In this document: positions 1 to 49,558 of the stretch, in pieces
Numbering within the stretch: position 1 is the stretch's first letter
Layout: each line of letters starts with the position of its first letter
From: Gammaproteobacteria bacterium
GTDB taxonomy: Bacteria > Pseudomonadota > Gammaproteobacteria > Thiohalomonadales > Thiohalomonadaceae
DNA: 49,558 nt
NCBI GenBank assembly: GCA_003252455.1
Contig: QKED01000057.1
Location: 1-49,558 of the forward strand
Direction of reading: 5' to 3'
The notes under the pieces: generated by a model
What the model saw: the letters and a program-made list of their open reading frames with translations, nothing else
What the model was told of the DNA's origin: nothing
Databases searched by the model: none
Translations under genes and position numbers: made by a program

Positions 1-909
1 ACCGACCCCGGGCAGGCCCCCCAGGTAACGCAGCACGCGCTGGTAACTATAGAGAGAGTCGACGCCGATGACGTTGACCGTGATGCCGTCGTTGCGCGGC
101 CCCTGATCCAGCACCTGCCCCCCCTCGGGGGCCTCGGCAGAGGCCTGACCGAACCATCCGGCCAGGCGCAGGGCGGTGGTCTCGACCCCCTCCTGCAGCA
201 ACTTGTCGGCGGCGGCATCGGAGCGCTCCCAGCGCACCACCTGGTCGCCCTGACGCAGGGTCCAGGCCACCTGATAGCCGCTGGCGGTGGTGGCGAGCTT
301 CCCCACCAGCACCACCTGCGCCTGATAGCGACGCGAGGCGTCCATCAGGCCGTCGTGAAAGCCGCCCCACACATCGGCCACGTTGACCTTGGCCATATCG
401 GTGAGGTCCAGCAGTGGCAGGCGTAGGGGCAGGGCGCGACGGTAACCGCTGTTGACCAGTGCGCCCTGAAGCGGGCCACTGTCGTTGGCCGAGAGCAACT
501 TGCGTTGCCCCCCCTGCTCCAGCGCCAACCACACCAGCACGGTGGGACGCACCTCCCCCCACACCGTGGCCCCGCCACGGCGCAGCAGGGCGTTGACCTC
601 GCCGGCGTCGAACTGCGCCCAGAGCACCTGTCGCCCCCCGTCAGCGGGCTTGTAGCGGTACTGCTCCAGCAACGGCTCCGGAGTCTTGAGCGCCTCGGCG
701 AAGAGCGGTTGGTTGGCGATACCCGCGTCACCGCTCACCTTGGCCAGCACCTCGCCGAGGGCCAGGGTGAGGGCGGTGGTGCGGTTCTGCGCCCCCTGGT
801 CACTGACCCACACCTCCGCCTCGTAGAGGCCGTCCACCCGTTCGGCGTGGGGGGCTGCACTGGCGAGGAGGGCGACCAGGGCCAACAGCAGGGATAAGAG
901 TCTGTTCAT
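1..909 (-). CDS. DUF2066 domain-containing protein (C-terminus cut by window edge)
   Basis: The minus strand is open from an ATG at 909 to the left edge without a stop (303 codons). The product begins with a signal peptide ([18 protein letters not shown], then the AAPHAE region), so it is probably exported. The rest resembles the DUF2066 family: an early segment with [15 protein letters not shown] and [11 protein letters not shown], and later [10 protein letters not shown] and a repeated W-x-L-R-x-GD type strand. DUF2066 genes commonly sit divergently next to purM in gammaproteobacteria, which is the arrangement here. The function of the family is unknown to me. The C-terminus lies outside the window. 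Confidence 0.8.
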
Positions 910-974
910 CGTCACTCCGGCATAGATGGTTGGCCCGTGGGGCCTCTGGGTACTCTATTAAGGGCGCCAAGGCA

Positions 975-983
975 TGGTAGAAT
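975..983 (+). promoter_or_regulatory. candidate extended -10 promoter for purM
   Basis: TG at 975-976 is followed one base later by TAGAAT (978-983), a five-of-six match to the sigma-70 -10 box with the extended TGn motif. It lies 44 bases before the purM GTG. No good -35 box is visible 17 bases upstream, which is acceptable for an extended -10 promoter. Sequence inspection only. Confidence 0.35.
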
Positions 984-1026
984 ACGCGGTTTTCGGCACC
1001 CCACCCGGCAGGAGCGGCCAACCCCA

Positions 1027-2088
1027 GTGAGCGCAGCACAAGATAACCCGAACGGCCCCGGTCTCAGCTACCGTGACGCCGGTGTCGACATCGACGCCGG
1101 CAACAACCTGGTCGATCTTATCAAACCCCACGCCAAGCGTACCCTCCGCCCCGGCGTGCTCGGTGGCCTCGGTGGCTTCGGCGCCCTGTTCGAGGTGCCG
1201 CTCGACCGCTACCGCGAACCGGTACTGGTCTCCGGCACCGACGGCGTCGGCACCAAGCTGCGCCTGGCGATGATGCTCGGCAAGCACGACACCATCGGTA
1301 TCGACCTGGTGGCCATGTGCGTCAACGACCTGGTGGTGGCCGGGGCCGAGCCGCTCTTTTTCCTCGACTACTACGCCACCGGCCACCTCAACGTCGAGGC
1401 CGCCGCCGACGTCATCAAGGGCATCGCCGACGGCTGCCTACAGGCCGGTTGCGCCCTCTCCGGCGGCGAGACCGCCGAGATGCCCGGCATGTACGAGGGC
1501 GACGACTACGACCTGGCCGGCTTCTGCGTCGGCATCGTCGAGAAGTCCAAGGTCCTCGACGGCCACACTGTGCAGGTGGGCGACGTGCTCCTCGGCCTCG
1601 CCTCCTCCGGCCCCCACTCCAACGGCTACTCGCTGATCCGCAAGGTGATCGAGGTGAGCGGTGCCGACCTCGGCGCCGAGTTCCACGGCAAGAGCCTGGG
1701 CGAGACCCTGCTCGAACCCACGCGCATCTACGTCAAGCCGCTGCTCGCCCTGCTCGCCGAGCACGAGGTGCACGCCCTTGCGCACATCACCGGCGGCGGC
1801 CTCTTAGAGAACATCCCGCGCGTCATGCCCGAGGGCACCGTGGCACGCATCCAGGTCGGTAGCTGGCCGCGTCCGCCGGTGTTCGACTGGCTGCAGGAGC
1901 AGGGGCGCATCGACCCCATGGAGATGTACCGCACCTTCAACTGTGGCGTCGGCATGGTCCTCGCCGTACCGGCCGCGCAGGCCGAGGCCATCGTCGCCAA
2001 GCTCACCGAGCTGGGTGAGCAGGTGAGCCGCATCGGCACCATCGAGGCCGCCGAGGGCGCACCGCGCGTGGAGATGGTCGAGGCATGA
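1027..2088 (+). CDS. purM: phosphoribosylformylglycinamidine cyclo-ligase (AIR synthetase)
   Basis: PurM makes aminoimidazole ribotide from formylglycinamidine ribotide and ATP, the fifth step of de novo purine synthesis, in the cytoplasm. The 353-residue product has the family hallmarks: [13 protein letters not shown] at the N-terminus, [36 protein letters not shown] and the glycine-rich [14 protein letters not shown] chose the GTG at 1027 because it gives the usual family length and follows an AGGAG at 1010-1014. The frame stays open upstream to 937, but that extension ([14 protein letters not shown]) does not resemble PurM. The stop overlaps the purN start by four bases (ATGA), so the two genes are translationally coupled. 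Confidence 0.97.
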
Positions 2089-2723
2089 CGGGTAGCGACA
2101 AGCTGCCGCTGGTGGTACTCATCTCCGGCAGCGGCAGCAACCTCCAGGCGCTCATCGACGCCTGCCAGGCGGGCACCCTTCCCGCCGAGATCCGCCTGGT
2201 GATCAGCAACAAGGCCAGTGCCTACGGCCTGGTACGCGCACGCGACGCAGGGATACCCACCCAGGTGGTGGCGCATACCGACTATGCGAGCCGCGACGAC
2301 TACGACACCGCCCTGGCCCAGGTGATCGACCAGAGCGGTGCCCGCCTCGTGGTGCTGGCGGGCTTCATGCGCATCCTCACCGATGGCTTCGTGCGCCGCT
2401 ATCTCGGGCGCATGCTCAACATCCACCCCTCGCTGCTGCCCAAATACCGTGGCCTCGACACCCACGCCCGCGCCATCGCAGCAGGGGACAAAGAGCACGG
2501 CTGCACCGTCCACTTCGTCACCCCCGAGCTGGACGCCGGACCCATCGTCCTCCAGGCCCGCGTACCCATCGAGCCGGGCGACACCCCCGAGAGCCTCGCC
2601 ACCCGCGTGCTCGCCCAAGAGCATCGCATCTACCCCCAGGCAGTGGCCTGGTTCGCCGAGGGGCGTCTGGCGCTTGGCGATAACGGCGTCGCCCAGCTCG
2701 ACGGCCTGCCCATCCAACCCTAA
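2085..2723 (+). CDS. purN: phosphoribosylglycinamide formyltransferase
   Basis: PurN transfers the formyl group from 10-formyltetrahydrofolate to glycinamide ribonucleotide, the third step of purine synthesis. The 212-aa protein has the glycine-rich phosphate loop [14 protein letters not shown] near the start, the catalytic Asn and His in [14 protein letters not shown], and the catalytic Asp in [10 protein letters not shown]. Length is normal for the family. It overlaps purM by four bases, the common purMN operon of gammaproteobacteria. A short perfect inverted repeat follows the stop. Confidence 0.97.
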
Positions 2724-2735
2724 GGCACCTGGAGT

Positions 2736-2751
2736 ACACGCCTCGGCGTGT
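2736..2751. terminator. short inverted repeat after purN
   Basis: ACACGCC, TC, GGCGTGT: seven-base arms with almost no loop, 13 bases after the purN stop. There is no U-tract, so termination here is uncertain. It could equally be a protein-binding palindrome between purN and the next gene. Confidence 0.3.
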
Positions 2752-2797
2752 CACTCACACCCCTGCCGCCAGACCAGCCCCACAACCGGAACTCCCC

Positions 2798-3334
2798 ATG
2801 GCCCTCAAAGCGACCGTGTTCAAGGCCGAACTCCAGGTAAGCGACCTGGACCGCCACTACTACGCCACCCACAACCTCACCCTCGCCCGTCACCCCTCGG
2901 AGACCGACGAGCGCATGATGGCGCGCCTCATCGCCTTCGCCCTCTTCGCCGACGAGGCGCTCCAGTTCACCAAGGGGCTGTGCGAAGACGACGAGCCGGA
3001 GCTGTGGCAGAAGAACCTGAGCGACGAGATCGAACTCTGGGTCGAATTGGGCCACCCCGACGAGAAGCGCCTGCGCAAGGCCTGTGCACGCGGCCGGCAG
3101 GCGGTCGTGATCTGTTACAGCGGCAGCGCCGCCGAGATCTGGTGGCAAGGGGTCAAAGGCAAGGCCCACACCCTGGACAACCTGCAGGTGATCAACCTCC
3201 CGGCCCTCGGCATCGCCGCCCTCGCCGCGTTGGTAGAGCGCAGCATGCGCATGCAGGTGACGATTCAGGATGGGGAGCTGTGGATTGGCCTGGGCGAGGG
3301 TAGTGTCGAGCTGACACCGGAGCATTGGCAGTAG
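2798..3334 (+). CDS. yaeQ: YaeQ family protein
   Basis: The 178-aa product matches YaeQ along its whole length: it opens MALKATVFKAELQVSD, then DRHYYATHNLTLARHPSETD, the FTKGLCEDDEPELWQKN segment, and IELWVELGHPDEKRLRKAC in the middle. The YaeQ fold is a variant of the PD-(D/E)XK nuclease-like fold. Its cellular role is not settled, although a link to transcript elongation has been proposed for enteric homologues. It stands alone, 74 bases after purN. The 200 bases that follow hold no gene, only a small hairpin (CGATGT...ACATCG, 3432-3452). Confidence 0.93.
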   Translation: MALKATVFKAELQVSDLDRHYYATHNLTLARHPSETDERMMARLIAFALFADEALQFTKGLCEDDEPELWQKNLSDEIELWVELGHPDEKRLRKACARGRQAVVICYSGSAAEIWWQGVKGKAHTLDNLQVINLPALGIAALAALVERSMRMQVTIQDGELWIGLGEGSVELTPEHWQ

Positions 3335-3536
3335 ACAAACGAGCACCTCCACCTTCGCATGACTCAGCGTGCTCGAAATCCCCTGCACCACCCCAACTCG
3401 CTCCTCGACACCCCTCATATCTGTCAAAGAGCGATGTGATATACCGACATCGCGGCCTCTCTGAGTAGGTCGAAGCGCCGAAGGCACACACCAAGGCATT
3501 CAGGTATCCTGCACACCCGTCCTCTGGAGAGTTCCC

Positions 3537-5699
3537 ATGCACTCTATCCATCGCCCCCTCTGGCTGCTGCTCGCCCTACTGCTGCCAGCCACCGCACTCG
3601 CCGCCACCACCCAACTCACCCTGCTGCATATGGGCGACCTGCACGGTCATCTGGTGCCCCACCCCAATCTGCGCAGCGACGGCAACGGCCTGATGCAGGG
3701 CGGCCTGGCGCGGCTGCATGGCCAGATCCAGGCGATCCGCGCCGACCACCCGCACACCCTGCTGATCAACACCGGCGACACCATCCAAGGCTCGGCGGAG
3801 GCGCTCTTCACCCGTGGCGAGGCGCTGGTCGAGGCGCTCAACCCGCTGGCCATCGACGCCTTCGCCCCCGGCAACTGGGACTTCGTCTACGGCACTGAGC
3901 GCTTCATCGAGCTGTTCGTGGGTGACGCCCCCAAGGCCCCGTGGGGCGCGCTGGCGGCCAACCTCTACTACGCGGCGGGCGACGCCGACGGCCAGCGCAC
4001 CCGCTACGTCGAGCGCGCCGGTGAGCGGGTGCTGCCGCCCTACCGCATCGTCACCCTCGACGGCATCCGCCTCGGCATCATCGGCATGACCACCGACCGT
4101 GGCCCGCAAGCCGTCGGGCGCAACGTCGCGGCGGGCCTTCGCTTCACCGATGGCGACCGCGAGCTGGCCGAACTGCTGCCCAAGCTGCGCGAAGAGGAGC
4201 GGGTCGACGCGGTGATCCTCATCTCCGAGCTGGGGCTGGCCAACAACCTGCGCCTGGCCGACAAGCACCCCGGCATCGACCTGGTGCTCTCCTCCGACAT
4301 GCACGAGCTGACCCGCGAGCCGATCACCCTGGAGAACGGCACCCTGCTGGTCGAGGAGGGGCAGGATGGTAGCGTGCTCGGTCAGTTCGATCTCACCTTC
4401 GTCGACGGCCGCCTCACCGAGCGCCGCTGGAGCCTGCACACCATCGACGCACAAACCCCCGAGGAGCCCGCCACCGCCGCCCGCGTCGCCGCCCTCCGCG
4501 CCCCCTTCGTCAGCGGTGCGGCCTTCACCCCGCACACCAACCCGATCAACCAGAGCCGGCTCACCACCCCCATCGACAGCGTGGTCGGCTACACCAAGGT
4601 GCCGCTGCTGCGCGCCAACTTCAGCCACGAGCGTATGCCCGCGGTGATCGAGGGCTCCTCCCACGACCTGCTCACCGACGCCTTTCGCGCCGAGGCGCAC
4701 GCCGACATCGGCGCCATTCGCGGCTTCCGCTACGGCACCCAGGTGGCCCCCGGCCCCATCCACCTCGAAGACCTCTACCACTTCATGCCCATCGGCGCGC
4801 AGATCGCCGTCGGCACCATTCGCGGCCAAGACCTGCTCGACCAGATCGAGGCGAGCGCCGACAGCGCCCTCAACCCGAGTATCGACGAGTGGCGCGGCGG
4901 CAGCCTGTTCGGCTACAGCGGCGTCGAGATCGAGCTGAGCCCCTACAAGCCCCGTGGCCGCCGCGCCGTGGCGGTGCGCGTGAACGGCGAACCGCTCGAA
5001 CCGCGTCGCCTCTACCGCTACGCCTCCTACTGGTTCGCCGCCGACCCAGAGCTTATCAAGCGTCTCCCCGCGCGCGGCGTCCAGGTGCTCAAACAGGCCG
5101 ATGGCAGCCCGCTCGACGCCACCGAGCTGGTCGCCCGCTATCTCCAGGGCCTACCCGAGCAGACCGCCGACCCCAAGCTCGACCGCGTCCAGCTCACCGC
5201 CCCGCTGCCCGCCCAACCCTTTTCTTACGGCATCATGCAGCCGCTGCTCGGCGCCGCCATCCCCGGCGTCGAACCACCGACACTGACCATCGACATCCCG
5301 TTGGAGCTGACCCACGCCAAGGTGCTGTTCAACATCGGCGAGCCCAAGTTCGACGGTGACCAGCCGAGCGGCCTCAAGTTCATGGGCAAGCTCGCCCAGC
5401 AGCTCGGCCAGGACGGCACCGAGTACCGCATCATCGGCATCTTCAAGGGCGACGCCCTCTACCAGATGCTCAATGACCGTAGCTACAACCGCATCCGTAA
5501 GACCCGTGACGGTAACCCCTACCGCGAGCAGATCCTCGAACTCCAGCGCCTCGGCGTCGAGTTCGAGGCGTGCGGCAACACCATGCGCACGCGCGGCTTC
5601 GGCAACGCCGATCTCTTACCAGGGGTAAAGGTCAATCGCGGCGCCATCGGGCGCACGCTCCAGCTGGTGCAGGAGGGGTTTATTCAGTTGGATGATTGA
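3537..5699 (+). CDS. exported SoxB-like/5'-nucleotidase-family hydrolase fused to a DsrE-like domain
   Basis: The 720-aa precursor has a signal peptide (cleavage likely after PATALA, residue 22), so it acts in the periplasm. Residues about 26-290 are a calcineurin-type metallophosphoesterase domain: GDLHGHL (D34, H36) and NTGDTIQGS supply metal ligands. The usual GNHE motif reads GNWDFVYG, and SoxB thiosulfohydrolases likewise carry Trp there (GHWEFTYG). Residues about 340-560 form the 5'-nucleotidase C-terminal domain. Residues about 590-720 resemble DsrE/DsrF-like sulfur-transfer proteins: THAKVLFNIG, IIGIFKGDALYQMLND and FEACGNTMRTRG, with a candidate sulfur-carrying Cys679. The RBS is CTGGAGAG and the gene is monocistronic. 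My inference is a role in periplasmic sulfur or nucleotide chemistry. It is not bona fide SoxB, because no other sox genes are present and the metal-ligand position keeps Asn. Confidence 0.8.
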   Translation: MHSIHRPLWLLLALLLPATALAATTQLTLLHMGDLHGHLVPHPNLRSDGNGLMQGGLARLHGQIQAIRADHPHTLLINTGDTIQGSAEALFTRGEALVEALNPLAIDAFAPGNWDFVYGTERFIELFVGDAPKAPWGALAANLYYAAGDADGQRTRYVERAGERVLPPYRIVTLDGIRLGIIGMTTDRGPQAVGRNVAAGLRFTDGDRELAELLPKLREEERVDAVILISELGLANNLRLADKHPGIDLVLSSDMHELTREPITLENGTLLVEEGQDGSVLGQFDLTFVDGRLTERRWSLHTIDAQTPEEPATAARVAALRAPFVSGAAFTPHTNPINQSRLTTPIDSVVGYTKVPLLRANFSHERMPAVIEGSSHDLLTDAFRAEAHADIGAIRGFRYGTQVAPGPIHLEDLYHFMPIGAQIAVGTIRGQDLLDQIEASADSALNPSIDEWRGGSLFGYSGVEIELSPYKPRGRRAVAVRVNGEPLEPRRLYRYASYWFAADPELIKRLPARGVQVLKQADGSPLDATELVARYLQGLPEQTADPKLDRVQLTAPLPAQPFSYGIMQPLLGAAIPGVEPPTLTIDIPLELTHAKVLFNIGEPKFDGDQPSGLKFMGKLAQQLGQDGTEYRIIGIFKGDALYQMLNDRSYNRIRKTRDGNPYREQILELQRLGVEFEACGNTMRTRGFGNADLLPGVKVNRGAIGRTLQLVQEGFIQLDD

Positions 5700-5751
5700 A
5701 AGGGTGACAGTGGCACGGGGGTTCCGAGAGCACCTGCCCTAAGTGCAACCG

Positions 5752-5845
5752 CGTAGGGTGGATAAGCGCAGCGCATCCAGCAAAAAGCCTGGGCATCCCC
5801 CCCAAACCCCGCACGGCGGATGCGCTGACGCTTATCCGCCCTACG
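5752..5845. repeat. REP-like long inverted repeat
   Basis: The left arm (5752-5781) starts CGTAGGGTGGATAAGCGCAG. The right arm (5814-5845) is nearly its reverse complement and ends GCTTATCCGCCCTACG. The loop is about 30 bases. It lies between two convergent genes and its right arm almost touches the stop of the minus-strand gene at 5850, so it could act as a bidirectional terminator. Repeats of this kind (GTAGGGTGGATAAGCG...) are scattered in many proteobacterial genomes. Confidence 0.75.
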
Positions 5846-5849
5846 AGAC

Positions 5850-6539
5850 TCAACACCCGGCCGCTAGACGCCGCTTACGTCGCCTAGATACGGCCCCCAA
5901 GGCGACGAGTGCAACGCCCAGAACCGAAGAGGCGTCCGGCTCTGGGGCGATCACGGTCCCGTTAATGCGTATGTCGTCGATACGCACCACTTTGCTGGAT
6001 AAGGTGCTGAAATCCCAAGCTACGAGGCGAAACTGTACCGCCTGATCGAACGGGCCGAATGCCGAGAGGTCCAGGCTACCCATTTGCCAGGGTGCGGCAC
6101 TATCGATGTCAGCCACGGAGACGAAAGCGGCAGAGGTCGCGAGCGTGGTGAGGAAGTTGTCGGTACTCGCGTAGAGGATGGTTCTCGTCGTGTAGCCGCT
6201 CGTCAGATTGAGGCTACGCGCCTTGAATTGCCAGGTCACATCGCTCAGAAAGAGTTGGTAATCGGGATCGGGCGTCAAGCTGAAGCTGATGTGGTCGCCG
6301 GTGATCGTGGAGTCATCTGCGACATCGTCCGCGGCGAACTGCGCAGACTTTGTCCCCTCGTAGCCGTCGGAAGAGTAGGCGACCGACAAGTTGGAGTAAC
6401 TGGCGTTTGAGGCGGTGATGTTCGACGCGGTGGTGGATGGCGAAACACTACTGTTGAAGCCGTAAGACGTGAGTGTCGCCCCTTGAGAGGGCACAGCCCA
6501 GAGCATGAGTACGCCGGCTGTGGTGAGGAACTTGAGCAT
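5850..6539 (-). CDS. PEP-CTERM sorting-signal protein
   Basis: A 229-aa exported protein. It has an N-terminal signal peptide (MLKFLTTAGVLMLWAVPSQG) and a C-terminal tripartite sorting signal: the PEP motif in APEPDASSVLG, a short hydrophobic helix (VLGVALVALGAV) and an Arg cluster (SRRRKRR). The body is rich in Ser, Thr and Asp, as expected of surface or exopolysaccharide-associated PEP-CTERM proteins. Such proteins are processed by an exosortase (EpsH/XrtA type), and no exosortase lies in this window. An AAGGA ribosome-binding site precedes the ATG. The molecular function of the passenger is unknown. A second PEP-CTERM gene lies at 37079. Confidence 0.8.
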   Translation of the reverse strand: MLKFLTTAGVLMLWAVPSQGATLTSYGFNSSVSPSTTASNITASNASYSNLSVAYSSDGYEGTKSAQFAADDVADDSTITGDHISFSLTPDPDYQLFLSDVTWQFKARSLNLTSGYTTRTILYASTDNFLTTLATSAAFVSVADIDSAAPWQMGSLDLSAFGPFDQAVQFRLVAWDFSTLSSKVVRIDDIRINGTVIAPEPDASSVLGVALVALGAVSRRRKRRLAAGC

Positions 6540-6613
6540 CTTTTTTTCCTTTTCACCTGGTTGATTTTGTTAACGACACTCCGACCGACAAACTCAACTC
6601 ACCGAGAACGCAT

Positions 6614-6809
6614 CCAGGGCAACCGCATACTTTTGCCGTCGAGGCACGGAGGAGATGGAGAGGTACAGCGCGGGCACAATCGGTTGCCAATGTGAACGCC
6701 TCCGCTACGGGGCCGCCTTGCCCGTTCACCAATACCTGCAACCTCCGTGTTCTCTGTGTCTCCGTGGCTAGTCTTAGGCCGTTTTGGGCAAGGTATGCGG
6801 TTGCCCTGG
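6614..6809. mobile_element. MITE-like palindromic element, copy 1
   Basis: A 196-bp element ends in long terminal inverted repeats: CCAGGGCAACCGCATAC at the left and GTATGCGGTTGCCCTGG at the right. A second inverted pair lies inside (GAGGCACGGAGGAGA near the left arm, TCTCCGTGGC on the right). It has no convincing reading frame. The same element recurs at 7951-8149 with matching ends and length. No clear target duplication is visible around this copy. It fills most of the gap between the PEP-CTERM gene and the gene at 6872. Confidence 0.75.
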
Positions 6810-6871
6810 ACCCGCCTAGCTGAGTTGACCGCAGACCGAGGCTTTACCTCAAGGCGACGCTGGGGAGCGCC

Positions 6872-7873
6872 CTACCCCTCCACCGGCGGCAACCGCTCCA
6901 TCAGGTAGCACAGACAATCCTGGCGGATGATCGACTCGTTGAGGGTGAGCATGGAGGGCATCACCTCGCGCTTGAGCATCAGCCCCCCCTCCCAGCGCTC
7001 GAAGTACTCCGCGCCTATATCCTCGCCCTGCTCGTTCCAGGCGTGCAGGTAGGCGCCCTCGGCGGCCATGGCCAGGCGGGTGCCGCTCTCCAGCTCGCGG
7101 AAGTTGAGGTGGTCGAGCTGCGCGGGGAAGTCGAGCTGGCGCTCGGGGGTGGCGATACCGAAGCTCACCTCCTCGGGCACGGTGACGCGCACCACGGTGT
7201 GGTAGAGCTCGTAGTCGTGGGCGGCGGGGAGGTGGGCGGGGAAGTGGTCGAGGTGCAGCACCGCCTCGACGAAGGCGCGGGCGTGCTCCACGCCGCCGCC
7301 GACGCCGGGCTTGCCGCACTCGACGGTGACCGCGGGGCAGTGCGGCGCCATGGCCAGCGACTGCACGCCGTCGGGCTTGGTGAAGTAGACGATGACGCGG
7401 CTGAAGAGGTTGGCCAGGTGCAAAAAGGCCGCGTCGAGGCGGTTGATGCAGGCGTAGTGCGGGTTGAGGCCGGTGTTGTTGTGGATGTCGATGCTGGCGA
7501 AGACGCCACGCTCGCGCATGCGCGCCACCAGTGCGGCGGTCATCTGCTGCTCGGGCTCGTCGCCGTCGTTCCAGATGCGGTTGAAGTCGTGCTGACCAGG
7601 GAGCACACGCAGCCCCTCTTTGGCCGCCTCAATGTTGCCGATGAAGAGCGACAGGGCGCGCGGCAGCTCTCTGTCGGCGTAGTCGCGCAGCAGTGCGCGT
7701 AGCGCCTCCCAGCCGGTATCCTCGTTGCCGTGCAGCAGCACGGTGACAAAGAGCGGTGCCGCACGCCGTCCGGGCAGGTGGATCAGCGTCGGCCTGTCGA
7801 GCAGGGTGTGCAGCTGCGCGGCGGGGGTGTCGAGCAGGCCGAGGGGGAGGTGGTCGAGCTCCTGGAACAGCAT
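6872..7873 (-). CDS. succinylglutamate desuccinylase/aspartoacylase-family (M14-type) zinc hydrolase
   Basis: The 333-aa protein has the zinc-binding signature of the M14 carboxypeptidase/AstE/ASPA superfamily: HGNE (H48, E51) and the later zinc His in DIHNNTGLNPHY (H131), plus the substrate-binding DFNR (96-99). VECGKPG (E185) also looks conserved, though the catalytic Glu was not assigned. No signal peptide is seen, so it should be cytoplasmic. The family deacylates N-acyl amino acids, but no arginine-succinyltransferase pathway genes are nearby, so the substrate is open. The gene stands alone, between two copies of the same 197-bp palindromic element, an unusual position that hints at element-mediated mobility or expression control. 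Confidence 0.85.
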   Translation of the reverse strand: MLFQELDHLPLGLLDTPAAQLHTLLDRPTLIHLPGRRAAPLFVTVLLHGNEDTGWEALRALLRDYADRELPRALSLFIGNIEAAKEGLRVLPGQHDFNRIWNDGDEPEQQMTAALVARMRERGVFASIDIHNNTGLNPHYACINRLDAAFLHLANLFSRVIVYFTKPDGVQSLAMAPHCPAVTVECGKPGVGGGVEHARAFVEAVLHLDHFPAHLPAAHDYELYHTVVRVTVPEEVSFGIATPERQLDFPAQLDHLNFRELESGTRLAMAAEGAYLHAWNEQGEDIGAEYFERWEGGLMLKREVMPSMLTLNESIIRQDCLCYLMERLPPVEG

Positions 7874-7950
7874 GGGCAGGCATCATGTGGCGACGAAAGC
7901 CCCTCATTGTAATCAGCCCACACGCCCCTCACCACTTTGGGCTATAGATC

Positions 7951-8149
7951 AGCAGGGCAATCGCATACGTTTGCCACAGAGGCACAGAGGACACGGAGAG
8001 ACGGAATTCGGGCGCGAAAGTCGGTTAAATCGCCCCTCTCCATCTATGTCGGGCAGCCCTTCCCATGCACCAATAACAGCATTTTCCCATGTCCTCTGTG
8101 TCTTCGTGGCTGATTTTCAGCCGTTCGGGCAAAGTCTGCGCTTGCCCTG
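7951..8149. mobile_element. MITE-like palindromic element, copy 2, with putative target duplication
   Basis: This copy has CAGGGCAATCGCATACG at the left (from 7953) and TTGCCCTG at the right (to 8149), with inner inverted segments GAGGCACAGAGGACACGG and CCTCTGTGTCTTCGTGGC. Length and layout match the copy at 6614. The 7-bp sequence ATAGATC stands immediately before (7944-7950) and after (8150-8156), consistent with a target-site duplication. No transposase is encoded, so mobilisation would need an enzyme elsewhere. Confidence 0.75.
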
Positions 8150-8185
8150 ATAGATCCAGGGATTTCAGCAGCAGGGGAGGACCCC

Positions 8186-9367
8186 ATGTCCAGCAGTGAG
8201 CACTTCTACCGCGACCTCCCCCCCTTCAGCGCCTTCGCACACTTTCCCGAGGCGCAGCACTACCAGCCGCTGCCGTCCGACTGGCTCATCGCCATCAGCG
8301 ATGTGCGCGGCTCCACCGCCGCCATCGAGGCGGGACGCTATAAAGAGGTGAACGCGCTGGGCGTGGCGACCATAGTCGCCCTGCTCAACGCCCTGCGCCC
8401 GCTGGAGGTGCCCTACGTCTTCGGCGGCGACGGCGCCACCGCCTGCCTACCCGCCACCGCACGCCCCCAGGCGGAGCGGGCCCTGCGCGCCGCGCGACAC
8501 CTGGCGCGGACGCAGTTCGACCTGGAGCTGCGTGTTGGCCTGGTGCCGATGACCGAGGTGCAGGCCGCGGCGGGTGAGGTGCGTGTGGCGCGCTACCGCC
8601 CCCACCCCTTCTACTCCCAGGCGATGTTCCTCGGCGACGGCCTCGGCTACTGCGAGCGCCTGATCAAAGACCCGCGCCCCCACAACCCCTACCTGTTGCA
8701 GGATGCACCAGCCCCCCTGGAGGGGCGTTTCGAGGGTTTCGAGTGCCGCTGGAATCAGGTACCGAGCCCCCATGGCGAGACCATCTCCCTGCTGGTACAG
8801 GCGTTGGGTAGCGCGCCCGAGGCGGTCTACCGTGCGGTGCTGGCGGAGATCGATTCCATCTACGGCGACGAGGCGCGCCACCATCCGTTGCGCGAGGAGG
8901 CGCTGCACCTGGCGCAGAGTGGCCGCGCCCTACGCACCGAGACGCGTATCCGTGGCGCAGGCACGCCACTCTGGCAGCGGCTGCTCTACCACGCGCGCCT
9001 GCAGCTGCTGATCCTCATGGGCCGTTGGCTGATGCGCCGAGGTGCGATCACCGAGAACGGCGATTGGGGCGGCTACAAGTCGCGCCTCATCGCCAACAGC
9101 GACTATCGCAAGTTCGACGAACTGCTGCGCATGGTCATCTCCGGCACCCCACAGCAGCGTCACCAGCTGCGCGACGCCCTGGAGGCGCGCCGTGCACGCG
9201 GGGAGCTGGTGTTCGGCCTGCACGCGGCCAAGGAGGCGCTCATCACCTGCGTGATCCAGGACTACCACCAAGACCACGTACACTTCCTCGACGCCGCCGA
9301 CGGCGGCTACGCCCTGGCGGCCAAGGAGCTGAAGGGGCAGCTCAAGGGGCGGCAGCAGGCGGACTAA
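8186..9367 (+). CDS. DUF3095 protein, nucleotide-cyclase-like fold
   Basis: A 393-aa soluble protein matching DUF3095. The N-terminal part looks like a class III nucleotide cyclase core: ISDVRGSTAAIEAGRYK (D39, R41) corresponds to the first metal-binding strand and VFGGDGAT (D82) to the second. The C-terminal half includes GGYKSRLIANSDYRKFDELL and FGLHAAKEALITCVI, which may bind nucleotide or act as a regulatory domain. The start follows a strong AGGGGAGGA ribosome-binding site. Whether it makes a cyclic nucleotide is unknown. A cNMP-binding protein lies about 800 bases downstream at 10190, which makes a signalling link possible but unproven. Confidence 0.8.
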   Translation: MSSSEHFYRDLPPFSAFAHFPEAQHYQPLPSDWLIAISDVRGSTAAIEAGRYKEVNALGVATIVALLNALRPLEVPYVFGGDGATACLPATARPQAERALRAARHLARTQFDLELRVGLVPMTEVQAAAGEVRVARYRPHPFYSQAMFLGDGLGYCERLIKDPRPHNPYLLQDAPAPLEGRFEGFECRWNQVPSPHGETISLLVQALGSAPEAVYRAVLAEIDSIYGDEARHHPLREEALHLAQSGRALRTETRIRGAGTPLWQRLLYHARLQLLILMGRWLMRRGAITENGDWGGYKSRLIANSDYRKFDELLRMVISGTPQQRHQLRDALEARRARGELVFGLHAAKEALITCVIQDYHQDHVHFLDAADGGYALAAKELKGQLKGRQQAD

Positions 9368-9430
9368 GCGAACAGAGCTGAACCCGCACCTCGCGAGGCA
9401 CAGCCCCTCGACACCACCTCGCCTACGCGC

Positions 9431-10075
9431 TCAATCCCCCTCTTCGAACAACGTAGGGGGCCCCCCATGGGTCCGCTGTGGCGAGTTGGCGCCACGATGC
9501 TCCAGGGCATCGGTGTGGTGGTGACGGGCGTACTCGTAGAGCACGATGGAGGCGGCCACGGCGACGTTGAGACTCTGCACCGGGCCGTAGTGGGGGATAC
9601 GTACTGGCTGGATATCGGGGTAGTCGGCGCGCTCGAAGCTGATGCCGTACTCCTCGTGGCCGAGGATGAAGGCGCTCTTTTGCGGCAGCGCCATCTGCAT
9701 CAGGTTGTTGTCGGTATCCGGCTCCAGGGTGAAGAGGGTGTAACCACGCCCCTTGAGCTCTTGGTAGCTCTCGTCGAAGCGGTCGTAGAAGCGTGCCGGG
9801 ACGTGCTTGAGCGCCCCCTTGGCGGGCGAGGGGTCGAAGGGGCCTATGTCGATCAGGTGCAGCTCGTGGGCCCCCATGGCCTGGGCGCTGCGGAAGATCT
9901 TCGCCACGTTGAAGCCCGCCTTGAGGTGGTCGAGTACCAGCACGCAGTCGAAGACCCCGGGCGTGGCCATGGCGTTGCGCCAGCGCTGCTTCTGATAGGC
10001 GAGCAGGGCGGTGCGGCGCATTTCGCGCAGTTCGGCCTTGGTTCTACGGTTTTTCACGGGGTGCTCCAGGGTCAC
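9431..10075 (-). CDS. SpoU/TrmH-family RNA 2'-O-methyltransferase
   Basis: The 214-aa protein contains the three SPOUT motifs in order: NVAKIFRSAQAMGAHELHLI (motif 1, with the catalytic Arg), FILGHEEYGIS (motif 2) and VQSLNVAVAASIVLYEY (motif 3, part of the trefoil knot). It should use S-adenosylmethionine to methylate a ribose in tRNA or rRNA in the cytoplasm. The particular position cannot be told from sequence. It is somewhat longer than TrmL at the basic N-terminus (KNRRTKAELREMRR). The gene is divergent from the cNMP-binding gene at 10190. Confidence 0.9.
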   Translation of the reverse strand: MTLEHPVKNRRTKAELREMRRTALLAYQKQRWRNAMATPGVFDCVLVLDHLKAGFNVAKIFRSAQAMGAHELHLIDIGPFDPSPAKGALKHVPARFYDRFDESYQELKGRGYTLFTLEPDTDNNLMQMALPQKSAFILGHEEYGISFERADYPDIQPVRIPHYGPVQSLNVAVAASIVLYEYARHHHTDALEHRGANSPQRTHGGPPTLFEEGD

Positions 10076-10131
10076 GGCGGGCCATCTTAGCCCAATCCAT
10101 CAGGCCTATGTAGCACGCCCCGGTCGCGGGT

Positions 10132-10148
10132 TATACTCGACCGTCGAG
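10132..10148 (+). promoter_or_regulatory. candidate -10 box with overlapping palindromic operator
   Basis: TATACT (10132-10137) is a good -10 hexamer about 55 bases before the start at 10190. A perfect palindrome, CTCGAC-C-GTCGAG (10136-10148), overlaps its 3' end. Six-base arms with one central base are typical of a dimeric repressor site. The -35 region is weak, which suggests an activator or a non-standard sigma factor. Confidence 0.4.
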
Positions 10149-10189
10149 GAGAGATCACCACACACCACCGAAAAAATAGGGGCGACGGG

Positions 10190-10672
10190 ATGAGTACCGA
10201 TCCGTTTTTCCACTACCCCGACCAGCCACACGAGGAGGACAACGCCTGGGTCTTCCTCGGCGGTGACTGCGACGCGCAGTGGGGCGAACTGCTGCGCTAC
10301 TGCGACCAGCGCGACTTCCGCGCCGGGGAGACCCTCATCGAGCGCGATGCCTACGACCGCAGCTGCTTCTTCTTGGAGAGCGGCGAGCTGGAGGTCCTGA
10401 TCCCGGTCAGCTACTCCAACAAGCTCCACCCCATCACCGTGCTCGGCGAGGGGGCTGTGTTCGGCGAACAGAGCTTCCTCGATGCCGGTGTGCGCTCCGC
10501 CACCATCCGCGCGGTGGAGCCGGGGCGGCTGTTCGAACTGCGCCGCGAGCGCTTCGACGAGCTGGCCAAGGCCAACCCGGCACTGGCGCTGCGCATCCTC
10601 GGCGACCTGGGGCGCATCCTCTCCCTGCGCCTGCGCCAGGCCACCTCCTTCTTCAGTCAGGATCTGGTGTAA
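10190..10672 (+). CDS. cyclic nucleotide-binding domain protein (stand-alone)
   Basis: The 160 residues make up one cNMP-binding beta-roll: FRAGETLIERDAYDRSCFFL at the start of the roll, and the phosphate-binding cassette VFGEQSFLDAGVRSATIRA (FGE followed by RSAT). There is no DNA-binding helix-turn-helix, so this is not a Crp-type regulator but a ligand-sensing subunit. It stops two bases before the start of the membrane iron-sulfur protein at 10675, so the two are translationally coupled and probably act together. The cassette looks able to bind a cyclic nucleotide, but the ligand is not known. Confidence 0.85.
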   Translation: MSTDPFFHYPDQPHEEDNAWVFLGGDCDAQWGELLRYCDQRDFRAGETLIERDAYDRSCFFLESGELEVLIPVSYSNKLHPITVLGEGAVFGEQSFLDAGVRSATIRAVEPGRLFELRRERFDELAKANPALALRILGDLGRILSLRLRQATSFFSQDLV

Positions 10673-10674
10673 CC

Positions 10675-11766
10675 ATGGCCAAGTCAGAGACCCCCCTCTT
10701 TCCCAACATCACCCAGACCACCCCGCGCAGCCCCAAATGGCTGTGGGAGGCCGGTCGCCTGGCCCTGCTCGGCCTCACCCTGGCGCTGCTCATCGGCCTC
10801 GTCAGCGAACCCATGACGACCCTGACCCTCACCTGGGGCGTGCTGGTACCGCTGCTGCCGATCCTCATCTTCATCGCCCCCGGGGTGTGGCGTAACCTCT
10901 GCCCCATGGCCACCCTCAACCAGATCCCGCGCCGCCTCGGCCTCGGCCTGCAGCGCCCGCTCAGAGGCGACCTGCGCAGTCAGGCCTACGTCATCGCCTT
11001 CGCGCTCTTCTTCATCCTCGCCCCCGTGCGTCTGCTGCAGCTCGACTACGACCCCTTCGCCCTGCTCCTGCTGCTGCTCGCCCTGCTGGCCCTGGCCCTC
11101 ATCGGCGGTTTCGTCTTTCAGGGCAAGGCGGGGTGGTGCGGGAGCTTCTGCCCCCTGGGGCCGTTGGAGCGCCTCTACGGCCAGAGCCCGCTCATCAAGG
11201 CCAGGGACCGCTTCTGCGAACCCTGCATCGGCTGCCAGAAGCACTGCTACGACTACAACCCCGAGGTGGCCCAGCTGGCCGACCTGCACGACAAGGACCA
11301 CGGCTACATCAGCGACCGCAAGTTCTTCTTCGCCGCCCTGCCCGGCCTGATCCACGCCTATTTCACCCTGCCGAGCCCGCCGGTGCTCACCAGCCTGGCG
11401 CTGGTGGAGCAGTTCGTCATCTCACTGCTGGTCTCGGTGGGCGCCTACCACGTCATCGAGACGGTGAGCCGCGTCAGCACCTACAAGCTCAACATCCTCT
11501 ACGCCGCCTTGGGCCTCAACCTCTACTACTTCTACCGCTTGCCCCTGATGGTCGACGACCTGCACACCCTCACCGGCCTGCGCCTGGATGTGGCCGCCCC
11601 CTATGCGGGCAACGCCCTGCTCATCCTCCTCTCCCTGCTCTGGGTGTGGCGCGCCATGAGCAAGGAGGACCGCTACATCTCCGCCCTGTTGTCGCGCAAA
11701 TCGGTACGCGTGGGGGCCAGCGCCCGCCTCTCCGCGCTCAAAGAGGAGTATCGCGACCAAGGCTGA
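10675..11766 (+). CDS. membrane polyferredoxin of the NapH/CcoG/NosR type
   Basis: A 363-aa integral membrane protein with about six hydrophobic segments. Cys motifs appear in the order NLCPMATLNQIPRR, then GWCGSFCPLGPLERLYG, then CEPCIGCQKHCYDYNP. The last is a CxxCxxCxxxC iron-sulfur motif, here followed by YDYNP rather than the usual Pro. Such proteins pass electrons across or along the cytoplasmic membrane. I set the start at ATG 10675, two bases after the cNMP gene. The frame is open further upstream, but that stretch overlaps the cNMP gene and looks non-coding. Pairing with a cyclic-nucleotide sensor suggests ligand-gated electron flow. The physiological donor and acceptor cannot be read from the sequence. 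Confidence 0.8.
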   Translation: MAKSETPLFPNITQTTPRSPKWLWEAGRLALLGLTLALLIGLVSEPMTTLTLTWGVLVPLLPILIFIAPGVWRNLCPMATLNQIPRRLGLGLQRPLRGDLRSQAYVIAFALFFILAPVRLLQLDYDPFALLLLLLALLALALIGGFVFQGKAGWCGSFCPLGPLERLYGQSPLIKARDRFCEPCIGCQKHCYDYNPEVAQLADLHDKDHGYISDRKFFFAALPGLIHAYFTLPSPPVLTSLALVEQFVISLLVSVGAYHVIETVSRVSTYKLNILYAALGLNLYYFYRLPLMVDDLHTLTGLRLDVAAPYAGNALLILLSLLWVWRAMSKEDRYISALLSRKSVRVGASARLSALKEEYRDQG

Positions 11767-11867
11767 TGGCGGACGACCGCCTCCGCCGACCCCGAAGAGA
11801 CTCTCGCCGCGCAGGCTGACCCTCGTCAGTCGCTGTTTGCTGAAATGAGATGCGCGCAAGTGGCTGA

Positions 11868-11939
11868 TGCGAAGAAGGCGCCTCGCTGCACCCGCCGGCT
11901 CTGAGCGGCCGTCGCCGGTGGTCCCGGCGCCTCTTCGCA
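11868..11939. repeat. intergenic inverted repeat after the polyferredoxin gene
   Basis: The 313 bases between the genes at 10675 and 12080 hold no supported gene. They contain an imperfect inverted repeat: TGCGAAGAAGGCGCC (11868-11882) against GGCGCCTCTTCGCA (11926-11939), with one bulged base and a loop of about 43. There is no T-tract. It could serve as a transcript end or attenuator. Confidence 0.5.
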
Positions 11940-12019
11940 CAGGGCGCCTCGCCCGGTGTGCGATGAGCAGGGCGTGACGCAACAGGTACTTTCGTCGGCG
12001 CGGGGGACATAGACTCGAA

Positions 12020-12048
12020 CGATGGCGCCTCGCCACGACGCGCCATCG
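12020..12048. promoter_or_regulatory. perfect 9-bp inverted repeat upstream of the GNAT gene
   Basis: CGATGGCGC (12020-12028) pairs with GCGCCATCG (12040-12048). It lies 32 bases before the ATG at 12080, just ahead of an AT-rich TTATAG (12050-12055) that might be a -10 box. It may be an operator or a leader hairpin. Confidence 0.4.
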
Positions 12049-12079
12049 GTTATAGGGAACACACACCGAGTACGACGCC

Positions 12080-12598
12080 ATGTACCTACGCCCCTACCAG
12101 CCCGGCGAGGCCGAGGCCCTCTGGCGACTGCTGCGCGATAGCGTGCATCGCATCGCCATCGCCCACTACACCCCGGCCCAGTGCGACGCCTGGGCCCCCG
12201 CCGCCCCGCCCCAAGGCTGGGGCGAGCGGCTCCAGCAGACCCCCACCTGGGTGATGGAGGCGGGGGATAAGGCAGTGGGCATGGTCGCCCTCACCCCCGC
12301 GGGCCACATCGATCTGCTCTACACCGCCCCCTCACACCAGCGTCGTGGCATCGCCCGCGCCCTGCTGCACTGGGTCGAGGAGGAGGCACGCCGCCTCGAC
12401 CTCTCGCACCTCACCACCGAGGCGAGCCTCGCCGCCCATGGCTTCTTCATCCGTCACGGCTTCGAGGCGCTGCGCTGCCAAGCGGTGCAGCGCCACGGGG
12501 TCGAGCTGCACAACTGGGTGATGTCCAAACCGCTCGGCGACGACGCCCGCACCCCACCTTCGAGTGGCGGCACGCGCGCCTCAGCCAGCGCTCTGTAG
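12080..12598 (+). CDS. GNAT-family N-acetyltransferase
   Basis: The 172-aa protein opens MYLRPYQPGEAEALWRLLRD and contains the acetyl-CoA pyrophosphate loop of GNAT motif A (PSHQRRGIARALL). Then follow motif B-like ASLAAHGFFIRHGFE and a C-terminal strand ending LHNWVMSKPL. The overall pattern resembles YafP-type acetyltransferases, but the acceptor substrate is unknown. The last 18 bases overlap the convergent MFS gene, so the C-terminal tail (TPPSSGGTRASASAL) is probably not conserved. Confidence 0.85.
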   Translation: MYLRPYQPGEAEALWRLLRDSVHRIAIAHYTPAQCDAWAPAAPPQGWGERLQQTPTWVMEAGDKAVGMVALTPAGHIDLLYTAPSHQRRGIARALLHWVEEEARRLDLSHLTTEASLAAHGFFIRHGFEALRCQAVQRHGVELHNWVMSKPLGDDARTPPSSGGTRASASAL

Positions 12599-13765
12599 CT
12601 CGGCCCGCTCCAGGCGCTGCATCGCCAGCAGGAGCCCCATACCCACCCCCAGCGCCCCGGCGGCGATCCCGAGTGAGCCCAGATAGGTACCGCTCGCCTC
12701 GGCGAGAAAGCCGGCCAGGGCCGGGGCGAGGATCTGCGCCACCCCAAAGCTGAGGGTCAGGCGCGCCATCGCCTTGGCCGGATTCTCCGGGTAGCAGCGG
12801 CCGATGAGCGTCAGGGTCAGGCTGACGATACCGACGAAGGTGACGCCGTAGAGCGCGGCACTCGACAGGTTGGCCAGGGCCGCCGTGGAGAGCAGTGGCA
12901 GCAGGCAGGAGAGCAGCTGCAAGGCATAGGCGAGAAGCAGGGCGGACAGCTCACCGACACGGTGCGCCACCCAGTCCCAGATGAAGGCGGCGGGGGCCGC
13001 CGCCAGCCCCACCAGCACCCAGACCCAGGCACCGTGGCCGGCGAAGAGCGGCAGCTTCTCGACGATGGAGACGATGAAGGTGGCGCTCACCACATACCCC
13101 ACCCCGCCGCAAAAGTAGCCCGCGATGAGCAGCCAGAGCCACCCCTTGGAGGGGGTGGGGCGATGGCCTTGCGGAGGCTGTGCCGCCACCCTGGCCGGGG
13201 CGGGCAGCCAGAACCAGGCGGGGATGAAGAAGACCAGGCCGAAGAGGCCCAGCCCCAGCCACTGCGCGGCCCAGTCGAGTGGCACGGATAGCATCGCCAC
13301 CACGGCGAGCCCGGAGACGACGATGCCGAGCCCGAGCCCCGAGAAGTGCAGCCCCAACTGCGGGCGGTGGCCCTGGCGCATCAGCCAGTTCAGCACCAGC
13401 CCCGAGGCGAGCAGCAGCCCGGCGATGCTGGAGAAACCGGCGATAAAGCGCAGCAGCGCCCAGAGGCGCACGTCGGTGGTGAGGCCCATGGCCGCCGTAC
13501 TCAGCAGTGCCAGCACCAGACCGAGACGATAGAGGCGAAACTTCAGCCCCAGGTCGCTGATCAGCGCGGCGAGCAACGCCCCACCGAGGTAACCGAGGTA
13601 GTTGAAGGTGGCGAGCCAGCCACCGCCCAGATAGGTGAGCCCCGCCTGCTCGCGCATCAGCGGCAGCAGCGGTGTATAGGCGAAGCGCGCCAATCCCACG
13701 GTGAGGATCAGCGCGCAGACACCGGCGAAGAGGACGCGGGTGCGGGCGTTGGTGTCACGACTCAT
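12581..13765 (-). CDS. YbfB/YjiJ-family MFS transporter
   Basis: A 394-aa membrane protein with about 12 hydrophobic helices. The first helices carry LARFAYTPLLPLMREQAGL and GGWLATFNYLGYLGGAL, signatures of the YbfB/YjiJ family of major facilitator transporters, which have no firmly known substrate. A cytoplasmic basic loop falls near the middle (VAAQPPQGHRPTPSKG), separating two six-helix halves. Its stop overlaps the convergent GNAT gene by 18 bases. The ATG at 13765 lacks a strong Shine-Dalgarno sequence. Confidence 0.87.
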   Translation of the reverse strand: MSRDTNARTRVLFAGVCALILTVGLARFAYTPLLPLMREQAGLTYLGGGWLATFNYLGYLGGALLAALISDLGLKFRLYRLGLVLALLSTAAMGLTTDVRLWALLRFIAGFSSIAGLLLASGLVLNWLMRQGHRPQLGLHFSGLGLGIVVSGLAVVAMLSVPLDWAAQWLGLGLFGLVFFIPAWFWLPAPARVAAQPPQGHRPTPSKGWLWLLIAGYFCGGVGYVVSATFIVSIVEKLPLFAGHGAWVWVLVGLAAAPAAFIWDWVAHRVGELSALLLAYALQLLSCLLPLLSTAALANLSSAALYGVTFVGIVSLTLTLIGRCYPENPAKAMARLTLSFGVAQILAPALAGFLAEASGTYLGSLGIAAGALGVGMGLLLAMQRLERAELQSAG

Positions 13766-13821
13766 GCGCGGTGCCAGGGTGATTCGAGGGGCGGAGCAGG
13801 TATGGACCCCGTTCAGGACGC

Positions 13822-14424
13822 TTAATCGAACGTACCGAGGCCCAACGAGGCGGTCGCGCCCATGAAACTGTTCTCTTTGTTGAGGTTCACAAAAAGGTTG
13901 CTGGAGAGGGCGAAGGCGCCCCCGAACACGCGGTAGCTACTCATCTCCAGGCGTAGGCCGTAGGTGTCGCGATGGTCGCCGAAGCCATCGAAGTTACGCA
14001 TGATGGTGCGCACCGGGCCGCCCGAGAGGATGCGCAACCCGTGGCTGGTACGGGTGACACGCCCATAGAGCAGGCCGGTCTCCTCCACCGTGGAGAGCCC
14101 GGCATTGGCACACGCCATGGAGTAGAGGCAACCGAACAGATTGTTTCCCGTGCGTCCCCAGTCGAGGTGGCGCTGGCGTTGCAGGGTAACGGCGTGCACC
14201 CCTTGGTTCCAGCGTAGGGAATACCCCCCGCTGGCGAGGGACATCTCGCGCTCGCCAAAACCACCGCCGATCCCGAAGTCGAGCCAGAAATGACTCGGCT
14301 CGGCGGGCGCCACGACGCGCGGCCCCCCCTGTTGTGCCATGTCGCCGACCACCCCCGGGAGCGGCGCCTCGGCGGCCTGGAGCAGGGGGGAGAGGAGCAG
14401 CAGCAGGGGGGCTAGACGACGCAT
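13822..14424 (-). CDS. exported protein, probably outer-membrane associated, unknown function
   Basis: From ATG 14424 the product has 200 residues with a signal peptide (MRRLAPLLLLLSPLLQAAEA). The mature part has alternating polar and hydrophobic strands (SHFWLDFGIGGGFGER, YGLRLEMSSYRVFGGAF, ATASLGLGTFD), as in small beta-barrel or lipocalin-like envelope proteins. I did not recognise a family. A longer in-frame start exists upstream, but its extra residues (GCACLPAGGWLDCPHH) lack signal-peptide character. It is the upstream neighbour of the MFS gene on the same strand, 56 bases apart. Confidence 0.6.
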   Translation of the reverse strand: MRRLAPLLLLLSPLLQAAEAPLPGVVGDMAQQGGPRVVAPAEPSHFWLDFGIGGGFGEREMSLASGGYSLRWNQGVHAVTLQRQRHLDWGRTGNNLFGCLYSMACANAGLSTVEETGLLYGRVTRTSHGLRILSGGPVRTIMRNFDGFGDHRDTYGLRLEMSSYRVFGGAFALSSNLFVNLNKENSFMGATASLGLGTFD

Positions 14425-14554
14425 GGCGATTCTCACGGTGACGGGCGATGGGTGGTGTGGGCAGTCTAGCCAGCCCCCCGCAGGCAGACAAGCGCAACCC
14501 AAGGTGCGTGGGGCGCCTCGATAGACAGACCCCGCCGACTGCTGCAGACTGGTC

Positions 14555-14601
14555 GGCGTCCCTCGCGTATTCGCTACCTAGAGGGGTGCGACAGGGACGC
14601 C
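14555..14601 (+). promoter_or_regulatory. leader hairpin upstream of the collar-domain gene
   Basis: GGCGTCCCT (14555-14563) and AGGGACGCC (14593-14601) form a perfect 9-bp stem around a 29-base loop. It ends 27 bases before the ATG at 14629, leaving the AAGGAG ribosome-binding site free. It may be an mRNA stability element or an operator. Confidence 0.45.
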
Positions 14602-14628
14602 ATCCGTCATCATCAAGGAGACTCTACG

Positions 14629-15036
14629 ATGCACAAACACCTTCTCGGCCTTCTCGTCGGCGCCACCCTCGGCGTCGCCCCCGCCCTCTCCCACGCCTGG
14701 AACGACTGCAACCTCGGCGAGGTCACCCTCTTCGCCGGCAGCTACGCCCCCAGCGGTTGGATGCTGGCCCAAGGCCAGCTCCTCTCCATCGGCGACAACA
14801 TGGCCCTCTACAGCCTGCTCGGCAACACCTACGGCGGCGACGGGCGCAGCAACTTCGCCCTGCCTGACCTGCGTGGGCGCGCCCCGATCGGGGCGGGTCA
14901 GAGCACGACCCTCGGCAACGTCCCGCTCGGCCAGCAGGGCATGCCGACCAAGGGTGGCGATCAGGCGAGCCTCCCCTCTTACCTGGCGCTCAACTTCGTC
15001 ATCTGTGTCTCGGGCAACTATCCCGTACGCCCCTAA
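14629..15036 (+). CDS. secreted phage-tail-collar (MdpB-type) domain protein
   Basis: The 135-aa precursor has a signal peptide (cleavage near SHA, residues 20-23) followed by a single tail-collar domain: GEVTLFAGSYAPSGWMLAQG, LLSIGDNMALYSLLGNTYGG and FALPDLRGRAPIG. This is the pattern of microcystin-dependent-protein-like collar proteins, which occur both in phage tails and as chromosomal secreted proteins. It has no phage neighbours, and a signal peptide would be odd for a tail protein, so it is likely an exported chromosomal protein. An AAGGAG site precedes the ATG. A strong GC-rich hairpin follows the stop. Confidence 0.82.
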   Translation: MHKHLLGLLVGATLGVAPALSHAWNDCNLGEVTLFAGSYAPSGWMLAQGQLLSIGDNMALYSLLGNTYGGDGRSNFALPDLRGRAPIGAGQSTTLGNVPLGQQGMPTKGGDQASLPSYLALNFVICVSGNYPVRP

Positions 15037-15045
15037 GGGAGGCAC

Positions 15046-15078
15046 ACCAAGGCGCCGGGCCCTGCCCTGCGCCTTGGT
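15046..15078 (+). terminator. GC-rich hairpin after the collar-domain gene
   Basis: ACCAAGGCGC (15046-15055) pairs perfectly with GCGCCTTGGT (15069-15078), a 10-bp stem with a 13-base loop, ten bases after the stop. No T-tract follows, so it may be an inefficient terminator or a 3'-end stabiliser. Confidence 0.5.
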
Positions 15079-15124
15079 ACCCGATACGCCCCAAGAATTA
15101 ATATTCTCTATTGAAAAAACAGAT

Positions 15125-15153
15125 TTGATTGAAAACACAAAGGGGCCTAAGGT
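15125..15153 (+). promoter_or_regulatory. candidate sigma-70 promoter for tpx
   Basis: The stretch 15096-15140 is markedly AT-rich against its surroundings. TTGATT (15125-15130), 17 bases of spacer and TAAGGT (15148-15153) make a plausible -35/-10 pair about 85 bases before the tpx ATG. Confidence 0.35.
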
Positions 15154-15238
15154 GCGAGACCTACGGGCAAATCCCACTCGTGCACTCGGGAATCCCCTCG
15201 ACTCCCGACATAAAACAGACTGACTCAAGGAGTACCTC

Positions 15239-15736
15239 ATGGCCGCTATCACCCTCGAAGGCAATCCGTTCAACACCAATGGCGACCTGCCCGCCGTCGG
15301 CGCCAAGGCCCCCGACTTCTGCCTGGTCGCCGCCGACCTGAGTGAGGTCTCCCTCGCCACCCACGCCGGCAAGAAGAAGCTGCTGAACATCGTCCCCAGC
15401 CTCGACACCCCGGTCTGCGCCACCTCCACGCAGAAGTTCAACGCCGCCATGGCCGCGAAGGAGAACGCCGTCGCCCTGGTTATCTCCGCCGACCTGCCCT
15501 TCGCCATGTCCCGCTTCTGCGGCGCCGAGGGGATCGACAACGTCATCTCCCTCTCCATGATGCGCGACAAGCGCTTCGCCGAGGCCTATGGCATGCTCAT
15601 CGTCGACGGCCCGCTGGCCGGTCTCTGCGCCCGTGGCGTGGTGGTACTGGATGAGAACGACACCGTCGTCTACACCCAGTTGGTCACCGAGGTGGTCAAC
15701 GAGCCCGACTACGAGGCCGCCCTGGCCGCCCTCTAA
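15239..15736 (+). CDS. tpx: thiol peroxidase (atypical 2-Cys peroxiredoxin)
   Basis: Tpx reduces hydrogen peroxide and alkyl hydroperoxides using thioredoxin. The 165-aa protein has the peroxidatic cysteine C60 in [12 protein letters not shown] and the resolving cysteine C94 in SRFCGAEG, the spacing expected for Tpx. [11 protein letters not shown] and [15 protein letters not shown] complete the family pattern. A CAAGGAG ribosome-binding site precedes the ATG. A strong intrinsic terminator follows 18 bases after the stop, so it is a single-gene unit. It opens a run of redox-related genes (DUF4242, Crp/Fnr, di-heme peroxidase). Confidence 0.97.
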
Positions 15737-15754
15737 GGCGCGCTAATCGACCAT

Positions 15755-15793
15755 AAAAGGGGTGCCGACCCACGGGTCGGCACCCCTTTTTTT
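15755..15793 (+). terminator. Rho-independent terminator of tpx
   Basis: AAAGGGGTGCCGACC (15756-15770), loop CACG, then the perfect complement GGTCGGCACCCCTTT running into a seven-T tract that ends at 15793. The A-run on the left makes it potentially active in both directions. Confidence 0.95.
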
Positions 15794-15821
15794 CGTCTTG
15801 CCCCCACTGCGTAGCCAAAGT

Positions 15822-15830
15822 TACAGACCC
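15822..15830 (+). promoter_or_regulatory. TACAGACCC motif upstream of the DUF4242-crp/fnr pair
   Basis: TACAGACCC at 15822-15830 recurs exactly at 16973-16981, upstream of the di-heme peroxidase gene. The sites are 64 and 57 bases before their start codons. Between them lies a Crp/Fnr-family gene, so a shared regulator site is possible. The motif is short and chance is not excluded. Confidence 0.3.
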
Positions 15831-15893
15831 CCATCCGGCCTCGGCTCAGACTCGCTCCCACTGCACCCCGCAGTCACAACCGAGGAGACCGAG

Positions 15894-16214
15894 ATGACCC
15901 AACCGACCGCCCCCACCCCCCTGCGCTTCTTCATCGACACCCACGCCACGGCCAATGGCACCCTGCCCGAGGGGCTCGACGCCGACGGCTTCGCCGGCTT
16001 CTACCCGCTCTACCTGGAGGCGTGCCGCGCCGAAGGGGTGGTGCCACTGCGCATCCACCTGGGCTATGAGCAGGGGCGCGCCTTCTGCTTCAATATGGCC
16101 CCGGACGCCGAGGCGGTGCGCCGCGCCCACGCACGGGTCGGCCTCCCCTTCGACACCATCACCGAGGTGACCACCGCCACCCCCGGCGACACCTTCTTCC
16201 GCCCGCACCCCTGA
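15894..16214 (+). CDS. DUF4242 (nickel-binding SCO4226-like) protein
   Basis: From ATG 15894, after a GAGGAGA site, the product has 106 residues. FFIDTHATANGT near the start and AFCFNMAPDAEAVRRAHARV in the second half fit the DUF4242/SCO4226 small ferredoxin-like fold, a family with a nickel-binding member. The frame runs further upstream to about 15762, but that part covers the tpx terminator and is not coding. The gene ends 12 bases before the Crp/Fnr regulator gene, so the two are an operon. Confidence 0.75.
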   Translation: MTQPTAPTPLRFFIDTHATANGTLPEGLDADGFAGFYPLYLEACRAEGVVPLRIHLGYEQGRAFCFNMAPDAEAVRRAHARVGLPFDTITEVTTATPGDTFFRPHP

Positions 16215-16226
16215 CGGAGGCCCGCC

Positions 16227-16889
16227 ATGCTCACCCCGGAGGAGCTCGACACCTTTCCCCTCTTTGCGCGCCTGAGTGCCGCCGGACGACGGGCGTTGAG
16301 CGCCGGGGCGCAGGGGCACGACTGCGCCCCCGGTGGCCCCATCCTGCACAAGGGCCAGGCCATCTCCGGCGCCTATCTGGTGCTCGGCGGCCAGCTGCGC
16401 GTCTACACCCTCACCCCGAACGGGGCCGAGGCGACCCTCTACTTCATCGACCCCGGCGAGACCTGCGTGCTCGCCCTCAACTGCCTGTTCAACGACCTGC
16501 GCTACCCCGCCTGGGTGCAGGCCGAGCAGCCCACCCGCGTCGCCCTCGTCCCCGGCCCCCTCTACCGGCGCCTGTTCGAGCAGGAGCCGGTGATCCAAGA
16601 CCTCACCGTACGCAACCTCTCCACCCTGGTGTTTCGCCTCATGGGCGAACTAGAGCAACTGCACGGCAGCCCGCAGCGCCGCCGTCTGGCGCTGTTTCTG
16701 CTCAACCACGCCAACGGCGAGGGGGTACTGCGCATGACCCAGCAGCAGCTCGCCGGACACCTCGGCACCAGCCGTGAGGTGGTCGCCCGCCTCATCGGTG
16801 ACCTGGTCGGTCGCGGCCTAGTGCAGAGCCGCCGAGGGGCCGTACAGATCCACGACCTCGACGGCCTACGCCGCGAGGCCGCACCCTGA
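16227..16889 (+). CDS. Crp/Fnr-family transcriptional regulator
   Basis: The 220-aa protein has an N-terminal cNMP-like sensor roll (PLFARLSAAGRRALSAGA, then GGQLRVYTLTPNGAEATLYF). A dimer helix (PVIQDLTVRNLSTLVFRLM) follows, and a C-terminal winged helix with recognition helix TSREVVARLIGDLVGRG, preceded by MTQQQLAGHLG. It lacks the N-terminal four-Cys iron-sulfur cluster of Fnr; only scattered cysteines are present (C33 and two in GETCVLALNCLF). A heme- or redox-sensing role like Dnr-type regulators is possible. It probably controls neighbouring redox genes, but its site is not established. Confidence 0.88.
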   Translation: MLTPEELDTFPLFARLSAAGRRALSAGAQGHDCAPGGPILHKGQAISGAYLVLGGQLRVYTLTPNGAEATLYFIDPGETCVLALNCLFNDLRYPAWVQAEQPTRVALVPGPLYRRLFEQEPVIQDLTVRNLSTLVFRLMGELEQLHGSPQRRRLALFLLNHANGEGVLRMTQQQLAGHLGTSREVVARLIGDLVGRGLVQSRRGAVQIHDLDGLRREAAP

Positions 16890-16972
16890 GCATGACGGGA
16901 TAGGCGCCGTGCCACCTGGGGAGCCGCACTATCCATATCCCCAGCGCACCATCGCTCTTGTGTAACAACCGC

Positions 16973-16981
16973 TACAGACCC
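16973..16981 (+). promoter_or_regulatory. TACAGACCC motif upstream of the di-heme peroxidase gene
   Basis: This is the second copy of the nine-base motif found at 15822-15830. Just before it is a short inverted repeat TTGT-GTA-ACAA (16959-16969). Together they mark the likely control region of the gene at 17038. Confidence 0.3.
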
Positions 16982-17037
16982 GCCCCAGCGCCATCTCCTA
17001 GCCTCTCGGTAAGCCCACCCTCACCCGGAGCGCTACC

Positions 17038-18321
17038 ATGCACAACAACACCTTCCACCTCCTCGGTATCGGTCTCATCTGCGTGATCATCGGCGCTGGC
17101 CTGCTGCTCGCCATGGTCGGGCGCGAGTTGGCCCCCGGCGGTGGCCTCACCGCGCGCGGGCGCTGGTTACTCGCTACCGGCCTCGGCACCGGGGTGATCG
17201 CCTTCGCCGCCAAGTTGGCGCTGATCCTCTTCATCCTCGCCCGCCCACAGTGGCTGGTGGCCCCCTCCATCGCCCTGGCCAACCACCGCGTCGAACCCCC
17301 ACCGCCCGCGCTGTACGACACACCGGCATCGGGACGCTACGTCTGGCAGGCCCTGCCGCTGCAGGCCCCCAGCCCGGCGGAGAACCCCTGGAGCACGGCC
17401 AAGGCGGCCCTCGGCGAGCGGCTGTTCCACGACCGCCGCCTCTCCGCCGACGGTCGCGTGGCCTGTGCCGACTGCCACGCCCTGCAACGCCACGCCGGGG
17501 CCGACGGGCGCCCGCGTGCCATCGGTATCCATCAACAGCAGGGTCCGCGCAACACACCCACGGTGTGGAACGCCGCCTTTGCGCCCGCACTGTTCTGGGA
17601 CGCGCGCGCCGACAGCCTGGAGGCACAGGCCCTCGGCCCGCTGTTCAACCCCAAGGAGATGGGTCTCGGCGACCCCGCCGAGCTAGAGCAGTGGGTACGT
17701 GACGACGGCGACTATCGACGGGAGTTTGCCGCCGCGTTCGGTCCGCAGAGCCCCATCGACCTGGTGCACATCGCCCGCGCCATCGCCGCCTACGAGCGCA
17801 CGCTGATCACCCCGCAGAGCCCCTACGACCGCTTCGTGCGCGGCGAACAGGGCGCCCTCACCCCGGCACAGCTACGCGGCATGGCCCTCTTCGCCGAGGT
17901 CGGCTGCGTGCAGTGCCACAGCGGCGCCAACTTCAGCGACGGCACACGGCGCCTCTTCCCCGCCAACCCGACGCCATTCGATGCGCGCTACCGCCTGCAC
18001 GAGGAGGCCAACCGCACCTGGCGCGTACCGAGCCTGCGCAACGTCGCACGCACCGCCCCCTATTTTCACAACGGCGCGGTGGCCACCCTGGAGGAGGCGG
18101 TACGGGTGATGGCCAGCGCCCAACTCGCCCTGCCGCTGGCGGGCCAGGCGCCCCAGCCGCCGCTCTGGTCGGAGGCCGAGCAGGCGCTGGCCGCCCCCGC
18201 GCGTGCGCCGCTCGACGACGCCCAGGTGGCGGATCTGGTCGCTTTCCTACACGCGCTTACCGGGGATGCGCTTCAGTCCGGGGAGAGCGAGCTGGTAGGC
18301 TTGGCGCGACACCAGGAGTAA
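17038..18321 (+). CDS. membrane-anchored di-heme cytochrome c peroxidase/MauG-family protein
   Basis: A 427-aa protein. Two hydrophobic helices at the N-terminus (about residues 6-28 and 42-67) anchor it in the membrane. The catalytic region has the two c-type heme sites of the CcpA/MauG family, CADCH (C143-H147) and CVQCH (C290-H294), along with GERLFHDRRLSADGRVAC, RNTPTVWNAAF and PYFHNG. These enzymes reduce peroxide or, as in MauG, oxidise protein side chains. The usual soluble enzyme has a cleaved signal peptide instead of two helices. It is followed 15 bases later by an ABM-domain gene. Confidence 0.88.
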   Translation: MHNNTFHLLGIGLICVIIGAGLLLAMVGRELAPGGGLTARGRWLLATGLGTGVIAFAAKLALILFILARPQWLVAPSIALANHRVEPPPPALYDTPASGRYVWQALPLQAPSPAENPWSTAKAALGERLFHDRRLSADGRVACADCHALQRHAGADGRPRAIGIHQQQGPRNTPTVWNAAFAPALFWDARADSLEAQALGPLFNPKEMGLGDPAELEQWVRDDGDYRREFAAAFGPQSPIDLVHIARAIAAYERTLITPQSPYDRFVRGEQGALTPAQLRGMALFAEVGCVQCHSGANFSDGTRRLFPANPTPFDARYRLHEEANRTWRVPSLRNVARTAPYFHNGAVATLEEAVRVMASAQLALPLAGQAPQPPLWSEAEQALAAPARAPLDDAQVADLVAFLHALTGDALQSGESELVGLARHQE

Positions 18322-18336
18322 GCCCAGGAGTAAGCC

Positions 18337-18657
18337 ATGGCAATGCCCCCCGAACCGCCCTACTACGCCGTCATCTTCACCTCGGTGCGCACCGCGGGCG
18401 ATCAGGGCTACGCCGCGACCGCCGCGCGCATGGTCGAGCTGGCCGCGGCACAACCCGGCTTTCTCGGAGCCGATTCGGCGCGCAACGACGTCGGCATCAC
18501 CGTCTCCTACTGGCGCGACCTGGCCGCCATCCGCGCCTGGCGCGAGCACCCCGAACACCGCGCCGCCATCGCCCAGGCCGGGGCGTGGTACGCCCACTAC
18601 AGCGTGCGCGTCGCCTATGTGGAACGGGCGTGGGGCAGCGAAAGCTGCCCAGCCTGA
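18337..18657 (+). CDS. antibiotic biosynthesis monooxygenase (ABM)-domain protein
   Basis: The 106-aa protein has the dimeric alpha/beta-barrel pattern of ABM proteins: YYAVIFTSVRTAGDQGYAAT, AQPGFLGADSAR and ITVSYWRDLAAIRAWREHPE, with the conserved W and H-x-x-H-like pair (EHPEHRAAI). Relatives include YqjZ-like proteins and heme-degrading monooxygenases. Next to a di-heme protein, heme or quinone chemistry is plausible, but unproven. It overlaps no neighbour. The 15-base gap to the peroxidase gene suggests one transcript. Confidence 0.85.
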   Translation: MAMPPEPPYYAVIFTSVRTAGDQGYAATAARMVELAAAQPGFLGADSARNDVGITVSYWRDLAAIRAWREHPEHRAAIAQAGAWYAHYSVRVAYVERAWGSESCPA

Positions 18658-18765
18658 GTGAAGCCCGGGCTGGAACAGGCTGACGACACACTGCGCAGGC
18701 GACACGACCGGAAGAAGCGCCTGGCCGAAGGGGCCGCCGAGACCAAAACCGAGGGGCGTCTCTGA
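18658..18765 (+). CDS. possible 35-aa basic small protein
   Basis: A GTG immediately after the stop of the ABM gene (TGA GTG) opens a 36-codon frame: a charged helix-like peptide (LEQADDTLRRRHDRKKRLAE followed by GAAETKTEGRL). Its composition resembles real coding sequence, but no ribosome-binding site beyond the ABM gene itself supports it. It could be the remnant of a longer gene. Confidence 0.25.
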   Translation: MKPGLEQADDTLRRRHDRKKRLAEGAAETKTEGRL

Positions 18766-18783
18766 GGTACGGCGCGCGGGCGC

Positions 18784-20118
18784 TCAACGCATCTCGAACA
18801 GCTCCTGGTGGAAGTCGGCGGCGGCCAGGCCGTGGGCGGTGAAGTCGGCGCGCAGCGCCTGACCGAAGCCCGCCGGGCCGCAGAACCAGATGCTCGCCCG
18901 GGCCCACTCGGGCACCGCCTCGCGCATCTGCGCCGGGGTAAGGCGGCCATCCTTGGGCGTCACGCGCAGGTGCAGGGTGACGTGGGCCGCCTCGGCGTCG
19001 GCGTGGAGCTTGTCGATGGCCGCCTGATCGAACTCGCCGGTGACATGGAACAGGTCCACCACTTGCGGGCCAGGGTTGCGCGCCAAGTGCTGCATACGCG
19101 CGATGAAGGGGGTGATGCCGATGCCGCCACCGACCCAGATCTGGCGCGGCTTGGCGTCGTCGAAGTCGAAGCAGCCGTAGGGCCCCTCCACGCTCACCGG
19201 CATCCCCTCCTGGAGGTGCTCGCCGAGGCGTGCGGTCCAGTCACCCAACTGCTTGACGATGAAGGTGAGCCGGCGCGCCTGCGGGTCCCACGCCGAGGCG
19301 ATGGTGTAGGGGTGCGGCCCCTCGCTGGCGCTGGAGGTGACGAAGGCAAACTGCCCCGGCTTGTGCCCCGACCAACCCGGCTCCAGGGCGATAGTCCCCT
19401 CCAGCACCTTCACCCCCGGGTAGTGGGTGAGGGATTCGAGCCTCCCCTGCACCTTGCGCGTATGACCGACCCGGCCCAACAGCACCAGCAGCGCCGCGCC
19501 CACCCCGACCACTAACAGCAGGGCGACGAGCCAACCGATGGGCTGGCTCCAATAGTCCTGCTTGGTGAGGATGAAGCTGTGGTAGGCGAGCACCAGGTAA
19601 CCGATGGCCAGCAGCTTGTGCGTCTGGCGAAACAGGCGGTAGGGGAAGGCCTTGATCAGCGCCAAGGCGATGAGCACGGCGGCGGCATAGAAGGCCCACT
19701 CGCCGAGGGACTCGGCCAGACCGCGCTGGTCGCGCAACCACTGCTCCAGGGTGGTCAACGTCTCGGCCCCCGGCGGACGCCGCGCGGGGCGCTCCAGCCA
19801 GCCCCAGCCCACCATCCACTTGGTGCCCTTGGCCATCCACCAGTGCAGGGCACCGAACACCAGGGCGGCGATGCCGAGCCACTTGTGCAGCCGGTACATC
19901 TTGTCCAGGCCGTTGAGACGCCCCTCCAGCCACACCGGGCGCACCGCCAGCAACAGCGCCAGACTCATCACGCCGATGGCCAGCACGCCGGAGAACTGCA
20001 CGAAGACGCCGCGAAAGGCGAAGTAGTTGAACGGCTCCGGGGCCAGGGTGTCGGCCAGCAACCAGAGCAGGGAGAGGAGTGCGAGAAAGGCGACGAAGAG
20101 CAGCTTGATCGGCTTCAT
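18784..20118 (-). CDS. ferric-reductase-type transmembrane flavocytochrome
   Basis: A 444-aa protein. The N-terminal half has about six membrane helices of the ferric reductase domain, with heme-ligand histidines in YRLHKWLGIAALVFGALHWW and QTHKLLAIGYLVLAYHSF. The C-terminal half is a ferredoxin-NADP reductase module: FAD-binding HPYTIAS, the NAD(P)-binding GGGIGITPFIARM, and WFCGPAGFG near the end. It moves electrons from NAD(P)H through FAD and two hemes across the membrane, to Fe(III) or another acceptor. It is monocistronic and convergent with the peroxidase/ABM operon. The ATG at 20118 has only a weak Shine-Dalgarno sequence. Confidence 0.9.
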   Translation of the reverse strand: MKPIKLLFVAFLALLSLLWLLADTLAPEPFNYFAFRGVFVQFSGVLAIGVMSLALLLAVRPVWLEGRLNGLDKMYRLHKWLGIAALVFGALHWWMAKGTKWMVGWGWLERPARRPPGAETLTTLEQWLRDQRGLAESLGEWAFYAAAVLIALALIKAFPYRLFRQTHKLLAIGYLVLAYHSFILTKQDYWSQPIGWLVALLLVVGVGAALLVLLGRVGHTRKVQGRLESLTHYPGVKVLEGTIALEPGWSGHKPGQFAFVTSSASEGPHPYTIASAWDPQARRLTFIVKQLGDWTARLGEHLQEGMPVSVEGPYGCFDFDDAKPRQIWVGGGIGITPFIARMQHLARNPGPQVVDLFHVTGEFDQAAIDKLHADAEAAHVTLHLRVTPKDGRLTPAQMREAVPEWARASIWFCGPAGFGQALRADFTAHGLAAADFHQELFEMR

Positions 20119-20215
20119 GGGGCGGCCCGTTGGCGAGGTGTGAAGGGCTCAGAATAGCCCCTGCATCGCCTTGGTTGAACACCCCTGGCGTTTCGTTGCA
20201 GTGCCCAGTCTGGGT

Positions 20216-20827
20216 TCAGAAACGGAAGGCCATGCCCAGGTGCAGGTCCTGCAGCAATACGGTACTGCCGCTCTTTTCGAACTTGGCGTTGATACGCGTC
20301 CAGCCGATATAGATGGAGCCGTCGACGAGGATGTTGTAGTCGGCGCGCAGGCCGTACTCGCTATAGGCGCGGGCGTTGATGAAGGAGGTGATCTGCGGCG
20401 CGTAGTAGAGTTCGGCGGCAAAGCTCCAGAGGTCCATCTCGCGCGGGAAGTACATGGCCCGGCCACCGAAGCCGAGGGCCGCCACGTGCTCCTCCTTGGC
20501 CTTGGCGAAGATGGCACGCCCGCCCATGCGGATCTGCGCATTGCTACCCTTGAGGAAGTTCTCGCCCTTGGTCACCAGACCGATGTTGAACAGCGGGTCG
20601 GCGTTGTCCGGGTCTTGGCTGAAGAGGTAGCCGATCTCCAGGTCGGGGGTCACCTTGGGGCGCTCGAAGGTGATCTTCTGCGCGTAGAAGGCGCGCAGGC
20701 TCTTGCCATCGAGGTTGAAGTCGAAGTAGTCGGCCTGGGCCAGAGGCGACAAGGCGAGGAGTCCGCACAGCAGGGTGAGGCGCCGTGCGCGGCCCTGGGT
20801 GTGTGGCGTTGGCAGCATGTCGGTCAC
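20216..20827 (-). CDS. YfaZ-family outer membrane protein
   Basis: A 203-aa precursor with a signal peptide (GLLALSPLAQA). The mature protein is made of amphipathic strands ending in Phe (LHLGMAFRF), the usual C-terminal signal of outer-membrane barrels. The segments DFNLDGKSLRAFYAQ and FNIGLVTKGENFLKGSNAQ fit the YfaZ family, whose function is unknown. I use the GTG at 20827 because GGAG lies seven bases before it; an ATG three codons later is the alternative. The gene follows the Cys-repeat lipoprotein gene by 21 bases on the same strand. Confidence 0.8.
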   Translation of the reverse strand: MTDMLPTPHTQGRARRLTLLCGLLALSPLAQADYFDFNLDGKSLRAFYAQKITFERPKVTPDLEIGYLFSQDPDNADPLFNIGLVTKGENFLKGSNAQIRMGGRAIFAKAKEEHVAALGFGGRAMYFPREMDLWSFAAELYYAPQITSFINARAYSEYGLRADYNILVDGSIYIGWTRINAKFEKSGSTVLLQDLHLGMAFRF

Positions 20828-20848
20828 TGATCGGCTCCGTGGTTGGGA

Positions 20849-22636
20849 TTACTTCTGGGCGGCGGCGGTGCAGTCGTCCAGGCTCTGGCAGCGGCCAAAG
20901 GTGATGTAGCTGGCGCGCTGGCCACAGCCGACCACGCCGAAGCTACTACCGCCGAGCGGGGCGATGCGCAGACCACCCACCTCGCAGTTCAGGTCGAAGG
21001 CGGCCTGGCGCTGCACCGTCTGCAGCATCACCGCCTGCACCCCGCCACCGGAGGTGAACTCGTCCAGGCTGCGCTCGATGCGGCAGTCGCTGAGATTAGA
21101 GCAACGCCCCTCCAGACGGTAGATACCGCGCTGCTGACACCCCTGCACCATGTAGGAGCGGTGCAGCAGCGGTGTCACCCGTAGCGACTGGGGATTAGGG
21201 CACTTGAAGTCGAAGGCGGCGCGGCTCTTCACCGCATCGCTGAGGACCTGCTGATCGATGCCGATGCGCTCCCACTTCTCGGCGTTGACCAGGTTGGCGA
21301 AACAGTCCTTGTCGGAGTGGCAGGTGCCGGTGACATTGTACTGCACGATCATGTCGCAACCGGCGACGCTGTAGCTGTCCACGCCCACCGGATTGACGTT
21401 CAGTTTGTCGTTGCAGCTCAGGTCGAAGCCGGCACGCGCACGCACCGCACGCTCCTGGTTCTCACGCAACGGGCCGTTGTATTCGATCTTGCCGATCTGG
21501 CTGACGTTGCACAGATAGGCGTCGTTGCACTCACCGATGAGGCTCAGCTGGGCACGGTAGTCGCACCCCTCGGCCAGGTAGCGCCCAGGCACCACCTCGG
21601 TGAGGACGATCGCGTCGGTACGACACTCGAAATTCTCGCTGGAGAACTTGTCCCAGGCGAAGCGCTTCACCGCCACCATGTGGAGTTTGTTCAGGGCGGC
21701 GAAGTTATCCTGGTGGATGGGGTTGAGCACCGCGACACAGGGGGTGTCGCTAAAACAGACCCCCTTGACTTGGTAGTGTGCCACCAGTCCACACCCCTCG
21801 AAGAGGAAGTGGTTCACCACCTGCAGCTCCGCCTCCTTATGCGCGCGCGCCCCCCGTCCACTGGCCTCCTTGGCCTCGGTCTGGGCCGTCCCGGCCTTCT
21901 GGGGCCCACGCTCGTGGAGCCACTGTGGGCGCTCCCCCTCGGGGGCGCTACTCATGGCGGTGACCGAGGGAAGCTCGGGCTCCACGCGACCCGAGCGGCA
22001 CTCCAGGTTATCCGCCGCGTGGCGCCGCACCAGCGCCGCCTTGTCGGCGTTGAGGGTGCTCTCGTGCTCCACCCCACGCTTGGAGAGGTGGGCATAGCAG
22101 TTGGAGGGGCTGTTGCACGCCCCGGAGAGGCCGAACACACCGTAGCGGTCACACCCGCTGGCGATGAGCATGTACTTCTCGAACACATCGCCACGGTTGA
22201 AGCCGGTCTCGGGATAGATGTCCTTCTGCCAGGCGGTGCGCTGCACCTCCACCTCGTTGAGCGCGCAGCCCACGCGCCGACTCCAGTCGGCACGGACCAC
22301 CTTGCGCGCCACGTCGTCGACGAACATGTCGGTACTGCCCTTCTTGCCCTTCTCCTCCTGCGGCGAACGGGAGGAGGCGATATTGCAGTCGGCGAGGGTG
22401 TGACAGCCACCGGGGGCGAGGGTGTAGACCATGCTGCGTTCACAGCCGGTGACGTGGTAGGTATCCACGGCGATCTGTCGTGAGGTGAGGGCGTCGACCG
22501 GGCAGGAGAGGTCGCTCACAGCGGCCTGGAGGGTGGCGTACTCCTTGACCGAGGTGCAGCCGAAGAGGCTCAAGAGCAGGGCGACCAGGGCCAGGCCTAG
22601 GGCGGGGTGGGGTGGTCGACGGTGGTGGCTGGACAT
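20849..22636 (-). CDS. lipoprotein with seven tandem four-cysteine modules, unknown function
   Basis: From ATG 22636 (AGGGAG six bases upstream) the product is 595 aa. It has a lipoprotein signal peptide ending at lipobox LFGC. The rest is seven repeats of about 60-90 residues with a common plan: a start like FDLSC, about 20 residues, GC, eight to ten residues to a G-x-C, then four or five residues to a final C. Examples of repeat ends are GCERSMVYTLAPGGC, GCDMIVQYNVTGTCHSD and GCQQRGIYRLEGRC. Repeat 3 carries a charged insert (EAKEASGRGARAHKEAEL). Four cysteines per module suggest two disulfides, so the protein should sit in the periplasm or outer membrane. I know no named family. A longer in-frame start adds 13 poorly supported residues. 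Confidence 0.75.
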   Translation of the reverse strand: MSSHHRRPPHPALGLALVALLLSLFGCTSVKEYATLQAAVSDLSCPVDALTSRQIAVDTYHVTGCERSMVYTLAPGGCHTLADCNIASSRSPQEEKGKKGSTDMFVDDVARKVVRADWSRRVGCALNEVEVQRTAWQKDIYPETGFNRGDVFEKYMLIASGCDRYGVFGLSGACNSPSNCYAHLSKRGVEHESTLNADKAALVRRHAADNLECRSGRVEPELPSVTAMSSAPEGERPQWLHERGPQKAGTAQTEAKEASGRGARAHKEAELQVVNHFLFEGCGLVAHYQVKGVCFSDTPCVAVLNPIHQDNFAALNKLHMVAVKRFAWDKFSSENFECRTDAIVLTEVVPGRYLAEGCDYRAQLSLIGECNDAYLCNVSQIGKIEYNGPLRENQERAVRARAGFDLSCNDKLNVNPVGVDSYSVAGCDMIVQYNVTGTCHSDKDCFANLVNAEKWERIGIDQQVLSDAVKSRAAFDFKCPNPQSLRVTPLLHRSYMVQGCQQRGIYRLEGRCSNLSDCRIERSLDEFTSGGGVQAVMLQTVQRQAAFDLNCEVGGLRIAPLGGSSFGVVGCGQRASYITFGRCQSLDDCTAAAQK

Positions 22637-22728
22637 GCGGCTCCCTGGGCGGTCTCGACGGCCCAGGGCGCCCACACGGGGGTGGGGCAGGGCGTGGCGC
22701 CCTAGTCTAGCAGCCCCTGCCAGAGGGA

Positions 22729-22750
22729 GACACCACCGCCGGGCGGTGTC
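22729..22750 (-). terminator. candidate hairpin after the potD-like gene
   Basis: GACACC-A-CCGCC against GGGCGG-TGTC gives a nine-pair stem with one mismatch, 16 bases past the stop of the minus-strand gene at 22766. On that strand it is followed by a pyrimidine run (TCTCCCTCT), not a clean T-tract. Confidence 0.4.
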
Positions 22751-22765
22751 TTCCAGGCGGCACGC

Positions 22766-23788
22766 TTACTTGCGTAGCTGGGTCCACGCCTCTTCGTAGA
22801 GGGCCGCGGAGGTGCCGACGTCATAGATGAACTCGGCCTTCTCCAGGGCGCTCTCCGGCGGGTAGATGGTGGTGTTGTTGCGGATGTCGTCCGGCAGCTT
22901 GCGGATCGCCGCCTTGTTCGGCGTGGCATAGCCGGTGGCCACGGAGAGGCGTACGGCGATGTCGGGGCGCAGCAGGAAGTCGATCATCTTGTGCGCGGCG
23001 TCGATGTTGCGCGCGGTGGAGGGGATCACCAGGGTGTCCATCCACATCACCGCACCCTCTTCGGGATAGATGTAGTGCAGGTTGGGGTTGGCCTTGCTCG
23101 CCTTGTAGGCCTCGCCGTTCCAGAGCATGCCGATGGCCACCTCACCCTTGGCGAAGCGCGCCTGGGGGGTCTCGGAGTCCCACGCCTTGACGTTGGGGGC
23201 GAGGCTGGCGAGCATCTTGGCGGCCGCGCGGATCTCGGCCGGCTCGGGGCTGTTGCTGGAGTAGCCGAGGGCGCGCAGACCGACGTGGAACACCTCACGC
23301 ATCTCGTCGAGCATCAACACCTTGCCGCGATACTGCTTGTTCCACAGGTCGCTCCAGCGCTTCACCTTGCCCGGGTCGATCACCTTGGCGTCGACCACGA
23401 TGCCGGTGGTACCCCAGAGGTAGGGGACGGAGTACTTGTTGCTCGGGTCGGCGGACTTGCCGAGCAGGGCGCGATAGAGGTTGTTGAGGCCGGGCAGCTT
23501 GGTCTTGTCCAGCGGCAGCAGCAGGTTCTCACGGGTGAGCTTGCCGACGTAGTAGGTGGAGGGGACGGCCAGGTCGTAGCTCCCATCGCCGGAGGTGAGC
23601 TTCTCGTACAGCTCCTCATTGCTCTCGTAGAGGGTGTAGTTGACCTTGATGCCGGTCTCCCGAGTGAAATCTTCGAGGATCGAAGGATCCATGTACTCGG
23701 CCCAGTTGAAGAAGTTGAGCTCCTCACCCCAGGCGAGGTGCGACAGGCCCAGCAGCAGGGCGGCAGTGAGCGCTCTGAATTCGCGCAT
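22766..23788 (-). CDS. PotD-like polyamine ABC transporter substrate-binding protein
   Basis: Starting at ATG 23788 (GGAGA upstream) the precursor is 340 aa with a signal peptide ending near LAWG. The mature N-terminus EELNFFNWAEYMDPSILEDF and the motifs YDLAVPSTYYVGKL, SVPYLWGTTGIVVD and LWNGEAYKA are those of spermidine/putrescine-binding PotD/PotF proteins. It would deliver a polyamine to a PotABC permease, but no permease or ATPase genes are in the window, so the partner must be elsewhere. Extra in-frame residues upstream (QCLNLNLSTVWRP) are not signal-like. Confidence 0.9.
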   Translation of the reverse strand: MREFRALTAALLLGLSHLAWGEELNFFNWAEYMDPSILEDFTRETGIKVNYTLYESNEELYEKLTSGDGSYDLAVPSTYYVGKLTRENLLLPLDKTKLPGLNNLYRALLGKSADPSNKYSVPYLWGTTGIVVDAKVIDPGKVKRWSDLWNKQYRGKVLMLDEMREVFHVGLRALGYSSNSPEPAEIRAAAKMLASLAPNVKAWDSETPQARFAKGEVAIGMLWNGEAYKASKANPNLHYIYPEEGAVMWMDTLVIPSTARNIDAAHKMIDFLLRPDIAVRLSVATGYATPNKAAIRKLPDDIRNNTTIYPPESALEKAEFIYDVGTSAALYEEAWTQLRK

Positions 23789-23958
23789 ATTCGGTCTCCA
23801 AACAGTTGATAAATTGAGGTTTAGGCACTGCACGCAAGGGCGCTGAAGGCCCCTCGGCAGGGCATTATCGGCCCTCTGTGACAGGCTTGGCTATCCATCA
23901 GATATGTAGGGTAATAGCAGGCCCTTACGACTGTAAATTTTTATCGCACGGACGTGTA

Positions 23959-25014
23959 TCAGAATAGCGAGAGCTGGCGCCCACCGGCCACCGGGCGGTG
24001 GAAGCGGGTGGCGTCGAGGGGCCTCTCGGGCTGGTAGCCAAGACGCTTGCAAGCGAGGCGAAAACGCTGGGCGATGAGCTCAGCGAAGGGGCCGCTGCCG
24101 AGCAGGCGGCTGCCGAAGCGGGCGTCGTTGGTGCGCCCCTCGCGGCAGTCGCGTACACGCTGCATGACGTGCGCGGCGCTGTCGGGATAGTGCGTCTCGA
24201 GCCACTCACGAAACAACCCCTCCACCTCCAGCGGCAGGCGCAGCAGCACGTAGTTGGCGCCGTCCGCCCCCGCCGCACGCGCGGCGGCCAGGACGCGCTC
24301 GACCTCGCTGTCGCTGAGCACCGGTACGATGGGCGCCAGCATCAGGCTCACCGGCACCCCCGCGTCGCTCAGGCGACGGATGCTCTCTAGGCGCCGCTCG
24401 GGGTGGGCCGCCCGCGGCTCCAGGCGCCGTGCCAGCGCGGCGTCGAGGGTCGCCAGGGAGATGGCCACCCGCACCTGCCCCTTGGCCGCCGCCGGGGCGA
24501 TGAGGTCGAGGTCGCGCTCCACCAGGCTGCCCTTGGTAACGATGAAGAAGGGGTGGTCGTGCTGGGTGAGCACCTCGATAAGGCGTCGGGTGAGGCGCTG
24601 CTGGCGCTCGATCGGCTGATAGGCGTCGGTATTGGCGCCGAGCATGATGGGGGCACAGCGGTAGCCCGGCCTGGCCAGGGCCTCGACGAGCCGCTCGGGG
24701 GCGTCGGGCTTGTGCAGCAGCCGGGTCTCGAAGTCGAGTCCGGGGGAGAGGTCGAGCCAGGCGTGGGTGGGGCGGGCGTAGCAGTAGATACAGCCGTGCT
24801 CACAGCCCCGATAGGGGTTGAGGGAGCGATCGAACGGGAGATCGGGCGACTGGTTGTAGCTGATCACCTCGCGTGCGCTATCCACCCCCAGGGTGGTGCG
24901 TGGTGCAGGGGCCTGCGTGCGCGGCCAGCCGTCGTCGAAGGGGTCGACCTGAGTGGCGGCGTAGCGCGGCGCGGGTTGCGCCTCGGTACCGCGACGCGGT
25001 GGGGGGGTGGCCAT
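23959..25014 (-). CDS. PA0069-family radical SAM protein
   Basis: The 351-aa protein has the radical SAM cluster motif CEHGCIYC within NPYRGCEHGCIYCYARPTH, then FETRLLHKPDAPERL, PIMLGANTDAYQPIE and FIVTKGSLVERDLDL. This is the spore photoproduct lyase-like branch called PA0069 family. The reaction is unknown. Its start is three bases after the stop of the gene at 25018 (TGAGGTATG), so the two minus-strand genes are co-transcribed and probably translationally coupled. Confidence 0.92.
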   Translation of the reverse strand: MATPPPRRGTEAQPAPRYAATQVDPFDDGWPRTQAPAPRTTLGVDSAREVISYNQSPDLPFDRSLNPYRGCEHGCIYCYARPTHAWLDLSPGLDFETRLLHKPDAPERLVEALARPGYRCAPIMLGANTDAYQPIERQQRLTRRLIEVLTQHDHPFFIVTKGSLVERDLDLIAPAAAKGQVRVAISLATLDAALARRLEPRAAHPERRLESIRRLSDAGVPVSLMLAPIVPVLSDSEVERVLAAARAAGADGANYVLLRLPLEVEGLFREWLETHYPDSAAHVMQRVRDCREGRTNDARFGSRLLGSGPFAELIAQRFRLACKRLGYQPERPLDATRFHRPVAGGRQLSLF

Positions 25015-25017
25015 ACC

Positions 25018-25815
25018 TCAGAAATTGACCTGCGGCAGCCCCTGCAGGGTCGGCGCGTTGTCGCCGAACAGGGGCGTGTCGATCTCATCGATGGTGTCGA
25101 AGTTGCGACTCAGGCAACTCTGGTCGAGCGGCACCCCCTCCGGCACCTCCCCCTCGCACCCCTCCGGCACCACCTCCACGCGTAGTCGCAAGTGCTGGCC
25201 GATGCGCACCGGGAGGGTCGCTCCGTCGGCACTGAAGAGCTGCCAACTGCTCAGACCATGGTTCTGCAGCAGCGCCAGATAGAGGCGCCAGGGCCCCCGT
25301 AGCGGACCGATGGCGACCCCATCGGTGTAGGGAGCGGACCAGCGATGCTCGCTGTAGAGGCGCTGCCCGCCCTGCGGCCCCATCGACGCGGAATCATCGC
25401 CCGGCCCTGCCGGGCTGTGCGCCCCCTGCAGCAGCACGGGGCGCTGTTCGTAAAAGAGGAACTGCGCCGGGTGCGTGGCGCCGAGCAGTTGCGCCAGATG
25501 GTGCACCGAGCCCCCGCTCTGGTCCCAGGCACTGTCGAAGAGCTGCAGCAGCATCAACCCCTCACGCGTCTGCGCGAAGAAAGTGTTGACCCCCTCGCGG
25601 CGCAGCAGCGCCCCCTGGGTCAGGCCGCCACGGCGCAGCTGCGTAGCGAACTCCGCCACCCCGAGCGTGGCGACCTCGAACACCTCGACCCGCCCGACCA
25701 CCTGATACTCACCGCTATTCTCTTTGCCCTCCTGCGAGATACGCAGCTCCATGGCGGGCAGCACGGGGGGGAGCAGGAGGCAGAGCCATCCGAGGAGACG
25801 CACGACGTGGGGCAT
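25018..25815 (-). CDS. exported CsiV/DUF-like envelope protein, function unknown
   Basis: From ATG 25815 the product has 265 residues: a signal peptide (MPHVVRLLGWLCLLLPPVLPA), then regularly spaced strands such as EYQVVGRVEVFEVATLGVAE, LMLLQLFDSAWDQ and WRLYLALLQNHGLSSWQLF. I did not recognise it with confidence; it resembles hypothetical gammaproteobacterial peptidoglycan-binding or CsiV-type proteins only in general style. The frame is open for 201 more codons upstream, but that part overlaps the oppositely transcribed genes at 25969 and 26297 and is an artefact of high GC. It lies directly upstream of the radical SAM gene. Confidence 0.55.
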   Translation of the reverse strand: MPHVVRLLGWLCLLLPPVLPAMELRISQEGKENSGEYQVVGRVEVFEVATLGVAEFATQLRRGGLTQGALLRREGVNTFFAQTREGLMLLQLFDSAWDQSGGSVHHLAQLLGATHPAQFLFYEQRPVLLQGAHSPAGPGDDSASMGPQGGQRLYSEHRWSAPYTDGVAIGPLRGPWRLYLALLQNHGLSSWQLFSADGATLPVRIGQHLRLRVEVVPEGCEGEVPEGVPLDQSCLSRNFDTIDEIDTPLFGDNAPTLQGLPQVNF

Positions 25816-25923
25816 GGTTCGGGTCCGCTGGCGACAGGATCTTTTACATTGTTTCCCCCCGATAGCCCCCGTGGCAAGGGCGTGCCCGCGTCGCGCCCCT
25901 CCCCCTGATAGAGCCCAAGCGGG

Positions 25924-25929
25924 TACAAT
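25924..25929 (+). promoter_or_regulatory. candidate -10 box for the DUF2288 operon
   Basis: TACAAT, five of six consensus bases, lies 40 bases before the ATG at 25969. No -35 element at the right spacing is visible. Confidence 0.3.
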
Positions 25930-25968
25930 CGCCCACTGATACGAGGCTAAGTAGAGGGATTCGAGCCG

Positions 25969-26283
25969 ATGATGCTGCCGCGCGACGAGGCGCTGTTCGC
26001 CAAACTCAACAGTGAGACCGCCCGCATCGGCTGGGGCGAGCTGCAGCGGCACTTCGCCCACGGCGCGCTGATCCGCGTGGCCCAAGGGCAGGACCTGGTC
26101 GAGGTGGCCTACGCCTTCGCCAGCGATGACCGTCCCCAGGTGGAGCGTCTGCTGACGCGCGCCCTGGTGGCCCCGGCCAGCGACGACGAGGCACGCGCCT
26201 GGTCCGAGTGTCAGGCCGAGTTCTGGGCGGTGGTGGTCGCCCCCTGGGTGCTGGTCCAGGAGATCCGCCCCGTGAGCCATTAG
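25969..26283 (+). CDS. DUF2288 family protein
   Basis: A 104-aa cytoplasmic protein whose segments KLNSETARIGWGELQRHFAH, GQDLVEVAYAFASDD and FWAVVVAPWVLVQEIRP match DUF2288, a small family with no assigned function. Two adjacent ATG codons begin the frame. It ends 13 bases before the di-heme peroxidase gene and is the first gene of a four-gene operon. Confidence 0.85.
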   Translation: MMLPRDEALFAKLNSETARIGWGELQRHFAHGALIRVAQGQDLVEVAYAFASDDRPQVERLLTRALVAPASDDEARAWSECQAEFWAVVVAPWVLVQEIRPVSH

Positions 26284-26296
26284 CCCCGATCCGGTC

Positions 26297-27253
26297 ATGC
26301 GTGCGCTGCTCCCGCTCCCCCTTCTGCTGCTGCTCGGCATCGCCGTGGCCGGCCCGCACCTGACCGACGAACCGATCTCCCCGCTCATCACCGACCCGAC
26401 CCTCGACCCCGCTCGCATCGAACTCGGCCGACGCCTGTTCCACGACCCACGCCTGTCGCGCGACGCGAGTATCAGTTGCGCCTTCTGTCACGACCTGGCC
26501 CGGGGCGGCGTCGACCAGCGCCCCGTCTCGGTGGGGATCGACGGGCGCCAGGGGCCGCTCAACGCCCCCACGGTCTACAACAGCGCCTACAACTTCGTGC
26601 AGTTCTGGGATGGCCGTAGCAAGAGCCTGGAGGGGCAGGTGGGCGAGCCGATCCACAACCCGGTGGAGATGGACAGCAACTGGGAGCAACTGCTGCCACG
26701 CCTCGCCGCCGACCCCGACTACCGCCGTGACTTCGCCCGCTACTACCCCAAGGAGGGGCTCAGCGCCACCAGCGTGGCGCACGCCATCGCCGAGTTCGAG
26801 CGCAGCCTGATCACCACCAACGCCCCCTTCGACCGCTACCTACGCGGCAACTGGGACGCCGTGGACCAGCGTGTGCTACAGGGTTACCGGCTGTTCAAAT
26901 CCTACGGCTGCAGCAACTGCCACCAGGGGCGCAACGTCGGCGGCAACCTGTTCCAACCCATGGGGGTGATGCGCGACTACTTTGCCGAGCGCGGCAACCC
27001 GAGCAACGCCGACCTCGGCCGCTACAACGTCACCGGTGACCCACGCGACCTGCACACCTTCAAGGTCCCCTCCCTGCGCCTGGCCAGCCTCACCCCGCCC
27101 TACTTCCACGACGGTAGCCAGCCCGACCTGGACAGCGCCGTGCGCAACATGGCGCGCTACCAGCTCGGTCGCGACCTGGATGCGGACGAGGTGGCGCTGA
27201 TCATCGAATTCATCGGCTCCCTGGTCGGGCAGACGCTCTACGGGGGGGATTGA
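26297..27253 (+). CDS. periplasmic di-heme cytochrome c peroxidase
   Basis: The 318-aa precursor has a signal peptide (ALLPLPLLLLLGIAVAG), then the CcpA-type fold with heme sites CAFCH (C61-H65) and CSNCH (C205-H209). ELGRRLFHDPRLSRDASISC, NAPTVYNSAYNFVQFWDG and PYFHDGSQPDLDSAVRNM are family landmarks. It reduces hydrogen peroxide in the periplasm with electrons from cytochrome c. The stop overlaps the start of the following GGDEF-EAL gene by one base (TGATG), so peroxidase and c-di-GMP enzyme are translationally coupled. Confidence 0.93.
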   Translation: MRALLPLPLLLLLGIAVAGPHLTDEPISPLITDPTLDPARIELGRRLFHDPRLSRDASISCAFCHDLARGGVDQRPVSVGIDGRQGPLNAPTVYNSAYNFVQFWDGRSKSLEGQVGEPIHNPVEMDSNWEQLLPRLAADPDYRRDFARYYPKEGLSATSVAHAIAEFERSLITTNAPFDRYLRGNWDAVDQRVLQGYRLFKSYGCSNCHQGRNVGGNLFQPMGVMRDYFAERGNPSNADLGRYNVTGDPRDLHTFKVPSLRLASLTPPYFHDGSQPDLDSAVRNMARYQLGRDLDADEVALIIEFIGSLVGQTLYGGD

Positions 27254-30200
27254 TGGCCGTCCAGCACCACCTACCGCGTATCTACTACCTGTTGATGGCC
27301 TTCGTCCTCTCCCTGGGCGTCTTCTACATGTACTACCGCGCCGACGTGCTCTCCGAGCACAACGCCACCATGGCGGTACTCTCGCGACTCAACCAGCTCA
27401 ACAGCGGCCTCGACGAACAGGTGCTGCTGCTCTACGCCTACCGCCTCAACCACTTCGACCAGATCGTCACCACCCGCGACGAGATCATCCAACTCAACCG
27501 CACCCTGCACGACGAGCTGCTCGACAGCTACGGTCCGAGCTTCGCCCTCGCCGCCCAGCGCTACCTGGAGAGCAGCTCCACCAAGCTCGACCAACTGGAG
27601 CGCTTCAAGTCCCTCGCCGCCCTCTCCGGCACCTCTCTGCGCGACCTGCCCTACGCCGCCATCGACTTCTCCGATGGTCTGGGCGACCCACGCGGCCAAT
27701 CCCTCATGGCCCTGGTGGCCGAGCTGTTCAGCTACAGCCTGTTCCACGACGAGGAGGTGCATACGCGCATCGAAGAGCGCATCACCACCCTGCGCCTCGG
27801 CCAGTGGGAGGAGGCGGAGCGCCAGAGCCTCGACGACATCCTGCGCCACTCGCGCACCGCACTGCGCCAGCGCGACGACCTGATCAAGGCACTCAACAGC
27901 TACCTCAGCCTCAACACCGGCGACACCATCGACCGCCTCACCGAGGCCTACCTCGGCCACCACGCCGGAACCACGCGCAACTCACAGCGCCTGGCCACCA
28001 TCCTGCTGGTGGTCACCCTGCTACTGTTCATCGGCCTGGCGCTCACCCTGCGCAGCCTGCAGAAGGCGCGCCAGGGCATCGAGCAGACCTGGGAGCAGCT
28101 GAGCGACGCCATCGAGAGCATCGGCGAGGGCTTCGCCCTCTACGACGCCCACGACCGCCTGCTGCTGTGGAACAGCAACTTCACCCAGGTCTACCCCGAC
28201 AGCCTCCACTTCCCGCCAGAGGGGATCCGCTACCGCGAACTGCTCGACCGCGACCTACACAGCGGCCTCTACCGCCCCGACATCTCCCCCGAGGCGTGGA
28301 TCGAGCTGCACCTGCGCCGTGACGGCCACCCCCTGCTCGACCAGTTGCGCGACGGACGCACCTTTCAGGTGAGCAACTACTCCACCACCGAGGGGGGCCG
28401 GGTGACGGTGATGAGCGACATCACCGCCCGCCTCGACGTGGAGACCGAGCTGCGCAAACTCTCGCGCGCCGTGGAGCAGAGCCCGGTATCGGTGATGATC
28501 ACCGACACCGACGGGCGCATCGAGTACGTCAACGAGAAGTTCACCGAGGTGACCGGCTACGCCGAGGAGGAGGTACTCGGGCGCAACCCGCGTGTGCTGC
28601 AGAGCGGCGACACCCCACGCGATCAGTTTCGCCAGATGTGGCAGGCACTGACCCACGAGGGGGAGTGGCGCGGCCAGTTCCACAATCGGCGCAAGAACGG
28701 CGAACTGTTCTGGGAGTCCGCCTCCATCTCCGCGATCCGCGACGCCCACGGCCAGATCACCCACTACCTGGCGGTGAAGGAGGACATCACCGAACGCAAG
28801 CGCGCCGAGGAGGAGCTGCACCTCGCCGCCGTGGTGTTCGAGACCTCCAGCGAGGGGATCATGGTCACCGACGCGGGCAACCGCATCATCACCGTCAACC
28901 CCGCCTTCACCCGCATCACCGGCTACGCGGCGGAGGAGGTGATCGGCCACCACCCCAGCCTGCTCAAATCCGGGCGCCAGGACGAGGGCTTCTACAGCGA
29001 GATGTGGCAGAACCTGGAGGCGGGGCAGCGCTGGGAGGGTGAGATCTGGAACCGGCGCAAGAACGGTGAGCTCTTCCCCGAGTGGCTCTCGGTCGCCTCG
29101 GTGCGCGACGGCGAGGGGCAGGTGCGCCACCACGTGGCGGTCTTCAGCGACATCACCAAGCGCAAGGAGGACGAGGAGAAGATCCTCTGGCAGGCCAACT
29201 TCGACCCCCTCACCCACCTGCCCAACCGCACCCTGTTCGGCGACCGCCTGGAGCAGGCGCTGGCGGGCAGTCGGCGCGAGCACTGGATCTGCGCCCTGCT
29301 GTTCGTCGACCTCGACCGCTTCAAGGCGGTCAATGACACCTTCGGCCACCCAGTGGGCGACCAGCTGCTGGTGCAGGTCTCTACCCGCCTGCGCGAGACG
29401 GTGCGCGAGAGCGACACCGTGGCGCGCCTGGGTGGTGACGAGTTCACCGTGATCCTGCAAGACGTGAGCGGCGACGCGGCGGTGGCGCTAGTGGCGGAGA
29501 AGATCATCCAGCGCCTCTCCGAACCGTTCGAGATCGCCGGGAACGAGATCTTCATCGGTGCCACCCTCGGTATCGCCGTCTACCCGGGCGACGCCGACGA
29601 TGCCGGCGGCATGCTGCGCAACGCCGACCTGGCCATGTATCAGGCCAAGCAAGAGGGGCGCAACCGCTACCACTTCTACACCGAATCGATGAACCAGCAG
29701 GCGCTGCGCCGCAACCGCCTGGAGGCGGACCTGCACCGCGCCCTGGAGCGCAACGAGCTGGAGGTGTGGTACCAGCCCATCGTGCGTGCCGACGACCTCG
29801 GCCTGCACGGCGCCGAGGCGCTGCTGCGCTGGCACCACCCGGAGAACGGCCTACTGATGCCCGGCGAGTTCATCCCCCTGGCCGAGGAGTCGGGGATGAT
29901 CGGCGTCATCGGCGAGTGGGTGCTGGAGCAGGCGTGTCGTCAGGCGAGCCACTGGCAGCAGGCCTATGACCAGCATCTGCGCATCTCGGTCAACCTCTCC
30001 ACCCAACAGCGCCGCCAGGGGCTCGACGGCGCGCGTCTGGCCGAGCTGCTCACGCGCAGCGGCGAGGGGGCGAGCCTGGTCAATCTGGAGCTGACCGAAG
30101 GCATGCTGCTGGAGCAGAGCGAGGAGAACATTCGCTGGCTGGAGAGCTTCAAGGCGCTCGGCGTGAGCCTCTCCATCGACGACTTCGGCACCGGCTACTC

Positions 30201-30483
30201 CTCCTTGAGCTACCTGCGCCGCTTCCCCTTCGACAGCCTGAAGATCGACAAATCCTTCGTCACCGAGCTGAGTCCCACCAGCGGCGATGCCGCCCTGGTG
30301 CAGGCGATCATCGCCCTGGCCGAGAGCTTCGACCTGACCGTGGTGGCCGAGGGGGTAGAGCGCCAGGAGCAGCTCGACTACCTGCGCGAGCTGGGCTGCG
30401 ACCTGATCCAAGGCTACCTCATCAGCCAGCCGCTGCCGCCGCGCGAGTTCACCGCCCGCTTCATCGCCCACACCGCCCCTTAA
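27253..30483 (+). CDS. membrane sensor with PAS repeats and GGDEF-EAL (c-di-GMP synthase/phosphodiesterase)
   Basis: A 1076-aa protein. Transmembrane helix 1 lies near residues 8-27 and helix 2 near 243-263. Between them is an all-helical sensor with the style of DAHL domains. Three PAS domains follow (about 285-390, 400-515, 525-640), each of the last two ending in DITxRK-like linkers. The GGDEF core (LGGDEF, 726-731) keeps RESD five residues before it, an intact inhibitory I-site. The EAL domain keeps E855-A-L, NLELTEGM, DDFGTGYSS, KIDKSF and VVAEGVE, so both activities look intact. A TTG one codon earlier is an alternative start. Coupling to the upstream peroxidase suggests that oxidative or redox stress feeds into c-di-GMP level. 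Confidence 0.93.
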   Translation: MAVQHHLPRIYYLLMAFVLSLGVFYMYYRADVLSEHNATMAVLSRLNQLNSGLDEQVLLLYAYRLNHFDQIVTTRDEIIQLNRTLHDELLDSYGPSFALAAQRYLESSSTKLDQLERFKSLAALSGTSLRDLPYAAIDFSDGLGDPRGQSLMALVAELFSYSLFHDEEVHTRIEERITTLRLGQWEEAERQSLDDILRHSRTALRQRDDLIKALNSYLSLNTGDTIDRLTEAYLGHHAGTTRNSQRLATILLVVTLLLFIGLALTLRSLQKARQGIEQTWEQLSDAIESIGEGFALYDAHDRLLLWNSNFTQVYPDSLHFPPEGIRYRELLDRDLHSGLYRPDISPEAWIELHLRRDGHPLLDQLRDGRTFQVSNYSTTEGGRVTVMSDITARLDVETELRKLSRAVEQSPVSVMITDTDGRIEYVNEKFTEVTGYAEEEVLGRNPRVLQSGDTPRDQFRQMWQALTHEGEWRGQFHNRRKNGELFWESASISAIRDAHGQITHYLAVKEDITERKRAEEELHLAAVVFETSSEGIMVTDAGNRIITVNPAFTRITGYAAEEVIGHHPSLLKSGRQDEGFYSEMWQNLEAGQRWEGEIWNRRKNGELFPEWLSVASVRDGEGQVRHHVAVFSDITKRKEDEEKILWQANFDPLTHLPNRTLFGDRLEQALAGSRREHWICALLFVDLDRFKAVNDTFGHPVGDQLLVQVSTRLRETVRESDTVARLGGDEFTVILQDVSGDAAVALVAEKIIQRLSEPFEIAGNEIFIGATLGIAVYPGDADDAGGMLRNADLAMYQAKQEGRNRYHFYTESMNQQALRRNRLEADLHRALERNELEVWYQPIVRADDLGLHGAEALLRWHHPENGLLMPGEFIPLAEESGMIGVIGEWVLEQACRQASHWQQAYDQHLRISVNLSTQQRRQGLDGARLAELLTRSGEGASLVNLELTEGMLLEQSEENIRWLESFKALGVSLSIDDFGTGYSSLSYLRRFPFDSLKIDKSFVTELSPTSGDAALVQAIIALAESFDLTVVAEGVERQEQLDYLRELGCDLIQGYLISQPLPPREFTARFIAHTAP

Positions 30484-30489
30484 GCCCGC

Positions 30490-31584
30490 ATGTTCGTTCT
30501 GCTCCTGCTTATCACCGGGATGTTGCTGCACGGCTACCCCTTCTGGCGCCTCTCCGGTTTCACCCTGGTGCGTCGCCACCTCGCCCTACCCGCCCTGCTC
30601 GCCTGGTCGCTCGTCGCCCTATTCGCCTTCCACGGCCACGACTCCGCGCCCGGGCGCGACGCCCTGTTCGAGCAGATCACCGTCGGCTGGCTCGTCACGC
30701 TGTTTCTCACCAACGTCACCCTGTTGGCGGTGGACCTGGCCACCGGCTTCGGCCTGTGGGGTCGGCGCTGGCTCAAGCCGCTGCGCGCCACCGCCCTGCT
30801 CGCCGGTGTCGTCCTGGCACTGCTCGCCCTGGCCCAGGGGTTGCGGGCGCCGCAGCTGGTCGAGGAGGAGCTGACCCTGGTCGGGCTACCCCTGGCGCTG
30901 GACGGCACGCGCGTGCTGTTCATGAGTGACCTGCACCTGGGCAGTGTGCAGGATGCCGCCTGGTGGCGGGCGCTGGTGACGCGCGTGTGTGACCTCGACC
31001 CCGACCTGGTACTGCTCGGGGGCGACCTGTTCGAGGGCTCGGAGCAGTTGCAGGAGCCGCTCTGGCAGGATTTCGCCCGCCTGCGTCCACGCCTCGGCAC
31101 CTTCGCCGTCACCGGCAATCACGAGTACTACGGCGACAACGCGGTGGGGGTGGCACGCAGCCGCCTCGCCGGGGTGATCTGGCTGCACAACCGCAGCCTA
31201 CAGCTGGCCCCCCGCTTCTGGCTCAGCGGCGTCAACGACCTCAGCGTGGCGCGCCGTAGCCAGCCCCCCCAAGACCCGCTCGGGCCGCTGCTCGCACAGC
31301 CACGCGACGGCACCACCCTGCTCCTCTCGCACTCGCCGCTGGGGGTCGAGGAGGCGGCCGCGAGCGGCGTCGCGCTGATGCTCAGCGGCCACACCCACTG
31401 TGGCCAAGTGTGGCCCTTCGGCGACCTGGTGCGCCTCGCCTACCCCTGGTTTTGTGGCCACTATCAGGTGGGCGAGATGCAGCTGCTGGTAGGGCGGGGC
31501 GCCGGCAGTTGGGGCGTGCCGATGCGCCTCTGGCGCCCCGGCGAGTTCTACCTCCTCACCCTACGCAGCCCGGCCCACCCTTAG
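30490..31584 (+). CDS. membrane-anchored metallophosphoesterase (YaeI-like)
   Basis: A 364-aa protein. The first ~125 residues form about four membrane helices. The rest is a calcineurin-like phosphoesterase with all metal motifs: MSDLHLGS, LLGGDLFEGS, TGNHEYYG, LLLSHSP and LSGHTHCGQVWP. The fold resembles YaeI/LpxG-type enzymes that act on membrane lipids or pyrophosphates, but the substrate is unknown. The gene begins six bases after the stop of the GGDEF-EAL gene and is the last of the operon. Confidence 0.88.
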   Translation: MFVLLLLITGMLLHGYPFWRLSGFTLVRRHLALPALLAWSLVALFAFHGHDSAPGRDALFEQITVGWLVTLFLTNVTLLAVDLATGFGLWGRRWLKPLRATALLAGVVLALLALAQGLRAPQLVEEELTLVGLPLALDGTRVLFMSDLHLGSVQDAAWWRALVTRVCDLDPDLVLLGGDLFEGSEQLQEPLWQDFARLRPRLGTFAVTGNHEYYGDNAVGVARSRLAGVIWLHNRSLQLAPRFWLSGVNDLSVARRSQPPQDPLGPLLAQPRDGTTLLLSHSPLGVEEAAASGVALMLSGHTHCGQVWPFGDLVRLAYPWFCGHYQVGEMQLLVGRGAGSWGVPMRLWRPGEFYLLTLRSPAHP

Positions 31585-31643
31585 CACTCACCCACAAGTG
31601 TTAGTACCAATGGGTGCTGGTGGGGGTCACCCGCCACGCCGTA

Positions 31644-31678
31644 TGTTCTCCGCACCCCGCCCACCGACACGGAGAACA
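31644..31678 (+). promoter_or_regulatory. hairpin covering the ribosome-binding site of the gene at 31681
   Basis: TGTTCTCCG (31644-31652) pairs perfectly with CGGAGAACA (31670-31678). The right arm contains the GGAGA Shine-Dalgarno sequence and ends two bases before the ATG at 31681. The structure would hide the ribosome-binding site unless opened. Confidence 0.5.
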
Positions 31679-31680
31679 CA

Positions 31681-32064
31681 ATGCGACTCGCCCACCTCCC
31701 CCTGACCCTGCTGCTCCTGCTCGCCACCCTGTTGCTCGCACCCCAGGCCCAGGCGGCCTGCGGCTGTGCGGCCAAATACGCCGCCTGCCTGACCCAGACG
31801 GGCGCCACCACCGCCGACTGCGCGGCCAAGTTCGACACCTGTAGCGGTGCCTGTAGCGACAAAAAGGCCTGCAAGTTGGAGTGCAAAGAGAGCAAGCAGG
31901 AGGCGAAACAGGCGTGCAAGGCGGCCTTCGACGAGGCACTTTGCCCGGCCAAGGTAAGTGCCGATCAGCTCAAGTGCGTCACCCGTGCGCGCCAGGAGTA
32001 CAACGCCTGCATCGAGCAGGCCAAAGAGGTCAACTGCCGTAAATCGTGCAAGGCCGAAGACTAA
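31681..32064 (+). CDS. small secreted cysteine-rich protein
   Basis: The 127-aa precursor has a signal peptide (LLLLLATLLLAPQAQA) and a mature part of about 100 residues with thirteen cysteines, rich in Lys and Ala (CGCAAKYAACLTQTG, CSGACSDKKACKLECKE, NCRKSCKAED). Regular CxxxC-like spacing suggests disulfide-linked helical hairpins, possibly a metal-binding or structural periplasmic protein. I recognise no family. It is followed 24 bases later by another small exported protein. Confidence 0.7.
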   Translation: MRLAHLPLTLLLLLATLLLAPQAQAACGCAAKYAACLTQTGATTADCAAKFDTCSGACSDKKACKLECKESKQEAKQACKAAFDEALCPAKVSADQLKCVTRARQEYNACIEQAKEVNCRKSCKAED

Positions 32065-32088
32065 TCCCCCCAGCCAAGGAGAGAGACC

Positions 32089-32346
32089 ATGCGTATCCTG
32101 CCCATCCTCCTGCTCGGCGCCTGTGCCGTCACCGCACAGGCCGCCGAACTGAGTAACCGCGACAGCCGTAGCTACGACCTGAAGATCTACAACGGCGGCA
32201 CCACCAGCACCTCCATCAGCAGCAACACCACCCGCTCCAGCATCTGCAGCGAGTGCAAGCTGGAGATCGAGGGCATCGGCGAGGTGGAGGTGACCAGCGC
32301 CGACAACCGCATCATCATCAAGGGCGGCCAGATCGAGCGGGAATAA
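32089..32346 (+). CDS. small exported protein, unknown function
   Basis: An 85-aa precursor with a signal peptide (MRILPILLLGACAVTAQA). The mature 65 residues hold LKIYNGGTTSTSISSNTTRS, a CSEC pair (SICSECKLEIEG) and a C-terminal beta stretch (VEVTSADNRIIIKGGQIERE). AAGGAGAG precedes the ATG. No family is evident. It forms a pair with the Cys-rich protein and lies just before the korAB operon, but is separated from it by a structured leader. Confidence 0.65.
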   Translation: MRILPILLLGACAVTAQAAELSNRDSRSYDLKIYNGGTTSTSISSNTTRSSICSECKLEIEGIGEVEVTSADNRIIIKGGQIERE

Positions 32347-32358
32347 ACCCCCTCCCTT

Positions 32359-32410
32359 GACCCCCGTGCGACGATGGTCGACCATCCAAGGCACCATCCA
32401 CACGGGGGTT
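32359..32410 (+). promoter_or_regulatory. structured leader of korA (nested hairpins, possible RBS occlusion)
   Basis: ACCCCCGTG (32360-32368) pairs perfectly with CACGGGGGT (32401-32409), directly followed by TTT and, five bases later, the korA ATG at 32415. The loop holds a 14-bp perfect palindrome, GATGGTCGACCATC (32373-32386), and a direct repeat of ACCATCCA (32381-32388 and 32393-32400), so GATGG can pair with either copy. The right arm is the only G-run that could act as ribosome-binding site. The element could also end transcription from the upstream genes. Confidence 0.55.
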
Positions 32411-32414
32411 TTGC

Positions 32415-34127
32415 ATGTCTTCGCCCGCCACCTCCCTCTCCCTGGCCATCACCGGCGCCGGGGGCAAAGGGGCCATCACCGCAGGGTTGATCCTGCTCGA
32501 CGCCGCCGCCCACGCCGGGCGCTACGCCTACATGAGCCGCTCGGTCGGCCCGCAGATCCGTGGCGGCGAGGCCGCCGCCCTGCTGCGCATCGCCAGCGCC
32601 CCGGTCGACTGCCTCGACGACCGCCTCGACCTGCTCATCGCTCTGGACTGGCTCAACACCGGGCGCTTCGCCGACGAGCTGCCGCTCTCTGCCGACTCAC
32701 TACTGGTCTGCGACCCCAAGGCGGGCCCGCCCCCCGCAGCCCTGCTCGCCGCCGAGCCGCGTCAGTTGGAGCTACCTCTGGAGGCGCTCGCCGCGGGCCT
32801 TGAAGGGGGCCGCGTCAACATGCTCGCCGTCGGCATCGCCGGGAGCCTGCTCGGCCTGCCGCAGAGCGCACTGGAGGCGGCCACGCACAAGGCGCTGGAT
32901 AAGAAGGGCGAGAAGGTGGTGAATGATGCCCTCGCCGCCCTCGCCCTGGGGCGCGAGAGCGTCACCGCCCAGGGGCAACTCGCCTCGCTGGGTGAGAGTG
33001 CCGAGGGGGCGCGCTGGAACATCAGCGGCAACGAGGCGTGCGGCCTCGGCGCCCTGCGCGCCGGGGTGCGCTTCGCCGCCGCCTACCCCATTACCCCGGC
33101 CAGTGAGATCCTCGAATGGCTCACCCCGCGCATCGAGCGCCTCGGCGGTAGCCTCATTCAGGCCGAAGACGAGCTGGCGGCGATCAACATGACCATCGGC
33201 GCCAGCTTCGGCGGCACCCCGGCGATGACCGCCACCTCCGGCCCCGGTCTCAGCCTGATGCAGGAGGGGATTGGCCTGGCCATCACCAGCGAGACGCCGC
33301 TGCTGCTGGTCAACGTCAACCGCGGCGGCCCCTCCACCGGCATCCCCACCAAGTCCGAGCAGTCGGACCTGAACGCCTGCCTCTACGGCCCCCACGGCGA
33401 CGCCCCGCACCTACTGCTGGCACCGCTCTCTATCCCCGACTGCACCACCACCACCGCCTGGGCGGCGGGCCTCGCCGAGCGGCTACAGACGGTGGCCATC
33501 GTCCTGAGCGACCAATCCCTCGGCCAATCCCGCGCCCTCTGCGACGCCCCCGCCGAGGCCCCCAGCTACCCGCGCAGCGTCGCCAGCGAGGGCGAAGGCT
33601 ACAGGCGCTACGCCCTCACCGACGACGGCGTCTCCCCCTGCGCCAACCCCGGCACACCCGGCCACGCCTACGTCGCCGACGGCCTGGAGCACACCGAGAG
33701 CGGCACCCCGTCGAGCGCCGCCAGCGACCACACCGCACAGATGGCCAAGCGCCTGCGCAAGCTCGCCCAGTTCGACTACGGCCCGCTGTGGGGCGAGGTG
33801 CACGGCCACGGCGAGCTGGTGCTGCTCTGCTTCGGCTCCCTCGCCGGAGTAGTGCGCGAGAGCGCCGAGCGGCTGCGCGCCCAGGGGCGTACCGTGCGCA
33901 CCGTCGCCCTGCGCCTGCTGATGCCGCTGCCCATCGCCGAACTGCAACGCGCCCTCGACGGCGCGATCGAGGTCGTCGTCATCGAACAGAACCAGGGCGG
34001 CCAGCTCTTCCGCTACCTGCGCGGCGAGGGGGCGCTGCCCTCCGGCGCCCGCTCCATCGCCCGCCCCGGTCCCCTGCCGCTACGCCCCGGCGCCCTGCTG
34101 CGCGCCCTGGAGGAGAGCCATGAGTGA
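32415..34127 (+). CDS. korA: 2-oxoacid:ferredoxin oxidoreductase, fused gamma-alpha subunit
   Basis: A 570-aa subunit of a ferredoxin-dependent 2-oxoacid oxidoreductase, most like 2-oxoglutarate:ferredoxin oxidoreductase. Residues about 1-190 are the gamma domain (AITGAGGKGAITAGLILLDA, YMSRSVGPQIRGGEAAALLR). The rest is the alpha subunit pyrimidine-binding region (GNEACGLGALRAGVRFAAAY, ITPASEILEWL, QAEDELAAINMTIGASFGG, TSGPGLSLMQEGIGLA). It overlaps korB by eight bases. The enzyme can run oxidatively or, with reduced ferredoxin, reductively (carboxylation in the reductive TCA direction). The direction here is not readable. Confidence 0.92.
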   Translation: MSSPATSLSLAITGAGGKGAITAGLILLDAAAHAGRYAYMSRSVGPQIRGGEAAALLRIASAPVDCLDDRLDLLIALDWLNTGRFADELPLSADSLLVCDPKAGPPPAALLAAEPRQLELPLEALAAGLEGGRVNMLAVGIAGSLLGLPQSALEAATHKALDKKGEKVVNDALAALALGRESVTAQGQLASLGESAEGARWNISGNEACGLGALRAGVRFAAAYPITPASEILEWLTPRIERLGGSLIQAEDELAAINMTIGASFGGTPAMTATSGPGLSLMQEGIGLAITSETPLLLVNVNRGGPSTGIPTKSEQSDLNACLYGPHGDAPHLLLAPLSIPDCTTTTAWAAGLAERLQTVAIVLSDQSLGQSRALCDAPAEAPSYPRSVASEGEGYRRYALTDDGVSPCANPGTPGHAYVADGLEHTESGTPSSAASDHTAQMAKRLRKLAQFDYGPLWGEVHGHGELVLLCFGSLAGVVRESAERLRAQGRTVRTVALRLLMPLPIAELQRALDGAIEVVVIEQNQGGQLFRYLRGEGALPSGARSIARPGPLPLRPGALLRALEESHE

Positions 34128-34953
34128 AGCCACCGAGAAGAAGTACCGCGCCAAGGACTACAAGTCCGCCACCGCCCCCGTCTGGTGCCCCGGCTGCGGC
34201 GACTTCGCCATCATCGCCGCCCTGACCAAGGCCTTCGCCTACCTCCAGGTGCCGCCCGAGCAGACCGCCATCATCTCCGGCATCGGCTGCTCCTCGCGCC
34301 TGCCCGCCTACCTGAGCGGCTACGGTTTCCACGGCATCCACGGTCGTGCCCTGCCGTTGGCCACCGGCCTCAAGGCGGCCAGGCCAGATCTGACGGTAAT
34401 CGCCGCCGGGGGCGACGGCGACGGCTTCTCCATCGGCGGCAACCACTTCCTGCACGCCTGTCGGCGCAACATGGACATCACCTACCTGGTGATGGACAAC
34501 GAGGTCTACGGCATGACCAAGGGCCAGGCCTCCCCCACCACCGCCCCCGACTGGACGCGCAGCAAACTCACCCCCCACGGCACCGGCATCCCGCGCTTTC
34601 GCCCCGCCGACATCGCGCTGGCCGCCGGTGCCGGATTCGTCGCCCGCGGCTTTGCCGGAGACCCCACCGAACTGACCCGACTCATCGTCGAGGGCATCCA
34701 ATACCCCGGCTTCGCCTTCATCCACATCCTCAGCCCCTGCCGCACCTTCCGCCCCGAACAGATGGGCTGGAAAGAGCAGGTCCACCCCTGGCCCGACGAA
34801 CCAACCCACGACATCCGCAGCGCCGCCGAACGCGTGCTGGCCGATGACGGCATGGGCACCGGCATCCTGCACCGCGAAGAGCTGCCCGTCTGGCGTCCGC
34901 CCGTCGTCGAACACGGCGCCCTCACCACCATCGAAGAGGCCTTCCTGGCATGA
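34120..34953 (+). CDS. korB: 2-oxoacid:ferredoxin oxidoreductase, beta (thiamine diphosphate) subunit
   Basis: The 277-aa beta subunit binds thiamine diphosphate: GDGDGFSIGGNHFLHACRRN is the Mg/ThDP motif, MDNEVYGMTKGQASPTT follows, and WCPGCGDFAIIAALTKAF and SGIGCSSRLPAYL supply cysteines for an iron-sulfur cluster. It starts within the end of korA and overlaps the next gene by four bases (ATGA). Typical partner ferredoxins are not encoded in the window. Confidence 0.93.
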   Translation: MSEATEKKYRAKDYKSATAPVWCPGCGDFAIIAALTKAFAYLQVPPEQTAIISGIGCSSRLPAYLSGYGFHGIHGRALPLATGLKAARPDLTVIAAGGDGDGFSIGGNHFLHACRRNMDITYLVMDNEVYGMTKGQASPTTAPDWTRSKLTPHGTGIPRFRPADIALAAGAGFVARGFAGDPTELTRLIVEGIQYPGFAFIHILSPCRTFRPEQMGWKEQVHPWPDEPTHDIRSAAERVLADDGMGTGILHREELPVWRPPVVEHGALTTIEEAFLA

Positions 34954-35465
34954 GCGACGCCATCACCCCGATCCTCGACGAGCGCGCCTTCGTCGCCCAA
35001 GCCCTAGCCCTGGAAGAGGAGCGCGAACACGCCTTCGCCGACCTCGCCGAGAGCCTGGAGGCGCACCACAACCCGCTGGCAGCGGCCCTGCTGCGCGAGA
35101 TCGTCTGCGCCATCGACGCCGACCAAGTCGCCCTACAACAAGCTGCCTCCGTCCAAGTCGAACCCCACCCCGCCCCCTGGGAGTGCCTCTGGTCCGCCCA
35201 GAGCGCCCTCCACGCCCAGCTCTACCAAGCCCACTACCAGATGAGTCCCGCCGAGGTGGTGATGCTGGCGATCCATGCGCATGAGTTGGCGTTGGAGTTT
35301 TCCGCTGCGGTGGCCGAGAAGCACCCCGAAGCCAATGAGTGGCCTGCGTTCAGGCTATATGGTGAGCGGCATGGGATGCGCTTGGAGGAGATGCAGCGGA
35401 GGTTGGCGGTGGAGGAGCATAGCCCAGCGCATCCGGATTTGGATCCGCCGAATATGCCGGAGTGA
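34950..35465 (+). CDS. helical ferritin/rubrerythrin-like protein linked to korAB
   Basis: A 171-aa protein overlapping korB by four bases. It is predicted all-helical with two E/H-rich helix pairs: EEEREHAFADLAESLEAHHN and AIHAHELALEFSAAV, then ERHGMRLEEMQRRLAVEEH. This resembles the di-iron ligand layout of ferritin-like proteins, but I cannot assign all ligands, so the fold is an inference. Tight coupling with korAB suggests that it protects or serves the oxygen-sensitive enzyme. Its 3' third is less GC-biased at third positions than the rest. Confidence 0.6.
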   Translation: MSDAITPILDERAFVAQALALEEEREHAFADLAESLEAHHNPLAAALLREIVCAIDADQVALQQAASVQVEPHPAPWECLWSAQSALHAQLYQAHYQMSPAEVVMLAIHAHELALEFSAAVAEKHPEANEWPAFRLYGERHGMRLEEMQRRLAVEEHSPAHPDLDPPNMPE

Positions 35466-35560
35466 CGGGAGTACCTTCACCGCGACTAGGCCGATAACAG
35501 ATCTGATCGTTCGAAGACGGAGAGTTCGAGCTTGAATTCATACCCAAGGAGGGTACACTT

Positions 35561-35935
35561 TTGCTCTACAAGACCAAGACGTTCCAATCACTGATCAAGA
35601 AGAGCGACCTCACCGACGAGGTCCTACAGGCCGCCGTTAACGAGATGACCGATGGTTTAATCGACGCACGACTAAGCGACCGCCTGTTCAAGAAGCGCAT
35701 CGCCGCCAGCGGCCAAGGAAAGCGTGGTGGCTTCCGAACCATCGTTGGTGCTGTGATTGGAGAGAGATACTTCTTTCTCTACGTCTTCAAGAAAAATCAG
35801 CGCAGCAACATCACCAACCGCGAACGGCTGGCACTGGACGAACTGGCGAAGGAGCTTCTTGCACTACCTGATGACATCCTTCTCGACCTGCTAGAGCAAG
35901 GTGAACTGATCAAGATAGGTGACCCCGATGAGTGA
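35561..35935 (+). CDS. RelE/HigB-type toxin (COG4737-like)
   Basis: A 124-aa protein with the pattern of COG4737 toxins: TKTFQSLIKKSDLTDEVLQ, then LFKKRIAASGQGKRGGFRTI and the core strands ERYFFLYVFKKNQRSNIT. These cleave ribosome-bound mRNA in related systems. The start is a TTG at 35561, chosen because a strong AAGGAGGG lies eight bases upstream and no ATG is available. The stop overlaps the antitoxin start by eight bases. Codon use is less GC-rich than in the core genes to the left, marking the beginning of the accessory region. Confidence 0.85.
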   Translation: MLYKTKTFQSLIKKSDLTDEVLQAAVNEMTDGLIDARLSDRLFKKRIAASGQGKRGGFRTIVGAVIGERYFFLYVFKKNQRSNITNRERLALDELAKELLALPDDILLDLLEQGELIKIGDPDE

Positions 35936-36230
35936 CATCCTCGAAACCGTACACAAGACCGCCAAGGGCCTACACAAGGCCAAGGCCATCGATAAAACCA
36001 CCATGCGGAAATTCGATGCCCTCTGTCTGACCACCGTAGTCGACTTTACCCCAGAGCGGGTCAAGCACCTCAGGCTTTCGTATCACCTCTCACAACCTGT
36101 CTTCGCCAAGTACCTGAACGTGAGTGACAAGCTGGTGAAGAAGTGGGAGCGGGGTGAGAGCAAACCGACAGGGGCTGCGCTCAAGATGTTGAGTTTGGCG
36201 GAGAAGAAGGGGCTGGATGCCATTGCTTGA
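35928..36230 (+). CDS. HigA/Xre-type antitoxin
   Basis: A 100-aa DNA-binding antitoxin. The helix-turn-helix is in VKHLRLSYHLSQPVFAKYLN followed by VSDKLVKKWERGESKPTGAA, the XRE pattern with the conserved W-E-R-G-x-x-x-P. It starts inside the toxin gene (ATG 35928), an HigBA order with toxin first. It probably represses the promoter just before 35561. The usual family length is near 100 residues. Confidence 0.88.
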   Translation: MSDILETVHKTAKGLHKAKAIDKTTMRKFDALCLTTVVDFTPERVKHLRLSYHLSQPVFAKYLNVSDKLVKKWERGESKPTGAALKMLSLAEKKGLDAIA

Positions 36231-36604
36231 GAATACATTCTCGCACAATAAAACTCATAAACTCTGGCTTGTTTACACACGCCGCTAACACTCATCACGC
36301 AAGAAATAACCACATTAGAAAATTTTAAGCAAAGATTATCTTTACCTTATACCAAATCACGGATGAATATCAATGAACACAAAAAGTGAAATAGTTTATC
36401 GTCTTGTTGGACGTGAGTGTGCACAAGACGATGAAAACTTTTAGCATATTTCATACCAAGATCAGAAATACTCAGCACCGCCAAAATGCGACTGAGCGAT
36501 TACTGATCATCAATGCCGCACGAGGCTCAGGCAAAAGTGGGGTCTTTCGCGGATCGAGTGGGCAAACCAGAGCGCTCGTTAAACGGCATGAGCACAAGAT
36601 GTTG

Positions 36605-36880
36605 TAGCAAAGGGTGATGCCTGTAGGTGCTTCAACTTCCCTGCGATCAGGTAGGCGATGACGATATAGTTCTCTGCCCTACGAAAGCCCCTTGCTCGGG
36701 TCTTTGCTGCCTGCAACAGGGAATTGATCCCCTCAGCCAAACCATTGCTATAGCGTTCATCGAAGTGCGTGAGGACGCTCCATCAAGGACACCCAAGCAC
36801 CCCTGTTCGACGTCAGGCAGTGGGCTTGTCATGCCCTCACTCGCTCCATGCAATAGCCTCACGTAGGCAGCCGCCTCTTT
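36605..36880 (-). pseudogene. remnant of an ISL3-family transposase
   Basis: The minus strand from about 36775 to 36610 reads VLTHFDERYSNGLAEGINSL, then LQAAKTRARGFRRAENYIVI and AYLIAGKLKHLQAS. This is the C-terminal signature of ISL3/IS1165-type transposases (NG-x-x-EGIN, AKxRARGFR). A stop codon stands just before it, and an adjacent frame (KEAAAYVRLLHGASEG, near 36870-36830) looks like the preceding part, so the gene is frameshifted and truncated. No N-terminus or clear terminal repeats were found. The 848-base gap 36231-37078 otherwise holds no supported gene; it is AT-rich just after the antitoxin. Confidence 0.75.
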
Positions 36881-37078
36881 ACCAATAGGATTGATAAATC
36901 AATCAGTTGAATCTGTTCCCCTGCGTCACTTAAACTCCTTCGCGGTGCCGCCCTCGCAACCGGGGATCGCGCCATCAGGCCTGCCCCGCCCGTTCTACAC
37001 CCACGGATGCGGGAGCCAAGGTGGGGTAACAAAACTAAGCGCGACCAGCGCGCCTTGCACTATAAGGAACACTCCGCG

Positions 37079-37828
37079 ATGCCACGCTTCCCCTTTGCTG
37101 CGCTTGTCGCCAGCCCGCTACTACTCTTCACCTCCAGCGCCCACTCGGCCCTGATTCAGGTAGATTTCGAGAATCTCAGCGCGCAGGCCGAGGAGCAGAC
37201 GCAGGCGGTCTGGGACTCTCAGTTGCTTGCCGATGGCCCTGTCGTCGGGGCCATCGATATCGCCCTCACCAGCGAGGGCATCGCCAACGGCATCGGTGCG
37301 ACCATCGATGACGACAGTGATGGCTGGGAGTCCCGCGGTGGTATTACCTTCCATCAGCGTGCGCAGGTCACAGGGACCTCGTTCGACGACTTGGTGGAGG
37401 ATTTCATCGCCACCCGAGATGGCGTGGCGAACATCACCTTTACTGGGCTGACTGTGGGCGGGAAGTACCTGTTGGAGGCCTGGCACAACGACTCCTACAC
37501 CCTCAACGCAGGGTTCGCCGCTGGCGCAGGTAGCGTGACCCCATCGGTCAGCTCAGGGGGCTTCTTGCTGGGCTCCAGCGCGGGCACTATCACCAATCTC
37601 TACGGTGCACAGACCGACGGCTCGTTCGGCATCAGCATGCTCGACTTCACCGCCACCGCCAGCACGGTTTCTATCTCCCTGACGAGTAGTAATCCCTCCG
37701 GCTTCCTGCCGATCAACGCCATCCGCTTCAGCGCTGTCCCCGAACCCCAGGCCCCGCTCATCTCGCTCTTGGGCGTACTGGGGCTGCTCGGTGCCGCGCG
37801 CCGTCGCGGCAAAAGCCCCCACGACTAG
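37079..37828 (+). CDS. PEP-CTERM sorting-signal protein
   Basis: From ATG 37079 (TAAGGAAC before it) a 249-aa precursor: signal peptide (FAALVASPLLLFTSSAHS), a beta-rich passenger (LIQVDFENLSAQ, GGITFHQRAQVTGTSFDDL, VANITFTGLTVGGKYLLEAW), and a C-terminal sorting signal VPEPQAPLISLLGVLGLLGA followed by RRRGKS. It would be sorted by an exosortase to the cell surface. The passenger shares only style, not obvious sequence, with the PEP-CTERM protein at 5850. The frame is open 24 codons further upstream without signal-peptide character. It stands alone between an IS remnant and a decayed gene. Confidence 0.82.
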   Translation: MPRFPFAALVASPLLLFTSSAHSALIQVDFENLSAQAEEQTQAVWDSQLLADGPVVGAIDIALTSEGIANGIGATIDDDSDGWESRGGITFHQRAQVTGTSFDDLVEDFIATRDGVANITFTGLTVGGKYLLEAWHNDSYTLNAGFAAGAGSVTPSVSSGGFLLGSSAGTITNLYGAQTDGSFGISMLDFTATASTVSISLTSSNPSGFLPINAIRFSAVPEPQAPLISLLGVLGLLGAARRRGKSPHD

Positions 37829-38039
37829 GGTGCGGTCAGGGTCAGGCCCATATCACCACGATCAGGCCTAGACACGTCGCCTCAAGGCATCGCACCAAGG
37901 TTGCGGTGTTATGCCACTCGCGCTGCCTGGCGAGACTTGTTTGAACTTTCTCCCTGCGGGCAGCAGCGCTGTTTACGGCATCGACTCACAGCGAAAGCAT
38001 CCGCCCGCACGACGTGCAGATCTTTACACGCCCCTCTCA

Positions 38040-38420
38040 CGTGACCCCACCCTCCTGCTCCTCCCTTATCGCCTCTGACCCTTCCAGCACGTGCCCACGC
38101 ATCAGATGCTTCGCCACGATTAGACGCAAAACCGCTCCCATATAGAGTGTGGCGGGGGCTGAAGGTACGCGTCTCAATCGTGGCGGTGCGGCGACACTGC
38201 TCCTACAGGCCGATCTCGCCGAAGTGGTCGCCGTCACTGAGGTCGGCCACTTTGTATGCGGGCTCTCCCAGAGTCTTCCACAACTCACTCCGTTCGCTGC
38301 ATGCGCTGAGGTAGAGCTGTTCACCGCGTCGCCTTGACCAAAGAGGAGCTGGCCTTTGTAGGTGAGCACCAGGGCCCACCACCAGCGTCTGGCGTAGACT
38401 CTTAGCCTCAGCCATCACTG
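38040..38420 (-). pseudogene. decayed cyclic-nucleotide-binding domain gene
   Basis: The minus strand around 38260-38170 encodes KVADLSDGDHFGEIGL, a TAG stop, then EQCRRTATIETRTF: the phosphate-binding cassette of a cNMP domain (GDxFGEIxL...RTATI) broken by a stop. Flanking bits lie in other frames (for example LTYKGQLLFGQGDAVN near 38365), so frameshifts are also present. The remaining part of the 871-base gap 37829-38699 shows no supported gene. Confidence 0.55.
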
Positions 38421-38699
38421 ACTGGTTGCTATTTTTGGCGAGTCGCGTGAGTTACCTCATCACCCCGAAAGGCTCACCCACGCACGTCGACTCTGTGTCA
38501 CGCAGTGGGCTTAACCTGCTAGCCATACGAGTGTTGCGCACCCGGCCGAGCCTAGCTGCACCACCAGACCCCGTCGGTGGCCATGCGTTACAGCTAGCCA
38601 GGCGAAGGGCAAAAGCCACTTCCAGCAGTGATGGTGATCAGTGTTCGACTACCCCCCAATCTCCAAGCATCATAGCCCCGACCCGCCAGGAGCCACGCC

Positions 38700-39476
38700 A
38701 TGCTGAACGCCTACCCCCTCTTCGACGCCCACCTGCACATCATCAACCCCGCCCACCCGCTGACCCCCAACGAGGGCTACCTGCCGCCCTCGTTCACCGC
38801 CGTCGACTACCGCGCCCGCCTAGCGGCCTACGACCTCAAAGGCGGCGCCATCGTCTCCGGCTCCTTCCAGGCCTTCGACCAAGGCTACCTGCGCGACGCC
38901 CTCGCCACCCTCGGCCCCGGCTTCGTCGGCGTCACCCAACTCCCACAGGATGTGAGCGACGCCGAGATCCTCGACCTCAACGCCTGCGGTGTGCGCGCCC
39001 TGCGCTTCAACCTCAAACGCGGCGGCTCCGAAGGGCTCGACCAGCTCGAACGCATGGCCGCGCGCGTCTATGAGCTGGCCGCCTGGCACGTCGAGTTCTA
39101 TGTGGACGCCACCCTGCTCGCCGACCTCGGCCCGCGCCTGGCGCGACTGCCCGCCTACAGCATCGACCACCTCGGCCTCTCCCGTGCCGGGCTTCCCGAC
39201 CTGCTGCGACTGGTGGAACAGGGCGCCCGCGTCAAAGCCTGCGGCTTCGCCCGTGGCGACCTCGACATCCCCGCCACCCTCAAGGCGATCCACAGCGTGA
39301 ACCCCGAGGCGCTGATGTTTGGCACCGACCTCCCCTCCACCCGCGCACCACGCCCCTACACAGACGAGGACTTAATCCAGGTGATCGAGACGCTAGGGGA
39401 GGCAGGGGCACGCCGTGTGCTCTATGAGAATGGGTGGCGGTGGTATGTGGAGAGGCGGGGGAGTGTGGATAGATGA
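38700..39476 (+). CDS. amidohydrolase-2-family metal hydrolase
   Basis: A 258-aa TIM-barrel hydrolase: FDAHLHIINPAHPLTPNEGY at the N-terminus (the HxH metal motif), YSIDHLGLSRAGLPDLLRLV, MFGTDLPSTRAPRPY (the catalytic Asp) and RRVLYENGWRWY at the end. It resembles 2-pyrone-4,6-dicarboxylate lactonase-like members, but the substrate is unknown. AGGAG lies eight bases before the ATG. Codon use returns to the very GC-rich pattern of the core genome, unlike its neighbours on both sides. Confidence 0.85.
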   Translation: MLNAYPLFDAHLHIINPAHPLTPNEGYLPPSFTAVDYRARLAAYDLKGGAIVSGSFQAFDQGYLRDALATLGPGFVGVTQLPQDVSDAEILDLNACGVRALRFNLKRGGSEGLDQLERMAARVYELAAWHVEFYVDATLLADLGPRLARLPAYSIDHLGLSRAGLPDLLRLVEQGARVKACGFARGDLDIPATLKAIHSVNPEALMFGTDLPSTRAPRPYTDEDLIQVIETLGEAGARRVLYENGWRWYVERRGSVDR

Positions 39477-39651
39477 GGCAGTGCAGGCTCGCTTAGTACC
39501 GTCTTAATCAGTTTGCGAGATGTGACCTTTGTAATTGTCAGCGTCCGACGACTACGCGATCTCACAACGTCCACAGACCGAATAGCAACAATCAATCCAC
39601 CCGAAAGAAGTCGAGTAGCGATGAGGAGTTGGCCAGAATGAATGGCTATGC

Positions 39652-40059
39652 CTATCGCTTTCTGACACCATATTCAAACTCATGCTCATGGCAATAGAAC
39701 AATATGGTTCGATTCAAATTATGCAATACGATTGCATCGTCTCGACCAGGCATGAAGATAGACTCCCAATTATCTAAAAACTCACCTGTTCTCAGCACGC
39801 ATACTTCGCTTTTGCCAAAGACTATTTGTACCGTGCCTATGTTTTCGATCTTGCTTTTTAACCACGCATCAGACACAGAGCTACTCGCTACTTTGTGATA
39901 CTCAATAGAGTCCACAGTAGCATCGTTGAGGCCATATCGAGTTGGGCTGGAATATCTATCAGAGTATTCATTTGCGTGTTTGGCATGCTCTTGATCTAGC
40001 CACCGCGCATCCAACCCCAGTGCAGCGAAATTTTCTTGTCTGTAATTATTCACAGGCAT
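39652..40059 (-). CDS. hypothetical protein (possible orphan immunity protein)
   Basis: A 135-aa protein of modest GC, unlike the core genes. It has no signal peptide. Visible segments are NFAALGLDARWLDQEHAKHA, SDAWLKSKIENIGTVQIVFG and NRTILFYCHEHEFEYGVRKR. I recognise no family. Its size, acidic character and position beside a SUKH-type immunity-like gene suggest a contact-dependent-toxin immunity gene, which is inference only. A TTGGGG ribosome-binding site lies close before the ATG. Confidence 0.55.
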   Translation of the reverse strand: MPVNNYRQENFAALGLDARWLDQEHAKHANEYSDRYSSPTRYGLNDATVDSIEYHKVASSSVSDAWLKSKIENIGTVQIVFGKSEVCVLRTGEFLDNWESIFMPGRDDAIVLHNLNRTILFYCHEHEFEYGVRKR

Positions 40060-40139
40060 TACCCCAAGACATCAAGGGTAAGAGAGCTACCAGAGCGGCA
40101 AGCCATAGATAAGGTCAAATCACACAGTGCGGATTACAG

Positions 40140-40754
40140 CTACGTAGAAACAACATTACCTCTGTTGTCTCGCATCTCCTGAATCCACCACTGCTCCGAC
40201 CAGTTCTCCTGTTCAACGAAGCTCATATGCGATGCCATTTCGGTAAGTTTCGCCGAATCAGGATCTAATAAGCCAAACACAAATGACTCAATATCAGAAG
40301 CGTGACGGATGAACTCAAAGCCATCGTGCTCAAACTCATAGATGCAGCCAGCCTCTGAGCCAGCTAGCGGAACCATGAAGTAGTTACCGGAGCTGGGCAC
40401 CTCACCAACGACAACACACTGCTGAGTCCATTCAGGTACAAATTCTGCAATTTCTTCTGAACTCAAACCATCCAACCAGGCCCGGAACTCTTGCTCCAGC
40501 TCATCCCATTGGTCGCGCCGTGCTATATAAACGGCGGCATCGCCACTCACATCATCGAGATAGAGTGTCAGAGACCCGAACGTTGTATAGAAGTCTTGAA
40601 GCTTTCCGACTTCTGGGACTCCAACATTTATGTCCGGTTGCTCAACGTCATGACGAAATGCCACAACCTTGGAGAGGGATTCTTTGTGGATTCGTACACA
40701 CCGAAATGATCCGGCGTGAGATTCAACGGCATTTCGAAGATTGGAGAGTTCCAT
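40140..40754 (-). CDS. SMI1/KNR4 (SUKH)-family protein, probable immunity protein
   Basis: From ATG 40754 (AGGAG eight bases upstream) the product is 204 aa. The region from about residue 55 to 175 fits the SMI1/KNR4 superfamily: FGSLTLYLDDVSGDAAVYIA, CVVVGEVPSSGNYFMVPLAG and GCIYEFEHDGFEFIRHASDI. SUKH proteins act in many bacteria as immunity proteins against polymorphic toxins. No cognate toxin is adjacent; a HINT-type toxin lies 8 kb away. A longer upstream reading is possible, but it runs through the palindromic repeat at 40789 and is not credible. Confidence 0.75.
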   Translation of the reverse strand: MELSNLRNAVESHAGSFRCVRIHKESLSKVVAFRHDVEQPDINVGVPEVGKLQDFYTTFGSLTLYLDDVSGDAAVYIARRDQWDELEQEFRAWLDGLSSEEIAEFVPEWTQQCVVVGEVPSSGNYFMVPLAGSEAGCIYEFEHDGFEFIRHASDIESFVFGLLDPDSAKLTEMASHMSFVEQENWSEQWWIQEMRDNRGNVVST

Positions 40755-40788
40755 CGGTTTAACTCCTAAACGAACGCCCAGGCTCCCC

Positions 40789-40888
40789 CTCGTTCCCACG
40801 CTCTGCGTGGGAATGCAGACTGGACTCGAACAGAGTACGTGCGCTCGTTGAGCACGGTACACACTCCCACGCGGAGCGTGGGAGCGAG
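40789..40888. repeat. REP-like double palindrome
   Basis: Two related palindromes face each other: CTCGTTCCCACGCTCTGCGT from 40789 and its counterpart starting CTCCCACGCGGAGCGTGG, which ends GGGAGCGAG at 40888. Between them is a 47-base spacer. Each also folds on itself around CCCACGC...GCGTGGG. Such repeats are common and dispersed in proteobacteria. It separates the SUKH gene from the Fic gene. Confidence 0.75.
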
Positions 40889-40893
40889 AATTC

Positions 40894-41631
40894 TCACGTT
40901 AAAGCCAACCTGCGGAGTACGGATATGAATCGATGTATTTGATCCTGCTCCTCACCAGCGCCAGCTTGAAATTCATCAACCGTAACTCCGGTTGCCGTTT
41001 CGGTTAAACGAAGACGCTTCAAATATTGACGGACAACCGTGCCATCGAGAGACTTCGTGCTTCGGCTGAAACGAATGCTGCGCGCGCCGTAAGAGACAAC
41101 ATAAGATGCCCCCGAGACCTTGGTGTTTGCTCCCGCTTGCTCACATTTAGAAAGGAATTCCTGGGCCTTCATCGCACTCGGCCGCATCTGACGAGGTTGG
41201 ATGCGCTGACGAACCCAGCCCGTAATTTCACGAACTACGCCATCGGCGTCCATGCCATGATCCTGTGTTGGGAACCCATCAGCAGCTACAGCCAACACCA
41301 TGTTGTAAATTTCATCATCACTCAGTTCAAAGCTCAGGAGCCGGTCGTTTCGAAAGAGCACCGTAAGCAACGTAACCAAAGCAGTTCGCTTATTGCCGTT
41401 GTGAAACGCATGATTTTTTACAAGTGAATGAAATAGTGCCGCTGCCTTTTCTTCCAACGTTGAATATTTTTCAACATTCCCCATGCCGGTTCGGGGCCTC
41501 ATGCATGCTGATTCCAGCATGATTTCTGATTTCACTCCAGCAGGAGAGATGGGATCACCATCGTGATCGAACAGAAAAACAAGGCTTTCGTGAATAGAAA
41601 CAATGTCAGCCGATTCTGGAATCCAAAGCAT
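40894..41631 (-). CDS. Fic/Doc-family protein with C-terminal extension
   Basis: From ATG 41631 a 245-aa protein (a TTG two codons earlier, better placed behind GGAGAT, is an alternative start). The N-terminal ~150 residues are Fic/Doc: the catalytic motif HAFHNGNKRTA (HxFxxGNxR), preceded by YSTLEEKAAALFHSLVKN. Fic proteins attach AMP or phosphate to target proteins. No inhibitory (S/T)xxxE(G/N) helix is evident at the front, so an external antitoxin would be expected, yet none is adjacent. The last ~95 residues (NTKVSGASYVVSYGARSIRF onward) form an extra domain that I do not recognise. Confidence 0.78.
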   Translation of the reverse strand: MLWIPESADIVSIHESLVFLFDHDGDPISPAGVKSEIMLESACMRPRTGMGNVEKYSTLEEKAAALFHSLVKNHAFHNGNKRTALVTLLTVLFRNDRLLSFELSDDEIYNMVLAVAADGFPTQDHGMDADGVVREITGWVRQRIQPRQMRPSAMKAQEFLSKCEQAGANTKVSGASYVVSYGARSIRFSRSTKSLDGTVVRQYLKRLRLTETATGVTVDEFQAGAGEEQDQIHRFISVLRRLALT

Positions 41632-41761
41632 CGTCAAACGATCTCCGTTTTAGGACTTAACGCCTTGTTCTGCCGCGTTGTTAGATTCTAGGCTTTTGTG
41701 CTAGTTGGGCACAAATGGCACAACGAAAAAAACGTCGGCAGGTGAAATTGTTAAGTTAATG

Positions 41762-42559
41762 TCATGATAGAAAGTGGGCAAAGTACCCTCGCACTATTCC
41801 CTTGCAATCATTGGCAAATTGGTCGATTTCTTGCTTTGATAGCTGAACCTTCTTTCCAACTTGCGATGTTGACACACCTGTTTTATCAACATATTTATGA
41901 TCTATAACACCAAGATTGTGACTAAGCGCATGCCTCTTTTGAAAAGTCTCAAGGAATTGAGGCCAGCTTAGTACATATTTTGAAATATCAAGCAAAGAGG
42001 CTAATGTTTGTTGAGCTGTAGCTACATCTTGGAAAGATCTAACGCGCGGGTGGCTGCTGTGAAGAGAGGCTGCATTTTGAATAGCGATTATATTGCATTG
42101 ACGCATAACCCCATCAAATGTGCTTACCAATGAACCCAACATCTCGGACAGGTCATCAGATTGAATTGAAGTTGAAGCGAGCACTCTGTCTGCGCAAGTA
42201 TTCATTACCTCTCTTGGGTTTTCAATAGCACATACAGGACATCGATTAATAGCTCCATAGGTCTTAAATTCTGTGTTGTCTCTAGGGCAAATGAACTCTT
42301 GGTCGAAAGCACGATTTGCTGGTGAAGCAAGAGGTGAAAAATTCTTAATCGAAGAATAGTGGCCACATGCTGCCGGACAGCAAATTTGCAATTCTTCTCG
42401 GAAATAGGAGTTTTCTTGTGGCAAAAGAATCCAACTTTCAGTGCCGCACGTTGGGCACACTACATTAAGACCAACATTATTTGGGTCCATTTTTCGAAGT
42501 ATGGTCTGATATAGCATTTGTTGCTCTTCTAAAAATCTTCGATAATTACTAATGGCCAT
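41762..42559 (-). CDS. zinc-ribbon protein with HEPN-like C-terminal motif
   Basis: A 265-aa protein of low GC. The N-terminal half has CPTCGTESW, then CCPAACGH and a later CPRDNTEFKTYGAINRCPVC: two or more zinc ribbons. The C-terminal half contains FQKRHALSHNLGVIDHKYVD, which matches the HEPN-type R-x(4-6)-H catalytic pattern seen in many RNA-cutting or abortive-infection proteins, followed by KVQLSKQEIDQFANDC. I infer a nucleic-acid-targeting defence or toxin protein. There is no adjacent partner gene apart from the Fic gene. It shows strong compositional difference from the core genome, so it is probably acquired. Confidence 0.6.
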   Translation of the reverse strand: MAISNYRRFLEEQQMLYQTILRKMDPNNVGLNVVCPTCGTESWILLPQENSYFREELQICCPAACGHYSSIKNFSPLASPANRAFDQEFICPRDNTEFKTYGAINRCPVCAIENPREVMNTCADRVLASTSIQSDDLSEMLGSLVSTFDGVMRQCNIIAIQNAASLHSSHPRVRSFQDVATAQQTLASLLDISKYVLSWPQFLETFQKRHALSHNLGVIDHKYVDKTGVSTSQVGKKVQLSKQEIDQFANDCKGIVRGYFAHFLS

Positions 42560-42639
42560 CTAAAAGCATGCTCCATCGATAAAATCCAGATATATGCACG
42601 CCTAGTTCTAGGAATACATGTATCTAACCATTAATGCCT

Positions 42640-43320
42640 AAATATAGGAATTGACACCGTTTACGTCGCCGCAAACATTCGTGTTCAGTAAGTTTATAAA
42701 GAACTCACACACTCAAGCTCACGACCGACCAATAATACACAAGTTCCACCTAACGCTCACTCCCCAATCACTCATCTTCACCAGCAGATCCATAAGGCCA
42801 TCCACCATAGGTCATCTGACGCCTGGTCGAAGTGCTTGCGGCTGCCTCGTTGAGGCTCTACGTCCACGCGGACCTACGCGTGCGCTCCGCGTCAGCCCCC
42901 CTCACACAACCGTGCCCGTCCTGGAGTATCGCCACCCAAGTCGACACATAACCGTCGCCATCGGACCACCGACCCTAGGCCATGGCCTACACCCACACGG
43001 CACAGGTAGTCACCGAAATTCCATCCCATCGTGCCGATCTGCTGATACCGCCCTACCTCCCTGTAGCCCCAACCGACAGCCTCCAACACACACCCCACAC
43101 CGTCACTATCAAACTCTTAACGACGGTCAATGCAACCAACACCACACCCGTAACTACTCTTACCACACCGCTATCACCCCTCTCTCCCTACAACCCCCGT
43201 GAGCCATTTCCGATCCCCACAAGCAATCCAGCCACAACCCCCACGCGAATATCTTACGCCACCACATTACCCATACATAACAACACCTTACGCCCACAAA
43301 TAGCGCTACCGACATAGCAC
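42640..43320 (+). other. C-rich, G-poor tract upstream of the ferritin-like/LodAB cassette
   Basis: The 880 bases between the genes at 41762 and 43440 hold no supported gene. Most of this stretch is unusually poor in G on the plus strand. Hand counting of 43081-43320 gives 105 C and 21 G in 240 bases. Two small hairpins occur at 42844-42856 (GCCTC, GTT, GAGGC) and 42866-42892 (ACGCGGA...TCCGCGT). C-over-G enrichment of RNA is the mark of Rho-utilisation sites, so a long leader or a Rho-dependent stop before the operon is possible. A 183-codon frame exists, but it has no ribosome-binding site and an unnatural Thr/Pro/His composition. Confidence 0.5.
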
Positions 43321-43390
43321 GATCGACCTGGGTACACAGCTGGTTCGGTTGGCGTATATAGTGGCCGCGTCTCTAGGTTTTGCAGCTTTC

Positions 43391-43411
43391 CCCATGGCCT
43401 TTCGCCATGGG
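43391..43411 (+). promoter_or_regulatory. leader hairpin before the ferritin-like gene
   Basis: CCCATGGC (43391-43398), CTTTC, GCCATGGG (43404-43411): a perfect 8-bp stem, 17 bases before the AAGGAGG ribosome-binding site of the gene at 43440. It could be an operator or an mRNA element. Confidence 0.5.
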
Positions 43412-43439
43412 ATTTCATGAAGTACCAAGGAGGAGTCGT

Positions 43440-44675
43440 ATGTCGGCAGATATCAGCCTGTGTGGGGGGTTCACCTCAGCAGGCAACACCCAAGCCACGA
43501 TTGAGGCGCTACGCGCGGCGGCGCAGCTCGCTGTCCAGGTGGAGTTCACCACCATCCCCGCCTATCTCACCGCGCTCTATTCGATCACCGATACCGCCAG
43601 TGAGGCGTATCAGCACCTGCGCAGTGTGGTGATGGAGGAGATGTACCACGTCAACCAGGCGGCGAATATCCTCATCGGCCTCGGTGGGGTTCCGCAGTTC
43701 ACCGGTACGGCCACGCCGGTCTACCCCGGCAAGCTGCCGGGGGCCAACCCCGAAACCACCCCCACGGTCGGGCTCTATCGCGCCTCGCCGGAGGTGTTCG
43801 GCAATGTCTTTGCGGCCATCGAGACCCCGGCCCCGGCCAACGCGCCGCCGCAGGGGAGTAACTACGACAGCATCGCCCAGCTCTACCACTATCTGTGGGA
43901 CGCCATATACAGCTTCGACGGCAACCCGTTCGACCAGGGCACGGTGGGTGGCCGCCAGCGCGAGGATATCTACCTCGGCAAGTTCGGCGGCAATGTCATC
44001 CCGGTGACCGATAAGGAGAGCTGCTGCCGCGCCATCACCGAGATCGTCAAGCAGGGCGAGGGCAGTGTGCCGCTCGACAGCCCGCTCATCCCGATCCAGA
44101 GCTACGGCAGCTACAACCACTACGGCAAGCGCACCGACGGCACCTATGGGCCGATCCTCGGCACGCCCTACGAGATGAGCCACTTCATCAAGTTCCGCAG
44201 CATCGCCCAGTCGAGCAGCCCCTTCCCGCCGACCCTGCCGATCACCTCCAACCCCAATCCGGAGGAGTTCAGCAACCCGCAGGCGAGCGCGCAGGCCGCC
44301 ACCTTCGACCTCAACTACAGCGTGATGCTGCGTGCCCTGGAGCAGACCTTCACCGCCGAGGCGCCCGACCCCTACTTCGGCGTGGTGCTCAATATGATGC
44401 ACCGCGTGCTGCCGAAGCTGGCCCGTGCGCTGATGAACACCCCGGCGTTTAGTGGCGGCGACGCCTCGGTCGGCCCCAACGCGGCCCCCGCGTGGCGCTA
44501 CGTGGATAACAGTGGCTTCGCCATGCTGGAGCTATCCATCGCCGCCATCATCGAGGCCGAGGCCAAGGCCCACCCGCAGCCCAACGCCCGCGTGCGCGAG
44601 TCGCTCACGGTGTTGGACGAGGCGTTGGTCGCGGTGCGCGAGATGCGCCCGATGGCCGAAAAACTTGGACTGTGA
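43440..44675 (+). CDS. VioB-type ferritin-like protein of a LodAB cassette
   Basis: A 411-aa protein with the ferritin-like domain found in VioB-type iminophenyl-pyruvate dimer synthases (PF12902 pattern): AAQLAVQVEFTTIPAYLTAL and VVMEEMYHVNQAANILIGLG give the E...E-x-x-H iron-ligand layout, and GGVPQFTG follows. The second half continues with NYSVMLRALEQTFTA and LNMMHRVLPKLARALMNTPA. The ATG at 43440 is preceded by AAGGAGG; an open frame 20 codons further upstream crosses the hairpin and is not needed. It is the first gene of a three-gene operon (23-base gap to the next). A di-iron oxidase or partner role for the quinoprotein is inferred. Confidence 0.82.
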   Translation: MSADISLCGGFTSAGNTQATIEALRAAAQLAVQVEFTTIPAYLTALYSITDTASEAYQHLRSVVMEEMYHVNQAANILIGLGGVPQFTGTATPVYPGKLPGANPETTPTVGLYRASPEVFGNVFAAIETPAPANAPPQGSNYDSIAQLYHYLWDAIYSFDGNPFDQGTVGGRQREDIYLGKFGGNVIPVTDKESCCRAITEIVKQGEGSVPLDSPLIPIQSYGSYNHYGKRTDGTYGPILGTPYEMSHFIKFRSIAQSSSPFPPTLPITSNPNPEEFSNPQASAQAATFDLNYSVMLRALEQTFTAEAPDPYFGVVLNMMHRVLPKLARALMNTPAFSGGDASVGPNAAPAWRYVDNSGFAMLELSIAAIIEAEAKAHPQPNARVRESLTVLDEALVAVREMRPMAEKLGL

Positions 44676-44698
44676 AGCAGGAGCCGCAAGGAGAGACC

Positions 44699-46486
44699 AT
44701 GTCGTACAAAATCTACCCCGCCATCGGCGTTGCCCGCGTCGGCAACGCACCGAGCAAGTTCTACATCGGCCCCGAGAGCTATCGCGGCCTGCCGAGCAAC
44801 CCAGACGATACCGACTTCACCGAGCAGGACCTGCGCGACGACCAGGGCCGCCTCTGCCGTCAAGCGGCCCGTTTTCGCATCTACCACATCGATGACGATA
44901 CCGGCGTCGAGACCGAGATCACCCTCGACTCGCCCAACGTCAAGAGCATCCGCTGGGTCGCGCACATCGCCAACAAGAAGGCGAGCTGGTACGAGTTCGC
45001 CACCAACGAGGGCGAGCAGGGCTACGCCTCCAACCACCCGCTGCGTAACGCCGGGGTGGCGGACCGCAGCACGCTGATCATCGACCCAGGCCCGCGTGTG
45101 ATCCTCGGGCGCAGCGTCACCGGGGTGAACTTCGATAGCGCCAGCGTGCCGAGCGGCTACACCGGTGCAAACTTCCCCGACGGCGTGCTCAACCCGGTGG
45201 GCGAGGCGATCACCACCCTCGGCGAACTCCAGACCGACGCGGCGGGGCGCCTGCTGCTGCTCGGCGGCCTCGGCATCGCTGGTTCGCTCGACGACGACCC
45301 GGCCATCCACCAATACGCCAACAACGACGGCTGGTGGGACGACACCGCCGACGGACCGGTGAGTGCGGAGATCGAGTTCGAGGGCGAGGCCGAGCTGGTC
45401 ACCGCCGAGGCGGCCTGGGTGCTGGTCGGGCCCCCCTCCTACGCCCCGGAGATCCCCAACCTGGTCACCCTCTGGGACACCATCTTCGACGCCGCCGTGC
45501 GCAACGATAAGTTCCCCGCGATCCAGTCCCAAGGCTTCTGGAAGCGCGGCGCCGACGGCTACCTGCCCAACTTCCAAACCGAGATCCAGCCCCTGCTGGA
45601 GCGCGCCACCCTCTACCCCTGGGTGACCGCCATCCCGCCCAAGCCGCACACCTTCGACATGACCCGCCTCGGCACCCTGCCGGTGGCAGGCGAGAGCGAC
45701 GAAAACCGCGGCCTGCGCAACTGGATCCTCGACTACCTGCGCCCGCCGAGCGCGGAGAACAGCATCATCAACGCCAAGGGCGGCACCATGATGCCCTACC
45801 TGGCCGGTGACAACTGCCTCATCGAGGGCACCCTCACCTCCAAGTACCTACGCCTCACCGACACCCAGTACTTCTTCCTCCAGCAGTGGGCCGACGGCTG
45901 GTTCGTCAATCAGGCCGACACCACCTCCGCCGCCGAGGCGCTCACCCGCAACGTGCTGGAGAACTGCGTCGGCGGCGCCTTCTCGCCCGGCATCGAGATG
46001 ACCTGGATCTCGCGCAACACCAGCATCTACCGCGCCGACGACCCCTTTCGCATCAACCACAACCTCTGCCTCGACGGCCCGCTCGGGCTCGGTTTCACCC
46101 CGGAGGCGATGGAGCCGGGCGACGTCACCCGCTACATGGCCATCCCCTGGCAAGCGGACTTCAACGAGTGCTCCTCGCAGCCGATGGATGGCCGGGTGAT
46201 CTGGTGGTGGCCCGCGCAGCGCCCCGAGTTCGTCTACCTCGAACCGGAGCCGGTGAGTGCACTCAAGGCGATCCCCGCCCCGCCGACCATCGACAGCGGG
46301 CGTCAGGTGGCCTGGATCGGCACCGACTTCGACCAGACGCGCGACAATTTCATCGCCTTCCCCGACGACATCCTGATGGTCAAATATTGGGACCAGCTCG
46401 GCTTCGTCATGCAGAAACTGGTCGACGGCGAACAGCGCTTCGTCGAGGTCTCCCGCACGCTGGCGCGCCCCGAGCCCAATGCCTGA
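44699..46486 (+). CDS. LodA-like quinoprotein amino-acid oxidase with predicted CTQ cofactor
   Basis: From ATG 44699 (AAGGAGAG upstream) a 595-aa protein. It begins YKIYPAIGVARVGNAPSKFY, the characteristic start of LodA/GoxA oxidases, and continues with RCTM-like segments (GTMMPYLAGDNCLIEGT, YFFLQQWADGWFVNQ). The cofactor residues can be proposed: C423 in ENCVGGAFSPGIEMTW and W484 in MAIPWQADFNECSS, 61 residues apart, against about 65 in LodA (C516/W581, from memory). These enzymes oxidise lysine, glycine or other amino acids to an aldehyde or keto acid with H2O2 and ammonia. It is shorter than LodA (about 726 aa). Substrate unknown. It overlaps lodB-like by eight bases. Confidence 0.85.
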   Translation: MSYKIYPAIGVARVGNAPSKFYIGPESYRGLPSNPDDTDFTEQDLRDDQGRLCRQAARFRIYHIDDDTGVETEITLDSPNVKSIRWVAHIANKKASWYEFATNEGEQGYASNHPLRNAGVADRSTLIIDPGPRVILGRSVTGVNFDSASVPSGYTGANFPDGVLNPVGEAITTLGELQTDAAGRLLLLGGLGIAGSLDDDPAIHQYANNDGWWDDTADGPVSAEIEFEGEAELVTAEAAWVLVGPPSYAPEIPNLVTLWDTIFDAAVRNDKFPAIQSQGFWKRGADGYLPNFQTEIQPLLERATLYPWVTAIPPKPHTFDMTRLGTLPVAGESDENRGLRNWILDYLRPPSAENSIINAKGGTMMPYLAGDNCLIEGTLTSKYLRLTDTQYFFLQQWADGWFVNQADTTSAAEALTRNVLENCVGGAFSPGIEMTWISRNTSIYRADDPFRINHNLCLDGPLGLGFTPEAMEPGDVTRYMAIPWQADFNECSSQPMDGRVIWWWPAQRPEFVYLEPEPVSALKAIPAPPTIDSGRQVAWIGTDFDQTRDNFIAFPDDILMVKYWDQLGFVMQKLVDGEQRFVEVSRTLARPEPNA

Positions 46487-47585
46487 GACCGACCTGCTCA
46501 TCCTCGGTGCCGGACCCGCAGGCTGCGCCACCGCGCTGGCCCTGCGCGACGCCGGGATCGAGCGCGTCACCCTGGTGGACAGACCGCTGGTGCAGCCGTT
46601 TCGCATCGGCGAGTCTGCCACCCCAGACATCCCCCGGCTGCTCACGCAGCTGGGCCTGCCCAAAGAGTGGATCCACGCCTACGGCGCCCCCTACCACGCC
46701 AACCTCTCGCTCTGGGGCGGCGTGCGCCGTAGCGACGACTTCCTGCTGCGCGGCCAAGGCCACGGCTGGCACCTCGACCGCGCCGCCTTCGACGCCGCCC
46801 TGCGCGAGGCCGCCCGCGCGCGTGGCGTCGAGCTGCTACGCCCCGCCGCGCTCACCCAGGTCGAGCGCCTCGACGGGCAAGGCTGGTCGCTCCAGCTACA
46901 AGGGGCCGACGGCCAGGCGCTGACCTATCGCGCCCGCTTCATCGTCGACGCCGCTGGTCGCCGCGCGCCGCTGGCGACCCGCCTCGGCGCCACCCGCCAC
47001 AGCCTCGATAGGCTCGTCGCCCTGGCGCAGATCCACCCCGACGGCAGCGCACTCACCGGCCACGCCCTGGTCGAACCCTGCGCGGACGGCTGGTGGTACG
47101 CCGCGCGCCTGCCCGACGGGCGCGCCATCGTCACCCTGATGAGCGACGCCGACCTCGCCCGCGAGCGTGGCTGGTACCACGCCCCCGCCTACCGCGACGC
47201 CTGGCGCGCCAGCGAGGCGCTGCATCACTACCTCCCGCCCCCGACCAGCCTCCAAACACCCGCCGCCTTCCCCGCCCACAGCGGCTACCTCGACCGCGCC
47301 GCCGGGGAGGGCTGGCTCGCCGTCGGCGACGCCCTCATCGGCTTCGACCCGCTCACCTCATCGGGCATCGCCGGGGCGCTGAGCGACGCCCTCGCCGCCG
47401 TCGAGCCGATCAAACAGGCCCTCGCAGGCGACACCGCGAGCAAAGAGGCGGCACGCCGCTACGCCCAGCGCGCCAACACCACCCTGCAACGCTACCTAGA
47501 GCAGCGCCAACAGCACTACCGGGACGAGGCGCGCTGGCGCGACCGGCCCTTTTGGGCACGGCGCAACGGCGCAGAGGCGCAGTGA
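46479..47585 (+). CDS. LodB-like FAD-dependent maturase
   Basis: A 368-aa flavoprotein: Rossmann motif LLILGAGPAGCATALAL at residues 6-22, the FRIGESATPDIPRLL motif as in tryptophan-halogenase-like enzymes, then FIVDAAGRRAPLATRL and WLAVGDALIGFDPLTSSGIA. LodB proteins are required to build the cysteine tryptophylquinone in LodA by hydroxylating the tryptophan. The start overlaps the LodA stop by eight bases (ATG at 46479), a strongly coupled pair. The C-terminal tail is charged (YLEQRQQHYRDEARWRDR). Confidence 0.87.
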   Translation: MPETDLLILGAGPAGCATALALRDAGIERVTLVDRPLVQPFRIGESATPDIPRLLTQLGLPKEWIHAYGAPYHANLSLWGGVRRSDDFLLRGQGHGWHLDRAAFDAALREAARARGVELLRPAALTQVERLDGQGWSLQLQGADGQALTYRARFIVDAAGRRAPLATRLGATRHSLDRLVALAQIHPDGSALTGHALVEPCADGWWYAARLPDGRAIVTLMSDADLARERGWYHAPAYRDAWRASEALHHYLPPPTSLQTPAAFPAHSGYLDRAAGEGWLAVGDALIGFDPLTSSGIAGALSDALAAVEPIKQALAGDTASKEAARRYAQRANTTLQRYLEQRQQHYRDEARWRDRPFWARRNGAEAQ

Positions 47586-47602
47586 GCAACAGCGCGATGA
47601 AA

Positions 47603-48543
47603 GTTTAAGGGTGGATGTCCATGTTCTGCTGCCGGAAATCCCATTCTTCCCTGCTGAACAAGGCTTCCATTTCGACCTTTTGTGTCGAAATTGGGCTGCC
47701 ATACAGACCAAATCCTGGGTTAATCGAAGAGGCTTTCATTTCTACCTAGTTGGGGAGTTTAAGGGTGGGTGTCCTACCTACTCCTGAACGCCCAACCTCT
47801 CTGCGTGTCGTCAGCTGCTCGGCTGACAACCTTACTCCCTTCCTGATTGACCTTCGGTGTTCAGCCGAGGGTTCACTGCGACTTCCTACCGGAAATCCCA
47901 TTCTGCCCTGCCGAACAAGGCTTCCATTTTGTGTTGGAATTGGGCTGCCATACGGTCCAAAACCGAGGTTAGCCGAAGAGGTTTTCATTTCTTACTTGCT
48001 GGGGAGCTTAAGGGTGGGTGTCCGAGCAACCCCGCTTACCGCCTACGTGACTATCTGGAGCTGGTCGACTGGAGCGGACGGGCGCTACGCGATGATAAGC
48101 GCGGTGCCATTGCTCAAAGCACACCGCGGATCTTGGAGCGGCTGAAGATCGAGCCGCAGTATTGGCTCGTGGTGGCCAATGAGTTCGAGGGTCGGCTCAC
48201 TGGCTTGGTTGGGGCGGCCCACCGCCTCAAACAGGCTGCCTCCCGGCTCGGCTATCAGCGAACGCCCAATCTCTCTGCGTGTCGTCAGCTGCTAGGCTGA
48301 CGCGCTCTCTGCCTTCCTGACTGGCCTTCGGTCTTCAACCGAGGGCTCACTGCGCCTTCCTGCTGGAAATCCCATTCTGCCCTGCCGAAAAAGCGCCCAT
48401 TTCGACCTTATTGCGTCGAAATTGGGCTGCCATACGGTCCAAATCCGGGGTTAGCCGATGAGACGATCATTTCTTATTACCTGGGGAGTTTAAGAGTGGA
48501 TGTCCTAGCTCTGACCATTGCGGGAGTTTAACGATGGATGTCC
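47603..48543 (+). repeat. tandem array of degenerate transposon ends
   Basis: The motif GTTTAAGGGTGGATGTCC occurs five times with small changes: 47603, 47757, 48006, 48488 and 48526. Between the copies a body of about 120 bases recurs three times (GGAAATCCCATTCT...TTGGGCTGCCATAC; from about 47632, 47890 and 48364). In the last two copies it is preceded by a ~105-base tail that includes the last codons of a transposase (GCGTGTCGTCAGCTGCT; about 47785 and 48259). The whole region looks like repeated right ends of one element family, left by nested insertions or recombination. It separates the LodAB cassette from the toxin-immunity locus. The stretch 47586-48632 has no intact gene. Confidence 0.8.
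48022..48300 (+). pseudogene. C-terminal remnant of a Y1/REP-associated-type transposase
   Basis: An open frame without start reads PAYRLRDYLELVDWSGRALR, DDKRGAIAQSTPRILERLKI and GYQRTPNLSACRQLLG to a TGA at 48300. This matches the conserved C-terminal part of large transposases related to REP-associated tyrosine transposases (YLELVDWTGR..DDKRG). The N-terminal catalytic part is missing; the frame begins at the repeat motif at 48006-48023. The same 3' end, frameshifted, recurs near 47785. Confidence 0.7.
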
Positions 48544-48555
48544 GATTTACGCTGG

Positions 48556-48640
48556 TAGTTACTTCCTAGTTACTGTCGCTTGATCTGGCACCGGCTTTGC
48601 CCGGCGCACTGGGTGTCTTAATTACTCCCTAGTTACACTC
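48556..48640. repeat. short direct repeat near the immunity gene end
   Basis: TTACTTCCTAGTTACTGTC (about 48560-48578) and TTACTCCCTAGTTACACTC (about 48622-48640) differ at four positions. The second copy overlaps the 3' end of the minus-strand gene at 48633. They could be the footprint of a past insertion or deletion. Confidence 0.4.
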
Positions 48641-48920
48641 TTTCCCATTCCGATGATTTGACCTCAAACTCCCATTCTGCTTGCTCCATAGCTCCACGAA
48701 CGTCATCATGAAAGGTATCAGTCATCTCTTGGCCGACCTCGTCTAAATATAATAAATAATATCCATCATCTCCTGGGTATTTGGCTATTTGCAGTTCAGA
48801 AGGGACGCACAAAATACCCCTGCCAGAATAATGTTCTGTTTTACCAGTAGCGTTATGCGAACCAGCAATTCGGACTCTCCAGATAACCAAATATTCCTCA
48901 TTCATCACATTCTCGCTCAC
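48633..48920 (-). CDS. putative immunity protein for the HINT toxin
   Basis: A 95-aa acidic protein: EEYLVIWRVRIAGSHNATGK, GDDGYYLLYLDEVGQEMTD and a C-terminal EQAEWEFEVKSSEWE. The last pattern (a TDTxH-like segment followed by A-x-x-QAE(F/W)EF and EW) is common in immunity proteins of polymorphic toxin systems. The start is a GTG at 48920 whose bases overlap the toxin stop (GTGA); an ATG five codons later is the alternative. Direct coupling to the toxin gene supports the immunity role. Confidence 0.75.
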   Translation of the reverse strand: MSENVMNEEYLVIWRVRIAGSHNATGKTEHYSGRGILCVPSELQIAKYPGDDGYYLLYLDEVGQEMTDTFHDDVRGAMEQAEWEFEVKSSEWERV

Positions 48921-49558
48921 GGGACAATTTCGACTGAAGTATTTTCAACGACTCTACCACCAGGACGGTCATATGCTTCAAAATGACCATGATGGCGTTT
49001 ACTGCTTGTTTCATGTTTTCCATAACGAACCTGACGCAGTCCATCCTTGGACACATATCGACCACCAGAAAGTGACTTATATCCTTCACCAAGCCACCTT
49101 ATTGCAGAATCCAAAAAGCCGGATTCCGATATTTTACCACCCTCAAACTCTGGTGCTCTTCCGGTGACAACTGACCCACTTTGGCCTTCCCTCTTTGGAA
49201 CAATCTTACAAGGATCATCCCATCCTCCCGCATTATGCACCAAAACCCCAACATCCCCCACAAAGTAGCTATGGTCGCCCGCTACTTCGATGTTGTAGGT
49301 CTCCTCCACCCGATCGAGACGCTCGACGGTCACGACCTCTAGCTCCCCATCGCGCGCCAACACGCGGTCGCCCGCTTGCAGCGCCTCGGTCTCCCGCCAC
49401 TGGCCGTCTGTCAGCCCATAGGGGTGGTCCGCCGTGGATTCGACACGGATGCTCTCGCCTTCAGCCGTCTTGAGGGTGACGGCGTAGAGCACTTTGCCGT
49501 GGGTGACGTAGAGTTCGGTGATGGGCTGGAGGCGTATGGCACCGCTCTCGGCATCACG
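48917..49558 (-). CDS. polymorphic toxin C-terminus with HINT domain (5' end beyond window)
   Basis: The minus strand is open from the right edge (213 residues visible). It starts inside a pretoxin HINT (intein-like) domain: ITELYVTHGKVLYAV, DHPYGLTDGQWRETEALQAG and YNIEVAGDHSYFVGDVGVLV ending VLVHNAGG, the usual cut point. Beyond it lies a toxin domain of about 100 residues (DDPCKIVPKREGQSGSVVTG, LRQVRYGKHETSSKRHHGHF, EAYDRPGGRVVENTSVEIVP). Its His cluster (KHETSSKRHHGHFE) suggests a metal-independent RNase or similar active site, but I cannot place it in a family with confidence. The N-terminal delivery part (Rhs, CdiA or other) is outside the window. Confidence 0.78.
   Translation of the reverse strand, partial: RDAESGAIRLQPITELYVTHGKVLYAVTLKTAEGESIRVESTADHPYGLTDGQWRETEALQAGDRVLARDGELEVVTVERLDRVEETYNIEVAGDHSYFVGDVGVLVHNAGGWDDPCKIVPKREGQSGSVVTGRAPEFEGGKISESGFLDSAIRWLGEGYKSLSGGRYVSKDGLRQVRYGKHETSSKRHHGHFEAYDRPGGRVVENTSVEIVP

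Follow-up and report, generated by a model that had tools for sequence, protein, structure and literature searches.

A VioB-type ferritin-like protein is a probable dedicated partner of one clade of LodA-like oxidases

A gene for a ferritin-like protein related to VioB accompanies one clade of LodA-like oxidases in bacteria of several phyla, and its product is probably a dedicated partner of that clade. LodA-like enzymes are H2O2-releasing, often antimicrobial oxidases that are encoded with a maturase. The window analyzed here (the whole 49,558-nucleotide stretch of contig QKED01000057.1, from a gammaproteobacterium) carries a LodA-like gene (A) and a LodB-like gene (B) behind a gene for the ferritin-like protein (F). 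Because the adjacency of F and A is both clade-wide and clade-specific, we consider F a partner dedicated to one LodA clade and probably able to bind metal. The cassette comprises the following features:

43420–43439, + strand: ribosome-binding-like stretch with AGGAGG, directly 5′ of the F start, read from the sequence
43440–44675, + strand: F, VioB-type ferritin-like protein, 411 aa (PF12902, 2.2e-36)
44699–46486, + strand: A, LodA-like oxidase, 595 aa (LodA_N, 9.6e-69; LodA_C, 4.2e-39)
46169–46171 and 46208–46210, + strand: C491 and W504 of A, predicted CTQ residues (LodA alignment and invariance)
46479–47585, + strand: B, LodB-like FAD protein, 368 aa, presumed CTQ maturase (LodB is the best NCBIfam match, 2e-73)

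The genes share one strand in the order F-A-B, with 23 bases between F and A and an 8-base overlap of A and B, which confirms the three-gene cassette and the tight coupling put forward in a preliminary description of this DNA; the families are those given by Pfam and NCBIfam. Translation of A might instead begin at an in-frame upstream GTG at 44672. Scores for A are far over the Pfam cut-offs (LodA_N 232.1 bits, cut-off 26.3; LodA_C 134.1 bits, cut-off 25) and under those of the curated equivalogs for LodA (NF038172, 364.1 against 600 bits) and the glycine oxidase GoxA (NF038173, 246.4 against 750 bits). The same holds for B, which is under the cut-offs for LodB (NF038171, 247.6 against 400 bits, yet its best NCBIfam match), QhpG (206.5 against 240 bits), and GoxB (203.8 against 400 bits). 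Since both proteins score below the curated cut-offs for LodA, GoxA, LodB, GoxB, and QhpG, they are in the family without being a known member of it. F matches PF12902 at 126.2 bits (cut-off 22.3), and no NCBIfam model matched it at E 0.001, including the VioB model TIGR04492 (1003 positions).

F and A co-occur across genomes. Among 398 Pseudomonadota genomes, LodA_N is found in 12 and PF12902 in 17 (one of the 17 under the family cut-off), and the two are found together in 4/12, against PF12902 in 13/386 LodA-negative genomes (P = 0.0009, Fisher's test; P = 0.007 without the window's genome). The genes adjoin in three of the four double-positive genomes (G000, G056, and G060) and lie on separate contigs in the fourth (G206). 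We then compared 94 A loci, consisting of the best 80 of 368 relatives from a scan of genome contigs, 13 further loci, and the window, with one best A per locus (second A copies of L043, L060, and L074 are outside the tree) and with L025 and L104 representing the same locus. Because the best 80 of 368 relatives were taken, distant LodA groups are thinly sampled, and flank lengths are unequal because of contig ends. Within this set, which includes the best 80 of 368 relatives, F is present at 34/94 loci, always upstream of A and on the same strand, at distances from overlap up to 156 bases. B is visible in 31 of these 34, while L029, L032, and L057 stop shortly past A, and a B-like gene is present at 88 of the 94 loci overall. 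The LodA/LodB pairing and the role of F as an extra conserved partner, both claimed earlier, are thus supported by co-occurrence in many genomes. One locus, L060 of Symploca sp. SIO2E9, has two tandem LodA/LodB pairs with F before the first pair only.

In a tree of 91 A proteins, all F-linked members fall into a single clade of 36, of which 34 have F directly upstream, and none of the 55 rows outside this clade has an adjacent F. The suggested check, whether the PF12902 gene co-occurs with LodA/LodB elsewhere, is therefore strongly positive for one LodA clade. The tree is of a quick kind, giving the 36-row clade an SH-aLRT of 85 (unstarred) and its 33-row core 96 (starred), and it leaves out L062 and L090, which are truncated, and L104, which is identical to L025. 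Two exceptions lie inside the clade: in L041, A lies at the contig edge and F is found on another contig of the genome (likewise in the genome of L062, whose truncated A is outside the tree), while L051 is a metagenome-assembled genome (MAG) with A and B and with no F found anywhere in the genome. Mapped on the tree, the F label needs 3 changes, against a mean of 27.6 for shuffled labels (0/500 shuffles as low), or 2 without the contig-edge row L041. Over the 29 loci at which all three proteins are near full length, F and A distances are correlated with r = 0.93 (0/2000 permutations as high); the F-B and A-B correlations (r = 0.875 and 0.854) are also high, as expected for co-inherited genes.

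The trio occurs in Pseudomonadota, Cyanobacteriota, and Actinomycetota, and an F-A pair is present in one Acidobacteriota MAG whose contig stops before B, so that the adjacency extends across four named phyla with A identity down to about 43%. This recurrence in widely separated bacteria indicates that F is probably a dedicated partner. A second look within Chromobacterium gives the same picture: LodA_N is found in 9/19 genomes of the genus (10 genes), all eight genes of the F-clade type have F upstream (8/8, four of them already in the A set), and the two genes of another type have no F in their 1.5-kb flanks.

The genomic setting of the window's cassette bears on a different explanation, that F and A are merely neighbors transferred together on a mobile stretch and share no function. 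The cassette has a GC fraction of 0.66–0.74, against 0.68 in the first 35 kb of the window, and is flanked by a 0.48-GC stretch on one side and a 0.55-GC stretch with repeats on the other; LodA_N was not found among 19 other genomes of the same family, some of them incomplete. The closest relatives of the window's A in the 91-protein tree (drawn from the best 80 of 368 relatives and others) are from Ideonella and Halomonadaceae, and no stretch of viral contigs matched patterns built from A. The region had been called acquired-looking, and its low-GC flanks and the result from the same family agree with this, whereas the cassette itself has a GC content like that of the first 35 kb. Although the flanks and the negative result from the same family would suit joint transfer, the adjacency persists over four phyla and considerable divergence of A, the F-A distances stay short, and the clade specificity of F in the tree, together with the Chromobacterium check, disfavors chance neighbors or hitch-hikers. 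We regard shared transfer without shared function as highly improbable.

Several other elements surround the cassette. Directly after B, at 47602–48551, are diverged direct repeats comprising 107- and 134-nt families and five copies of a AGTTTAAGGGTGGATGTCC-like 27-mer; they overlap an ORF at 47857–48300 that has no Pfam match and that we take to resemble the tail of a transposase. On the minus strand, 48917–49558 encodes a PT-HINT pretoxin domain with a C-terminal extension and is followed by a small ORF (48633–48920, −) that could be its immunity gene; 48633–49558 (−) probably represents the terminal part of a polymorphic toxin system. Upstream of the cassette, a low-GC segment (40894–42559, −) carries a Fic/DOC-domain ORF (PF02661) and a 265-aa ORF with no Pfam match.

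Residues of A that are predicted to form the cysteine tryptophylquinone (CTQ) cofactor are conserved in all the LodA-like proteins compared. In LodA the CTQ residues are given as C516 and W581 (PMC4417212, available part). In an alignment with solved LodA chains, C516 corresponds to C491 of A and W581 (the second W of YWWP) to W504, and both are invariant in all 92 LodA-like rows of the residue check, which include the window's A. The two residues are 13 positions apart in A, against 65 in LodA; 35 of the 36 F-clade proteins share this spacing of 13, and the remaining one has 12. C423 and W484, proposed earlier as the crosslinked pair and described as having a spacing (61 residues) close to that of LodA, are ruled out by the alignment and by column invariance: position 423 is Cys in 64/92 rows, and W484, invariant together with D487, is like D487 not part of the crosslink. 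The residue assignment therefore falls and the identity of the enzyme does not, and the remark that A is about 130 residues shorter than LodA holds (131 fewer than its 726 aa). We thus predict that CTQ forms from C491 and W504 in A.

F is related to the C-terminal part of VioB and carries a conserved set of potential metal ligands. E35, E66, E67, H70, E128, Q205-G-E-G208, S247, and H248 have no exception in 26 aligned F proteins (the partial F of L036 was left out of this count and kept among the adjacent F genes). VioB of Chromobacterium vaccinii (L044), identified by TIGR04492 with 1737 bits, has the same set; PF12902 lies at 540–762 of this 933-residue, N-terminally cut protein, and F has no counterpart to the long N-terminal part of VioB, which exceeds 500 residues. 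The VioB-type relation first suggested for F is therefore borne out, both by homology and by the shared residues. In the Chromobacterium vaccinii locus this VioB gene (L044:12971–15772, cut at the locus end) lies about 3 kb past the trio on the opposite strand.

The predicted structure of F is that of a ferritin-like protein. The AF2 model (pLDDT 86.4; helices 21–48, 55–80, 117–127, 145–158, 192–207, and 248–256 among others) is closest to 3hl1 in VIA (Z 27.6, 268 residues aligned), which was also alone in passing E 0.001 in Foldseek. It further matches the Dps-like protein 8w1d (Z 13.6) and bacterioferritin 1nf6 (Z 13.1) over about 145 residues, giving a four-helix ferritin fold, with the caveat that helical bundles below about Z 13, close to the scores seen here, may match through arrangement alone. 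The closest solved structure, 3hl1 (CC_0557 of Caulobacter, 38.6 bits by sequence), has 317 aa, against 411 in F, and is titled only "ferritin like protein"; Caulobacter vibrioides is alone among 14 control genomes in having PF12902, and also alone in having LodA_N.

Candidate metal residues of F are E35, E66/E67, H70, E128, E207, and H248. E35, E67, H70, E128, E207, and H248 are invariant, and of these the first three are the ones backed by a weak profile alignment, which places E35 and E67xxH70 at the positions of the first ferritin Glu and the ExxH motif. The second Glu and His may correspond to E207 and H248, split by a low-confidence insertion at about 216–240. F is therefore probably metal-binding, with a candidate diiron-like Glu/His set. 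However, VioB, RebD, and StaD are described as haem-containing in the accessible portion of PMC10847564, so that the residues shared with VioB may not indicate a diiron site, and a haem role for F is also possible.

These features suggest several ways in which F could serve the oxidase. The account we favor, tentatively, is a three-protein oxidase system in which F would act on the product of A. Under this model, the flavoprotein B would complete the CTQ that A derives from its C491 and W504. Mature A would then deaminate an amine or amino acid to an imine or aldehyde with release of ammonia and H2O2, and F would work downstream, where its metal site would employ O2 or H2O2 to oxidize or couple the reactive product, much as VioB acts after the amino-acid oxidase VioA. 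An imine released by A is a plausible substrate of F, as proposed in the preliminary description, and the reaction assigned to F is putative. In favor of this model we count the 34/36 adjacency of F and A, the residues shared by F and VioB, the fold similarity to 3hl1 and then to Dps and bacterioferritin, an FMP-family gene at F loci, and a tyrosinase in the same upstream place in another clade (both below). Against it count the missing VioB N-terminal part of F, its lack of a match to any NCBIfam model, the haem described for VioB and RebD, the L051 genome in which no F was found, and the 22/34 F loci at which the FMP-family gene was not seen. Fold similarity is no proof of function, and peroxide handling or cofactor making would yield the same gene pattern.

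Other LodA-like oxidases have metalloprotein genes of their own next to them. In a separate A clade of 23, a tyrosinase-like gene lies directly upstream in 22/23, within 140 bases, and the exception (L075) starts near a contig edge; four of these loci were confirmed as PF00264 and the others were found with a profile made from those four. The other tree clades have no such metalloprotein neighbor among the genes searched for. Thus, in our own generalization, LodA-like oxidases are repeatedly paired with an oxygen- or peroxide-active metalloprotein that depends on the clade. Possibly, yet another LodA partner is encoded by a 978-aa ORF (L016:8581–11517) with no Pfam or NCBIfam match, which immediately precedes a LodA-like gene from a different clade.

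A gene for an FMP-family haem protein is enriched at F loci (12/34, against 0/60 other loci; P = 1e-6). In nine cases it adjoins F upstream on the same strand, in one it is upstream and divergent (L023), and in two it is downstream of B; it was not seen at the other 22 of the 34 F loci, and one query gave no match in the window's genome. All six members scanned with NCBIfam are over the heme_bind_FMP domain cut-off, and the two of a longer type are also over the FMP-type peroxidase cut-off. The protein, which has neither a Pfam match nor a PDB sequence match, was rejected as an unknown fold once NCBIfam gave it a name; its model is poor (pLDDT 65.2) and Foldseek returned nothing usable, with one row at E ≤ 0.001 and a TM of 0.14. 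The member from Ramlibacter sp. WS9 (L043:4345–5739) has an extra N-terminal stretch with no Pfam match, which presumably recalls a galactose-binding lectin.

The haem protein and the ferritin fold raise the prospect that F guards against peroxide or iron, as a Dps- or bacterioferritin-like protein in which Fe(II) would consume the H2O2 of A or in which iron would be kept from making hydroxyl radicals. Dps and bacterioferritin are the nearest folds after 3hl1, and the six FMP-family members scanned were all over the haem-binding domain cut-off, two of them also over the peroxidase cut-off. For C. crescentus and C. violaceum, LodA-like proteins are reported to take part in generating H2O2 in biofilms (available parts of PMC4417212 and PMC4699246), and some LodA proteins are fused to catalase-fold or PF14518 domains (PMC4417212, in the part available). 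Conversely, 3hl1 matches F much better than Dps and bacterioferritin do (Z 27.6 versus about 13), and the accessible text of PMC3948610 describes the lod operon of Marinomonas mediterranea as two genes, lodA and lodB. Furthermore, a general defense against peroxide needs no partner confined to one clade, and the partner in another clade is a tyrosinase. Tyrosinase is not known to remove H2O2. We accordingly think a guard role rather unlikely.

A further reading places F in cofactor making, its metal site adding the first oxygen to the Trp of CTQ and the LodB-like flavoprotein then completing the process. As far as the available part of PMC7876137 goes, mono-hydroxy-Trp is the substrate of the maturase in LodA and GoxA, and an autocatalytic, copper-dependent first hydroxylation is no more than a supposition for LodA. 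F nearly always accompanies this A clade, and F and the tyrosinase of the other clade are both candidate O2-activating metalloproteins beside A. However, recombinant LodA is reported to need LodB (a title cited in PMC7876137), the lod operon is described with two genes, L051 retains A and B without a detectable F, and VioB, a relative of F, acts on a small molecule (PMC10847564, accessible portion). This makes a part for F in building the cofactor quite improbable. For F and the tyrosinase taken together, it seems unlikely that such clade-specific metal partners carry out the first oxygenation of the cofactor Trp or, alternatively, convert the amine product in a second step that is lineage-specific. 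If true, F would represent either a novel type of enzyme for cofactor synthesis or a VioB-type catalyst that stands alone beside a quinone oxidase. More generally, the F clade suggests either that LodA-like oxidases conceal a small oxidative pathway or that a third protein takes part in making the cofactor, and F allows the VioB C-terminal domain to be studied on its own.

Comparison with known systems places the trio among several oxidase arrangements. The LodA/LodB pair of Marinomonas mediterranea (L-lysine 6-oxidase and its maturase) has the same A-B order, and the window's A shares with it both LodA domains, the CTQ Cys/Trp, and the conserved Asp, while B matches LodB best; the window's cassette differs in the added F and in the shorter Cys-Trp spacing (13 against 65). 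In Chromobacterium, four named species each carry a single LodA, which belongs to the F clade and has F upstream. The C. violaceum LodA-like protein belongs to group IC of Campillo-Brocal 2015, with no substrate reported in the available part (PMC4417212). Its orthology to the F clade is plausible and no stronger, because 10/19 genomes of the genus are without LodA_N and 2/10 LodA genes are of another type. The accessible portions of PMC4417212 and PMC4699246 discuss this protein with no mention of F, and the same is true of those of PMC8929069 and PMC3873617, which mention LodA/LodB or LodB in violacein producers.

The association of a PF12902 gene with lodA is already in print for fungi: in Agaricomycetes (group V of Campillo-Brocal 2015), such a gene is located near lodA and lodB or in the interval separating them (PMC4417212, 2015, in the part available). 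These loci differ from the window's trio in being fungal and in having lodB in the opposite orientation, and the word "ferritin" appears twice in the main text as accessible to us, both times for fungi. Among the papers listed in searches of the open-access literature, none links a bacterial PF12902 gene to lodA, and the clade-wide bacterial F-A-B trio was not found there.

VioA/VioB resembles F and A in that a VioB-type protein has an amino-acid oxidase as its partner; VioA uses FAD (PMC10847564, available portion), whereas A is a predicted quinoprotein. A parallel in gene order is offered by the tyrosinase LodA operons (group ID of Campillo-Brocal 2015; PMC4417212, available part), to which, judging from gene content, the tyrosinase clade of our tree would correspond. 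As in the trio, a metalloprotein gene there lies directly upstream of A, with a copper tyrosinase in place of the ferritin-like protein and with longer A proteins.
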